From a virus, in IMG/VR virus record IMGVR_UViG_3300042540_000975, positions 1-37,936 of that record: a DNA stretch of 37,936 nucleotides; one strand, 5' to 3'. Positions within the stretch are counted from its first letter, which is position 1. Each line of letters starts with the position of its first letter. Under the pieces are notes generated by a model, which saw only the letters and a list, made by a program, of their open reading frames with translations, was not told the origin of the DNA and made no database searches. Positions 1-37,936 of this stretch are shown piece by piece. A program made the position numbers and the translations under genes.

Positions 1-244
1 CGACGGATTCTTCGAGCTTGGAGACAACAGCGGTCAGCGCCTCAATGGCGGCTTTCGCGTCAAACTCGACTTGTTCGGTGACAGAAGATTCGGTCATGCC
101 CTCCGCCGAGGTGTCAACTTGGACGGGCTCGCTACCGGCGCGAAACACGCCCTCGCGGTTTGCTGCGGGGCGCGAAACGAGGTCAACGCTGACCAGATTT
201 TCGACGCGGGCGAAACGGCGGTCGCCCACTTCTTCGGGCTTGCC
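1..244. repeat. Terminal direct repeat, left copy
   Basis: Bases 1-244 recur at 37693-37936 with four mismatches: three adjacent ones at 173-175 and one at 229. The overlap lies inside the protease gene and keeps it open in both copies, so the unit genome is about 37,692 bp and circular or circularly permuted. The differences look like population variants joined by assembly rather than a functional long terminal repeat; this is inference. Confidence 0.9.
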
Positions 245-553
245 ACTGAAGGCCATTGAAAATCCGACGCGGCCAGGCGCTTTACTCAGAATCTCGGCGT
301 AAAACTCCGCCTGCGGGTGAGCCGAAAGCAGTTCCAAATCGGCGCGCAGTTGGTCTTCCTCGATGCGGAAGTTGTTAAGAAGGCCGATGAGGGAGTCGAT
401 GGACTCGTCGTGATCGACAAACACTTTGACCGGGCTACCAGCCTGCCCCGCCTGTTCGGCTTGGAGCAGGGTCACATCGTCCACGAACATCTCGTGGCCG
501 AGCGCGGGGCCAACGGTGGCCACGCTGATGCCGTCAAATTTTAGATCCGCCAT
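1..553 (-). CDS. Prohead protease/scaffold fusion, N-terminal part (crosses the window ends)
   Basis: This is the 5' part of a gene that continues at 37692 and ends at 37385, giving 286 aa in the circular genome. The N-terminal half looks like a capsid maturation serine protease of the phage prohead type. It has a conserved His in VDHDES, a Ser in GFSMAFSG, and the typical domain end VDLVSRPAANREGVF. After about residue 150 it becomes an Ala/Glu-rich, coiled-coil scaffold-like segment. The expected role is cleaving the scaffold and maturing the head. It sits between portal and major capsid protein, as in HK97- and lambda-like heads. The ATG at 553 follows the portal stop by 17 nt and lacks a clear Shine-Dalgarno, but carries the TTGAC start-associated element. 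Confidence 0.85.
   Translation of the reverse strand, partial: MADLKFDGISVATVGPALGHEMFVDDVTLLQAEQAGQAGSPVKVFVDHDESIDSLIGLLNNFRIEEDQLRADLELLSAHPQAEFYAEILSKAPGRVGFSMAFSGKPEEVGDRRFARVENLVSVDLVSRPAANREGVFRAGSEPVQVDTSAEGMTESSVTEQVEFDAKAAIEALTAVVSKLEESV
95..117 (-). promoter_or_regulatory. Start-associated element at nested scaffold start (left copy)
   Basis: TTGACAC is followed 13 nt later by an in-frame ATG inside the protease gene (TTGAC, 15 nt, ATG), with GGAGGGC directly before the ATG as a ribosome-binding sequence. The same layout precedes the gpW-like, tail tube, connector and holin genes. It suggests that residue 153 of the protease is a second translation start. Confidence 0.6.
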
Positions 554-574
554 ATAGGCGGGCGCTCATGTCAA
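551..574 (-). promoter_or_regulatory. Start-associated element, protease gene
   Basis: TTGAC (570-574) lies 16 nt before the ATG. The portal stop codon TGA is embedded in the TTGAC, as it also is at the gpW-like, tail tube, connector and GT genes. The GGGC next to the ATG seen in the best copies is absent here. Confidence 0.4.
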
Positions 575-2088
575 GCAACCGGCTTGGTTTCGGCCTTCTT
601 GCGCTTGTAGATGCGTTTCTTTTTGCGGGCGCGTTCCGAAAACTCTGCGGCTTGCGGCTCCGGGGTGGAGGCGGGCGGAGTTGAACCGCCGTCCCCTGTA
701 GGCACAGGGTCGATAACCGTCGCCCCCTCGGTGCGCTCGACGCCGACCACCACGCCGAGCTCGGCGGCGAACTGACGTTCGGCGGCGATTTCCTGCATGG
801 CGGTCTTCCAGTCGAGCCCCTGCTCGCCAAAGAAGTCGGCCAAGGTCATGAGCCCGGCCTTCACATCGTCGCGGCGGGCGGCGGCTTCGCGGCCTACGTC
901 CACCGTGATCGAGCGCGGGGTCTGCCAGTGAACGCTGCGCCAATTCGGATTCTGCGGCAGTTCGCGGCGGCGCATGGCGTTGGCTATCGCGTAGTTCCAG
1001 AGCTTGCCAAGGAAGGAGGAGATAAGAACGTCCTGCCGGGCGGAAAAGGCGCGGGCGGCTTTTTGAATGATGAAACGCTGGGCCACGCCGCCGACAGCGG
1101 AGGTGTCCCAGATAAATTCATAAGGCAGGCCGAGGCCGAGGGCGGCAGCGCGGATGTATTGCTCAAGATGCGCGTCCAACTTTTCGTTGGGGCGATTCAT
1201 CATAAACGACTCGATGCGCTCGGTCGCCTTGAGTCGCGGGATCATGCCGCCGCCGAAAACCGTTTCGCGGGTCAGGCTTTCGCCCGTGCTCTTGGACAAG
1301 TCGCCAAAGAATCCCTCGGCCCCTACACCGCCCTGCGCGTTCTGAACGACAAGGCCGATGCTGCTGCCGATCTTCGCTGCCTGCATTTCAAAGCGGAGGA
1401 GTTCGTCGCGGTCGAGGAGGTTGTTGAGCGCCACGGCCACGGCGGGATACCCGCGCACTTGGTCGGGGCGTTCGGGCTCGTAAACGTGAAGCATCAAATC
1501 CGCCTGGATGCTGCGGCTGGTGCGCTGGCTGAAGGTGTCGCCCTCGACCACATGATAAGCGAGCGGGCGGGCAAAGCGGTCGAGGCTTACGCCGTCAATG
1601 ATTTGGTCGGCCTTGTCGGGCGGGTTGGCCACACGGTGCGACTCGACCACTTGGACGGCGGGCATCCCGTCGCGCTTGTTGGTCAGGATGCAAAAGATTT
1701 CGCCGTCGCGGTCGATAGCCTCAGAGACGAGCATTTGCAGCCGGCGCATATCGTGGCGCTCGCTGATTTCGGGCGACTTGCTCCAGTTGTCCCACCACGC
1801 TTCAGCGGCATCGTCCCATGCGGGGTCGCCGCTGTTGGCCTGCGGGGCGATGGCCGAGCCGACCGAGTAGGTCGCCTTGTCGCGGATGGCGCTTCTGACA
1901 ATCGCGTTGTTGTAAAAAAGTTTGCGCGACAGGCCGAGCAGGCGCACCCGGTCGCCGTTGGAGATGTCCACCTTGCTGTCTTGCGCCTGCGATTGCACCC
2001 ATGCGCGTTCTTCCGGGCGCCAGTTGGCCGCTTCGACCATGCGCGAGAAGCCCAGCGCCTTGGCCATTTTGTCGATGAGGTTGGCCAT
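571..2088 (-). CDS. Portal protein (lambda GpB-like)
   Basis: This 505-aa protein forms the dodecameric portal, the head vertex through which DNA is packaged and the tail attaches. It resembles the lambda-type portal family in length and sequence: an early stretch on cell-surface-like residues LSRKLFYNNAIVRSAIRD, then AAALGLGLPYEFIWDTS, and a variable, Lys/Arg-rich C-terminus. The start at 2088 (MANLIDKM) follows the stop of the gpW-like gene by one base; an upstream in-frame ATG at 2190 would overlap that gene fully and was not chosen. It is translated with the connector and protease genes. A long plus-strand open frame opposite (928-2148) is a GC-driven shadow. Confidence 0.92.
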   Translation of the reverse strand: MANLIDKMAKALGFSRMVEAANWRPEERAWVQSQAQDSKVDISNGDRVRLLGLSRKLFYNNAIVRSAIRDKATYSVGSAIAPQANSGDPAWDDAAEAWWDNWSKSPEISERHDMRRLQMLVSEAIDRDGEIFCILTNKRDGMPAVQVVESHRVANPPDKADQIIDGVSLDRFARPLAYHVVEGDTFSQRTSRSIQADLMLHVYEPERPDQVRGYPAVAVALNNLLDRDELLRFEMQAAKIGSSIGLVVQNAQGGVGAEGFFGDLSKSTGESLTRETVFGGGMIPRLKATERIESFMMNRPNEKLDAHLEQYIRAAALGLGLPYEFIWDTSAVGGVAQRFIIQKAARAFSARQDVLISSFLGKLWNYAIANAMRRRELPQNPNWRSVHWQTPRSITVDVGREAAARRDDVKAGLMTLADFFGEQGLDWKTAMQEIAAERQFAAELGVVVGVERTEGATVIDPVPTGDGGSTPPASTPEPQAAEFSERARKKKRIYKRKKAETKPVA

Positions 2089-2089
2089 T

Positions 2090-2350
2090 TTAATATACTC
2101 CGTATTGGGCGCGGGTGGCGCGGTCGTTGCCGATGTCGCCGGCATTGATGGCAAGGGCCGTCTCGATGAGGCCGAGCATTTCCCATGCATCGTAACTCTT
2201 CTGGAGCGTCACCGACCGACCGCCCACGCTGCTTGACAAAACAAACGCTTGAGAGGCGCCGCCCGCCAGAATTTGCGCCTTGCAGCTTGCTTTGAGTTGG
2301 GAAAGTTCGGACGCCGTGAAGACACGGGCGAGCATCGACGCATCGGTCAT
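2090..2350 (-). CDS. Head-tail joining protein, gpW-like
   Basis: This 86-aa protein sits between large terminase and portal, exactly where lambda gpW lies. It has the pattern of short helices, a polar N-terminus (residues 10-30) and a segment GGRSVTLQKSYDAWEMLGLIE that resembles gpW-like proteins, which plug the portal after packaging. Identification rests mainly on position, length and this pattern. The ATG is preceded by GAGGGC and the TTGACAC element, and the terminase stop codon lies within that element. Confidence 0.7.
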   Translation of the reverse strand: MTDASMLARVFTASELSQLKASCKAQILAGGASQAFVLSSSVGGRSVTLQKSYDAWEMLGLIETALAINAGDIGNDRATRAQYGVY

Positions 2351-2370
2351 GCCCTCGGCGGTTGTGTCAA
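2348..2370 (-). promoter_or_regulatory. Start-associated element, gpW-like gene
   Basis: TTGACAC (TTGAC at 2366-2370) stands 15 nt before the ATG, with GAGGGC touching the ATG. The TGA within TTGAC is the stop codon of the large terminase gene (2367-2369). Confidence 0.6.
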
Positions 2371-4154
2371 GGAGTGGCGTTCTGTGCGCGGAAGGCCGAC
2401 AAGAAACAATCCATGTAGACCAGCGCCATTTTCTCGCAGTCGGCCAAGTGGTTGGGGCCGAATCGTTGCCACTTCTTTTCGTCCTTATCGTCTACCAGCG
2501 CCTCGTTTTGCATCTGCGAAACGTAGTCCTTGGCCAAATCACGCGGCAGATACCACGGCACGCGGCCATCCCGTAGCACATCGTGGTAAAGCCGCTCCTG
2601 CCAGAGCAACGCATCGAAACGCATTTGGCGGATGGTGCGGGTGCCGTCGATCTGAAGCTCGCCCGTCTCCCAAGGCTTCAAAGACGAGTTGTGCTTTTTG
2701 GTTCGCCCGAAGGCCGCGCAGAATTTGCCCGCCGTGCCGAAAACAAAGTTGTAAACGCCGCTTGTCGCCTTGGCCGCATACCCGGCGTCCACAATCCCCC
2801 ACTGGCAACCAAGCTCGCGGAATTTCTCGGCCAGCCCACCCCACCCCAAGGCCGACCCGTATTGCACGAGATAGCTGCTCCCGTCTTCGTGGAGTTGGCG
2901 AACCAGCCACCACAGTTCCGTTTGCTGCACGTCCACGGCCATGAGCCGCGCCAGCACCCCATCACTCGGCGGTTGCCCCAGCAGATACTTGGGCGAGGCG
3001 TCGATGCGCTCGCGGATCATGGCGGTCGTGATACGTGAGCCCTCGACCTTCCACGGGATCGCCAGTTCGCGGTTGTAGAAATCCTGCAATCCGCCCGGCG
3101 CTTCTCGGTCTTGCAAAAACTTCACGGCCAAATCCGCCCATTTCCGCCACGGCGCGTAGAGAGAAGACAAGTGATAGCTTCGCCGCCCTGGCTCGGCAGC
3201 AAAATCCGTGGGCCTCCACTCCCCGCGCTCAAGCATCTCTTGCTTGTCGGCCTCCTCGTGCGCGTGACCGCAGGCAGGACAAACACACCGCGCCGTTGCG
3301 GCCACCCGCTCCATGTTCCAGCCTTCGTCTTGCTTGGCCGTCTCATCCCATTTGATGTGCTCCCACTCCAAAGACCACGCTTCGCCGCACCCAAGGCACG
3401 GCACGAAGTATTTACGTTGGTCGCCCTTCAGCCATTCCGTCCAGATCGCCCCGTCTTCGTAGGTCGGGGTCGAGGTCGTTACGATGATGTGCTGCGGGTA
3501 AGTCGCTACACGCGCCTCGGCTAATTGCAAAGGCGCCGATTCCTTCCCGCCCTTCGCGGGAAATTTGTCCAATTCGTCCATGCACAGAGCGGCAATCGAG
3601 CGCGAGGAAAGTGAGGCCGGCGAGTTGCTGCCCGTGAACCACACGCTCATGCGGTCAAAGTGTTGCTCTAAGAGTCGATACTTGTCGGGGTCGGCCTGCT
3701 TGTGCCGCGCCAAAGTCGGGTTCTGATCTATGAGCGGCATCCATCGCGTCTCGGAGAATGAGCGCGCCAAGTGCGTCGAAGGCATAACCCAAAGACAGGG
3801 GGCGGGATTTACGTCCAACTTGTAGGCCATACCCACGATGATGGCCGTGGTCTTGCTCGTCTGCGCGCCCCACACCAAAGCCAACCGACGCACCCGCTCG
3901 TCCGCAAAGCACTCCAACACTTCGCGCACATACGGAGTGCGCTGGGTCAGATAACTCCCCGGCTTGTTGGTGATGCGCTCGGAGAGCTTCAGATTGGACT
4001 CGGCCCACGCCACCACGCCTGGCTTTGGCGGCGTCAGCGTTACCTCGTGCCCAGCGGCCCACGCTTCGGCTAACCCTTCGCGGTCGCCTCCGACAATGAC
4101 GGCGGCAGGGTCGCTAAGTGCTTCCGTAGCATCGAAGTCGCCTGCTCTCCCCAC
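2367..4154 (-). CDS. Terminase large subunit, GpA family
   Basis: About 595 aa from a GTG at 4154. It is the ATP-driven DNA packaging motor and nuclease, of the lambda GpA type. Visible are a Walker A-like WGAQTSKTT, a Walker B with acidic pair in CMDELDKF, a coupling segment IIVTTSTPTYED, a zinc-ribbon-like pair CLGCG and CVCPACGH, and nuclease-domain aspartates around MAVDVQQTELWW and GIVDAGYAA. The exact start is uncertain. The frame stays open to 4616, but that Gly/Arg-rich extension lies opposite TerS coding and looks like a shadow. The chosen start overlaps the end of the small subunit gene by 85 nt. A GpA-type motor argues for cos packaging. Confidence 0.92.
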   Translation of the reverse strand: MGRAGDFDATEALSDPAAVIVGGDREGLAEAWAAGHEVTLTPPKPGVVAWAESNLKLSERITNKPGSYLTQRTPYVREVLECFADERVRRLALVWGAQTSKTTAIIVGMAYKLDVNPAPCLWVMPSTHLARSFSETRWMPLIDQNPTLARHKQADPDKYRLLEQHFDRMSVWFTGSNSPASLSSRSIAALCMDELDKFPAKGGKESAPLQLAEARVATYPQHIIVTTSTPTYEDGAIWTEWLKGDQRKYFVPCLGCGEAWSLEWEHIKWDETAKQDEGWNMERVAATARCVCPACGHAHEEADKQEMLERGEWRPTDFAAEPGRRSYHLSSLYAPWRKWADLAVKFLQDREAPGGLQDFYNRELAIPWKVEGSRITTAMIRERIDASPKYLLGQPPSDGVLARLMAVDVQQTELWWLVRQLHEDGSSYLVQYGSALGWGGLAEKFRELGCQWGIVDAGYAAKATSGVYNFVFGTAGKFCAAFGRTKKHNSSLKPWETGELQIDGTRTIRQMRFDALLWQERLYHDVLRDGRVPWYLPRDLAKDYVSQMQNEALVDDKDEKKWQRFGPNHLADCEKMALVYMDCFLSAFRAQNATP

Positions 4155-4609
4155 GGGAATGTCGAAAAATCCTGCACCATCGCCGAGATCAGCCCACGGA
4201 TCGCCGCCACCGTCTCCGCCTTGTTGAGCGTCGCCTTGGTCATCGACAGGAATTGCCCCAACTCCTGCTCGGCTTGTGCCACGGCCTTTCGGCTGTCGCG
4301 CCACGCGCCGGCCAGTTCGGCCACGGTTCGGCTGTTGGCCTCCTCCGAGTTCGCTGCCGCCTTCCACAATTCGTAATGGCGAATCTCCCCCTCCGCCGCC
4401 CGGTCGAGTCGCGCCTTCGGCCCCAGCGCCGGGTTGGTGCTGGTCGTTGGCGCGGCCACCCTGCCCGACTTGCGGCGGCGAATGTTCGCGGCCAGCCATG
4501 CCCTCGCCGCATCCACCGAGTCCGTTGGCATCCCCTGCGCCTTCCAGAGAGACACGCTCGTCTGGTTGGCGTCGAGCGCCTTCGCCAGTTGGATCTGCGT
4601 CAGGGCCAT
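4070..4609 (-). CDS. Terminase small subunit, Nu1-like
   Basis: This 179-aa protein starts with a helix-turn-helix (LTQIQLAKALDANQTSVSLWK, residues 3-23) like lambda Nu1, followed by a charged helical region. In the family the small subunit binds cos DNA and recruits the large subunit. It lies directly upstream of the large terminase and directly downstream of a 210-bp non-coding region carrying repeated TTGAGAC boxes, as expected if those are its binding sites. ATG at 4609; no strong Shine-Dalgarno is seen. Confidence 0.85.
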   Translation of the reverse strand: MALTQIQLAKALDANQTSVSLWKAQGMPTDSVDAARAWLAANIRRRKSGRVAAPTTSTNPALGPKARLDRAAEGEIRHYELWKAAANSEEANSRTVAELAGAWRDSRKAVAQAEQELGQFLSMTKATLNKAETVAAIRGLISAMVQDFSTFPWGEQATSMLRKHLATLPPSLSEATAKG

Positions 4610-4819
4610 TGGGCATTGTGATATGGCTTTTTCGCGTGTCTCATTATCAAAAGGGCTTGTTGAGACTGAAATCGTGGGAAGTGTTTATTACTTCAGCGAA
4701 TCGCAATAAATTTGGGCCCATTTTCCGCCAGTCGCAGGCTCCTCGCGCTCCTGCTTCCAAAAAGATTCCTTTCGCAAGTCTCAACAAGGAGCAATGTTGC
4801 ATACGCTTATTGAGACTGG
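4610..4819. other. Putative cos/packaging-initiation region with repeated boxes
   Basis: This 210-bp non-coding gap upstream of the small terminase holds CTTGTTGAGACTG at 4656-4668, its exact 12-bp inverted copy AGTCTCAACAAG at 4777-4788, and a one-mismatch direct copy CTTATTGAGACTG at 4806-4818. A partial GTCTCAT lies at 4638-4644. In lambda, cos lies at the same place beside nu1, and repeated R sites bind gpNu1. The cutting site itself cannot be seen. Alternatives are a late promoter/operator region or a terminator for the early genes. Confidence 0.5.
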
Positions 4820-5392
4820 TCACGCCTGCCCCTTCAGTTGCACATACCTCTGTTCGTAGGCATAGATGGCATCGCGCACAGGCTTGACCACGCGCAGCGT
4901 CTCCTCGATCTGGTCGGCGCTCATCTTGTCAGGCGGCATCTTGACCAACAACTGCGAGAACCAGCGCCGCGCATCGTAGACCCACCCCGCCGCAATGTCC
5001 CGCACGCTCACCTCTGGCACCTCGTCCTTGGTTGGCGTGTCGCCTTCCGCTGTCTCGGCGTTGGCCTCGGCCTGTGCCTGCACGCTGGCCCGATCCTCGA
5101 CAGGCTTAAAGCCGGGCAAGAACAACTGCCCAGGATGGTAGTTCCGATGGTGCCGAATGTATCGCTCAGCGGTCACGCCAGGCATCTCGACCTTTTCGCG
5201 CAGCCAATGGTGGAACGCATCGCCCACCGTATCGCGTGCGCTGGCAAGCAGCATCCCGACATGGTTTGCCATCGACCCGATCTCGGAAGCTGTGGCTTTC
5301 ACCGCGTCCACCCTTGCCATGATCTCGGCGTGGTCTTTGTTGATTTGCGCAGCCAGATCATCCGCCGCCCGTAGTTCAATCTCTTTGCTCAT
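4820..5392 (-). CDS. Hypothetical phage protein before terminase, 190 aa
   Basis: I do not recognise a firm family. The 190-aa protein is mostly helical, with an N-terminal part (1-90) rich in His and charged residues (DHAEIMARVDAVKATASEIG, RYIRHHRNY), an Ala/Glu/Thr linker (100-125) and a C-terminal helical part. The start at 5392 is set by a strong AAGGAG six bases or so upstream in the leader GGAGAACACACG; the longer in-frame start at 5422 overlaps the upstream gene. It overlaps the HTH gene upstream by 4 nt (ATGA), so the two are probably translated together. Its position just before cos and terminase suggests a late-early boundary role, which is inference only. Confidence 0.75.
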   Translation of the reverse strand: MSKEIELRAADDLAAQINKDHAEIMARVDAVKATASEIGSMANHVGMLLASARDTVGDAFHHWLREKVEMPGVTAERYIRHHRNYHPGQLFLPGFKPVEDRASVQAQAEANAETAEGDTPTKDEVPEVSVRDIAAGWVYDARRWFSQLLVKMPPDKMSADQIEETLRVVKPVRDAIYAYEQRYVQLKGQA

Positions 5393-5892
5393 CGTGTGTT
5401 CTCCTTGTGTCGTTTTTCCCATGAAGAGTAAGCCGCCTCGCGGGAACTCTCCCGCGCCTGCTCGCTCTTTTGAAAGTTGTTGCGCCCCTCCAGCCCTAGC
5501 TTGTCCTGCATTTCCATCACGGCCTTGGATAGCGCTGCCCTTGTGACGCCAATGCGCCGAGCCAGTTCCGAATAAGAATGCGCCAAGGTTATGGACGTGT
5601 CGCCGGCAGCCAGCAGGAAGGCGTAATAACGCAGCGTCTTGTTGCCGCGCGGCTCGTTGAGATAAGTCACCACGGGAATGAGCATCCGAGCCGCCACCTC
5701 TGCCGACTCATGCTTGGTATGCTCGCGCATGAGCAGGATCAGCTTGCCGCATTGCTCGCGGTTCAGCCGCAGCGCCTCGGCCCACTCCTCGGCCTTGGTG
5801 TCGATCTCGCCTGCCATGTCCGGGCGATAGCTGGTTTCCAGCTTGTCTAAAGGGTTTTCGCCCATGCTGGCGAAGCGTCGAATGTCAATCAT
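5389..5892 (-). CDS. Putative HTH DNA-binding regulator, 167 aa
   Basis: The C-terminal half holds a probable helix-turn-helix: SELARRIGVTRAALSKAVMEM, about residues 109-129. It sits after a region on growth in length (residues 65-100, NKTLRYYAFLLAAGD) and before a basic tail. The N-terminal part is helical and acidic. No close family is recognised. The gene is the last regulator-like gene before the cos region and the structural genes, so a late-gene activator is a reasonable guess. It overlaps the downstream gene by 4 nt and the upstream gene by 4 nt. Confidence 0.7.
   Translation of the reverse strand: MIDIRRFASMGENPLDKLETSYRPDMAGEIDTKAEEWAEALRLNREQCGKLILLMREHTKHESAEVAARMLIPVVTYLNEPRGNKTLRYYAFLLAAGDTSITLAHSYSELARRIGVTRAALSKAVMEMQDKLGLEGRNNFQKSEQARESSREAAYSSWEKRHKENTR
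5393..5406 (-). promoter_or_regulatory. RBS with GAACACAC leader
   Basis: AAGGAGAACACACG precedes the ATG at 5392. Nearly the same leader precedes the 67-aa membrane protein at 14522 (AAGGAGAACACACA), and GAACACACAC without the AAGGAG precedes the SSB-like and ERF genes. Confidence 0.7.
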
Positions 5893-6116
5893 AAGCTAAA
5901 TTCCTTCCTCGCTCGCCGTATCTGCTTGGCTCGCAGTTCGGCAAAATGTTTTGCAGCGCCCTTGGCGTCCCTCGCCCCCACAGCAGACCGCCGATGCCAC
6001 TTGCAGCAATAGACGCAAAGGTAAGTCTCTTGCTCTGGGAAATACTTGCTGGCCTTTAAGGCATCAGCCTCCGAGTCGTAAGCCCGCTTCCAAATGCACG
6101 CTTCCCACTTCTTCAC
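5889..6116 (-). CDS. Small zinc-finger-like protein, 75 aa
   Basis: The 75-aa product, read from a GTG at 6116, has a CVYCCKWHRRS motif near residue 34-44 resembling the short phage zinc-knuckle pattern C-x-x-C-x-x-W-H, and a basic C-terminus. The GTG is chosen because it forms a GTGA overlap with the stop of the upstream gene. An in-frame ATG at 6185 would overlap that gene by 73 nt. Role unknown; DNA or RNA binding is likely from the charge. Confidence 0.6.
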   Translation of the reverse strand: MKKWEACIWKRAYDSEADALKASKYFPEQETYLCVYCCKWHRRSAVGARDAKGAAKHFAELRAKQIRRARKEFSL

Positions 6117-6316
6117 GCCGCCCTCCTTGCCTCGTCCCGCGCCCGCAAAGCCCTCTGGTCGCGCTTTTCCAGCCAGCCAATACACTCACCGCCATTGCCC
6201 ACCTCGGCCACGCTGACTGCATTGTCGCTAATGACCCCGTTGTCTTGCAGGAAGTTCATCGTCAGCCGGGCGTCGAGGCCACGGGCGGCGATGTAGGCGC
6301 GGAGGGATTCGCTCAC
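6113..6316 (-). CDS. Hypothetical small protein, 67 aa
   Basis: A 67-aa protein with no recognised domain, containing a hydrophilic N-terminus (MSESLRAYIAARGLDARL) and a Lys/Arg-rich end. It is linked by 4-nt overlaps to the replication gene upstream and the zinc-finger-like gene downstream, which supports it being translated. No function can be assigned. Confidence 0.6.
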   Translation of the reverse strand: MSESLRAYIAARGLDARLTMNFLQDNGVISDNAVSVAEVGNGGECIGWLEKRDQRALRARDEARRAA

Positions 6317-7185
6317 GCCGCCACCTCCACGCCAGCCAACCGCTGCCGCATTTCCGAAATCGACGCCTTCAACGCCTTCACCTTCGCCATCGGCTCGGCC
6401 TTCAAGCGCCTGTCGAACGAGTCAGGGACAGGCTCCTTGTTCGCCGGGTTGGCGCAGATGCGGTCAACTTCCTTCTGCGCGGCTTCGATGCGTTGCTGAA
6501 GCTGCCACACCCCTTCTGGCTTCGGGTTGCCGTTGTGGCCGTTGACCGCCCCGTTGCCGAATTGCTTCGGGTTGCGATTGCTCTGCCACTTGCGCCAAAA
6601 GCCCGACAAGTCATGCGGCATGGATGAAACGCGCCTTCCTTTGCCGTCCAACCATCCCGCGCCCTGACGATCATCGAAGTAAGCCCGGCACACGTCTTCG
6701 GGGATGCTGGCCCGTCTTCCTGCCTCGATTACGACCTCTACAGAGAAAGCCGAAACCATATGGTTAGCATTTGAAACCATATGGTTAGCAAATGGGGTAA
6801 GAGTAAGAGTATGTGTATTATCTTCTGTATTATTAGAGGGGGGTGTGGGGGGAGATTTTGGCCTGCCGCCCCGTTTGCCCGCTTCCCATAGGTGCATGAT
6901 CTGCCTGTTGTGTTCGGCAAAGCCGTGAATGGCCCACGTCCCGCCCTCCTCGGCATCAAGCCAAGGCGCTTCCGCGTCCGTCATGGCCTCCCAGAGCGCG
7001 GAATGGTCGCCCTCGTAGCGCATCATGGCTGCGAGCTTGGCCGGGGCCAACACGAGGCCCGTGTAGCGTCGGCGCACTTGGCAATCGCCCCAGAGGCGAA
7101 GCAAGCCCACCACGGCGGCGGGGCCGCAGCGGTCAATAAGCCGCTCGGTTTTCCAATGCGTTGCAAAGCCGGGGTCGAGTTTCAT
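6313..7185 (-). CDS. Replication initiation protein (replisome organizer-like)
   Basis: This 290-aa protein has an N-terminal domain (residues 1-105) like phage replication initiators: FATHWKTERLIDRCGPAAVV followed by LRLWGDCQVRRRYTG, typical of winged-helix replisome organizers. A low-complexity linker (107-147) includes the tandem heptad ANHMVSN/ANHMVSA, and a C-terminal helical domain contains DLSGFWRKWQSN. The linker DNA carries palindromic iterons and an A/T-rich stretch, as in lambda gene O. No DNA polymerase or helicase gene is present, so the phage must recruit host replication proteins. It overlaps its neighbours by 4 nt on both sides. Confidence 0.75.
   Translation of the reverse strand: MKLDPGFATHWKTERLIDRCGPAAVVGLLRLWGDCQVRRRYTGLVLAPAKLAAMMRYEGDHSALWEAMTDAEAPWLDAEEGGTWAIHGFAEHNRQIMHLWEAGKRGGRPKSPPTPPSNNTEDNTHTLTLTPFANHMVSNANHMVSAFSVEVVIEAGRRASIPEDVCRAYFDDRQGAGWLDGKGRRVSSMPHDLSGFWRKWQSNRNPKQFGNGAVNGHNGNPKPEGVWQLQQRIEAAQKEVDRICANPANKEPVPDSFDRRLKAEPMAKVKALKASISEMRQRLAGVEVAA
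6752..6834. other. Putative replication origin with 21-bp iterons
   Basis: Two 21-bp direct repeats (6752-6772 and 6773-6793) each contain the perfect palindrome AACCATATGGTT (6754-6765 and 6775-6786). They are spaced exactly two helical turns apart. An A/T-rich stretch follows (6794-6834) inside an otherwise GC-rich gene. Location within the initiator gene matches lambdoid origins. The repeats are in the coding frame (seven codons each), so a purely protein-level repeat is the alternative. Confidence 0.55.
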
Positions 7186-7814
7186 AAAATTGCCTCCATT
7201 ACCATTTGCGGTCGCTTGTCTTTGCGGGTCGAAAGGCGCAAATAAGATTCAAGCTCCTCCAAGCGATCCTCGCCCCCGCGCATCCACCCCGTTCCATCGC
7301 ATGACTCGGCCCCAGCATCGTGCGCCATCCACAAAAGGCGCTCGCTATTGACCCGCCCGACATGGACGCGAGGGTGCGCTGCCGTCCACATTTTGAGATT
7401 GCGCCACTTCCACTCGGTCGAGCCGCCCACAAAAATCACATCGGCATCGGTCGGCACATCATCGACAGTCATGCCGTCCTGCACGACAAAAGCCAAAGGC
7501 GCGTTGATGACGCCTCGGATACGCTGCGACCACTCAGGCCAGCGCGCCCTGGTCGCCTTGGCATCGGCCACCACATCGGGAACAGCAACCCACATTGGGC
7601 GAAATTCGCGGCGGGCGCGGTCAAGGAGATCAAGAAAGCCTTGCTCATCCCACTCGCGTTTATTGAGCCACGCGCCGAAAGCGCCATTGTCCAGCGCGTA
7701 GGGCATCCACGACGGGGGCTTGCGCCACCCATAAGGCGAGATTAGCCAGCCCAAGCGCCCCGGATACTTGCCGCACAAGTAGCCGATTTGGATTCCGCTG
7801 TTATTTGAGGGCAT
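7182..7814 (-). CDS. dpdA: TGT-like 7-deazaguanine transglycosylase (DpdA-like)
   Basis: The 210-aa protein resembles the catalytic barrel of tRNA-guanine transglycosylases, in the short form found in phages. ALDNGAFGAW (Asp42) matches the DSGGFQ catalytic motif, FVGGST (128-133) matches the substrate-binding Gly-Gly loop, and GAESCDGTGWMRGG (Asp173) matches the region of the nucleophilic aspartate. The usual zinc-binding C-terminal part of bacterial TGT is missing. DpdA enzymes of some phages and bacteria swap guanine in DNA for preQ0 or a derivative. Placement directly after queC and queD makes DNA, rather than tRNA, the likely target. The ATG at 7814 overlaps queC by 14 nt; an ATG at 7829 is possible. 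A host-like tRNA TGT role cannot be excluded. Confidence 0.75.
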   Translation of the reverse strand: MPSNNSGIQIGYLCGKYPGRLGWLISPYGWRKPPSWMPYALDNGAFGAWLNKREWDEQGFLDLLDRARREFRPMWVAVPDVVADAKATRARWPEWSQRIRGVINAPLAFVVQDGMTVDDVPTDADVIFVGGSTEWKWRNLKMWTAAHPRVHVGRVNSERLLWMAHDAGAESCDGTGWMRGGEDRLEELESYLRLSTRKDKRPQMVMEAIL

Positions 7815-8415
7815 GACCAGCATCGGCAATGGCCTTCAGTCTGACTTGGCACGCACCGCATTGGCCGCACGGCTCCTCGCCGCCCGCGTAGCATGACCAC
7901 GTTTCTTCCAGCGGCACGTTTAGCCGCCACGCAATATCGACCACCTTGGCCTTGGTTCTGACGATGTAGGGCAGATGCACCTCCATTCGCCGCGTGTGAC
8001 AGCACCGCAAAGCAAAATTGAGGTGCTTCATAAAGTCGGCGCGGCAATCGGGATAAACCTCGGCATCGTCGCCATTCACCGCGCAGGATACCGCCGTGCA
8101 GCCATGAGAAAGCGCGTAGCTTGCCGCCATCGCGATCAGGACCATGTTGCGGTTTGGCACTACGGTTGGTTTCCCGACCAACGGTTCGGTTTCTGTGGTC
8201 AGCGCCGGCCGCTCAAATAGCTGCGGCGGCAGGGTAATTTTGTCGTAAGCCACGCCCAGCTTGGCGCAAGTTGCCTCGGCAAACGTCAGTTCTTTGATGT
8301 GCCTCTGTCCGTAGTCGTAGAGCAGGCAATGGGCTTTGTGGCCTTGATGCAGAAGGTCGTAAAGCAGGGTGGTGCTATCCACCCCGCCCGACATGAGATG
8401 AGTGAATTTAGCCAT
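7801..8415 (-). CDS. queC: 7-cyano-7-deazaguanine (preQ0) synthase QueC
   Basis: QueC converts 7-carboxy-7-deazaguanine to preQ0 using ATP and ammonia. The 204-aa protein has the PP-loop SGGVDS (9-14), LYDYGQRH, VVPNRN and NGDDAEVYPDCR signatures. The four-cysteine zinc site is intact (Cys175, and Cys183/186/189 in PCGQCGAC). The length is typical of the family. It follows queD closely (1 nt) and overlaps the DpdA-like gene, so the three form a translational unit. Recognition is strong; all catalytic motifs appear intact. Confidence 0.96.
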   Translation of the reverse strand: MAKFTHLMSGGVDSTTLLYDLLHQGHKAHCLLYDYGQRHIKELTFAEATCAKLGVAYDKITLPPQLFERPALTTETEPLVGKPTVVPNRNMVLIAMAASYALSHGCTAVSCAVNGDDAEVYPDCRADFMKHLNFALRCCHTRRMEVHLPYIVRTKAKVVDIAWRLNVPLEETWSCYAGGEEPCGQCGACQVRLKAIADAGHALK

Positions 8416-8416
8416 A

Positions 8417-8770
8417 TCAGTTCTTGGTCAGAATCACGTTTGAGGTTGGCGTTTCGCGGACTTCGATGCGGGAAAGCAGCGGCAATCGCGGCTGCAATTC
8501 GCGCCAAAGCCACGCGGCAAGGTTTTCGGCAGTGGTCGCGCATGGCAGGATGTCGTTGAGGTTTCGGTGATCGAGGGACGCCACGATCGGCTTTGCCACG
8601 GCGCTGATGTCCGCGTAGTCCTGCACCCATTCGTTAGCGATTGGGCCGCATACGCCGACCAGCACTTCGTAGCTGTGCCCGTGCAGGCGATGGCATTGAT
8701 GGTCTGCCGGGAGATGTGGCAGCGAGTGAGCCGCTTCAAAGCGGTAGGTTTTGGTAATTTCAAAAGTCAT
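8417..8770 (-). CDS. queD: 6-carboxy-tetrahydropterin synthase QueD
   Basis: QueD converts 7,8-dihydroneopterin triphosphate to 6-carboxy-tetrahydropterin, an early step to preQ0. The 117-aa protein keeps the zinc ligands His15, His30 and His32 (AAHSL, HRLHGHSY), the catalytic Cys26, the Asp67-His68 pair in LDHRNLND, and Glu106. The start at 8770 (MTFEITKT) is preferred over an ATG at 8794 because of the family start. It overlaps the end of the methyltransferase gene by 11 nt. No queE or folE is present, so the host must supply those steps. Confidence 0.95.
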   Translation of the reverse strand: MTFEITKTYRFEAAHSLPHLPADHQCHRLHGHSYEVLVGVCGPIANEWVQDYADISAVAKPIVASLDHRNLNDILPCATTAENLAAWLWRELQPRLPLLSRIEVRETPTSNVILTKN

Positions 8771-10433
8771 TGCGGCCCTCCTGTTGGCACACAATCGCCG
8801 TCTGCCCCTCGTCCAAGGTCGTGTTGATCCCTTTGCCCATCCGCGCCGTCAGCGGGTTGGCGAGCGCAGGCGAATATGCGGCCCGTGTAGGCATCTTGGC
8901 CGTTAAGCCCCCCCCCTGGTGCGCGCCGTCTGAGAGGGTTCCGACTACCAAGCGGTCAAGATGCTGGCTGTCGCCGCGATCAAACTTGTTTTGTGCGTCT
9001 ACCGTGCTCACGTCAGCGCACCCCCCCCCGCGACCGCCTCCAGCGCCTCCCGCAGCATCGGCGGCAACTCCTTGCCCCTTTTCTCTGCTCGGCGCAGGAT
9101 TCCGCTGCACGCTTTCTGACTCAAATAGAACCGTTGCGGCAGCGGCCCCGTCTCCAAGACATCCGACAACGAACACACGGCGACTCCGCTGGGCCACTCC
9201 GAACCATTGTGCGTCCAGCACCCGGTAGGCCCACCCATACCCCAGTGCCCCCAACGCCCCAAGGAAGGCTCCAAAATCCCTTCCTCCGTGGGATGACAGG
9301 ACGCCGGGCGCGTTTTCCCAGACAATCCATCGAGGCCGCTGACGTTGAGCGATCTCAAGAAATGTAAGCATGAGTCCACCTCGCGGGTCGTGGAGTCCTT
9401 TGCGGAGGCCGGCGACACTGAAGGATTGGCAAGGCGTTCCTCCGACCAGAAGGTCGATTGCTCCCAAGTTCCAAGATTCATGGCGTGTCATATCCCCCAA
9501 GTTCGGCACCTGCGGCCAGTGATGCGCCAAGACCGCGCTGGGAAACTTCTCCACCTCGGCAAAGGCCGCAGGCTCCCAGCCCAGCGGCTCCCACGCGACC
9601 GAGGCCGCTTCGATCCCACTGCATACGGAGAGGTAGCGCACCTTGCCGTCGTGCTTCGCGGCAATGCGCTTGCCGATCCACGCCATGCACGGCACGGCCA
9701 TGCTGTTGCCCAGCGCCTTGTAGCGCGGCCCATCCGGGCAGTCCTGCGGCGACTTGCCGCGCCACGGGATGAGCGTGTGATCGTCGGGAAATCCCTGCAA
9801 TCGCTCGCACTCTCGCGGGGTGAGTCTGCGGACGGCCATTGCTTGCCTCAGGAATTGGTAGTTGTGCTCGGCTCCAGAGCGCAAAGCCTGTGCCGTTGGG
9901 TTTTCCAGTTGCCCCCCCCCAGATGCCCATTGCACTTGCACGGCTTCCGTTGGAGCTAAAACGCTCGGAACTCCATGCCCTCGCCCCTCCTCGGACGATA
10001 GCGTCGGTGATGTGCCGCCCGTGCCGTGGACGCGAACCCTCTGCGGCAATTCGGGGGTCATGCAGCCCGTTGCCAAGTAGTTCTGTTGCTTCATCCCTGC
10101 CTCGGCTTGCAGAGCTCCAGCGATCTGTCCGTCGCCGTTCATCATCCTGACCTCGTTCCGGGTGTTTTGCTGGAACGCTATTGCCGGAGGATGCGCGGCA
10201 GATGCAAGTGGATGGCATGGCGCACCAGCTCGCGGCACCGAATAGTTGTCGGGGCTGGTTATTTGGGTTGTGTCGAAAGCCACCGCCACCCCATGCGAAA
10301 ACTCCTTTGTGATCGTGTTGGCTGGTTCGCCGGCATTCCCAACACCCAAACCCTGCCTGTTCATCTCGTCCCGCTTCTCTGGGTCGCGCCCAGAGTTGCG
10401 GAGGTCGAGCGGTATTGCCGTGGCGGCGCTCAT
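8760..10433 (-). CDS. Circularly permuted DNA (cytosine-5) methyltransferase
   Basis: The 557-aa protein carries every C5-methyltransferase landmark, but in a rotated order. Motif IX (VRRLTPRECERLQGFPD, 201-217) and motif X (ALGNSMAVP, 240-248) come first. They are followed by motif I (VCSGIEAASVAW, 270-281), motif IV with catalytic Cys335 (GGTPCQSFSVAG), motif VI (WENAPG, 372-377) and motif VIII (AQRSRRVFVVG, 414-424). Normal enzymes run I-VIII, target domain, IX, X. Residues 1-200 and 430-557 look like the two halves of the target-recognition/linker region. Three G9 tracts lie within it. It methylates DNA, probably for protection from host restriction; the target sequence is not known. Confidence 0.92.
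   Translation of the reverse strand: MSAATAIPLDLRNSGRDPEKRDEMNRQGLGVGNAGEPANTITKEFSHGVAVAFDTTQITSPDNYSVPRAGAPCHPLASAAHPPAIAFQQNTRNEVRMMNGDGQIAGALQAEAGMKQQNYLATGCMTPELPQRVRVHGTGGTSPTLSSEEGRGHGVPSVLAPTEAVQVQWASGGGQLENPTAQALRSGAEHNYQFLRQAMAVRRLTPRECERLQGFPDDHTLIPWRGKSPQDCPDGPRYKALGNSMAVPCMAWIGKRIAAKHDGKVRYLSVCSGIEAASVAWEPLGWEPAAFAEVEKFPSAVLAHHWPQVPNLGDMTRHESWNLGAIDLLVGGTPCQSFSVAGLRKGLHDPRGGLMLTFLEIAQRQRPRWIVWENAPGVLSSHGGRDFGAFLGALGALGYGWAYRVLDAQWFGVAQRSRRVFVVGCLGDGAAAATVLFESESVQRNPAPSREKGQGVAADAAGGAGGGRGGGCADVSTVDAQNKFDRGDSQHLDRLVVGTLSDGAHQGGGLTAKMPTRAAYSPALANPLTARMGKGINTTLDEGQTAIVCQQEGRNDF
8908..8916 (-). repeat. G9 homopolymer tract 1 in methyltransferase gene
   Basis: Nine C on the plus strand, nine G on the coding strand, encoding the middle of HQGGGLTAK near residue 508. 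A one-base slip would break the frame close to the end of the protein. Confidence 0.95.
9021..9029 (-). repeat. G9 homopolymer tract 2 in methyltransferase gene
   Basis: Nine coding-strand G within RGGGCADV near residue 470, after motif VIII. A frameshift here would remove only the C-terminal linker half of the protein. Confidence 0.95.
9912..9920 (-). repeat. G9 homopolymer tract 3 in methyltransferase gene
   Basis: Nine coding-strand G within ASGGGQLEN near residue 172-174, before motif IX. A slip here would remove all catalytic motifs, making this the most effective switch of the three. Confidence 0.95.
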
Positions 10434-10714
10434 TCATTCCGCCCCTCCGCTGCCGATTTCCACTCCATGCCGAGCATCGAATACTCCGCCACCCGTTTCC
10501 CGCCCCGCGTCTCCACGGTGCGCTCCTCGATCTGCCACCCATCCCGCCGCAGTTCGTGAATCCTCGCGGCCAAGCGGAAGCAGCCGAAGGAATCCAGCGC
10601 GTCCAAGGCCGTCAGCCGATTCCCTGCGCGTAAATACGCGAGGATGCGGCCCGCTTGCGTAGGGCGGCGGTGCGTTTCGGGCGCACCGAAGGAAAGTTCG
10701 GGTTGCCAGGTCAT
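10430..10714 (-). CDS. Winged-helix/HTH protein, 94 aa
   Basis: The 94-aa protein has a helix-turn-helix with a wing: RILAYLRAGNRLTALDALDS, then FRLAARIHELRRDGWQI and a beta-hairpin around VETRGGKRVAEY. This layout is common in small phage regulators. The ATG at 10714 forms a 4-nt overlap with the exonuclease stop; a longer frame to 10801 is not needed. It overlaps the methyltransferase gene by 4 nt, so it may control or accompany that gene. Its role is unknown. Confidence 0.75.
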   Translation of the reverse strand: MTWQPELSFGAPETHRRPTQAGRILAYLRAGNRLTALDALDSFGCFRLAARIHELRRDGWQIEERTVETRGGKRVAEYSMLGMEWKSAAEGRNE

Positions 10715-11547
10715 GCCGCCCCCTTCCCATAAGCCCACACTGGCAAGTTGAGCGCCGACACATGGGTCGGATACCCCGGCCACGCTCCCGCGTCCTCGCA
10801 CTGCGCGATGAGTTCCAGCGCGTCATTCATCGCGGCCACGCCCAGATCGAGCGCGTCCGGGTGGATTTCATAAACGGCCACCGCATAAGGCGGGGCCACT
10901 TCCACCGCGATCCAGTAGAACCGCGCAGGCGGCAGGCCGTTCAGCCCCGCCAAGTGGCAATACCATGCCGCCGAAACGTGGTAGTTAAGCGATGCCGCTT
11001 GCCGCGAGAAGGTGCCGTAGTCGGCCCCTGCGCTCGTGGTCTTCACGTCCACGATGACGGCCTCGTTGTCGGACTCCACTTTCAGCGCATCAACCCTGCC
11101 CTTGATCCACAATCCCGTCCTATGCTCGGCAAACATCGCCACCTCGCTGTCGCACCCAGCCAAGAGCGCCTTCGCCGCATCGTGCGCGGCGATACTGTCG
11201 CGGATTCCCCGCACGGCTCGCGCTTCGTCAGCGTCGAGGATCGGCGTGGTGCCCATCTTGGCTTTCCACTCCTTGCCTTCTTTGGTGCGGAAGTCGCCCT
11301 CCTTGCCTTCGGGTTTCTCCACGAAAGCCGTGTCGAGCTTGTTGGGCTCAAGCACGGCGAGGTGCGACATGGTGCCGAGCAGCATTGCCTTCGTCTGCTC
11401 GCGCTTGGTTTCCCCGGCCATGTGGGCCGCGTAGTGCGCTGGCGATTTAGGCGGCAGGATGTGCTTGGCGTCACTGCCCGCAATCGCGGGAGCCATGCGG
11501 TATTCTTTCTCGTCCATTTGGTAATGGATGCCTGTGAGGTTGCTCAT
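10711..11547 (-). CDS. RecE-like PD-(D/E)XK exonuclease
   Basis: The 278-aa protein shows the nuclease core of the PD-(D/E)XK superfamily: the metal-binding Asp of KGRVDALK and the DVKTT motif separated by about 12 residues, and a Gln/Tyr helix RQAASLNYHVSAAWY typical of RecE- and YqaJ-type exonucleases. Such enzymes digest one strand of linear double-stranded DNA to expose single strands for annealing. It lies next to an SSB-like and an ERF protein, forming a phage recombination module. The ATG at 11547 (MSNLTGIHY) is preferred over one at 11634 inside the upstream gene. Confidence 0.85.
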   Translation of the reverse strand: MSNLTGIHYQMDEKEYRMAPAIAGSDAKHILPPKSPAHYAAHMAGETKREQTKAMLLGTMSHLAVLEPNKLDTAFVEKPEGKEGDFRTKEGKEWKAKMGTTPILDADEARAVRGIRDSIAAHDAAKALLAGCDSEVAMFAEHRTGLWIKGRVDALKVESDNEAVIVDVKTTSAGADYGTFSRQAASLNYHVSAAWYCHLAGLNGLPPARFYWIAVEVAPPYAVAVYEIHPDALDLGVAAMNDALELIAQCEDAGAWPGYPTHVSALNLPVWAYGKGAA

Positions 11548-11549
11548 GG

Positions 11550-11831
11550 TCAGAAGGGAATGTCTGAGTCGGCCATCTCGTCGGCCTGCGGTTTCGCTTT
11601 CGGTGCGTCCGACTTCTTTTCCATGTGCTTCCAATTTCCGATGATCGGCCCGCGCTCGCCGGCATCGCGCTTCTCCTTACTGATGCCTTGCGTGATATAG
11701 CCGTCATCGCCGTATTGGCTTTGGCCGTCGCGGTTCTCCCAGAGGATTGCGTCGAGATAGACGCCCTTTTTGCCCTGGTAGAGGTCGGGCTTGCTAATTT
11801 TGCTAACGTCGATTTTGAGTTGGATTGCCAT
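11550..11831 (-). CDS. Small single-strand DNA-binding-like protein, 93 aa
   Basis: The 93-aa product has an OB-like beta-rich body (LKIDVSKISK, GKKGVYLDAIL, DGYITQGISKEKR) and ends in the SSB-type acidic tail MADSDIPF. That tail, in bacterial SSB, recruits partner proteins. Position between the exonuclease and ERF genes fits a role in coating single strands during recombination. It starts after a leader with GAACACACACA and AACC repeats but no Shine-Dalgarno. Confidence 0.65.
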   Translation of the reverse strand: MAIQLKIDVSKISKPDLYQGKKGVYLDAILWENRDGQSQYGDDGYITQGISKEKRDAGERGPIIGNWKHMEKKSDAPKAKPQADEMADSDIPF

Positions 11832-11870
11832 TGTGTGTGTTCGGTTGGTTGTTGGTTGGTTGGTTAAAAC
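11832..11870 (-). promoter_or_regulatory. C/A-rich leader of the SSB-like gene
   Basis: The start at 11831 has no Shine-Dalgarno. Its leader reads AACC/CAAC repeats (11842-11866) followed by GAACACACACA. Unstructured C/A-rich leaders can bind ribosomal protein S1. Similar GAACACAC sequences precede three other starts. Confidence 0.4.
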
Positions 11871-12424
11871 GGGATGCGGTCATCGTCGGCCTCGACGGGT
11901 TTCGCTTTGCTTGGGCGTTCCTCGTGGAACTCGTCCGTGGTGCGCGGGGTTGGCTTCGGCCTCGCCGCGTAAGTCGTGGTGCCTTTGGTCAGATCCTTGG
12001 CGATGATTCGCGGGGCGGATGCGCTCGCCGCGTTGCCGTCATCATCTTCGGGCGCGATGCCGAGCGCGGTTTGCAGTTGGTAGCGGCGGGCGTAGGTGAT
12101 GGCGCTGCCGTAACCCTGCGCGTCTTGCTTGGTGCAAGGCACGAAGAGCTTGCCGAAGCTCAACTCCTCGCCCGATTCGTGGATCAGGATCGTTTCGACG
12201 CAAACGCCGCCCTCGGCGTGGTGCGTGTGCTGAGTCAGGGCGATGCCGTTGTCGTTCAACGCCTCGACCACGGCCTCAACGCAGGCCGACAGATCGGCGT
12301 AACGACTTTTAAAATGCGGGTTCTGGCTGCTCTTCAGTGCCGGGCCAAAGCCTTTCTGGGCCTTGACCAGCGCGGCACATATCTGCTTGCGTGGTTTTGA
12401 CACGCTCTCTGGGTTCGTCTCCAT
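11864..12424 (-). CDS. ERF-family single-strand annealing protein
   Basis: The 186-aa protein has the ERF core: ICAALVKAQKGFGPALKSSQ near the start, HFKSRYADLSACVEAVVEAL, and QGYGSAITYARRYQL (residues 103-117), which is the most characteristic stretch. ERF proteins anneal complementary single strands and circularise phage genomes. The C-terminus ends in ADDDRIPF, an SSB-like acidic tail. The gene starts at 12424 after GAACACACACC with a poor Shine-Dalgarno. Confidence in the family is high. Confidence 0.9.
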   Translation of the reverse strand: METNPESVSKPRKQICAALVKAQKGFGPALKSSQNPHFKSRYADLSACVEAVVEALNDNGIALTQHTHHAEGGVCVETILIHESGEELSFGKLFVPCTKQDAQGYGSAITYARRYQLQTALGIAPEDDDGNAASASAPRIIAKDLTKGTTTYAARPKPTPRTTDEFHEERPSKAKPVEADDDRIPF

Positions 12425-12482
12425 TGGTGTGTGTTCAATTGCGGGTCAGGTGTTAGCGCACCTGGCCCGTCTTGGTTTTCGT

Positions 12483-13046
12483 TCAGATGGGCGGGCCTCC
12501 GTGTTTGGTTGTCCGTCCGAAAAGTTGATCCCAGCCGTAGACCGCCACCGCGAGCGCGGCCCACTCGTGCGACTTGATGCCGTAGGTCGGGCCCGGCGCT
12601 TTTTTCGTTCCCTGCGGGCCAAGTCGGTCAAGTAGCGCCTGCCGCACGTTGCCGTCTTTGGCGCGGGGGGAGTTGCAGAGGTGCAATTTCACATCCCGAC
12701 GAAACACAAGATTCACGGAACCGCCTTGCACCTGCGCGTTCTGCAAAAAGCGCCCGATCCAAATGCACGTTGAAAACACGGACGCGCCCACGGCCATGCC
12801 GTAGCTGGCGATCATCTCGCAGAAGACTTGATTGCGGGCCCACATTGCATGGGTGAGCAGATGGCAATTGTCCTCGATGCCGTGGGAAATCACCTCGCGC
12901 CCGTCAAAAATAGCAAAGGCCGATTGGTTCGTGCCGGGATCAACGCCGACAACCACACGATCCACGCTCTCAGAGCAGTCGCCGCAGTCGGTCATGTCGG
13001 CGAAAATCGACTGACCGCATTTGCAGTAATGGATCTCGCGGCTCAT
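12483..13046 (-). CDS. RuvC-like Holliday junction resolvase with N-terminal zinc ribbon
   Basis: The 187-aa protein begins with a probable zinc ribbon (CKCGQSIFADMTDCGDC, residues 8-24). It continues with a RNase H-like fold: VVVGVDPGTNQSAFAIFDG gives the first acidic residue, FCEMIASYGM the second, and HEWAALAVAVYGW the last acidic helix. RuvC-like enzymes cut four-way junctions and, in phages, debranch DNA before packaging. The start at 13046 overlaps the upstream stop by 4 nt. The N-terminal Cys cluster is unusual for cellular RuvC. Confidence 0.8.
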   Translation of the reverse strand: MSREIHYCKCGQSIFADMTDCGDCSESVDRVVVGVDPGTNQSAFAIFDGREVISHGIEDNCHLLTHAMWARNQVFCEMIASYGMAVGASVFSTCIWIGRFLQNAQVQGGSVNLVFRRDVKLHLCNSPRAKDGNVRQALLDRLGPQGTKKAPGPTYGIKSHEWAALAVAVYGWDQLFGRTTKHGGPPI

Positions 13047-13396
13047 ATGTTGGCCCACCCTCCATCCGCCGCCGCTTTGTCGCGGCACTTATCCGCGCAA
13101 GCCGCATCGCGTGCGCGTTCGTCGGCCACCATTTCGCGCAGCCGCTCCAACTCACGCACCAGGATGCCGCGTTCAACTTCGTTGATTGCGGCCTGTGCGC
13201 GTAGCTCCTCGTTCTCGCACTCTAGCCGCACAATCGACGCGGCCATGCTGTCCTCCATTGTCCAAGCGGGGCCAAAGCCCACCGCGCCGACCGTCAGGGG
13301 ATGCGCGGGGCTGGCATTAACGACAGCCCCCAAGCTGCCACCAGCCCCGCTTGTTCCACCCCCGTGAAACGCCGTATGTCCGTTGGACAAATTCAT
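13043..13396 (-). CDS. Hypothetical coiled-coil protein, 117 aa
   Basis: The N-terminal 45 residues are Gly/Ala/Pro-rich and disordered-looking; residues 50-105 form a charged coiled coil (IVRLECENEELRAQAAINE and following heptads), ending in DKCRDKAAADGGWANI. No family is recognised. It overlaps the next gene by 4 nt, as do its neighbours. A shorter start at residue 47 (MEDSMAAS) or 51 is possible. Confidence 0.6.
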   Translation of the reverse strand: MNLSNGHTAFHGGGTSGAGGSLGAVVNASPAHPLTVGAVGFGPAWTMEDSMAASIVRLECENEELRAQAAINEVERGILVRELERLREMVADERARDAACADKCRDKAAADGGWANI

Positions 13397-13632
13397 AATT
13401 CCAATGCCTCCGCTTCGGCCTTCATTGCCTCATCGCGCGCATTCCGCGCGCGGATGATGCCGAGCGCGTCATCAAGCGCCAAAGTCATGCGGTTGCGCTG
13501 CTCGGTGAGCTCCGCGATCTGGCGGTCTTTGTCGCATAGCATGGCGACCAAATTGTCCACTTGTTCGCGCAGCGCGCCGTTCTCGGCCTGCGCTTGGTGG
13601 TAATAATCTTCCAACTCCATCTCGTGACTCAT
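13393..13632 (-). CDS. Hypothetical coiled-coil protein, 79 aa
   Basis: The 79-aa protein from the ATG at 13632 is almost wholly helical (HQAQAENGALREQVDNLVAM, DRQIAELTEQRNRMT), with heptad leucines. The longer open frame to 13872 overlaps the neighbour and looks like a shadow. It resembles its downstream neighbour in its coiled-coil style, which may indicate partners or a duplication. Function unknown. Confidence 0.6.
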   Translation of the reverse strand: MSHEMELEDYYHQAQAENGALREQVDNLVAMLCDKDRQIAELTEQRNRMTLALDDALGIIRARNARDEAMKAEAEALEL

Positions 13633-14054
13633 TTGCCGAGCCCTCCGTGGTTTTTGATGATGCTCCAAAAGATTTCGCGCGGAGGCATCCGGCATCCGAT
13701 CAGGTCGCAAAAGCTCTCGGCATCTTCGGACTGAAACCACGCGCACAATTGCTTGTGGTCGTTTGGCCCCTTGCACGAGGCAATCGCGTGGGGAACTCGG
13801 TCGTAGCTGTAGCGCGGACCCTTCGTCGTCCACTTGATGCGCCGCTTGACCGTGCGCGGCCACGGCAAACATTTGCCCGCCTGCGTCACGATGCCGAAGC
13901 GGCAGAACAGCACCAAGTCATCCACCGCCTGCTCCAGAATCGCCCAGGCCAACAACTCCCAGCCACTCCGCTCGGGTGTCTTGCTGGTGTTTGCCAAGGC
14001 GGGCTTGCCGTTGTGGGTTGCCGCCGCAAAGGATGTGGCTAGGTCGGCAATCAT
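13629..14054 (-). CDS. Hypothetical protein, 141 aa
   Basis: A 141-aa protein with aromatic residues and several Cys (FCRFGIVTQAGKCLPWPR, AIASCKGPNDHKQLCAWF, CDLIGCRMP). I recognise no domain with confidence; the arrangement of Trp, Cys and basic residues suggests a compact globular nucleic-acid-related protein. It ends in a 4-nt overlap with the coiled-coil gene and begins in one with a small membrane peptide. Confidence 0.6.
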   Translation of the reverse strand: MIADLATSFAAATHNGKPALANTSKTPERSGWELLAWAILEQAVDDLVLFCRFGIVTQAGKCLPWPRTVKRRIKWTTKGPRYSYDRVPHAIASCKGPNDHKQLCAWFQSEDAESFCDLIGCRMPPREIFWSIIKNHGGLGK

Positions 14055-14161
14055 CGCAGGTTCTTGGCGATAAATTCCACGAACAGCACCAGCCCAACGG
14101 CCAACGCCGTCAGCAGCAGCATTGCCTTGATGGCCGTCTCTGGGGGTTCCGGGCGGTTCAT
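14051..14161 (-). CDS. Single-pass membrane peptide, 36 aa
   Basis: A 36-aa product, MNRPEPPETAIKAMLLLTAL and onward, with one strong transmembrane segment (about residues 13-30) and a basic end. It overlaps the preceding gene stop by 4 nt (ATGA) and the next start by 4 nt, which supports translation. Role unknown; small early membrane proteins are common in phage genomes. Confidence 0.55.
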   Translation of the reverse strand: MNRPEPPETAIKAMLLLTALAVGLVLFVEFIAKNLR

Positions 14162-14322
14162 CGCGCTAGTTTCTTGCGGAGTTGCGCCAGCGCCCTCTTC
14201 ACCTTGTCGGCTAAAGTAGGCGCGTGGCCTTCGGCGGCGGCAGTCATGGCGCCAAGCAGGGCCAACTGCGGTATGCATGGCCGCGATCCGTCCCGGTCAA
14301 TAATGGTGGGGCGAATACTCAC
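14158..14322 (-). CDS. Small basic protein, 54 aa, GTG start
   Basis: The frame from a GTG at 14322 gives 54 aa: MSIRPTIIDRDGSRPCIPQL, a short Ala-rich helix and a basic tail ending QLRKKLAR. The GTG sits in a GTGA overlap with the stop of the membrane protein at 14319, and its own stop overlaps the next ATG. This regular chaining is the main evidence. Function unknown. Confidence 0.5.
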   Translation of the reverse strand: MSIRPTIIDRDGSRPCIPQLALLGAMTAAAEGHAPTLADKVKRALAQLRKKLAR

Positions 14323-14522
14323 GCGCGCACCGCCTTTCGTGCTGCCTTGCGGCGGTTCTTTGCGGCCTTAGGGCGGCGAGGTTGCAGTTCGTTGATTAGT
14401 TCGGCCACCGTAGGCCGACGCGGTTTGGCGTTTGCTTGTCCGAGTTCGTAGCCACCGATCCACGCAAAGCCGACAAGGGCCGCGAGAGCGGTGGTTCCGA
14501 GTATGATGGTCATGTAGTCCAT
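14319..14522 (-). CDS. Small membrane protein with basic C-terminus, 67 aa
   Basis: The 67-aa protein has an N-terminal transmembrane helix (MTIILGTTALAALVGFAWIG, residues 4-23) followed by a Lys/Arg-rich cytoplasmic tail. The start at 14522 has a clear AAGGAG in an AAGGAGAACACACA leader. It could be a membrane-tethered regulator or exclusion protein, but nothing specific is visible. Confidence 0.7.
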   Translation of the reverse strand: MDYMTIILGTTALAALVGFAWIGGYELGQANAKPRRPTVAELINELQPRRPKAAKNRRKAARKAVRA

Positions 14523-14536
14523 TGTGTGTTCTCCTT
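14523..14536 (-). promoter_or_regulatory. RBS with GAACACAC leader
   Basis: AAGGAGAACACACA precedes the ATG at 14522, almost identical to the leader of the gene starting at 5392. Spacing from AAGGAG to ATG is about 8 nt. Confidence 0.7.
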
Positions 14537-14738
14537 ATTTTCTGTTCGATGAAGAGGCCCGCTTACTGCTCCACCACGCCTCAAAAGATGGTTTGACGAT
14601 TTCCCATCCGCCCTTGCGTCCGCGCGGCATACACGCGGCAAACTCGCCGCGATGCGCAAAACGCCGGATCATGTAGACCGAATATCCGGTCATCTCTGCG
14701 GCCTGCTCTGGGCGGATAATGAAATCGGTCGTGCTCAT
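14535..14738 (-). CDS. Excisionase-like HTH (MerR/AlpA type) protein
   Basis: The 67-aa protein has a MerR-like winged helix: FIIRPEQAAEMTGYSVYMIR, then RFAHRGEFAACMPRGRKGGW and a C-terminal helix FEAWWSSK. This is the usual form of phage excisionases and AlpA-like regulators (HTH_17). It is the only excisionase candidate in the genome and lies about 1.2 kb from the integrase and attP. Alternatively it is a transcription factor for the early genes. It overlaps the upstream ribbon-helix-helix gene by 4 nt. Confidence 0.75.
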   Translation of the reverse strand: MSTTDFIIRPEQAAEMTGYSVYMIRRFAHRGEFAACMPRGRKGGWEIVKPSFEAWWSSKRASSSNRK

Positions 14739-14908
14739 TTTTTGTCCTTCTTGCTGCGAGCCGTCTGACGGCTTGGGTCAAAAAAAAGAGCCTCACAAAT
14801 TGCAACGACTTGCTTGCTAAAATCGCGGTGCTCGTCTGCGGCCAAAGCCGCAATCTCCTTCGCAAGCTGCGAGGGAAACGAGATGGTTTTGCGGGTCACT
14901 CCTTGCAT
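14735..14908 (-). CDS. Ribbon-helix-helix protein, 57 aa
   Basis: The 57-aa product (MQGVTRKTISFPSQLAKEIA start) has the RHH layout: a short beta strand KTISFP, then two helices QLAKEIAALAADE and FSKQVVAICEALFF, with a basic tail. Arc/MetJ/CopG-type dimers bind DNA through the strand. One perfect 15-bp palindrome lies inside its 3' end and another 22 nt upstream of its start. A longer frame to 15112 overlaps the neighbour and was rejected. Confidence 0.75.
   Translation of the reverse strand: MQGVTRKTISFPSQLAKEIAALAADEHRDFSKQVVAICEALFFDPSRQTARSKKDKK
14759..14773. promoter_or_regulatory. 15-bp palindrome, candidate operator 1
   Basis: AGCCGTCTGACGGCT is a perfect inverted repeat around one base, inside the 3' end of the 57-aa RHH gene. 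The same palindrome occurs at 14930-14944. The shared core GTCWGAC also occurs in the operator at 15187-15199. Confidence 0.55.
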
Positions 14909-14911
14909 CTG

Positions 14912-14944
14912 GGTGGTGTTTCTACCACCAGCCGTCAGACGGCT
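14912..14944. promoter_or_regulatory. Intergenic hairpin and 15-bp palindrome, candidate operator 2
   Basis: The gap between two RHH genes holds a perfect 6-bp inverted repeat (GGTGGT at 14912-14917, ACCACC at 14924-14929). Next to it is AGCCGTCAGACGGCT (14930-14944), the reverse complement of operator 1. An A/T-rich stretch follows (14945-14966). This is a plausible operator/promoter region for the 57-aa RHH gene. Confidence 0.55.
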
Positions 14945-14960
14945 CAAGGAAAAAAATAAA

Positions 14961-15179
14961 TTATTTTTTGGTCGAGAATTTGGACGTGGTGTTCGTCCGC
15001 AAAAACTCTCGCGCCGTAGGGAATCGCCGCGCCATCTCTTCAAGCACTGCGCGGGTGAAGTCGCCTTTGTATTTCTCGTCAGCGATGGCCTGGATCTCGT
15101 CAGCCAGCGCATCGGGAAACGGGATGGTCTTCCGTATCCGGTTGGCTGCTCTGTCTCGCGGTTTCTGTTGCTTTTTCAT
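14961..15179 (-). CDS. Ribbon-helix-helix protein, 72 aa
   Basis: The 72-aa protein has a basic N-terminus (MKKQQKPRDRAANRIRKTIP), a strand RKTIPFP, and helices DALADEIQAIADEK and FTRAVLEEMARRFP: a good RHH fold. It resembles the 57-aa protein downstream (KTISFP versus KTIPFP), so the pair may be paralogs. A promoter with a 13-bp palindrome lies just upstream, consistent with autoregulation. Confidence 0.75.
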   Translation of the reverse strand: MKKQQKPRDRAANRIRKTIPFPDALADEIQAIADEKYKGDFTRAVLEEMARRFPTAREFLRTNTTSKFSTKK

Positions 15180-15306
15180 ACTGCGAAGTGTCAGACACTA
15201 TATGACGGTTTGCCATGGGGACAAGTGCCCATAGCACATTTTCCGGTGTAAGCTGCTCTTGTTGAGCAACGTGGAGTATGCACGCGATAGCCAGTTCTTC
15301 TTTCAT
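15100..15306 (-). CDS. Doubtful small protein, 68 aa
   Basis: A 68-aa frame from the ATG at 15306 begins MKEELAIACILHVAQQEQLT and has CAGGAGA 12 nt before its start. Its last third overlaps the RHH gene in another frame, and its body covers the promoter proposed at 15187-15224. It may be a real small early protein or a chance frame; no domain is recognised. Confidence 0.3.
   Translation of the reverse strand: MKEELAIACILHVAQQEQLTPENVLWALVPMANRHIVSDTSQYEKATETARQSSQPDTEDHPVSRCAG
15187..15224 (-). promoter_or_regulatory. Promoter with palindromic operator upstream of 72-aa RHH gene
   Basis: On the minus strand TTGTCC (15219-15224) and TATAGT (15197-15202) are spaced 16 bp apart, a fair sigma-70-like promoter. 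AGTGTCTGACACT (15187-15199), a perfect 13-bp palindrome, overlaps the -10 box. Binding there would block transcription. The core GTCTGAC is shared with the two 15-bp palindromes. Promoter strength is unproven. Confidence 0.5.
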
Positions 15307-15344
15307 CGGCCAAGTTTCTCCTGAGGGGTCGGACATTCATTGTC

Positions 15345-15518
15345 CTAGGGTTTCGGTTTTTTCCGACGTTTGGGGCAGTCGGCACCCTGCGTGTGAGGAA
15401 GTGTGACACCTTGATACTTTTTTAAGAGCGCGTCCACATATTTGCTGCGAGAAACGCCGCCGCGAGCGGCATCGAGTTCAGCAACGGCCTGCGGCGAGAT
15501 TTCAACGGTCTTTTTCAT
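15345..15518 (-). CDS. Ribbon-helix-helix protein, 57 aa
   Basis: The product from ATG 15518 starts MKKTVEISPQAVAELDAARG, a strand (TVEIS) and first helix, followed by SRSKYVDALLKKYQG as the second helix and a basic, Cys-containing tail. The CopG/RHH pattern is clear. It is shorter than the frame to 15545 and overlaps the upstream RHH gene by 17 nt. Confidence 0.7.
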   Translation of the reverse strand: MKKTVEISPQAVAELDAARGGVSRSKYVDALLKKYQGVTLPHTQGADCPKRRKKPKP

Positions 15519-15651
15519 GGCTCTTGTTTCTTTTTTCGGCGGCAATCAGCGTGCGGACGAACGTGCTGAAGTCATTAATTCCCCTGCGCTTGGCTTCGGC
15601 CATCGCCCACGCGTAGAGAGACTGATCCACGGTGATGGTGGTTCTCTTCAT
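15502..15651 (-). CDS. Ribbon-helix-helix protein, 49 aa
   Basis: The 49-aa protein MKRTTITVDQSLYAWAMAEA onward is a typical small CopG-like RHH: strand TTITV, helix SLYAWAMAEAKRRG, helix DFSTFVRTLIAAEKR. It is the first gene of the minus-strand series, facing the attachment site. An upstream in-frame extension to 15885 reads through tRNA-Ser sequence (GVGFEPT) and is spurious. Candidate lysogeny or early-gene repressor. Confidence 0.7.
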   Translation of the reverse strand: MKRTTITVDQSLYAWAMAEAKRRGINDFSTFVRTLIAAEKRNKSHEKDR

Positions 15652-15694
15652 AAATGACGCGCGCTGATTGGGCACGCGACACACTCGCACACAA

Positions 15695-15752
15695 TGCCAA
15701 CACTTGCCAATGTTACAGAGTATGATACCGCTGTGCTTGGCAGTTGTTGGCA
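15695..15752. repeat. Paired TTGGCA repeats, candidate integrase arm sites
   Basis: TGCCAACACTTGCCAA (15695-15710) and TTGGCAGTTGTTGGCA (15737-15752) are inverted copies matching at 14 of 16 bases; each holds two copies of the TTGGCA/TGCCAA unit. They lie 41 bp from the tRNA-like core. Arm-type sites of tyrosine integrases are often such short repeats flanking attP. An operator for the divergent genes is the alternative. Confidence 0.45.
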
Positions 15753-15792
15753 GTGCTTTTGTAACCCATTGACCATTAGCGGCGACCGCTCC

Positions 15793-15851
15793 CCTCGAAA
15801 TCGAGCGTTGGGTTAAACCAACCGTGGGTTCGAATCCCACCCCTTCCGCCA
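15793..15851 (+). other. attP: attP core: 3' part of a tRNA-Ser(CGA) gene
   Basis: The 59 bases match the 3' two-thirds of a class II tRNA: anticodon loop CTCGAAA (anticodon CGA), a long variable arm TTGGGTTAAACCAACC, T-arm GTGGGTTCGAATCCCAC, acceptor end CCCTTCCGCC and a final A. No 5' half with GGAAGGG precedes it, so it is not a working gene. Phages that integrate in tRNA genes carry this restoring 3' piece, and the integrase gene follows after 104 bp. Identity with the host tRNA is inferred, not checked. Confidence 0.75.
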
Positions 15852-15955
15852 CTTTACTCTGTAAAAGCCGCACAGGTTCAGACACTTACGCCGCTCAGGC
15901 GTCTTTGCTTGTTGCGGCTTTTCATTTGCCAAAGTTGCAAAGATAGGGCAGTTTC

Positions 15956-16975
15956 GTGGCAGTTATGGCAGCTAGACGCAACATTAACCCCGTTCGCTTC
16001 AGTGTGCGCAGGGTGGATTGGAACCCCGACAGCCCGTGGCTTTGTGATTTTTGGGCTCACGGCAAGAGGGTCAGAAAGTTTTTTGCCTCGGAGGAATTGG
16101 CGTGGAGCGAGGGGGCCAAGCTGACGGCCAGCGTCACCGAAAGGGGCGTCCAAGTTTTACAGCATCCAGATGGTTTCACCGTCAGGGCCGCGCTTCGGAT
16201 GTATATGGCCGAGGCCGACCCGCAAAGTGACAGCCACGCCGAAAAGCTCGGCATCTTTGAGCGCGCCTTTGGCAGCGCCTTCCACGGAGCGGTTACGCAC
16301 ATCGAGCCAATCGCTATTCGCAAATGGGTCAAGTCCCGGTCGGCCAATGGCAACACACAGGCCATGTATTTCCGCTACGCGAGGATGTTTTTCCGTTATC
16401 TCGCGGCCAATCGCCTAATCCCGCACGATCCCATGACGGCGGTTCCCGCGCCCAAGACCAAGCCTCGCCGCGACATCCTCACCCCTGCCCAGATGAAGGC
16501 GCTGCTGGCCTTGGACTTGCCCGACCATGTGCGCGCGTTGCTGCTCCTTGGCGGCTTTGCCGGGCTGCGAACTGAGGAGGTTGAGCGGATGGATTGGGCA
16601 AGCGTAAATACTAAAACGGGCCAGATCCACGTCCCGCCCGGCGTGATGAAAGACAGCGGCGGATTTGATCAGCGCATTGTGGATTTCACCGAGCCGCTGA
16701 AACGGCGCAAAGCGTGGCTTGCCAAGCAATCGGGCAAGATTATCCCCGTGGCCTCCGAAACCCTGCACACGCACCGCCGCCGCGCCTGTGCGCCTCTGCT
16801 GGCCGAATGGCCCGACAACTGCCTACGGCACAGCTTTGCCACTTATCACTTGGGCCGCGCCAAGAATGCAGGACTGACGGCCTACCAGATGGGACACACC
16901 GACGCTCGCATGGTTCAAAAGGTATATGCCGTGCCCGCCGCCCTCGCTGACTGGAAGGCTTGGTGGGCTGTTTAG
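15956..16975 (+). CDS. int: Tyrosine site-specific integrase
   Basis: The 339-aa protein, read from a GTG at 15956 with AGGG seven bases upstream (an ATG at 15965 is possible), is a tyrosine recombinase. The catalytic Arg205 is in FAGLRTEEV, the Arg291-His292 pair in DNCLRHSFATYHL, His314 in QMGHTD and the nucleophile Tyr324 in KVYAV. The first His of the HxxR box is Asn288. Residues 75-165 form the core-binding SAM-like domain. It lies right beside the tRNA-derived attP and on the strand opposite the lytic genes. It integrates and, with the excisionase, excises the prophage. Confidence 0.93.
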   Translation: MAVMAARRNINPVRFSVRRVDWNPDSPWLCDFWAHGKRVRKFFASEELAWSEGAKLTASVTERGVQVLQHPDGFTVRAALRMYMAEADPQSDSHAEKLGIFERAFGSAFHGAVTHIEPIAIRKWVKSRSANGNTQAMYFRYARMFFRYLAANRLIPHDPMTAVPAPKTKPRRDILTPAQMKALLALDLPDHVRALLLLGGFAGLRTEEVERMDWASVNTKTGQIHVPPGVMKDSGGFDQRIVDFTEPLKRRKAWLAKQSGKIIPVASETLHTHRRRACAPLLAEWPDNCLRHSFATYHLGRAKNAGLTAYQMGHTDARMVQKVYAVPAALADWKAWWAV

Positions 16976-16988
16976 CTGTCATAGCGTT

Positions 16989-17013
16989 TTGACACCCCGT
17001 TCGCCCATGCGTG
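16989..17013 (+). promoter_or_regulatory. Start-associated element, metallophosphoesterase gene
   Basis: TTGACAC begins at 16989; the GTG at 17011 follows the TTGAC by 17 nt, the same spacing as at the glycosyltransferase gene (26178). This is the only plus-strand copy. An out-of-frame ATG at 17007 is 13 nt from it. Confidence 0.4.
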
Positions 17014-17751
17014 GCGAACATCACACGAAAGTGGAAACGGTATGCGGCGGCAACTTGCTCCCACGGTTCAGACATCGACCCGAAGGCCCGCGAAACGTTC
17101 CTGACCTTCCTTGACCGTTACAAACCGGATCAGCGCATCCACCTGGGCGATGCCATCGACTTGGCCTGCCTGCGCTCTGGCGCTCGACGCGACCCCGATG
17201 ACCCCGACCGCGCCGAGTCCCTTATGGATGATCTGCTCGCCGGGCTCTCGTTCCTCCACGAGATGCGACCCACCATGTATTTCCACGGGAACCACGAGGC
17301 CCGCGCCGTGGCCCTGACCCATAGCGCCAATCAAGTCGTTGCCTACGCCGCCGGGGCAGTCATGGCAAAGATCCACGACGGGCTGGTCAAATACAAAACC
17401 GAGGTCGTCCCCTATCGCGGCATGGCCCGCGACTCGGTGCGGCACCTTGGCGGCACGGCTTTCCTGCACGGCGCTTTGTTTAACGTCAGCGCGGCCCGCG
17501 ACACGGCGGAAACCATCGGCGCGCATTGTGTCTTCGGGCATACGCACCGTGTGGCGATGGAGCCCGCCCGCACCCATGCCGACGCCATCGGCTACAACAT
17601 CGGATGCCTGGCTCGACTCGATATGGAGTATGCCGCAGGACGGCGGCAAACCCTGGCATGGCGGCACGGCTTTGCTTACGGCGAATACTGCGACACGGCT
17701 TGCACAATCAATCTCGTCACCCTTTCCCCGCACTACCGCCTGCCCCTATGA
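17011..17751 (+). CDS. Calcineurin-like metallophosphoesterase
   Basis: The 246-aa protein carries GDAIDL (46-51), GNHEAR (93-98), FLHG (151-154) and FGHTHR (175-180), the metal-binding signatures of metallophosphoesterases. The first motif, normally D-x-H, appears as CSHGSD (16-21), so the first aspartate may be replaced or shifted. Substrates of such phage enzymes are unknown; nucleotide, RNA or DNA 3' ends are possible. It starts on a GTG and overlaps the next gene by 4 nt. It lies in a small operon with the integrase and is likely expressed in lysogens. Confidence 0.85.
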   Translation: MANITRKWKRYAAATCSHGSDIDPKARETFLTFLDRYKPDQRIHLGDAIDLACLRSGARRDPDDPDRAESLMDDLLAGLSFLHEMRPTMYFHGNHEARAVALTHSANQVVAYAAGAVMAKIHDGLVKYKTEVVPYRGMARDSVRHLGGTAFLHGALFNVSAARDTAETIGAHCVFGHTHRVAMEPARTHADAIGYNIGCLARLDMEYAAGRRQTLAWRHGFAYGEYCDTACTINLVTLSPHYRLPL

Positions 17752-18002
17752 GCAAGCGCGCCGCCAGCCCCGACCCCGATCTCGCCGCATGGTGCGCGGC
17801 CCTCGCCGCGCCCGCCATTGAAGACACAGTGCCCCCGGGCTGGCTCACGTCCCGCGAACTTGGCGCCAAGCTCGGCAAGGCGGGCAGCACTATCGGCACC
17901 TTACTGGCCCGCGCGGTGCGCGAAGGGCGGGCGGAGCGGCAAGAGTTTCGTATTCGCACGGGGTCGGTCACGCGCCCCGTGCCGCACTATCGCTTGAAAT
18001 AG
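17748..18002 (+). CDS. Small HTH-like protein, 84 aa
   Basis: The 84-aa protein has a disordered Pro/Ala N-terminus, then WLTSRELGAKLGKAGSTIGT and LLARAVREGRAERQEFRI, which looks like a winged helix, and a short basic hairpin GSVTRPVPHYRLK. The ATG overlaps the phosphoesterase stop (ATGA) and only 2 nt separate it from the acetyltransferase. A DNA-binding regulator is likely; which genes it controls is unknown. Confidence 0.7.
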   Translation: MSKRAASPDPDLAAWCAALAAPAIEDTVPPGWLTSRELGAKLGKAGSTIGTLLARAVREGRAERQEFRIRTGSVTRPVPHYRLK

Positions 18003-18004
18003 CC

Positions 18005-18424
18005 ATGCGCTACACCATCCGCCGCGAACTGACTCCCGTGGCCGTGCTCCCGCTGGATCAAGAGTGCTTCCCCTCCGACCACCGCCCCGTGCTGGAAAAC
18101 TCGCTGTGGTGGGTCGTGTGGCGCGGCACCGAGCCGGTGGGCTACGCGGGTCTGCGCGTGTGCGAAGGCGCGCAAAATGCTGGCCTCGGCTTTCTGTCGC
18201 GCGCGGGCGTGGTCCGCAAGCATCGCGGTAAAGGCTTGCAACGACGACTCATCCGGGCGCGCGAGGCGGAGGCGCGGGCGCTGGGGTTGGTCGAGCTTGT
18301 GACCTATGTGGCGCACTGGAACTGCCCGTCGATCAATTCGCTCGTTGCCTGCGGGTATCGGTTCTATCGACCCGCGACCAAGTGGGGTGGCGCGTCATCG
18401 GTGTATTTGCGTAAGGTGCTATGA
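18005..18424 (+). CDS. GNAT-family N-acetyltransferase
   Basis: The 139-aa protein has the acetyl-CoA site of GNAT enzymes: AGVVRKHRGKGLQRRLIRAR (motif A, with RGKGLQ), preceded by EPVGYAGLRVCE (strand 4 region) and followed by a C-terminal NCPSINSLVACGYRFYRPA. The transferred group may go to an amine of a protein or small molecule. The gene ends the plus-strand operon. In phages such enzymes may modify host or phage proteins; the target is not visible here. Confidence 0.85.
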   Translation: MRYTIRRELTPVAVLPLDQECFPSDHRPVLENSLWWVVWRGTEPVGYAGLRVCEGAQNAGLGFLSRAGVVRKHRGKGLQRRLIRAREAEARALGLVELVTYVAHWNCPSINSLVACGYRFYRPATKWGGASSVYLRKVL

Positions 18425-18430
18425 TGCTTT

Positions 18431-18529
18431 GGCGGTGCGGCGTTGAAGGAAACGCAGCCGGACAGCGGAGCGTTACAAAATAACACACGAATATGTAACA
18501 AGAGCGGGTGTCGAGCCCCGCCACCGCCA
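18431..18529 (+). tRNA. tRNA-Ser-like sequence, degenerate
   Basis: GGCGGTG (18431-18437) pairs fully with CACCGCC (18522-18528) followed by A, giving a seven-pair acceptor stem. A class II D-loop-like GTTGAAGG, a stem AACGC/GCGTT, a hairpin around GTTAC/GTAAC and a T-arm-like GCGGGTGTCGAGCCCCGC follow. The anticodon loop would be 14 nt and the T-loop 8 nt, so a normal tRNA is doubtful. T4 follows the 3' end, so it may act as a terminator or other structured RNA. Confidence 0.3.
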
Positions 18530-18649
18530 CCTTTTCGACACTTTGCATTGTTAAACGATACCGTCCCGCGCTTGAATAGCTGGCCGCGCTATTAAAGGTC
18601 TCGCAGGCGCAAGCACGCTTGAACTACCGCGCAGATTGTATGCGTTTGG

Positions 18650-18723
18650 GGCGGGGCCGGGCATTGAACCCGCATCGGGCCGCGACTTGATACACCATAC
18701 GGTGCTCTCTACGGCGCCTCGCC
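18650..18723 (-). tRNA. tRNA-like sequence, degenerate
   Basis: On the minus strand GGCGAGG pairs with CCCCGCC (one A-C mismatch) across 74 nt. It has GTAGAGAGC like a D-arm 3' side and GCGGGTTCAATGCCCGG like a T-arm. The D-stem 5' side and a proper anticodon stem are missing. It could be a decayed tRNA or a terminator-like structure after the 46-aa gene, 4 nt upstream. Confidence 0.3.
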
Positions 18724-18727
18724 AAAG

Positions 18728-18868
18728 TTAAGCCAGCAGCATAGCCAAACGTCTCACAAAACGCCGCAGGCTGAACCGCCGCGCACGGCGATTCGGACTG
18801 ATGCGCTCGACGTAGCCGATGCCGCCGCCAACTGGCGGATAGACAAAGCCAAGGTCATTGCTTCGCAT
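18728..18868 (-). CDS. Small Arg-rich protein, 46 aa
   Basis: A 46-aa frame with a very strong Shine-Dalgarno (AAAGGAGGGACACT before ATG 18868). It reads MRSNDLGFVYPPVGGGIGYV and ends in a basic amphipathic segment with many Arg and then Leu. It is the last gene of the minus-strand lysis end. The strong ribosome-binding site supports expression; function unknown. An antimicrobial or membrane-active role would be speculation. Confidence 0.6.
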   Translation of the reverse strand: MRSNDLGFVYPPVGGGIGYVERISPNRRARRFSLRRFVRRLAMLLA

Positions 18869-18889
18869 AGTGTCCCTCCTTTCATGTTG

Positions 18890-19495
18890 TTAGCCCTGCC
18901 AGTCCGCGTTCTTGCCCCTCACATCCACATGGCAGAACGTGCGGTAGCGACCAATGCCGCCGCGGAATAGCCCCTCTGCGCGCATTTCTTTGAGGATGCG
19001 GTGCAACGTAGCGGGCGACCCGCTCAAGTCCAATGCGCCGCCCCTCATGTGGATGCTGGCGCTGGCTCCGCCGATAGCGCGGTTGTAGGCCGCGTTGCGG
19101 TAGGCCGAGTTGATCCGCAGCCCCTTGCCCAGCCTGTGCCGCGCCTCGTCAGCAACCTTCGTGACGGCCAGCAAAGACGGCCACAAGCTGCGCGGCGGAT
19201 CGGTGTTTAGTTGCAAGCGGGCATCCCGCGCCCCGCGAAAGAAAACTTCGTCCGCGTCAAAGTAGCGCACGCCCGCGTCATCAAGCAGTCGCTGGAAATC
19301 AGCCTTTGCGCCCGCTGGTTTTTTTTCGGCGCTTGGCGGCTTCGCTTTGGAGACGGTCGGTAGCGGCGACGAGCACTTCGGACAAGTCGGTGGCGCTAAG
19401 TCGGCGGACAAGGGCAAGGGCGATTGCGCGCCGATCTTCTGAAGGCCAGCCAGAAATTGAACGAATGAGTTCTTGAACCATGTAGTTGCTTTCAT
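18890..19495 (-). CDS. M15-type peptidoglycan peptidase (endolysin)
   Basis: The 201-aa protein ends in an M15_3-type D-Ala-D-Ala carboxypeptidase/L,D-endopeptidase domain (from about residue 70). The zinc ligands are His and Asp in SIHMRGGALDL, and His in CHVDVRG. Preceding it is INSAYRNAAYNRAIGGA, the family fingerprint. The N-terminal 60 residues are Pro/Lys/Ser-rich with CPKC and no clear signal peptide. It cleaves peptide bridges at lysis. ATG at 19495 follows the upstream stop by 7 nt. Its N-terminus overlaps another possible small gene. Confidence 0.85.
   Translation of the reverse strand: MKATTWFKNSFVQFLAGLQKIGAQSPLPLSADLAPPTCPKCSSPLPTVSKAKPPSAEKKPAGAKADFQRLLDDAGVRYFDADEVFFRGARDARLQLNTDPPRSLWPSLLAVTKVADEARHRLGKGLRINSAYRNAAYNRAIGGASASIHMRGGALDLSGSPATLHRILKEMRAEGLFRGGIGRYRTFCHVDVRGKNADWQG
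19299..19481 (-). CDS. Possible nested small gene inside the endolysin, 60 aa
   Basis: In another frame, the start of the endolysin gene also encodes MVQELIRSISGWPSEDRRAI and onward, an amphipathic helical protein with a Lys/Arg tail. It looks protein-like, while the endolysin frame over this stretch looks low-complexity. Nested lysis genes are known in phages. No strong RBS is seen, so it may be a shadow. Confidence 0.3.
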   Translation of the reverse strand: MVQELIRSISGWPSEDRRAIALALVRRLSATDLSEVLVAATDRLQSEAAKRRKKTSGRKG

Positions 19496-19502
19496 CTGCT
19501 TG

Positions 19503-19688
19503 TTAAAATTCCACCCGCCCCCGCACCCCAATGAACGACAGTCCCCGGCGACCGAAGCGGACGACAGGCTGAAGCGAGGAAAGAAGGCGTGTGAGCAAGG
19601 GCCGCGTGTCAGCCCGCTTTGGCTTGGTGAATATCGCGCGCAGGACTTCACCGTTGATCGTCACCGGATGGCGCGGCTCGCGCTTCAT
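19503..19688 (-). CDS. Hypothetical basic protein, 61 aa
   Basis: A 61-aa protein (MKREPRHPVTINGEVLRAIF start) rich in Arg with no recognised domain. Its ATG overlaps the stop of the lipoprotein-like gene by 4 nt and its stop is 7 nt before the endolysin start, so it is part of the lysis cassette by arrangement. Function unknown. Confidence 0.55.
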   Translation of the reverse strand: MKREPRHPVTINGEVLRAIFTKPKRADTRPLLTRLLSSLQPVVRFGRRGLSFIGVRGRVEF

Positions 19689-19903
19689 TCGGGCAGGACG
19701 ATCTTGTCGGCGTCGATAGCAGCTTGCGTCTCAGCCGCGCCCCACGGCTTCCAGAACGTCACGAACCAGACTTGCTTGTCGAAGTCAGCCCCGCCCGTGA
19801 ACTGCCAGCCGCTTTTGCCGAGCGGCAGGCCAGTGCCGCTCATCTGCGGCATTGAGGCGCAGCCCGCGCAATAAAGCGCCACGAGAGCGGCGATAAGGCG
19901 CAT
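19685..19903 (-). CDS. Small lipoprotein-like secreted protein, 72 aa
   Basis: The 72-aa protein begins with a short signal (MRLIAALVALYCAGC) and a lipobox-like Cys at residue 15; position -3 is Cys rather than Leu, so lipidation is uncertain. The mature part (GLPLGKSGWQFTGGADFDKQ onward) is compact. In this place between holin and endolysin it could act at the outer membrane during lysis (spanin-like), but it lacks the Pro-rich stretch of Rz1. Confidence 0.65.
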   Translation of the reverse strand: MRLIAALVALYCAGCASMPQMSGTGLPLGKSGWQFTGGADFDKQVWFVTFWKPWGAAETQAAIDADKIVLPE

Positions 19904-19906
19904 GGC

Positions 19907-20080
19907 CTACTTGTCCCTTCTGAATACTTCCCAGACGCCAACGGCGGCAATGACCACGGCGGCGATGGCGGACCATTGGTCCGGGTCCAGCTTCCACCCT
20001 GCGGCAGCGGCGAGGGCGGCGAGGCCAGCCCAGGTGGATTTCTCTTTGAGTTTGCCGAGGGCGGTATTGACGAGGCTCAT
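19907..20080 (-). CDS. Holin, 57 aa
   Basis: The 57-aa protein has two hydrophobic segments: STWAGLAALAAAAGWKL (residues 15-31) and WSAIAAVVIAAVGVWEVF (36-53), with a charged end RRDK. This is the layout of small two-pass phage holins, which open the inner membrane at lysis. It sits directly before the lipoprotein-like and endolysin genes. The start carries the TTGACAC element. It is short and easy to miss. Confidence 0.75.
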   Translation of the reverse strand: MSLVNTALGKLKEKSTWAGLAALAAAAGWKLDPDQWSAIAAVVIAAVGVWEVFRRDK

Positions 20081-20100
20081 GCCCCGAAGCGGGGTGTCAA
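20078..20100 (-). promoter_or_regulatory. Start-associated element with hairpin, holin gene
   Basis: TTGAC (20096-20100) is 15 nt before the holin ATG, and the spacer is a perfect CCCCG/CGGGG inverted repeat ending in GGGGC at the ATG. A hairpin at the ribosome-binding site could delay holin synthesis. Confidence 0.55.
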
Positions 20101-20103
20101 AGC

Positions 20104-20199
20104 CTACCCGGCGAGGTCAGCAACAGCCTCCCCGCTCGCCTCCGCAAAGCTCGCCTGCGGCACGCCGAAAGACTCCGCTGGTGCGGGTGTCGGGTTCAT
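20104..20199 (-). CDS. Very small peptide, 31 aa
   Basis: A 31-aa frame, MNPTPAPAESFGVPQASFAE onward, begins in a TAATG overlap with the upstream stop and ends just before the holin element. Translational coupling is the only evidence. It may be a leader or a chance frame. Confidence 0.4.
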   Translation of the reverse strand: MNPTPAPAESFGVPQASFAEASGEAVADLAG

Positions 20200-20552
20200 T
20201 ATTCTTGGCCTCCCATCGGCATCACGGGCGCAGGCAACGCAGCCTCGTAGTCACCCTGCGTGATCTCGGTGGCGGCAACGCCCGCCAGCGCATCAGCCAA
20301 CGGCATCGGGGCCACGCGCTCCGCTGTGGGTTTCAAGATGGCAAAACGCCCATCGCCAAGAACGCGCGGCTCGTCCCATCGCGTTGTCACGGCATCGGCA
20401 AGCTCGCCCGTGGCGGCATTGCGCCCGCGCAGATAGCCGTCCTGCGAGACAACTTCGGGAGCGTTTGCTTCTGCCCATGCGCGGACATTGGCGACGATCT
20501 GCGCGTCAATAGCGTTGGCTGCGGCTTCGGTTTGGAAAACGTAGTAGTTCAT
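20199..20552 (-). CDS. Hypothetical protein after tail fibre genes, 117 aa
   Basis: The 117-aa product starts MNYYVFQTEAAANAIDAQIV and contains DGYLRGRNAATGELADAV and RFAILKP. Its place right after the last fibre gene suggests a tail fibre assembly or accessory protein, but no family is certain. The ATG at 20552 overlaps the upstream stop by one base; a frame from 20564 is longer but unlikely. Confidence 0.65.
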   Translation of the reverse strand: MNYYVFQTEAAANAIDAQIVANVRAWAEANAPEVVSQDGYLRGRNAATGELADAVTTRWDEPRVLGDGRFAILKPTAERVAPMPLADALAGVAATEITQGDYEAALPAPVMPMGGQE

Positions 20553-21340
20553 TAGATGTTCCACTTTGCGGCGATGTAGCCTTCGACCAGATCAATGTCG
20601 GCGTCCGACAAGTTGGTGTCGTAAACGATGATCTCGCCAATGTCTTGCTGCCCATAGGACGGCGACGATCCGATGCGGTTAATGTAAATCCAGCTTCCAG
20701 ACGCCGCGCTGGTCACGCCACCGCCACTTGTTACATTATAATTTACGCCGTTCTGGCGAGCGCGAATGCTGGTTGTTCCGTTGCGGCGGGTTGTGAAGTA
20801 AAACCACCCTGTTGCATTTCCGTTGGCGCGACCTCCTGCCGTCTGTGTTGTCGCTGTTCCGTTGCTTTGTTGGTAGATGGTTTGATCTGTCCACCAAATG
20901 TGTGGGTATCGGTCGGGAGAATTGCCAAGCGAGATGTTTGCGTTGGTGTGCGAGTCCCTGCTCCACACCGTGAACACTGTGTGGCTGGCGGGAATTGTGA
21001 TGCTGGTCACATCAAAGAAGTGCTGGCTGGCGCTGGTAAAACGAATGACGTTGCGCCCATTTCGCGCATCGCGCACATAGGCTGGCTGACGGGCGGCAGT
21101 AGTCTGATTGACCGTGTGACCAGACGGAGAAAGGTCGGTGATGGCACTGACGTTGCTGCCGTTGAGCGTGACCGTGGACGGCTGCGAGGCGTCGATGTGC
21201 AGGATCAAGTTGCCCGTGACGGGAAGCGGGATCGGCCAACGGCTACGCTGACGGCGATCCAACTGCGAAGGCAGTGACCACATTCCCGTGTTTGGAAATG
21301 CGGGCTTGCCCAAGACTCCACCGTTCCAGCGCAATCCCAT
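20552..21340 (-). CDS. LamG/concanavalin-like tail protein, putative receptor binder
   Basis: The 262-aa protein has a beta-rich laminin-G/concanavalin-like domain: LILHIDASQPSTVTLNGSNV near the start, RNVIRFTSASQHFF, and the common end GEIIVYDTNLSDADIDLVEG followed by YIAAKWN. Such domains bind glycans. It follows the collagen-containing fibre and is a good candidate receptor-binding or tail-tip adhesin. It overlaps neighbours by single bases (TAATG). Confidence 0.75.
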   Translation of the reverse strand: MGLRWNGGVLGKPAFPNTGMWSLPSQLDRRQRSRWPIPLPVTGNLILHIDASQPSTVTLNGSNVSAITDLSPSGHTVNQTTAARQPAYVRDARNGRNVIRFTSASQHFFDVTSITIPASHTVFTVWSRDSHTNANISLGNSPDRYPHIWWTDQTIYQQSNGTATTQTAGGRANGNATGWFYFTTRRNGTTSIRARQNGVNYNVTSGGGVTSAASGSWIYINRIGSSPSYGQQDIGEIIVYDTNLSDADIDLVEGYIAAKWNI

Positions 21341-21717
21341 TAGCTGATCTCCTCGTAACTCACCACCACCTCAAGGTCGCTGGCGACTGCCGCCGTTGCG
21401 CCGAGCGACGAATCCTCGCGCAGATACAGCGGGGCGTCTTTGCTCACCACGACCACGGTGGCATCAGCGGGAACGCTGACGGTGGAGGCGATTTTGAAGG
21501 CTGTGCCGCCAATATCGTCTTGTGTGTAGTAGGATACGGTAACATCGCAGGCGTTGGTGCCGTCCACATTGGCGACATAGACCGAGTTAACCTTGAGCAG
21601 CTTGCCCGACGAAGCGGCGTTGTTGAGGATGGCTGTGGCGTTGGTTGAAGAGAGCGCCGTGCCTGCGGTGTAGCCAGTGATGTTCTTAGTTGCATCGTTG
21701 ATGTTTGGAGTTGCCAT
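21340..21717 (-). CDS. Virion-associated beta-rich protein, 125 aa
   Basis: The 125-aa protein is Thr/Ala/Val-rich with alternating strands (LLKVNSVYVANVDGTNACDV, TVSVPADATVVVVSKDAPLY). It resembles small phage structural proteins found beside fibres that may decorate the virion or form a beta-sandwich. No catalytic residues are visible. It lies between the long fibre and the LamG-like protein, so a tail-tip role is likely. Confidence 0.65.
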   Translation of the reverse strand: MATPNINDATKNITGYTAGTALSSTNATAILNNAASSGKLLKVNSVYVANVDGTNACDVTVSYYTQDDIGGTAFKIASTVSVPADATVVVVSKDAPLYLREDSSLGATAAVASDLEVVVSYEEIS

Positions 21718-21735
21718 AGTTTGGGTCTTTCTAAA

Positions 21736-23355
21736 TTAGTTGAGGACGAATCCGACTGCGATGGACTGCATGATGGAGGAGCCGCTTCCGCCCGTAGCCG
21801 AAAGCTCCCCCGCCGACAGCGAAAGCCCCGAGCCGATTTGGATCTCCTCGATGGAGCCTGCGCTCGCGGTCGTGCGTCCGAGGATGCGGGCGGTGGCTTG
21901 CGTGAGGCCCGAAGTGGTGATGGAGCCAGAGGCGGCTGCGCCTGTTACGTCTGCGACAGTGTGAGTGTGGTTGGGGAGGCGGGCTACGTCGAGGGTGCCG
22001 CTGGTGATGTCGGCGGCGGCGTGGGCATGTCGATTTGTTCCGTCTTCGGCCCAACTGTCATTAGATGTTGATGCGGCAATGTAAGTTGCTCGCTGCCCAT
22101 TTGTTAGACTGCTACCTAAAAAACCTCCGTTGCCGTTTCGGACAGGCATTTGTCGCCCTGTGAAAGTTGTGAACCGAATTTGGACAACATCGCCAGCCTG
22201 CACATTTGTTGTTGGTAGCTGGACGTTTGGTGTTGGCGTATCAAACGTGTTGACTGTGACCGTGTAAATCTTGGCGCGAGCAGCAGTCAGCGTGACGTTT
22301 GCTGTGATCGTGCCAAGGTCTTCTGTGACAAAAATAGATTGTGCGCCTATATCACTCGGAGCCAGCGCATCCGTGCCGCCTGTGGCGTGGGATGATTTGT
22401 GCGCGAGGGTGCTGCTTGGCGTCCTCGCATCACTCAACCGCGCATCGTCCCCAGCGCAAAAGCTCCCTGCCGCCGTGCCGAAAGAACCCGCCTCGACTAC
22501 GCCGTTCGTGCCTGTTTTGAGCGGGAGGTTGGCGGTGGTGCCGACTTTGCCGTCGTTGGTTAGGTTGCCGTGGGTGTGGGAAGCGGCTGCAAATGCGGTG
22601 CTGTCTGCGGTAGCGGCGGTGCCAAGGCCGCTGACGCTGGTGCTTGGCACGCTGTCGCCAACGAAGAGGAAGGTGCTGCGTGCGCGGCCTATTACGTCGG
22701 CAATTTTGGCTTTATCGACATCGCCGCTCCACGCCGACAGCCACGGCCACGCAGCGTTGTCATCGTCACTTGACTCGATAATGTTCGCCGTGATGGGAGA
22801 GCCGTCCGTGATGTGCCAGCGAAGACTCTGAAAGAAAACATGGTGGCCCGTGGTGTTGCGATAGACACGTTTGCTGTTAAGCGTGCTGTCGGGCAGCGGG
22901 TAGTAAGTCCCGTTGCCGCCTGCAAATTCGTAGGCGACAAAAGCCGCCAAATCGTCGTTGCCGCTGCTGTCGATGTCGGAGCCGTCGAGAATAACGGTGC
23001 CCGTCTCCCCGTTCACCGAGGACACGCCGCTCGCCGGGGCCGCGCCCCATTCGGGGATGCCGCCGCTGGATACTTTGAGGATCTGGCCCGTGGTGCCGAT
23101 GCCGAGGCGAATGGCTTGCGTGTCGTTGCGGGTGAGAAGGTCGCCCTTACTCGTGAGCGTTTCGATGCCTGTCCCCGCTGGCCCCTGCGCCCCGGTCGCG
23201 CCTGTTGCGCCTGTTGCGCCTGTGGCTCCCGTTGCCCCGGTTGGCCCGGCGGGGCCGATAGTCGGCACCACCACGTTCACCGTCTGCGGCGAAGGAATGC
23301 CAACCTCGACCGCGTTGGTGTTCAGCGACACTTCGACTTTGTGGTAAGCGGCCAT
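21736..23355 (-). CDS. Tail fibre protein with collagen-like repeat
   Basis: The 539-aa protein begins with a probable attachment domain (residues 1-33). A collagen-like Gly-x-y run follows (34-62, GPAGPTGATGATG and onward), then repeated beta segments including GQILKVSSGGIPEWG and VSSVNGETGTVILDGSDI, typical of phage fibres. The middle and end contain AHKSSHATGGTDALAPSDIG and LDVARLPNHTHTVADVT. It probably forms the trimeric host-binding fibre; the C-terminal part is the most variable. Good confidence. Confidence 0.88.
   Translation of the reverse strand: MAAYHKVEVSLNTNAVEVGIPSPQTVNVVVPTIGPAGPTGATGATGATGATGATGAQGPAGTGIETLTSKGDLLTRNDTQAIRLGIGTTGQILKVSSGGIPEWGAAPASGVSSVNGETGTVILDGSDIDSSGNDDLAAFVAYEFAGGNGTYYPLPDSTLNSKRVYRNTTGHHVFFQSLRWHITDGSPITANIIESSDDDNAAWPWLSAWSGDVDKAKIADVIGRARSTFLFVGDSVPSTSVSGLGTAATADSTAFAAASHTHGNLTNDGKVGTTANLPLKTGTNGVVEAGSFGTAAGSFCAGDDARLSDARTPSSTLAHKSSHATGGTDALAPSDIGAQSIFVTEDLGTITANVTLTAARAKIYTVTVNTFDTPTPNVQLPTTNVQAGDVVQIRFTTFTGRQMPVRNGNGGFLGSSLTNGQRATYIAASTSNDSWAEDGTNRHAHAAADITSGTLDVARLPNHTHTVADVTGAAASGSITTSGLTQATARILGRTTASAGSIEEIQIGSGLSLSAGELSATGGSGSSIMQSIAVGFVLN
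23167..23256 (-). repeat. Collagen-like coding repeat
   Basis: About 30 codons encode Gly-x-y triplets; the DNA shows near-identical 9-bp units of the type GCAACAGGC in tandem. Such tandem DNA can change in number by recombination. Confidence 0.85.
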
Positions 23356-23356
23356 G

Positions 23357-23725
23357 TTAAGCGAGCGGTGCGGTGCGAGTGGTTACGTCAGACAGGACTT
23401 TCCACAAGCCGCCGAACAACGTGTAAACCTTGTTGTCAGCACCTTTGATTTGCACATCGTAGTAGCGCGTTCCTGCCGTGGCGTTGTCGGTCGTGAGAAG
23501 ATCAAAGTGCGACAGTCCGCCCGTGGCGCTGTCGTGGCTGGTGACTTCCTTGCGAATCGCGGCGGCGCTGTCGGCGTCAGTCAACGCGTTTTTGACCGTC
23601 AAGAACAGTGTGGCCCCGGTGAGATTGTAGGCCGTGCCGTCCGCGTCTTTGACCGAAACATCGAGCCGCCCGGAGTCGCCCCGCGTCCAGCACAGATCGG
23701 CTTGGGATGAAGTGCAGGCGCTCAT
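23357..23725 (-). CDS. Baseplate/BppU-like N-terminal structural protein, 122 aa
   Basis: The 122-aa product from ATG 23725 (MSACTSSQADLCWTRGDSGR) resembles the N-terminal beta-sandwich of baseplate upper proteins: RGDSGRLDVSVKDADGTAYN and LTGATLFLTVKNALTD. Such domains anchor fibres to the tail tip. A longer frame to 23983 overlaps the membrane protein gene in antiparallel style and is a shadow. It lies next to the collagen-containing fibre. Confidence 0.7.
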   Translation of the reverse strand: MSACTSSQADLCWTRGDSGRLDVSVKDADGTAYNLTGATLFLTVKNALTDADSAAAIRKEVTSHDSATGGLSHFDLLTTDNATAGTRYYDVQIKGADNKVYTLFGGLWKVLSDVTTRTAPLA

Positions 23726-23907
23726 TTGTTTCGATCTCTCCAGGCTTTGCGAACCGTCAGCAGTCCCGCGACAAGGCCGAGAAACAAAACGCCAAGGCGC
23801 ATTGCCATTTCCATATGCGGTAAAAGTGAAACGATAACCGAGCCGATCGAGGTCGATACTCCGACGAGCGGGCGGGATATAAAGTCTGTTGCAGCGTGCA
23901 GGCTCAT
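23722..23907 (-). CDS. Small membrane protein in fibre region, 61 aa
   Basis: The 61-aa product has two hydrophobic stretches (about residues 14-30 and 33-52, GVLFLGLVAGLLTV) and a basic end RKAWRDRNK. It overlaps both neighbours by 4 nt. It could be a second holin or a membrane-active accessory; none of these can be confirmed. Confidence 0.6.
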   Translation of the reverse strand: MSLHAATDFISRPLVGVSTSIGSVIVSLLPHMEMAMRLGVLFLGLVAGLLTVRKAWRDRNK

Positions 23908-24578
23908 TGCACCGATTGCAAAATGCCGTTTGAGAAAACGAGCGTGTTGGTGTTGTTGGTGCCAGTGACCGAAATGCTGCCACTGAACGGGTGGTTTGTG
24001 TTCGTGCTCCCCGCCAGCGCCCGCATCATGGTGACGTTGCTGGTGTTGGTGAGGGCGGGGAGTCCGAGCGACAAGTTAGTGCGGGTGGCGGCGGCGTTAG
24101 TTGGATTTTCAAAACCAATGTCCGTCCAAAAAGTTCCTGTTTCTGGTTCAAAAACAAGGTTTCCCTCCCAGCTAAGTTGATCGACGTTTACCGTTTCAAA
24201 CGTGACATCATTCGTCACCCCCAACCCAATCGCCGTGCGAAAATTGGTGACGTTGGTGTTGGTGAGCCACGCGGCTCCGAGGCCGAGGTTGGTGCGAACG
24301 CTGGCTGCGGCCTCAAAAGTAATGGTGCCCGCAAACGTCCAGTCGCCGACAAAGCGCGTTTCTTCAAGGCTAATTCGATCTACGCCGCCGAATTGAAAAA
24401 TTGAACTAATAATGCGAGTATCGCCCCCGAATTTGACCGCGCTCGGAAGCTGCAAGTCGTTCGTTCCGCTAAAAGCCACAACGCCGTTGCTTGCATTGTA
24501 TGAAAGCGCTTTCATGGTCTGGCCGTAGCTTGTAGCCGCGCAGAGGGTGGCGAGGAGGATGGTGAAAAAAGTTTTCAT
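23904..24578 (-). CDS. Secreted fibre-like protein with RTNLGLG repeats
   Basis: The 224-aa protein begins with a signal peptide: MKTFFTILLATLCAATSYGQ, with a signal-peptidase-like end near SYGQ. The body has two repeats, RTNLGLGAAWLTNTNVTNFR and RTNLSLGLPALTNTS, in a style common in phage fibres. Phage virion proteins rarely carry a signal peptide, so this protein may be exported to the periplasm or surface instead. It lies between two baseplate-like genes and is chained to them. Alternatives: signal-like N-terminus acting as a membrane anchor. Confidence 0.75.
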   Translation of the reverse strand: MKTFFTILLATLCAATSYGQTMKALSYNASNGVVAFSGTNDLQLPSAVKFGGDTRIISSIFQFGGVDRISLEETRFVGDWTFAGTITFEAAASVRTNLGLGAAWLTNTNVTNFRTAIGLGVTNDVTFETVNVDQLSWEGNLVFEPETGTFWTDIGFENPTNAAATRTNLSLGLPALTNTSNVTMMRALAGSTNTNHPFSGSISVTGTNNTNTLVFSNGILQSVQ

Positions 24579-24579
24579 G

Positions 24580-25116
24580 TTAGATTTTTTGTGTGGTCAA
24601 AACTCCGTCCGCGTCGATGGTCACACGCCAGATCGTGTTGTCGCTGGCCCGCAGATCGAACTGGTTCATGGTGTTGGCGAAGGAAACCGCTCCCTCGGAG
24701 CCTCGGATCACATCGTTGTAGATCACGCAAGAGGTCGGCATGGTGCTGCTTGTGGTGCCGCTGACTGTCCACGAAATTTCAAACTTGGCCGTGATCGAGT
24801 CGGTCGTGGCGTCAGGATTGAACTCTGCGGAAAGCTCGGTGGTGTTAAGCGCCAGATCGAACTGGTAAACGGTGGCCGATCCCGTTCCTGTCTTCGTCCA
24901 CCCCGCATCGTTGGCGAGGAAACTGCCCGTGTAAGTTTTTTTGATGCCAAGCTGACCCGTGGCCCCGGCTCCCAGCTCGACCACGCCGCCACCGCGCACG
25001 AACTGCACCTCAACGGGCACGGTGTCGCGTCGGACAAAATAGTGCGTGTTGACCCTTTGCGTCAGGACGGGGGAAAAGACAAATTCGCTGCTGTCGAGGT
25101 TGATGTAGACGCGCAT
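24580..25116 (-). CDS. Baseplate/BppU-like structural protein, 178 aa
   Basis: The 178-aa beta-rich protein (YFVRRDTVPVEVQFVRGGGV and FDLALNTTELSAEFNPDATT) resembles BppU-type N-terminal domains like its neighbour at 23357. A common ancestor is possible. It lies just after a glycosyltransferase gene and carries a longer version of the TTGACAC element before its start. A role in the tail tip is likely. Confidence 0.7.
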   Translation of the reverse strand: MRVYINLDSSEFVFSPVLTQRVNTHYFVRRDTVPVEVQFVRGGGVVELGAGATGQLGIKKTYTGSFLANDAGWTKTGTGSATVYQFDLALNTTELSAEFNPDATTDSITAKFEISWTVSGTTSSTMPTSCVIYNDVIRGSEGAVSFANTMNQFDLRASDNTIWRVTIDADGVLTTQKI

Positions 25117-25142
25117 GGCCTTGCCCCTCGCCTCTGTGTCAA
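25114..25142 (-). promoter_or_regulatory. Start-associated element, long spacer form
   Basis: TTGACAC (TTGAC at 25138-25142) precedes the ATG by 21 nt, with GAGGGGC 6 nt before the ATG. The longer spacer makes this a weaker copy. Confidence 0.4.
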
Positions 25143-25146
25143 AGCG

Positions 25147-26178
25147 TTAGCAAGGCATCCAAGGCTGCTGGCGCACGCGCAGGTGGCCGCGGTATTCGCC
25201 TTCCGTCTCGTGGTAGGCGCGGTAATGGATAATGTCGGGCGCATCGGCGTGTGCGTCCTTGCCCTTGCGTTTCACATGATCGGCCACGCAATGCGGGATG
25301 CAGGCAATCCGTAGCCCCGCTGGGTGCCAGCGGTGCCAACAAAGAAAGAGGTCTTGCGTCCCCTTCCCGTCGTAGCCCTCAAAGGTGGCCAGCGCCAACG
25401 CCTTGGCGCTCATCAGCGTGCAGCCAAGCCCACACCAATCAGACGGCACAATGGCCCCGCGCCCGATGCCAGGATACGCGAAGTCCATCCAGCCGCGCCG
25501 CCGCCACCCGTGCTTGGCCGTGACCTCAAACACATTGCCATCGGGCGGGCATTTTTTGACCCGCTCATGCAGTCGGCCCAACCGTTTGCCCTCCTTCTCG
25601 CTTGTCGGCTCGGCCTTCAGCCGCTCGCGGCAGACCTCCAGCGCACGGGCGAGGCGCGGCAGCAGCTTGCGTTCTTTCTCGGTGAAGTCCTCGGCGATTG
25701 GATGATTGGGGCTCCCGTTGCCCCCCAAGAATAGGCCATTAGGATACGTTACCGCAGCCACCTCGTAATAAGGCGAACCATCCGCCTGCGGCATACTTAG
25801 CGCCCACTCGGCCACCCGGAGGGCATCGGCAGGGACAAGGTTGTCGGCCTCCACCGACCACAACATCGAGGCGCGGATCTTCCTCGCAGCGGCAAACGCG
25901 GCGCCTTGTAGGGCGGCAATCCGCATTTGGGCCTCCACTTGGTAATTTTTGCCCTCGGCCCCGCCGTCATCCAAAACAAGCTGCACCGCTTGGATGCGCC
26001 AGCCTTCGGGCAATTCGTGCCGCGCGGCCTCGATGGCTTGCTTGGCCTCGTCGCTCTGGTCAGTCGCCAAAATAAAATGCGCCTCGGCGTGGTGCCTGGC
26101 GGCAGCGGCTATCCGGCGCAAAAACTGCGGCCAGCAGTAGAAATAGCTCTTGGTCGCGTATGTTGCTATCGCCAGCAC
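25147..26178 (-). CDS. GT-A-like glycosyltransferase, 343 aa
   Basis: The 343-aa protein resembles Anp1/GT2-like glycosyltransferases: an N-terminal nucleotide-binding part LAIATYATKSYFYCWPQFLR, a metal-binding-like acidic motif in LWSVEADNLVP (Glu110-Ala-Asp112), and GLGCTLMSAKALALATFEGY near the acceptor side. It would transfer a sugar from a nucleotide sugar. It lies between two structural genes, apart from the other two glycosyltransferases (34.1-36.4 kb). Its GTG start (26178) has the TTGACAC element. Target unknown. Confidence 0.75.
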   Translation of the reverse strand: MLAIATYATKSYFYCWPQFLRRIAAAARHHAEAHFILATDQSDEAKQAIEAARHELPEGWRIQAVQLVLDDGGAEGKNYQVEAQMRIAALQGAAFAAARKIRASMLWSVEADNLVPADALRVAEWALSMPQADGSPYYEVAAVTYPNGLFLGGNGSPNHPIAEDFTEKERKLLPRLARALEVCRERLKAEPTSEKEGKRLGRLHERVKKCPPDGNVFEVTAKHGWRRRGWMDFAYPGIGRGAIVPSDWCGLGCTLMSAKALALATFEGYDGKGTQDLFLCWHRWHPAGLRIACIPHCVADHVKRKGKDAHADAPDIIHYRAYHETEGEYRGHLRVRQQPWMPC

Positions 26179-26200
26179 TCGCGGGCGGAATGCGTGTCAA
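26176..26200 (-). promoter_or_regulatory. Start-associated element, glycosyltransferase gene
   Basis: TTGACAC precedes the GTG start by 17 nt (from TTGAC at 26196-26200). The embedded TGA (26197-26199) is the stop codon of the upstream tail protein gene. Confidence 0.5.
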
Positions 26201-27996
26201 GTGGGCAACGCGGGGTTGTTTCGCGCTGTAGTGAAATAGGCCGCGCCGCCTGCGTCTGGAACGGCGAGCGGCACGCCCGAATAAGCAATGCGCGCTATGG
26301 GTTGGTAAAAATCCGCATTTGTAATTGTCGCAACGCCCGTCGAAAACTCTTCATTGGTTGAAAACCATAGCCCTGGCAAAAGATCAGCCACCACCGGAAG
26401 TTGCACGGCGGCGGCAGAGGCGGGGTTTATTGCTGCGTAAGTCTGCGGCACCGTGACGGCCTCGCCCTCCGTCGAGTAAGCAAACGTTTCCACGGTTGTG
26501 CTGCTTGTGTTTGCCACGGTGCGCGTGATACCAACCGCGTCTGCGCTAATGGTCGCAGTGTTTGAAGAATCGGAAGAAGTAAAAGACCCCACATAGGCGT
26601 TGGCGGTCTTAAACACGTGTTGCCACGTCGGAACCGTGATGGTCAGATTGCCGGCCCGCAGCATCATCCCCGCCGTGGTTGCTTCAGCGAGCGCATATGC
26701 GCGGCTGTAATATTGGTAAGTCGCTCGGCGCTGGTTTAGTGGCGCAATAAATTGGTGGCGGATAGGTGTGGCTCGCGTCCATTGAACTTGTGTTTCCCCG
26801 CTTTGGCCTCCGCCGCTTTCCCCATACGTGTAAAACTCCTCGGGATCGCCTTCGCCGACAATAGGGCTTTGTGTTTCAGTTGATGAAAAAAATGACGTGG
26901 CAAAATCAACAACAATCGTTGATTGCGTGGTTGAAGAAACAAGCTCCTGCCAAGAATCTTCATTGTAAACCCTGTTAGCTGTATGGACGATTGTTGCAAA
27001 CAATGTTTTTGTCGGGCCGGTAAAGTTCTGGGTTTCCTTGACGCTTCCAGTTTCAACGGTGCTGATTTTCGCTACGTTTTCCGATGACGTTTGCTGCGGA
27101 ATGACGCTCGCCGCGACATTGGCAATGGCCGAGGTTTTTTGCGACATTTGGCTTGTTGCAATGTTTTCGCTTTCCGACTCCACGGAAACGGAAGAAACAA
27201 ACGAAACGTCGTAAACCTCGCCGATCTCGGTTTGCACGCTTGGAAATATTGTAAACTCCACGCCCGATTCCATCGAGCAGAAGGATTCCCTTTGAATCAT
27301 GGCCCCGACAACCGTCGTGGCCGCATAAACAACTTCGTTTTGGATAATGAAGGCCGTGGCCGTGGCGTGAGCTGGGAAATATATGCTTGAGCCATCGTCT
27401 GAATAAAGCGTTTCGTTGTAGGTTTCTTGCGTGACCACAGTTTGTGCCACCTGAGCTTGCTCTGTTGCCATCGTTGTATCTTGTGACATCGCTGTTGAGG
27501 TCGTGAGTTTTGAATCACTATTTACCGTTCCTGTAACAACCGTCGCGGCAACTGTTGTAGTAACATAAGAAGTAGTGCTTACAGATTGAACGGTCGTTGT
27601 GTGTCTTGTTGACGAAGACACAAACGATGAATGAATCTTGAAGATATTGGACTCAAAACCATCACCTCCCAAATCCGCCGTTCCCGCCCCATTCCAGCTT
27701 ATCGTGTAATTTTGGTAAGTTGTTTCCGAGCTTTGGCCAGAGTCTTCTAGCTGCGGTGCGCCATTGCTGTCGTAAAAGAAAACCTCGGATGAGCTAGTTG
27801 CCGAGCCGGTTGCGTTATCGACTGTGCTTAATGGCGATTCGCTAAGAGTTTTGCCATACGTGTTTCCTGCTGCGCCAGCGCCCTTGATCCCAGCAAACAA
27901 AGAGTCATCAAAACTGTTGCTTTCGGCGTTGGTGCTCTGCTCGGTTTTTATGGTCGAACCGCCCACCGGCTCGCAGGTGACTGTCCATGTAATCAT
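26197..27996 (-). CDS. Large Ser/Thr-rich tail protein, 599 aa
   Basis: The 599-aa protein is strikingly rich in Ser, Thr and Val (for example SSSTRHTTTVQSVSTTSYVT), with few Lys, and lacks clear catalytic motifs. It lies between the tail proteins and a glycosyltransferase. It looks like a long beta-structured virion protein, possibly a baseplate or fibre shaft. The region appears less GC-rich than its neighbours by eye. A glycoprotein-like substrate for the nearby glycosyltransferase would be speculation, but Ser/Thr richness fits O-linked sugars. Confidence 0.7.
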   Translation of the reverse strand: MITWTVTCEPVGGSTIKTEQSTNAESNSFDDSLFAGIKGAGAAGNTYGKTLSESPLSTVDNATGSATSSSEVFFYDSNGAPQLEDSGQSSETTYQNYTISWNGAGTADLGGDGFESNIFKIHSSFVSSSTRHTTTVQSVSTTSYVTTTVAATVVTGTVNSDSKLTTSTAMSQDTTMATEQAQVAQTVVTQETYNETLYSDDGSSIYFPAHATATAFIIQNEVVYAATTVVGAMIQRESFCSMESGVEFTIFPSVQTEIGEVYDVSFVSSVSVESESENIATSQMSQKTSAIANVAASVIPQQTSSENVAKISTVETGSVKETQNFTGPTKTLFATIVHTANRVYNEDSWQELVSSTTQSTIVVDFATSFFSSTETQSPIVGEGDPEEFYTYGESGGGQSGETQVQWTRATPIRHQFIAPLNQRRATYQYYSRAYALAEATTAGMMLRAGNLTITVPTWQHVFKTANAYVGSFTSSDSSNTATISADAVGITRTVANTSSTTVETFAYSTEGEAVTVPQTYAAINPASAAAVQLPVVADLLPGLWFSTNEEFSTGVATITNADFYQPIARIAYSGVPLAVPDAGGAAYFTTARNNPALPT

Positions 27997-27999
27997 GGC

Positions 28000-28626
28000 C
28001 TATCCCCAGACGTAATAAATCTCGTAGGGTAGCTCTCCGACCTCAAGAGGCGGCGTTTTTTGCGCGACAAACTGCTGCTTGCCCGACCACACAATGTTGT
28101 CTTTGACAATCTGGAAAACGGAGCGGCCCTTGACAATGCCCAGCAAAACATCAAAAGATTCGGGCAGGCCGAATATTACGGGAGTTTGCGCGCCGGGGGC
28201 TTCGCTTTGAAGGGAAACGCTGCCGCTGACGACCTGGCGGCCATCGGTTTCCATCTGGGCCACGACATACTCAATCGAATCTCCAACTTCCGTTTTCGCC
28301 AATGTTTCACCGTCAAAAATACCCGAAGGAATTAAATTGTTAATGGTGCCGGGTCGCACGGAAACAAGATACGAGCCCTCTTCAGCTTCTGGGTCGGCTT
28401 CGCTAATTATTTGGAATGGGTGGCGCTCGGCGGCTGTAGACGAGGACAATGCTCCGGTTGATTCGTTGACTACGCTAATGCGTGTTCCGTTGGATTCTTG
28501 CTGGACGTTGATGCCAAGGCCGGCCACTGGGCGCACCCGCCGCAATTCGCTGAGTATAGCATTGAGGCGCGAAGACGTGATTTCATCGCGCAGCTTTCGG
28601 TTTCCTTGGAACTCAAAATTTAGCAT
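28000..28626 (-). CDS. Tail/baseplate protein, 208 aa
   Basis: The 208-aa product from ATG 28626 (MLNFEFQGNRKLRDEITSSR) shows a short helix and then a beta-rich body with VVNESTGALSSSTAAERHPF and EVGELPYEIYYVWG. It overlaps the upstream gene by one base (TAATG). The position after the tape measure and before the long Ser/Thr-rich protein suggests a tail-tip or distal tail component. No firm homologue is recalled. Confidence 0.65.
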   Translation of the reverse strand: MLNFEFQGNRKLRDEITSSRLNAILSELRRVRPVAGLGINVQQESNGTRISVVNESTGALSSSTAAERHPFQIISEADPEAEEGSYLVSVRPGTINNLIPSGIFDGETLAKTEVGDSIEYVVAQMETDGRQVVSGSVSLQSEAPGAQTPVIFGLPESFDVLLGIVKGRSVFQIVKDNIVWSGKQQFVAQKTPPLEVGELPYEIYYVWG

Positions 28627-29285
28627 TAGTCTCCGTATAGAAACTCCGCGACAGCGGCGCCGTCGCCCGTCAGCGTGTATTCGCGGGTCACTTCGTATTT
28701 GTCGCCGACGCCACGCGCGCTGATTCCTGTGAGAATCCATACGCTTGAAGATGGCCCGTCTGGCAAGGCGCTATCACCACCCAACGTAAGCAAATCATTC
28801 AAGCCAGGCAAATTGCTTTCAACTTCCGTCACGCGCCCCACCACGGATGGAACCAAGTAATATTTTACTTGGCGGCGAAGAAGTTCATAAAGCTCCTCTT
28901 TGTTGCCCTCCATGTCTTCCGGCAAGAGCGCAGGATCTTTTTGCTCTGCCGCAGCGGTTATTTTTTCCACGTCATCCGTGGATATTTCCGCAAATTTGGG
29001 ATGTGTTTGCACTGCCACCTCGCGCGAACCGCCCATAAGTTCGACAAGAGGGTAGGCTCGTCCTTCTCCGGCTTCGCTGCCAGTGGACATGTCTGAGCGG
29101 ACGTATTCCCACACACCTCTGCGAAGGCCCGCGGCGTCATCGGTAATTTGAACGCTCGTCAAGATGCCATCGCCACCCGGCGGCTGCATGGGCTCCCCTT
29201 GAGTCGCAATTTGTGTGACGCGCTCAATGAGCTTGCCGTCGGCAAGAATAATTTGTCTGCCCGGTGCGTTGGATATGATGGCCAT
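28626..29285 (-). CDS. Tail protein downstream of tape measure, 219 aa
   Basis: The 219-aa protein starts MAIISNAPGRQIILADGKLI and contains RRGVWEYVRSDMSTGSEAGE and EYTLTGDGAAVAEFLYGD. It sits right after the tape measure gene, where distal tail or baseplate hub proteins are usually found. No domain could be named with confidence. The gap to the tape measure gene is 2 nt. Confidence 0.65.
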   Translation of the reverse strand: MAIISNAPGRQIILADGKLIERVTQIATQGEPMQPPGGDGILTSVQITDDAAGLRRGVWEYVRSDMSTGSEAGEGRAYPLVELMGGSREVAVQTHPKFAEISTDDVEKITAAAEQKDPALLPEDMEGNKEELYELLRRQVKYYLVPSVVGRVTEVESNLPGLNDLLTLGGDSALPDGPSSSVWILTGISARGVGDKYEVTREYTLTGDGAAVAEFLYGD

Positions 29286-29287
29286 GA

Positions 29288-30853
29288 TTAGTTGGTGCTT
29301 AAATAAAGACCGTCTGAGTTTCTTAGTAGATTGACGATTTCTCGGATAAATTGATTGGCTGCCTTTAGTTCTTTTTCCGTGTTGTTTTCGGAGCGGGTGT
29401 CGATAAACTCGTTGCTGGCCAAGCCGACGCGCTGGAGCGCCGAAGCCTCGACCGATCCGGTGGCCCCCGTGCGGCCAAGGCCGCTTAACTCCCCGGCAAT
29501 GCGCTGTGCCTCGCTGATGACCTCTGCTCGGCCCGAAAAATCGTCGGGAGCCAAAGAGGCCGCGCGTTCGGCTAGGACTGCTTGCTCGTTTTCCAAAGCG
29601 GCGCGGCGCTCCTCGGGGGATTGGATTCTGCTCTCTAAGGCCGACAAAGATTGTTGGTCGCGCTTAAGGGATTGTGCTCGTTGTTCGGCTTCGCGCTCGG
29701 CTGTGGCGGCAGCGCGTTCTTTTTCGGTTGCAATTTGTTTTTCTAGTTCTGCGATGCGGGCCACGGTTTGCTCGCGCAAAAGTTCAACGCCAGCGCCGCC
29801 GAATTGCTGCAAATCAGCCAAGCCCTGTTTTTCTCTTTGCAGCCGCTCTTCGAGGCTGCGGCGGTTGTCCTCGTTGATGGCGCGCTGCTTGTCGGCTTGG
29901 GCTTGCAGGCTGGATTCCCGTTTTTGCGCTTCCTCGGCAGCAGCGCGATCTCTGTCTTGAGCGCGGGTTCCATCCTGTGCTGCAAAAAGCCCGCGCAAGT
30001 TTTGCTCTGCTTGCGGCGAGACTCTGCGGGCTTGTTGCAAAAGTTGTTCGCGCTGTGCTTGTAGTGCAATTAAGTCGCGTTCTTCTTGGGTGCGGGCTTT
30101 TGCTAATTCCAGCTCGCGCACAGTCGCGGCCTGTATAGCAACCGCAAACCCTTGACGCGCAGCAGCAGCGCCAGATTCTGTTTCTCTATTTGCGGCTGAC
30201 GAAAGATCAAACGCGCTAATGTAGTCAGCAACTTGAAAACCAATGCCACTTTGCAATTTCCTGTTGGCTTCTTCTAGCGCCTCGATTTGGTCTGCGGCCC
30301 CACGGATGGCGCCGGATAACTGGTCAAAAGTTGTGGTCGGTGCGGACAAGCTAGAAAACGATTGTTGCAGGGATTGGCTTTTGTCGATAAGTCCCTCAAG
30401 TCCTGCTGCTGCGTCTTCCAGCGTTCTGCGAATTAGCGAGCCAATGGCAAAGCCCGCGGCTGCTGCTACCAATCCGCCAAAGGCTGTAGTAACGCGGCGC
30501 ACAACAGCTTCAAACACGTCGCCGGCACTTGTGGCGTTGGCTAAGTCGGCTGCTAATCCACGAATAGCCGATGCGCCAGCGGATGATGTTTGCGCCAATT
30601 CTGCACCGTTGTCCACTTGCGGCAAAGATGACGGCTCAATCGGCGCGCGCGCCGATTCCCGCAAAGCGCGCGCCTGCTGCTGAAGCTCGCGCAGCGGCCC
30701 AAGCCGATCATCCCCCGCAAAAGGGTTGATTGTCATGGTATTGGAAACTGCCGCCTTGGCCTGCTGGCTGAATTTCTGCGTTTCCTGTAGCGCCTGCTGG
30801 AGCCCGGTGCGGACTTCGTTCTGCGCGGTAATCTTGACTTTTACTTCAGCCAT
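29288..30853 (-). CDS. Tape measure protein
   Basis: The 521-aa protein is mostly helical and Gln/Ala-rich with long coiled coils (residues 230-430, many Arg/Glu/Gln heptads) and a hydrophobic segment near 130-160 (AFGGLVAAAAGFAIGSLI). This is the form of a tape measure protein, which sets tail length and passes into the host membrane. It is short for a siphovirus, so the tail should be short too. The start overlaps the chaperone-like gene by 8 nt. Confidence 0.85.
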   Translation of the reverse strand: MAEVKVKITAQNEVRTGLQQALQETQKFSQQAKAAVSNTMTINPFAGDDRLGPLRELQQQARALRESARAPIEPSSLPQVDNGAELAQTSSAGASAIRGLAADLANATSAGDVFEAVVRRVTTAFGGLVAAAAGFAIGSLIRRTLEDAAAGLEGLIDKSQSLQQSFSSLSAPTTTFDQLSGAIRGAADQIEALEEANRKLQSGIGFQVADYISAFDLSSAANRETESGAAAARQGFAVAIQAATVRELELAKARTQEERDLIALQAQREQLLQQARRVSPQAEQNLRGLFAAQDGTRAQDRDRAAAEEAQKRESSLQAQADKQRAINEDNRRSLEERLQREKQGLADLQQFGGAGVELLREQTVARIAELEKQIATEKERAAATAEREAEQRAQSLKRDQQSLSALESRIQSPEERRAALENEQAVLAERAASLAPDDFSGRAEVISEAQRIAGELSGLGRTGATGSVEASALQRVGLASNEFIDTRSENNTEKELKAANQFIREIVNLLRNSDGLYLSTN

Positions 30854-31409
30854 TTTGCCCGGCCTTTCTTAATTGTTGTCTCAGAATGGCAAGGCGCTCG
30901 TCATCGGTCACAATGTCGAGACGCGCGCCCTGTTCGGATTCAAACGCTGCGGCCTCATACCACGCTGCCACTCCCACGGGCGTGGCCCAGGCGCGCTCCT
31001 CGCTCATGCCCAGGCGCATGAGGCGCACCACCGTGGACAGATTGTGCGGTATCTTGCTGGGCTCAACGCGCTGTTCGCCGGCCTTGGGCGCTTTGTTCCA
31101 CAGTTGCGGTGGCGCCACATAATCGGCCACATAAGCCTTCCAGCGGGCCACCTCGGCGTCGAAATCGGCCTTGTCGGTGCCCCGCCAGAGCTTGTAGCGC
31201 CAGCCTGTCGTTTGCGGCAGAGCGAGCGGAGGTCGCGAGCACATCCATGCGGCAATGCGTAGCTCGTCCAACGTGCCGAGTTGGCCGTGGTAGAAAGGAT
31301 TGCCGATGGCTTCCAAGGCAAACGAGTGTCCCAAGGAAAGCGGCCTCATCCGCAGCCCGCAAACGCGGTGCTCGGCGTTAAGGAAAGACTCTGCCGCGAG
31401 CGCGTCCAT
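30846..31409 (-). CDS. Tail assembly chaperone-like protein, 187 aa
   Basis: The 187-aa protein lies between the tail tube and the tape measure genes, where tail assembly chaperones (gpG/gpGT in lambda) lie. It has LGHSFALEAIGNPFYHGQ, a tryptophan-containing helix, and ends in a helical segment (ERLAILRQQLRKAGQNG). A programmed frameshift, as in gpGT, is not evident: no slippery run was seen and the tape measure gene starts 8 nt before its end. Assigned from position. Confidence 0.65.
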   Translation of the reverse strand: MDALAAESFLNAEHRVCGLRMRPLSLGHSFALEAIGNPFYHGQLGTLDELRIAAWMCSRPPLALPQTTGWRYKLWRGTDKADFDAEVARWKAYVADYVAPPQLWNKAPKAGEQRVEPSKIPHNLSTVVRLMRLGMSEERAWATPVGVAAWYEAAAFESEQGARLDIVTDDERLAILRQQLRKAGQNG

Positions 31410-31421
31410 GCGCGTGCGCGG

Positions 31422-31973
31422 CTATCCGGCGCTGAAAGCTACGGTGGTTGCGGTTGTGCGGACGAAATCCGTGTTGGAAAAGCGCTTTTCTTGGCGGATG
31501 GTGCCGCCGCCGGAAATGCTGCCCACGGTCAAGTTGCCATCCTCGCCGTAGTTCACGCCGCGAATGTTGAACTTGATGACATCGCCGGCCGTCTCGGATT
31601 TTTCGGCGCTCAAGGTGTCGAAGGTGATGCCGTCCAAGGTGAATGTCGTGTCGGCGAAAGCATCGGTCAAAATGGTGGCCGACGCCTCGCAGCGGGGATT
31701 GTAGGTGCGGGCGGCGGGAGGCACGGCACCGCCGGTGGAGGGGTCGATAATGACTTCATCCACGCTCCAAGTAAGCGTGGCGCTCAACACGTCGTCGCCG
31801 TCAAGGTCTGGGGCCCCAAACGTTGAGCTCACTGTTTCGGTCGTGGTTTCGGTCCTAGTATATTTAAGGATATTATCCGCAACCGCGCCCGTTTTGTCTT
31901 GGACGGCAAGGTATTCGTAGGTCTTGCTGGTCGAGCGAGAGAAGCCAGCTCCGGAACCGTAAGTAATAGCCAT
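31422..31973 (-). CDS. Major tail tube protein
   Basis: The 183-aa Thr/Ser/Asp-rich beta protein (FGAPDLDGDDVLSATLTWSV, DTTFTLDGITFDTLSAEKSE) has the size and composition of siphovirus tail tube proteins and lies between tail completion and chaperone-like genes. It should form the stacked hexamer tube. Its start carries the best-formed TTGACAC/GAGGGC element, which fits a highly expressed gene. Confidence 0.78.
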   Translation of the reverse strand: MAITYGSGAGFSRSTSKTYEYLAVQDKTGAVADNILKYTRTETTTETVSSTFGAPDLDGDDVLSATLTWSVDEVIIDPSTGGAVPPAARTYNPRCEASATILTDAFADTTFTLDGITFDTLSAEKSETAGDVIKFNIRGVNYGEDGNLTVGSISGGGTIRQEKRFSNTDFVRTTATTVAFSAG

Positions 31974-31993
31974 GCCCTCGGCGGGCGTGTCAA
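31971..31993 (-). promoter_or_regulatory. Start-associated element, tail tube gene
   Basis: TTGACAC (TTGAC at 31989-31993) is 15 nt before the ATG, with GCCGAGGGC touching the ATG. The TGA within TTGAC is the stop of the upstream gene (31990-31992). Nearly identical to the gpW-like gene element. Confidence 0.6.
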
Positions 31994-32868
31994 TTCTGCT
32001 GGCAGTAGAGGGTCAGGGCCAGCACGTCGGTGATGCGGTTGTCGGATCGGTCAACCGTGTGGCCCGTTTCCAGCATCCCGGCAACGGTGACGTTGGCCGT
32101 GGTAAAGTCTTGGGCCACGATGTCGCGTAGGGTTTCCTGCACCGATGTGACCACCTCGTCGTGGCCTGTGGCGTATTGGCCCGGGGTAATCACGTGGATG
32201 GTGACCTGCGCTGACCAGCGCGCCAGTTGCGGATAAGGTCGCTCGGCAGACAGGCAGGCGGCAACAATGCGGCGCGGTGGCGCGGTGGTTTCGGAGTAGT
32301 AGGGATAGACGGTGTAATCGTCAGTGACGGCGCCGGGGATTTCGGTGCCGAGGTGGGCTGAAACAATCTGCTCGATCTCGTGGCGCAGGCTGTAGTTTTG
32401 CGGGGTGCTGGTCGGTCCTGTGGGAGAGGTGGCGATGCGCTCGCCGGCCACTAGGCTAATGCGGATGGTGTCGGTCTGGTAGTTGGCGGTGGTGTCGCTG
32501 GCGAGCTCGGTAAGGTGCCAGCCGTAGAGCGTGAAATCGGTCTGGGCGGTGTTAATGGCGGCGAGGGCGGTGTTGGTATTGGTATCGTCCAAAAGCCGCG
32601 ACAGGGTGGCTACGCGGTCCTTGTGCGAGGCTTGCCAACCTGCGCCGGAATTGGCGGCAGAGATGACCGAGAAATCCATCGTGGCGCGAGTGGCTTGTCG
32701 GACGCCGCCCTCCAGCAATTCCGCCGAGGCAGAGGCGACAATGACGCACGGGAAAGCCAGCGCATCGGCGGGGATGGCGTGGCGCACGGGAATACCAGCC
32801 AGGGCGGTCCCGGTGCGGTTGGCCGTGACGTAGGCGGCGAAGGCGGATTCTAATTCGCGGTGGATCAT
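31990..32868 (-). CDS. Tail terminator-like protein, apparent two-domain duplication
   Basis: At 292 aa this is about twice the usual length of a tail terminator. Residues 1-155 and 163-292 each look like one copy: a start helix (MIHRELESAFAAYVTANR versus RHEIEQIVSAHLGTE), an address for a hydrophobic strand (FPCVIVASASAELLEG versus RRIVAACLSAERPYP), a central strand pair and a final sheet. Terminators cap the tail tube and join it to the head. Fused or duplicated copies would change the ring symmetry. Assigned from position and pattern. Confidence 0.6.
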   Translation of the reverse strand: MIHRELESAFAAYVTANRTGTALAGIPVRHAIPADALAFPCVIVASASAELLEGGVRQATRATMDFSVISAANSGAGWQASHKDRVATLSRLLDDTNTNTALAAINTAQTDFTLYGWHLTELASDTTANYQTDTIRISLVAGERIATSPTGPTSTPQNYSLRHEIEQIVSAHLGTEIPGAVTDDYTVYPYYSETTAPPRRIVAACLSAERPYPQLARWSAQVTIHVITPGQYATGHDEVVTSVQETLRDIVAQDFTTANVTVAGMLETGHTVDRSDNRITDVLALTLYCQQN

Positions 32869-33725
32869 CGGACGGTGGCGGCTGTGGCGCTGGCGGCTTT
32901 TTCAAGAAACGCCTGCATATTGTTGAGGCGCAATCCCACCAAGAAATCCACGGTGCGCTGTGTCAGCATTCGGTCAATGCGCGGGGTGGTATTGCCCATT
33001 TCAATCGTGAAAACTTGGCCTGCCGGGCTTTGCTTGTAATAGCCGTTGGTTTTGCTGGTCGCGCCGTTCACATAGGGCGGCAAGCTGACTTGCAAGGCCT
33101 TGGCGGCAAAACGCCAGCCGGCCTTCATGCTGCCGACGCGCTTTTGCACTTCCTTTTGGTATGTCTCCAACTGCTTGCCCTTGAGCACAACTTGCGACCA
33201 CTGCTTGCGCCCAACTTTGTAGCGTTCGCCGCGCCGTGATTTGTGAACCGCCGGGTTCGGGCGGTCGGCAATTTCGGTAATGTTGCCGAGGCGGTTGTCG
33301 CCAAGAGTTGAGACTTGGCGTTTTTGAGTGTAGCCCCTGACCTGCTTGCCGTTGCGGGAATATCCAGCCACCTGCACACTGCCTTCCGTTTGGCTGTTCA
33401 GTAGCTTTTTAGCCTCATCAAGTTTGCCCTCGCGCACATAGCGGCTGAAAATGGACTTCTTGCGGGTGCGCGCCAGAATACTGTTTACCACGCCGCTGGT
33501 GACAAAGATGCGTCCGATGTCTCTTGCAACAGCGCGGTCGCCTATCTCTTTGCCCGCGTCCATTCCGCGCGGAGGAGTAAAAGAAACAAGGCTGGCAGCG
33601 TCATCGTTGCGGACCAACAGCCGCGCTTGGCTGCGAACCACCTTAATCATGTCGCCGTTGAGCGCCTTTTCCAGCTTGGGCAAAAGGTCGGCAAACTCTT
33701 TGAAATCAATGGTGGCGCTGACCAT
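32865..33725 (-). CDS. HK97 gp10-like head-tail/minor tail protein
   Basis: The 286-aa protein from ATG 33725 (MVSATIDFKEFADLLPKLEK) has an N-terminal HK97-gp10-like part and a long basic middle (residues 100-200, KKSIFSRYVREGKLDEAKKL, then Arg/Lys-rich) before a conserved end. Proteins of this type form the neck connection between head and tail. It is longer than typical gp10 proteins. A frame to 33878 overlaps the upstream gene and was not used. Confidence 0.65.
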   Translation of the reverse strand: MVSATIDFKEFADLLPKLEKALNGDMIKVVRSQARLLVRNDDAASLVSFTPPRGMDAGKEIGDRAVARDIGRIFVTSGVVNSILARTRKKSIFSRYVREGKLDEAKKLLNSQTEGSVQVAGYSRNGKQVRGYTQKRQVSTLGDNRLGNITEIADRPNPAVHKSRRGERYKVGRKQWSQVVLKGKQLETYQKEVQKRVGSMKAGWRFAAKALQVSLPPYVNGATSKTNGYYKQSPAGQVFTIEMGNTTPRIDRMLTQRTVDFLVGLRLNNMQAFLEKAASATAATVR

Positions 33726-33729
33726 CGCC

Positions 33730-34068
33730 TTACTCCGCCAATCCGCCCGCCGTAATCTCAACCACCGCCGCGTCCTGCGCCACGCCGAGCACTTGCAGTT
33801 CAATGTCGCGCACGGTGATGCGGCTCCAGATGGCCGGGATAGAAACCTCTTTGATGCCCATTGCAATGCACCGCTCAAACTCGCTGCGCGGGATCGCCAG
33901 CCGCACTGAGCGGATCTGGCGCACCCCGCCCTCCGCGAGCTCGTCGCGCAAATCCATGTCGCCGACCACAGCCTTGAGTTGCGCGCCGCCGATGGTCACA
34001 TATTCGCCGCCCACGTCCGTAATCGCGGCCACGCCAAGGATGTGCGCCGTGTCTAACTGATTCGCCAT
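33730..34068 (-). CDS. Head-tail connector protein, 112 aa
   Basis: The 112-aa protein (MANQLDTAHILGVAAITDVG and LQVLGVAQDAAVVEITAGGL) is beta-rich and sits between a glycosyltransferase and the neck protein gene, where small head-tail joining proteins lie. No catalytic features are seen. The start has the TTGAC element with GTAGGGC next to ATG. Confidence 0.6.
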   Translation of the reverse strand: MANQLDTAHILGVAAITDVGGEYVTIGGAQLKAVVGDMDLRDELAEGGVRQIRSVRLAIPRSEFERCIAMGIKEVSIPAIWSRITVRDIELQVLGVAQDAAVVEITAGGLAE

Positions 34069-34088
34069 GCCCTACGTCCGCGAGTCAA
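34066..34088 (-). promoter_or_regulatory. Start-associated element, connector gene
   Basis: TTGAC (34084-34088) is 15 nt before the ATG, with GTAGGGC touching the ATG. The sequence reads TTGACTC rather than TTGACAC. The TGA is the stop codon of the upstream glycosyltransferase gene. Confidence 0.5.
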
Positions 34089-34651
34089 AGCCCCGCCACG
34101 CCAGGGTCGTAGTGCTTGGTGACGTAGCTGTAAAAGTAAATCGGCTCGTCGCCGCTCCATTCCTCGGTCTGTAAATGCGGCAGGAGGCCGAGCGCATAGT
34201 TGTAGTCCTCGCCCCACATCATATCGGGAAAGCGGCTTTGTAGGGCCGCCTCGCGCTTAATGGCGCACAAATGATGCGGTGTGCGGTCTTGACCCTGCCA
34301 GTGGTGGTTGTCGCGGAAACGCAGGCTGTGGCGGAAGATGGGCGAAGGGCGGTAGTCCTCTCCATCCATCGTGACGTGCATGGTAATGCCGACCACATCG
34401 GGCTTGCTTTTAAGGCAGGGAAGGATTCGGGCAACGTAGTCGGGCGCCACCATATCGTCATCGTCCACAAAGGCCACATAGTCGCCTGTAGCCTGCTCGA
34501 TCATCCGCTGCCGCTTAACCCCGACCGATCCGGGGCCGTCATCAATGGTGATGCGGACGCTGCGCTTGGCCTGCGGCTTTAAGACGGCAAGCAGCTTTTC
34601 CAGCATGGCCGAGCGGGACGGCATGGTGGGAATCAGAATTTCCAGCTTCAT
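34085..34651 (-). CDS. GT2-family glycosyltransferase, 188 aa
   Basis: The 188-aa protein starts MKLEILIPTMPSRSAMLEKL, the nucleotide-sugar binding N-terminus of GT-A enzymes, with GDYVAFVDDDDMVAPDYV (acidic residues 63-66) as the metal/donor motif and a WGEDYNYALG segment as a catalytic base candidate. It is compact, like other phage GT2 proteins. The ATG at 34651 overlaps the upstream stop by 4 nt, so it is made with the 574-aa protein. Confidence 0.85.
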   Translation of the reverse strand: MKLEILIPTMPSRSAMLEKLLAVLKPQAKRSVRITIDDGPGSVGVKRQRMIEQATGDYVAFVDDDDMVAPDYVARILPCLKSKPDVVGITMHVTMDGEDYRPSPIFRHSLRFRDNHHWQGQDRTPHHLCAIKREAALQSRFPDMMWGEDYNYALGLLPHLQTEEWSGDEPIYFYSYVTKHYDPGVAGL

Positions 34652-36372
34652 GGCACCCATCCCTGTGCCACGGCATCCGGGTTGCGGCGGCGGAAGACAG
34701 CCTTGCCGCGCTCGTTGGCCTCTGGGTTTTGCTGGCGGCGGTAACACTCGTCTGTCGCCGCGCCCGTGAACAGCGGGTGGTCGTGGTAGAACTTAATGTG
34801 CCGCGCATCCTCGACCACGCCGTCGCGGTAGGCGCGGAAAGAAAACTCGGTGTCTGACCAATAGCCGTCGTATTCGGGGCACAGCAACCAGTCGCGCCCA
34901 AGCCACCACCGCCAGTTAAAGCACATGATGGTCATCAACTTCTCGTCGGGCTTGTTGAAGCCATCCGAAACGTGCAGGACGGTGGGCTTGTCCATGTGCG
35001 GGGTCATGGCTTGGATCACTTGTTCATCCCAACCGTGGGGGGGATAAACGTCCGACTGCGCCATGACAAAGATGCGAGCCCCCGATGCCGTGGCTGCGCG
35101 GGCGGCGGCGTTGTAGTTGGCCACGGCAGAAGAATGACCTTCGGGAACGGCGGGCGCCAATGCGTGCGGGTAGTGCTGCAACTGCTCGACTACCTCCGTG
35201 TCCGACTCGCAGATGCCGAAATAATATGCCACCCGCTCCGGGTGCGCGGCCCGCTCCAGCCAGAGGTTGCGGACTTCGATGTCCTTTTGCCCCCTGCCCG
35301 CTGGGTGGCCCACGGCAATGCGGGGCTTGAGACGCTTCTGCCATTCTTTGCGGATGCGCTCGGCCTCCTTGGTGTGGCCGGCTTTAGCCAGGGCAAGCGT
35401 CTTTAGATCGTGCGCTCGCCATCCGTAGAGGGACGCATCGTGCGTCCAAGAGGGTTCGTCGGGCATGGGTTGCGCCTCCATCGCGTAGGCATAGGCCAGC
35501 CCTTTCTTCGCGTTGCCTCTGGCCGTGTGCATTTTGCAAAGCTCCGCGTAGCCTTCGCGGCGGTGCGGCATGAGTCGGACGGCTTCCAACAGCGGGCGCT
35601 CGGCTTCGTCCACGTCTTTGATCCATCGGCCAATGGTTTGGTAGGCCACGAACTTTTCCTCGTCGCCGAGGTCAGGGTGGGCCGTGGCAAAGATCGCGGC
35701 CTCCATAGCCTTGGGAATGTCCTGCTGCGTCTCGCACTCGCGGAAGAGAAACCACCATTCGCGGCCCGTGCGTCGCTCTGGCGGCACGCTTTCAAGGATG
35801 GCGCGGTTGCGGACTACGCTGCCGCGCTTGTTGTTTTCGGGGAGGTGGATGACTTGAAGTTCCATGCACCAAGTGTTTTTGGTGCCGTCCTTTGTCTCGA
35901 TGTCCTCGTGAACGGCATTGATCCAGTGGTTATAACAATCCACATGGACGAGGCGGATGCGCCTGGCATAGCTGCCGGACGCAGTGGTCACATACGGTGC
36001 GTAGATAGCGCCTTTGATGATCTCGGTGCCGCTGCGAATCTTGGCCAGCGCCTCGGCCCCTGAGTCGGCGAGCAGATCGTCACAGTCGGCCCACATAAGC
36101 CAGTCTGTGCCTTCGGGTGCGAGGGCAAAGGTCTGGTTGCGAGCGGCGGCGAAGTTATCGACGTGCGGCCAATCCTTGCCCGTCTCGCCATTCACATACT
36201 CGCCCACGATGCAGCCACGGGCTTTGGCGATGTCCAGCGTCTCATCGGGCGGCTGGTTGCCGCAGGCGCGCACTACGCTGACGGAATCAACGTGCGGCTG
36301 GAAGCTGTCGAGGAAGCGGGTGATGTTGGCCGCTTCGTTGCCTACAATGATGCCGAGATGAATCTTTACCAC
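34648..36372 (-). CDS. Two-domain glycosyltransferase with TPR-like middle, 574 aa
   Basis: The N-terminal domain (1-210) is GT2-like: MVKIHLGIIVGNEAANITRF at the start and WLMWADCDDLL (91-101) as the acidic donor/metal motif. A helical TPR-like part (about 210-345) is followed by a second GT-A-like domain (350-574) with FVMAQSDVYPPHGWDEQV and GYWSDTEFSFRAYRDG. Multi-domain GTs with TPR middles are known. It starts on a GTG at 36372 and follows the terminator-like hairpins after the capsid gene. Probable targets are virion proteins, host surface or DNA; unknown. Confidence 0.8.
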   Translation of the reverse strand: MVKIHLGIIVGNEAANITRFLDSFQPHVDSVSVVRACGNQPPDETLDIAKARGCIVGEYVNGETGKDWPHVDNFAAARNQTFALAPEGTDWLMWADCDDLLADSGAEALAKIRSGTEIIKGAIYAPYVTTASGSYARRIRLVHVDCYNHWINAVHEDIETKDGTKNTWCMELQVIHLPENNKRGSVVRNRAILESVPPERRTGREWWFLFRECETQQDIPKAMEAAIFATAHPDLGDEEKFVAYQTIGRWIKDVDEAERPLLEAVRLMPHRREGYAELCKMHTARGNAKKGLAYAYAMEAQPMPDEPSWTHDASLYGWRAHDLKTLALAKAGHTKEAERIRKEWQKRLKPRIAVGHPAGRGQKDIEVRNLWLERAAHPERVAYYFGICESDTEVVEQLQHYPHALAPAVPEGHSSAVANYNAAARAATASGARIFVMAQSDVYPPHGWDEQVIQAMTPHMDKPTVLHVSDGFNKPDEKLMTIMCFNWRWWLGRDWLLCPEYDGYWSDTEFSFRAYRDGVVEDARHIKFYHDHPLFTGAATDECYRRQQNPEANERGKAVFRRRNPDAVAQGWVP

Positions 36373-36393
36373 TGACTACAAAAGGAAAGGGCC

Positions 36394-36469
36394 GCGCTGA
36401 GTGGAAGCGCGACCCTTCGGGTCGAAACCCAGATGGAAACTCCCGGCGGGCCACTCAAACCGCCGGGAG
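36394..36469 (-). terminator. Hairpins after the major capsid gene
   Basis: Directly after the capsid stop on the minus strand lies CTCCCGGCGG/CCGCCGGGAG (36440-36449 with 36460-36469), a perfect 10-bp stem with a 10-nt loop and a short TTT. A second hairpin CGACCC/GGGTCG with a TTC loop lies at 36410-36424 and overlaps GCGCT/AGCGC (36394-36410). This is a probable partial terminator, lowering expression of the glycosyltransferases relative to the capsid, or an mRNA 3' stabiliser. Confidence 0.7.
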
Positions 36470-36483
36470 ATGAACACACGAAC

Positions 36484-37332
36484 TTAGATGATCAGCGCGC
36501 AGGTGCCGCTGGTCAGACCGGCTGCCGATCCAAACATAACTTCGACCGAGGCAGTCACCGTGCGGGTGGACTGCGAGGCGGTGATGTTATACATGACGGT
36601 CATGCCAAGCTGCTCCAGCGTCACGTTGTCCGAGACGTAGAGGAGGTTAGCGACCGCCGGATCGATGACGGGCATGGCCGAGGCCACCGCAACCGCTTCG
36701 GGCGAAACCGCGAAGCCGTCGAGGCCCGCGACAGCACCGCTGAAGCTGTTGGCGAAGTAGATGCCCTGATCGAAACCGTAGGCGCCGTTAGCCAAAGGAA
36801 GGAAATCGGCGTTGGTCGGGATCAGCTTGCTGTAGATTTCGGGAGTAACAACCAAGCCCTTGCGGTCGCTCTTGCTGATCGCGCTCCACAGGGAAGCGAG
36901 ATGGCCGGAACCGGGGGTGATGGTGGTCGTAGTAACCGTGGCCGCGCCGAAGTTAACCGTGGTGATCGGGGTGATCGCCACCGAGAACAATTTGTCGGCG
37001 AGAGCGTTGAGGTTGATACGAACCAAGTTCTCCAGACGGTGACCCAAAGCGAGGTCGGCCTGTGTGATGCCGAAGAACTGGCTGTAGTGGTCGAGCGTCA
37101 CGGTCGCCTTGCCAACGGTAACGTCGGAAGCCGGGGTGAAATCGGTCGGGTTGGTGGTCGTGGCGCTGGTGGCCGTGACGAGGGGCACCTGAATGGTGTC
37201 CTTACTCTTTCGGACTTCGTTACTGAAATCCGTGCTGAAGATGCGAAGCGGGGCCAACCGGTTGGCGAGCACCGTCTGCACCTGTTCAGAGATCGTCGCT
37301 ACGACGAGTGCTGAATCGAATACGTTTGCCAT
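36484..37332 (-). CDS. Major capsid protein (HK97-like fold)
   Basis: The 282-aa protein lies right after protease/scaffold, and its size suits a major capsid protein. It starts with a helical part (MANVFDSALVVATISEQVQT), followed by a beta/alpha body (LDHYSQFFGITQADLALGHR, GLVVTPEIYSKLIPTNADF), and ends in GTCALII. It builds the icosahedral head. No long cleaved N-terminal delta domain is evident, consistent with a separate scaffold. Its 52-nt leader is C/A-rich with no Shine-Dalgarno. Confidence 0.85.
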   Translation of the reverse strand: MANVFDSALVVATISEQVQTVLANRLAPLRIFSTDFSNEVRKSKDTIQVPLVTATSATTTNPTDFTPASDVTVGKATVTLDHYSQFFGITQADLALGHRLENLVRINLNALADKLFSVAITPITTVNFGAATVTTTTITPGSGHLASLWSAISKSDRKGLVVTPEIYSKLIPTNADFLPLANGAYGFDQGIYFANSFSGAVAGLDGFAVSPEAVAVASAMPVIDPAVANLLYVSDNVTLEQLGMTVMYNITASQSTRTVTASVEVMFGSAAGLTSGTCALII

Positions 37333-37384
37333 ATTATTTTAGGTTTTTTCGGGTTGTTGTTGGTTTTTCTTTGGGGGTTGGCCC

Positions 37385-37789
37385 TTAGAAAGTTCTGGCG
37401 TTGCGAGCGCGGAAAATGGCGCTCTTGTTCGCGGAAAAGATTTGCGCGGCGCGCTTCCAATCCTTCGACTCGCTGGCAGCTTTGAACTGCTCAACGGGGT
37501 CTTCGGAGGCGACGGCATTGCTGGCGACGGCCTCGCTGCCTTTGGCGGCGAGAGCGATTTCGAGCTCGGCGACTTTCGCGGAGAGAGCGGAGAGTTCGGC
37601 GGCTTCGGGAGCGGGCGCGGCCTCTTCAGACTTCACTTCCTCGGCGACAACTTCAGCCTCGGCGGGTTCGGATTTGTCGGCGGCGATCGCGGCGACGGAT
37701 TCTTCGAGCTTGGAGACAACAGCGGTCAGCGCCTCAATGGCGGCTTTCGCGTCAAACTCGACTTGTTCGGTGACAGAAGATTCGGTCAT
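37385..37789 (-). CDS. Possible nested scaffold protein, 134 aa
   Basis: An in-frame ATG (residue 153 of the protease) is preceded by GGAGGGC and by TTGACAC, the same start signal as other genes here. From it a 134-aa helical Ala/Glu-rich protein (MTESSVTEQVEFDAKAAIEA onward) could be made alone. Lambda C/Nu3 uses the same nested arrangement for protease and scaffold. It would explain how enough scaffold is made. Confidence 0.55.
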   Translation of the reverse strand: MTESSVTEQVEFDAKAAIEALTAVVSKLEESVAAIAADKSEPAEAEVVAEEVKSEEAAPAPEAAELSALSAKVAELEIALAAKGSEAVASNAVASEDPVEQFKAASESKDWKRAAQIFSANKSAIFRARNARTF

Positions 37790-37936
37790 GCCCTCCGCCG
37801 AGGTGTCAACTTGGACGGGCTCGCTACCGGCGCGAAACACGCCCTCGCGGTTTGCTGCGGGGCGGCTAACGAGGTCAACGCTGACCAGATTTTCGACGCG
37901 GGCGAAACGGCGGTCGCCCATTTCTTCGGGCTTGCC
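37385..37936 (-). CDS. Prohead protease/scaffold fusion, C-terminal part (right window end)
   Basis: This is the 3' part of the gene that begins at 553 in the left copy. The frame remains open to the window end. From the right copy the residues are GDRRFARVENLVSVDLVSR, an Ala/Glu-rich region with several acidic runs, and a C-terminal helical part SESKDWKRAAQIFSANKSAI. The three-base difference from the left copy is a synonymous Ser codon change (AGC here, TCG on the left) and the single-base one changes Val to Met. Confidence 0.85.
   Translation of the reverse strand, partial: GKPEEMGDRRFARVENLVSVDLVSRPAANREGVFRAGSEPVQVDTSAEGMTESSVTEQVEFDAKAAIEALTAVVSKLEESVAAIAADKSEPAEAEVVAEEVKSEEAAPAPEAAELSALSAKVAELEIALAAKGSEAVASNAVASEDPVEQFKAASESKDWKRAAQIFSANKSAIFRARNARTF
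37693..37936. repeat. Terminal direct repeat, right copy
   Basis: The last 244 bases match bases 1-244 with four differences (offset 37692). They show that the ends of the window overlap and that the circular unit is about 37,692 bp. Confidence 0.9.
37787..37809 (-). promoter_or_regulatory. Start-associated element at nested scaffold start (right copy)
   Basis: Second copy of the element at 95-117, identical in sequence. TTGAC, 15 nt, ATG, with GGAGGGC next to the ATG. Confidence 0.6.

Follow-up and report, generated by a model that had tools for sequence, protein, structure and literature searches.

A cassette of queD, queC, and a compact transglycosylase gene in a phage genome

The window (the whole stretch of DNA that was analyzed, 37,936 nt, positions 1-37,936 of IMG/VR record IMGVR_UViG_3300042540_000975) belongs to a phage from an uncultured source and encodes a portal protein, a large terminase, an integrase, an Erf-type annealing protein, an exonuclease, and a resolvase. 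The integrase suggests the temperate lifestyle of a tailed phage. The start (positions 1-244) and the end (positions 37693-37936) of the contig form a repeat, without strand assignment, of 98.4% identity over 244 bp, and the genes split by the contig join are uninterrupted in relatives such as locus L161. The end overlap and the arrangement in L161 mark the genome as near complete. For the same two reasons, a cut contig with FolE and QueE encoded elsewhere is unlikely.

Five minus-strand genes, for a methylase, QueD, QueC, a 213-aa protein, and a replication-like protein, overlap or nearly do so. The tight chaining of QueD, QueC, and the transglycosylase-like protein, noticed in the original prediction, is borne out by a 1-nt gap between the queD stop and the queC ATG and by a 23-nt overlap of queC with the compact gene (dpdA) when the latter starts from the ATG at 7823. 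The outer overlaps are 11 nt (dcm/queD) and 4 nt (dpdA/rep). Downstream of dpdA, the replication-initiation-like gene (positions 6313-7185, minus strand) weakly matches phrog_9474 (E 2.5e-4) and is taken as a backbone gene at the cassette edge. Directly upstream of queD lies a C5-cytosine DNA methyltransferase gene (positions 8760-10433, minus strand), which matches PF00145 in two stretches and whose motif positions follow the order IX, X, I, IV, VI, giving it a circularly permuted appearance. We count the methyltransferase as a neighbor of the cassette.

QueD and QueC look canonical, and two synthesis steps are probably left to the host

QueD (6-carboxytetrahydropterin synthase, 117 aa from the ATG, positions 8417-8770, minus strand) matches PF01242 with E 8e-29 and marginally passes the NCBIfam equivalog TIGR03367 (89.6 bits, cut-off 89.25); it carries CHRLHGH, a motif of the CxxxHGH type, as well as LDHRNLN and others. 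QueC (7-cyano-7-deazaguanine synthase, 204 aa, positions 7801-8415, minus strand) matches PF06508 with E 2e-49, passes the equivalog TIGR00364 (159.6 bits, cut-off 150.3), and contains SGGVDS, YGQRHIKE, VPNRN, and YPDC, while the first gap of its four-Cys zinc motif is 7 residues instead of 8. The four non-zinc QueC motifs given in the consulted part of PMC13329287 are all found in the window QueC. Thus, Pfam, the NCBIfam cut-offs, and the motifs agree with the earlier view that both enzymes are recognizable and have intact active-site residues.

No match to FolE (PF01227) or to a radical-SAM QueE (PF04055) was found anywhere in the window, so that their predicted absence holds for a near-complete genome. 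The accompanying claim that host CDG is needed has to be corrected: since the phage encodes QueD and no QueE was found, what it requires from its host is the product of FolE plus the QueE step. A scan of 20 further window ORFs (a subset of all ORFs) against Pfam revealed no amidotransferase or QueF, and preQ0 is therefore our leading candidate for the base.

The compact protein is a relative of TGT and phage DpdA

The third gene of the cassette (positions 7182-7823, minus strand) encodes a compact DpdA-like transglycosylase of 213 aa, an assignment made from phrog_15826, an AF2 model, and invariant residues. The ATG at 7823 was used as the start; TTG at 7829 and ATG at 7814 are alternatives. 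The protein matches phrog_15826, whose function is not known in PHROG, with E 1e-33, and phrog_887 (queuine tRNA-ribosyltransferase) with E 7e-6; all 31 aligned family members match the former and 10 of them the latter. Pfam and NCBIfam contain nothing for the compact protein, the Pfam TGT family matches none of the 31 members (stray weak matches were to Ses_B, DDE_Tnp_1, and DUF6415), and sequence searches of the PDB gave chance matches only, with TGT not retrieved.

Structure prediction, the check proposed together with the TGT-like assignment, returned TGTs as the best PDB matches. The AlphaFold (AF2) model (pLDDT 91, pTM 0.88) retrieved TGTs in rows 1 to 13 of a Foldseek search against the PDB, and the best VIA-align match was a TGT (Z 15.3, rmsd 3.4, 206 residues aligned), as were all 50 chains among the matches listed. 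The unrelated TIM barrel 1rpx ranks 14th in Foldseek with an E-value near that of TGT, and 967 of the 999 chains in the VIA-align comparison score at least Z 8, so the fold alone is weak evidence for TGT identity.

D45, D83, G133-G134, and D176 are invariant in 31/31 aligned compact homologues. When compact and TGT/DpdA sequences are aligned together, D45, G133, and D176 are identical in all 31 compact and all 9 TGT/DpdA rows, and G134 in 31/31 and 8/9, respectively; the D83 column holds Asp in 9/9 TGT/DpdA rows, E. coli Tgt being apparently misaligned there. D45 and D176 correspond to D89 and D264 of E. coli Tgt, and we take them, from general knowledge of TGTs, to be the catalytic aspartates and G133-G134 to be the GG pair of base recognition. 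D45 and D176, so numbered from the ATG at 7823, are the Asp42 and Asp173 that had been expected in the active site. H154 (30/31) was aligned by MAFFT with a His present in 8/8 DpdA rows (H196 in JenP2), where the hhalign alignment is unclear.

A profile of the family matched eight phage DpdA-type proteins in hhalign with a probability of 95% and E 2.8e-8, with the C-terminal third of the compact protein loosely placed; when E. coli Tgt was added, the values were 94% and 8.7e-8. Taken together, sequence and model indicate that the compact protein is a relative of TGT and phage DpdA. Like the DpdAs of JenP2 (9g genus), Rhizobium RHEph05, Pantoea Vid5, Sonali (gp87), and others, it is TGT-like and has no CxCxxC zinc motif (in E. 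coli Tgt the motif reads CDCYTC, at 302), and its neighborhood contains preQ0 genes, as do the DpdA regions that were fetched. The DSGAF, LDxIG, GG, and DS-type motifs of phage DpdA align with DNGAF, PD, GG, and CDGT of the compact family, which thus has DNG and DGT where classical DpdA has DSG and DSS. The missing zinc-domain tail had been singled out as a peculiarity of this protein; the motif is indeed absent, but it is likewise missing in 8/8 phage DpdA-type proteins compared. The predicted size of about 210 aa stands: the eight proteins measure 296-352 aa, and the compact protein lacks the region after the nucleophile that classical DpdA possesses. We treat a length of ~300 aa as typical of DpdA rather than defining. 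If preQ0 is inserted into DNA, this would be a DpdA-type enzyme about one-third shorter than those eight.

A protein of this family could also serve the host, with QueD and QueC raising preQ0 and the compact TGT-like protein acting on tRNA, so that the cassette boosts tRNA queuosine. QueC and QueD are canonical in look, and such boosting has been proposed, in the consulted part of PMC6884629, for phages with preQ0 genes but no DpdA. Given the absence of a zinc motif of the E. coli Tgt type and a profile match to the DpdAs that becomes slightly poorer once Tgt is included, although the difference is small, we regard a role in tRNA as quite improbable.

Relatives of the compact protein occur with varying sets of preQ0 genes

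In IMG/VR, 65 loci encode relatives of the compact protein. We searched 49 carrier records whole (the window, 44 from IMG/VR, and 4 phage records), many of which are fragments. QueD was over the cut-off in 28 of them and QueC in 14, with 30 having at least one of the two and one further QueD match, in G037, below the cut-off; FolE was found in 4, and radical SAM proteins in 6 at E <= 0.001, 3 of which were over the cut-off. The background rate, from tblastn with the window proteins, is at least 22 (QueD) and at least 322 (QueC) of 50,697 phage records. Among 30 representative loci, a QueD cluster, identified by position, is the commonest neighbor (13/30), upstream in some loci and downstream in others, and the compact gene is seen next to a QueD, QueC, or radical-SAM gene in several arrangements.

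The gene combinations vary. Besides QueD with QueC, as in the window, and QueD alone, we found a short QueC with a radical SAM protein (L054, L055), FolE with a radical SAM protein and QueD (L060, L062), and all four synthesis genes (L027 and Arthrobacter phage Sonali). Sonali encodes both the compact gp81 and the classical DpdA-type gp87 beside the full preQ0 set, and there the compact protein may not be the main inserter. FolE is also nearby in JenP2, RHEph05, Vid5, and pVco-14, in contrast to the window. A scan of genome contigs gave 77 loci with 28-51% identity to the compact protein; in neighbor maps of 46 of them, queC is labeled adjacent in one (L072).

Some homologues lie near a PAPS-reductase-like PP-loop gene or a cytosine-methylase gene instead of QueC. 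The PP-loop neighbors would fit a base-exchange enzyme with another target, such as free nucleotides or, on the model of type IV CBASS Cap9/Cap10 or QatC, a protein N terminus; Cap10, Cap9, and QatC are likewise TGT-like and QueC-like proteins, these families having been repurposed for protein deazaguanylation according to the consulted parts of PMC11996544 and PMC13329287. For the window cassette, however, this seems a poor candidate explanation. Among the PADLOC matches listed for eight cassette and neighbor proteins (25 of 62 to the methylase), no model is named for CBASS or Qat, the model matched by QueC is named "QueC," and QueC passes the canonical equivalog, whereas the comparison with QatC gave 12.4 bits against 280 bits.

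The cassette appears to move as a unit

Among 25 records sharing the window exonuclease, G001 alone has the compact protein and QueD, and 24 have neither; this control is a single phage lineage (exonuclease at least 73%), consists partly of fragments, and is a non-random sample. In G001 the cassette lies on the opposite side of the replication-like gene, and because of this position it appears to be mobile as a unit. Its edges, near 8770 and 7190, are sharp; across nine cassette loci the QueD-QueC tract is mostly 85-100% identical (68% in the lowest 60-base step) and the flanks 15-53% to those of the window.

Divergence was estimated with an in-house Nei-Gojobori script, without a significance test. 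In five cassette pairs the compact DpdA has a dN of 0.02-0.28 versus a dS of 0.33-2.7 (0.079 and 0.82 with L003); further values are 0.30 and 1.95 (L018) and 0.49 with saturated dS (L057). Its dS is 0.8-2.7 in L003, L005, L006, and L013 and 0.33 in L002, while QueC dS is 0.21-0.26 in five pairs and QueD dS 0.12-0.23 in three. Later recombination in QueD-QueC would be our guess for this unequal divergence. In a 26-row tree, the branch that separates the ten cassette DpdAs has support values of 87/84 (unstarred), and because all ten share one side of it, the sequences favor a single origin of the cassette. That cassettes acquired their DpdAs from elsewhere by swapping partners was considered and set aside on the grounds of the same grouping.

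These data also bear on whether the three genes belong together at all. QueC and QueD might serve supply or host queuosine, the TGT-like protein using whatever the host offers or being inactive. Indeed, 19 of the 49 carriers, many of them fragments, have neither QueC nor QueD over the cut-off, and no QueC, QueD, FolE, or radical SAM protein was found in R6L, Ssp-JY42, or Mycobacterium phage StevieRay, all searched whole; StevieRay, unlike the window phage, thus has a compact homologue without Que genes. Against an incidental neighborhood stand the overlapping genes, the several QueD/QueC/radical-SAM arrangements, their joint presence and absence, and a dN below dS in the compact DpdA, which together make it unlikely.

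A probable host-assisted route to modified phage DNA

In the established pathway, FolE, QueD, QueE, and QueC lead to preQ0, which DpdA exchanges into DNA, and characterized phages with DpdA and preQ0 genes contain 7-deazaguanines in their DNA, as reported in the consulted part of PMC6884629. We consider it likely that in the present case host and phage jointly make preQ0 and that the compact DpdA places this base in the phage DNA as a protection against restriction. Host FolE would produce H2NTP, phage QueD would convert it to CPH4, host QueE would form CDG, and phage QueC would yield preQ0; the phage would thus supply steps two and four plus the inserter, leaving two of four synthesis steps to the host. 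By analogy with its family, the compact DpdA would then swap guanine in phage DNA for preQ0 through a TGT mechanism of the D45/D176 type, and the modified DNA would resist host restriction, as in characterized DpdA phages. Pantoea phage MED16, which has dpdA alone and some dADG in its DNA (PMC8306585, part of the text), indicates that a phage inserter can be supplied by the host. Protection by preQ0 may nevertheless be narrow, or the camouflage poor, since dG+ blocked EcoRI whereas plasmid DNA containing dPreQ0 was not protected, according to the consulted part of PMC6884629.

The 19 carriers with neither QueC nor QueD, the Sonali gene pair, and the alternative neighbors make a different base or target conceivable. 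More tentatively, and with a probability we would put well below that of joint preQ0 synthesis and insertion, the ~210-aa proteins could be a minimal class of their own among DNA guanine transglycosylases, consisting of barrel and active site only, borne on a mobile cassette that carries just the supply steps in need of a boost. The supply set would then be QueD alone, QueD with QueC, QueC with a QueE-like gene, or none, and the inserted base would be set by the phage-host combination. The contrast between the slow QueD-QueC tract and the faster DpdA would stem from cassettes exchanging sequence while the inserter diversifies its target.

If insertion of preQ0 by the compact protein holds true, it would reveal the core that exchanging bases in DNA requires, a handy base-swapping tool would be at hand, and PHROG 15826, now labeled unknown, would gain a function. 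The phage would be borrowing half of a host pathway, and its protection is predicted to depend on host QueE.

Comparison with annotated and described families

The locus had been suggested to be a new DNA-modification variant. Its TGT/DpdA fold and active site, compactness, partial pathway, and QueC/QueD linkage stand; on the other hand, homologues are already annotated, the missing zinc motif is shared with the phage DpdAs compared, and the shortness with other entries of a viral structure library. The Arthrobacter and Mycobacterium phage proteins that SEA-PHAGES annotates as "DpdA-like tRNA-guanine transglycosylase" (Sonali gp81, StevieRay gp54, and others) are of the same family as PHROG 15826. 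A DNA-level search of the phage collection with the window cassette gave no matching record; at the protein level, 24 of 50,697 records match the compact protein at E <= 0.01, all with <60% identity. None of the titles and abstracts listed in a literature search dealt with a compact subfamily of DpdA or with a set limited to QueD and QueC. The kind is known, and what is new is a compact subfamily (PHROG 15826, no Pfam/NCBIfam match) with a two-step synthesis set.

DpdA-like proteins have been sorted into seven clusters, as given in the consulted part of PMC8306585. Vibrio phage nt-1 encodes another diverged inserter of the TGT type, DpdA2, which was discovered from its preQ0 gene neighborhood; in the consulted part of PMC6884629, His196 is said to be missing from DpdA2, and MAFFT places H154 of the compact family at this position. 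In a viral structure library we found other short matches of 207-225 aa, one of them named queuine tRNA-ribosyltransferase.

Possible partner genes of the compact DpdA-like protein

At loci L155 (4655-5572), L068 (7397-8440), and L103 (8626-10434), compact DpdA-like genes lie close to a PAPS-reductase-like PP-loop gene, examples of which are ReqiPine5 gp02 and Erythrobacter phage R6L gp7. In Paraburkholderia/Caballeronia, the PP-loop gene constitutes cluster C2, found in 6 of the 46 loci with charted neighbors. It is possible that its product is a second partner of the compact DpdA-like protein, replacing QueC. Loci L054 (10630-11124) and L055 encode QueC-like proteins of only 164 to 173 amino acids, which display a mid-profile gap relative to the QueC family; the gene order in both is compact DpdA, QueC-like, and radical-SAM gene.

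Arthrobacter phage Sonali (L067) possesses both a compact DpdA-like gene (5944-6561) and a classical DpdA gene (8931-9821), the latter adjoined by a full preQ0 gene set. Microbacterium phage Megan has two adjacent classical DpdA genes.

Variant architectures

The compact DpdA-like protein of L030 (469-1218) carries a C-terminal extension containing CPECG...CANCG, a motif suggestive of a zinc ribbon. The best match to the AlphaFold model in the viral structure library BFVD is to a portion of A0A0F7L9Z1 (uncultured marine virus, 499 amino acids; TM 0.77, 30% identity), a protein that is probably a fusion of the compact domain with another part.

Other genes of the window

Upstream of the cassette, a C5-cytosine methylase (8760-10433, minus strand) looks circularly permuted judging by its motif order, IX, X, I, IV, VI (positions 202, 242, 267, 334, and 372), across which two PADLOC models align uninterrupted. 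In the structural region, two overlapping minus-strand ORFs (34085-36372) match glycosyltransferase family 2, one with an E value of 3.5e-10 and the other weakly (0.0018).

Follow-up and report, generated by a model that had tools for sequence, protein, structure and literature searches.

A candidate replication origin of palindromic iterons within the initiator gene of a phage known from sequence alone

The initiator gene and its protein

The window analyzed here is the whole 37,936-nucleotide stretch of IMG/VR record IMGVR_UViG_3300042540_000975, a lone viral contig. The gene that contains the candidate origin lies at 6313–7185 on the minus strand and is an open reading frame for a 290-residue protein, identified as a replication initiator by a match of residues 3–97 to phrog_9474 ("replication initiation protein", E 2.5e-4) and by a fold match to phage replisome organizers. 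The PHROG scan of the protein returned phrog_9474 only, with no direct O-like match and no sequence homology to lambda O; no relative of the protein was found in the annotated phage genomes searched, a sequence search of solved structures gave no match, and nothing in Pfam matched the N-terminal domain. A Pfam match of the C-terminal coiled coil to KIF21A fell under its cut-off and was ignored. The neighboring frames at 5889–6185 and 6113–6316 have no PHROG match. The phage also encodes an integrase, an Erf-like annealing protein, an exonuclease, a resolvase and terminase.

The N-terminal domain (residues 1–111; 6853–7185, minus strand) was modeled by AlphaFold2 with a pLDDT of 87 and a pTM of 0.76, and the order of its helices and strands is that of a winged helix. 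Foldseek placed "Replisome organizer" at the top of its viral matches (E 6e-6) and also returned "Lin1244/Lin1753-like N-terminal domain" (E 4e-5), while the matches among solved structures were winged-helix regulators of the MarR, GntR and CRP types and were weak (E of at least 0.07). The predicted winged-helix fold fits the phage replisome organizer type (Lin1244/Phage_rep_org_N-like), and this domain is the putative iteron-binding part of the protein. A full-length model built from a mixed alignment was poor (pLDDT 63), and the model of the N-terminal domain was used instead. The linker that follows was modeled with very low confidence, with pLDDT below 50 over residues 99–145 or thereabouts and values of 25–40 reported. 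The C-terminal half (residues ~149–290; 6316–6741, minus strand) is common to genes that carry other N-terminal domains, with 83–93% DNA identity to those of group B described below, and may recruit a helicase or its loader.

Two further regions of the window drew our attention. At 8760–10433 (minus strand) lies a gene for a 557-residue C5-type DNA methyltransferase whose match to DNMT C-terminal families (residues ~125–259) precedes its match to the catalytic N-terminal half (residues 264–452), so that the enzyme looks circularly permuted or fused. Between 7182 and 8794, also on the minus strand, are three adjoining genes related to 7-deazaguanine metabolism, namely QueC, QueD/PTPS and one whose product weakly matches queuine tRNA-ribosyltransferase (phrog_887); together they possibly form a DNA base modification pathway.

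Palindromic iterons and an AT-rich tract in the linker

The linker between the two domains carries a perfect 12-bp palindrome, AACCATATGGTT, at 6754–6765 and again at 6775–6786, assigned to neither strand and kept as AACCN4GGTT in relatives. An exact search found these two copies and no third in the whole window, and both are enclosed by an 18-nucleotide exact direct repeat, GAAACCATATGGTTAGCA, at 6752–6769 and 6773–6790, which confirms the original prediction of a palindrome occurring twice in the initiator gene exactly 21 bp apart. The window has a single instance of the arrangement AACCN4GGTT-N7..11-AACCN4GGTT, and 100 dinucleotide shuffles gave none. The fuller form of the iteron is GAAACC-N4-GGTTTC. 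A possible degenerate third site, CCCCATTTGCTA on the coding strand (6786–6797, minus strand), lies 11 bp from the proximal iteron and is weak, matching only four of eight consensus positions.

Beside the second palindrome is an AT- and purine-rich tract (GGGTAAGAGTAAGAGTATGTGTATTATC...; 6795–6836, plus strand), a putative unwinding element for comparison with the tract that adjoins the lambda iterons. It is 69% AT where the window as a whole is 40%, which places it in the top 0.16% of 42-bp windows, and for AT-richness the 84-bp segment starting at 6752 ranks within the top 0.008% of all 84-bp windows. The tract contains a GTAAGA tandem at 6797–6811; the copy at 6775–6786 is proximal to it and that at 6754–6765 distal. 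Since the gene runs leftward, within it the tract is on the 5′, N-terminal side of the palindromes. The A/T-rich stretch expected after the palindromes is therefore real, though in gene direction it precedes them, the reverse of lambda O. Beyond the tract, at 6836–6853, the plus strand carries a G run (coding strand CCCCCCACACCCCCC, peptide PPTPP) that is nearly unchanged in most close relatives; it may be part of an origin or only a proline linker.

Conservation and exchange of the repeats among relatives

Relatives comprised 28 from IMG/VR and more from searches with the N-terminal domain, including Akkermansiaceae metagenome-assembled genomes, whose presence makes a Verrucomicrobiota bacterium the probable host. 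Genes with this N-terminal domain (group A) number 12 copies in six clusters: the window, L001–L007 and L036–L039. Pairs of AACC-N4-GG(TT) are present in the linker of all 12, in helical phase at 21 bp, as in the window, or at 11 bp. In the window and L005–L007 the sites are 21 bp apart and are read in codon phase 0 as NHMV, NHLV, NQVV or NQMV. In L001–L004 the sites (AACCTAATGGTT) are again 21 bp apart, one base out of phase (phase 1), and are read as KPNG or EPNG; a third site there, CCCCATTAGGTT, matches six of eight consensus positions, lies at exactly 21 bp from its neighboring iteron and is the equivalent of 6786–6797 in the window. In L036, L038 and L039 both codon phases occur within a single gene, in two sites that overlap at a spacing of 11 bp. 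The central four bases of the motif vary (ATAT, ATTT, AAGT, AAAT, TAAT). Across 281 kb of the relatives' DNA there are 18 occurrences of AACCN4GGTT: group A linkers account for 17, the other is elsewhere in L039, and the loci with other N-terminal domains in that DNA have none.

Because one DNA motif is kept in two reading frames, no protein-level constraint accounts for its conservation, and the comparison supports the palindrome, and not the heptad, as the conserved unit; evidence this clear for selection on the DNA itself is unusual. The use of two frames amounts to a clean natural experiment on selection at the DNA versus the protein level, and it is a stronger test of DNA selection than synonymous-codon shuffles, which gave a combined P of 0.01 and a P of 0.18 for the window and are weak taken alone because the linker peptide already fixes much of the motif. 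The original prediction had the heptads ANHMVSN and ANHMVSA selected through DNA function as well as through the protein: the frame change upholds the first part, and the second is unneeded, since the linker is poorly modeled and tolerates both readings. Far from heptads being kept and palindromes lost, the palindromes persist at 21 or 11 bp and the heptads are lost.

Among more distant homologues of the N-terminal domain, L138 carries AACCCATGGGTT and, in several frames, AACCC repeats, after which comes (AAGAG)n; L139–L141, the most distant, have no clear AACC palindromes and show repeats (L139) or purine tracts instead. The repeat of L139, from Verrucomicrobiota, is 21 bp long (AAGGGCGACCGCCAAGCGACC) and recurs 35 bp apart in two linker frames.

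Group B (L008, L009, L016 and others) combines the C-terminal half found in the window with a different N-terminal domain, and its homology to the window ends at 6741. In L009, the segments equivalent to 6313–6741 and 7192–8761 are 91% and 94% identical to the window and the interval between them is non-homologous; homology that ends at 6741 and resumes at 7192 means that only the N-terminal domain and the iterons differ. In L005, the reverse case, homology extends leftward from 7185 as far as 6753, at the edge of the iterons, and the next 209 bp (6544–6752) are replaced. By these homology breaks, with breakpoints 6741 and 6753 at the repeats' edge, recombination is shown to exchange the N-terminal domain together with its repeats, and the exchangeable cassette would span 6742–7191 (minus strand).

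Loci with other N-terminal domains are without AACCN4GGTT, and phased repeats of different sequence occupy their linker in its place. These are GTAACGCTnnnAGCGTTAC and AGCGTTACCAG in group B and copies of AACCCAAGC or repeats of GAAGCACAGCTT in group C; L025, of group C, has four copies of AACCCAAGCAAA, of which three follow one another at 11-bp steps and fall in three frames. Among 80 loci sampled from the wider group B family, 53 have phased GTAAC/GTTAC sites, and likewise 53 have them in at least two frames. The iteron set is fully associated with the type of N-terminal domain across groups A, B and C, and no group carries another's full set, the sole stray being a single GCGTTAC in L039. 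This pattern suggests that the type of N-terminal domain determines the type of iteron. As in lambda, the purine tract of groups B and C follows the iterons on their 3′ side in gene direction. The group A tract lies on the opposite, N-terminal side and has its purines on the complementary strand, so that the origin looks inverted relative to its gene. As a separate observation, the linkers of L041–L120 and of L142 (Rac ydaU), in the widespread replication-initiation family phrog_2509, have GTAAC/GTTAC sites that advance by 14, 11 and 12 bp through several frames, ahead of a purine tract whose translation gives PEKRREEK-like peptides.

The origin reading and comparison with known systems

We consider it highly probable that 6752–6836 is a phage replication origin inside the initiator gene. 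The repeats, their phasing, their conservation in changed frames, their co-segregation with the N-terminal domain and the breakpoints at their edge are observed, and the proposed mechanism predicts what they would serve. Dimers of the winged-helix N-terminal domain would bind the palindromic AACC-N4-GGTT iterons and, with the iterons two helical turns apart, would stack along a single face of the double helix. Together they would melt the adjoining AT/purine tract at 6795–6836, the C-terminal half would bring the replicative helicase, and initiation would take place within the segment. Counted against this reading are the presence of only two good iterons in the window and the fading of AT-richness in L039, which is CT-rich there instead. 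GC skew across the window has no extremum or turning point at 6.75 kb, where the original prediction looked for a peak, and no helicase or helicase loader gene was recognized among the phage genes scanned.

A palindrome to which a dimeric winged-helix protein binds is a typical operator, and the repeats could accordingly be autoregulatory operators bound by the initiator or a phage repressor, with replication starting elsewhere, as the MarR, GntR and CRP regulators among the nearest solved structures might suggest; we regard this as unlikely, since the repeats lie ~400 bp inside the coding region and not at a promoter, every related N-domain group has repeats in the same mid-gene linker with a purine/AT tract beside them, and the family is one of replication initiation proteins and replisome organizers. 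Service in some other DNA transaction, either as recognition sites of the phage cytosine methyltransferase or as a partition or silencing site, would draw on the C5-type enzyme encoded at 8760–10433 and on the CCATATGG contained in the window palindrome, yet it is very improbable given that the four bases at the center are free to vary, conservation is confined to the two linker copies, and the site type follows the initiator's N-terminal domain. That the repeat is merely a duplicated heptad in a flexible linker, with the palindrome as by-product, has in its favor that synonymous shuffles of the window gene with the peptide fixed give a phased pair 18% of the time, but it is the least probable of all and already refuted by relatives that keep the DNA motif while the frame changes the peptide (KPNG/EPNG for NHMV).

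Reading the segment as an origin places a probable origin to within ~85 bp in a phage known from sequence alone, and it suggests a route to origins in uncultured phages through initiator-linker repeats that fall in two or more codon phases and whose type changes along with the N-terminal domain. More tentatively, and at somewhat less than an even chance, in-gene origins may be DNA cassettes able to shift across the reading frame, the iteron being kept while its phase, peptide, number and spacing (in ~10.5-bp steps) change, with the whole origin inverted relative to the gene in this lineage of Verrucomicrobiota phages. If the inversion is true, the direction of the first fork relative to transcription would be reversed with respect to lambda.

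The window N-terminal domain resembles the phrog_2509 and phrog_9474 proteins by its match to the latter, and the group B genes with the window-type C-terminal half match both families strongly. Rac ydaU, whose linker has group B sites, adjoins the dnaC-like ydaV and has a purine/AT tract after its GTAACGCTGCCAGCGTTAC and GCGTTACCAGA; in comparison with the window the iteron sequence is other and the tract is on the opposite side. An active origin, oriJ, has been reported for Rac (PMC3945230). The ydaU linker sites are a candidate location for oriJ on the strength of these repeats, and we found no placement of oriJ within ydaU in the papers available.

In SPP1, oriL within gene 38 similarly has repeats and an AT-rich unwinding region inside the gene of an origin-binding protein (PMC6316719), a likeness of arrangement; SPP1 has in addition a second origin, oriR, and its own loader gp39 and helicase gp40, which were not found in the window phage. 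The closest comparison is with lambda, where four inverted-repeat iterons are followed by a purine/AT tract within O (PMC7466680), an O dimer binds each iteron, and a pair of iterons with the AT-rich tract is the minimum that suffices for unwinding (PMC7466680, PMC6022878). The annotated lambda iterons start at 39034, 39054, 39078 and 39101 (spacings of 20, 24 and 23 bp) and are followed by AAAAGAAAAAAGAAAAGATTATT. As in lambda ori and its Stx-phage relatives, the window has inverted-repeat iterons in the initiator linker beside an AT/purine tract, at 21 bp where lambda has 20–24 bp, and, as a further likeness, iterons and N-terminal domain are exchanged jointly in the family studied; like O, the protein would have an N-terminal DNA-binding and a C-terminal partner-binding domain (PMC7466680, PMC6022878). 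It differs from lambda in having two good iterons and not four, in the iteron itself (AACCN4GGTT as opposed to the CCCTCAAAACGAGGG type), in the absence of a recognized P-type loader, and in an unwinding tract on the N-terminal side, with the origin inverted relative to the gene. The architecture of lambda ori inside O that the original prediction proposed is supported, with its orientation reversed. Some group B relatives have O-like C-terminal halves (phrog_345, phrog_678), and by analogy the window protein would work like O, though it is not filed as an O protein. An origin inside the initiator gene is an arrangement already known from lambda O and SPP1 gene 38, of which the window would be a further case.
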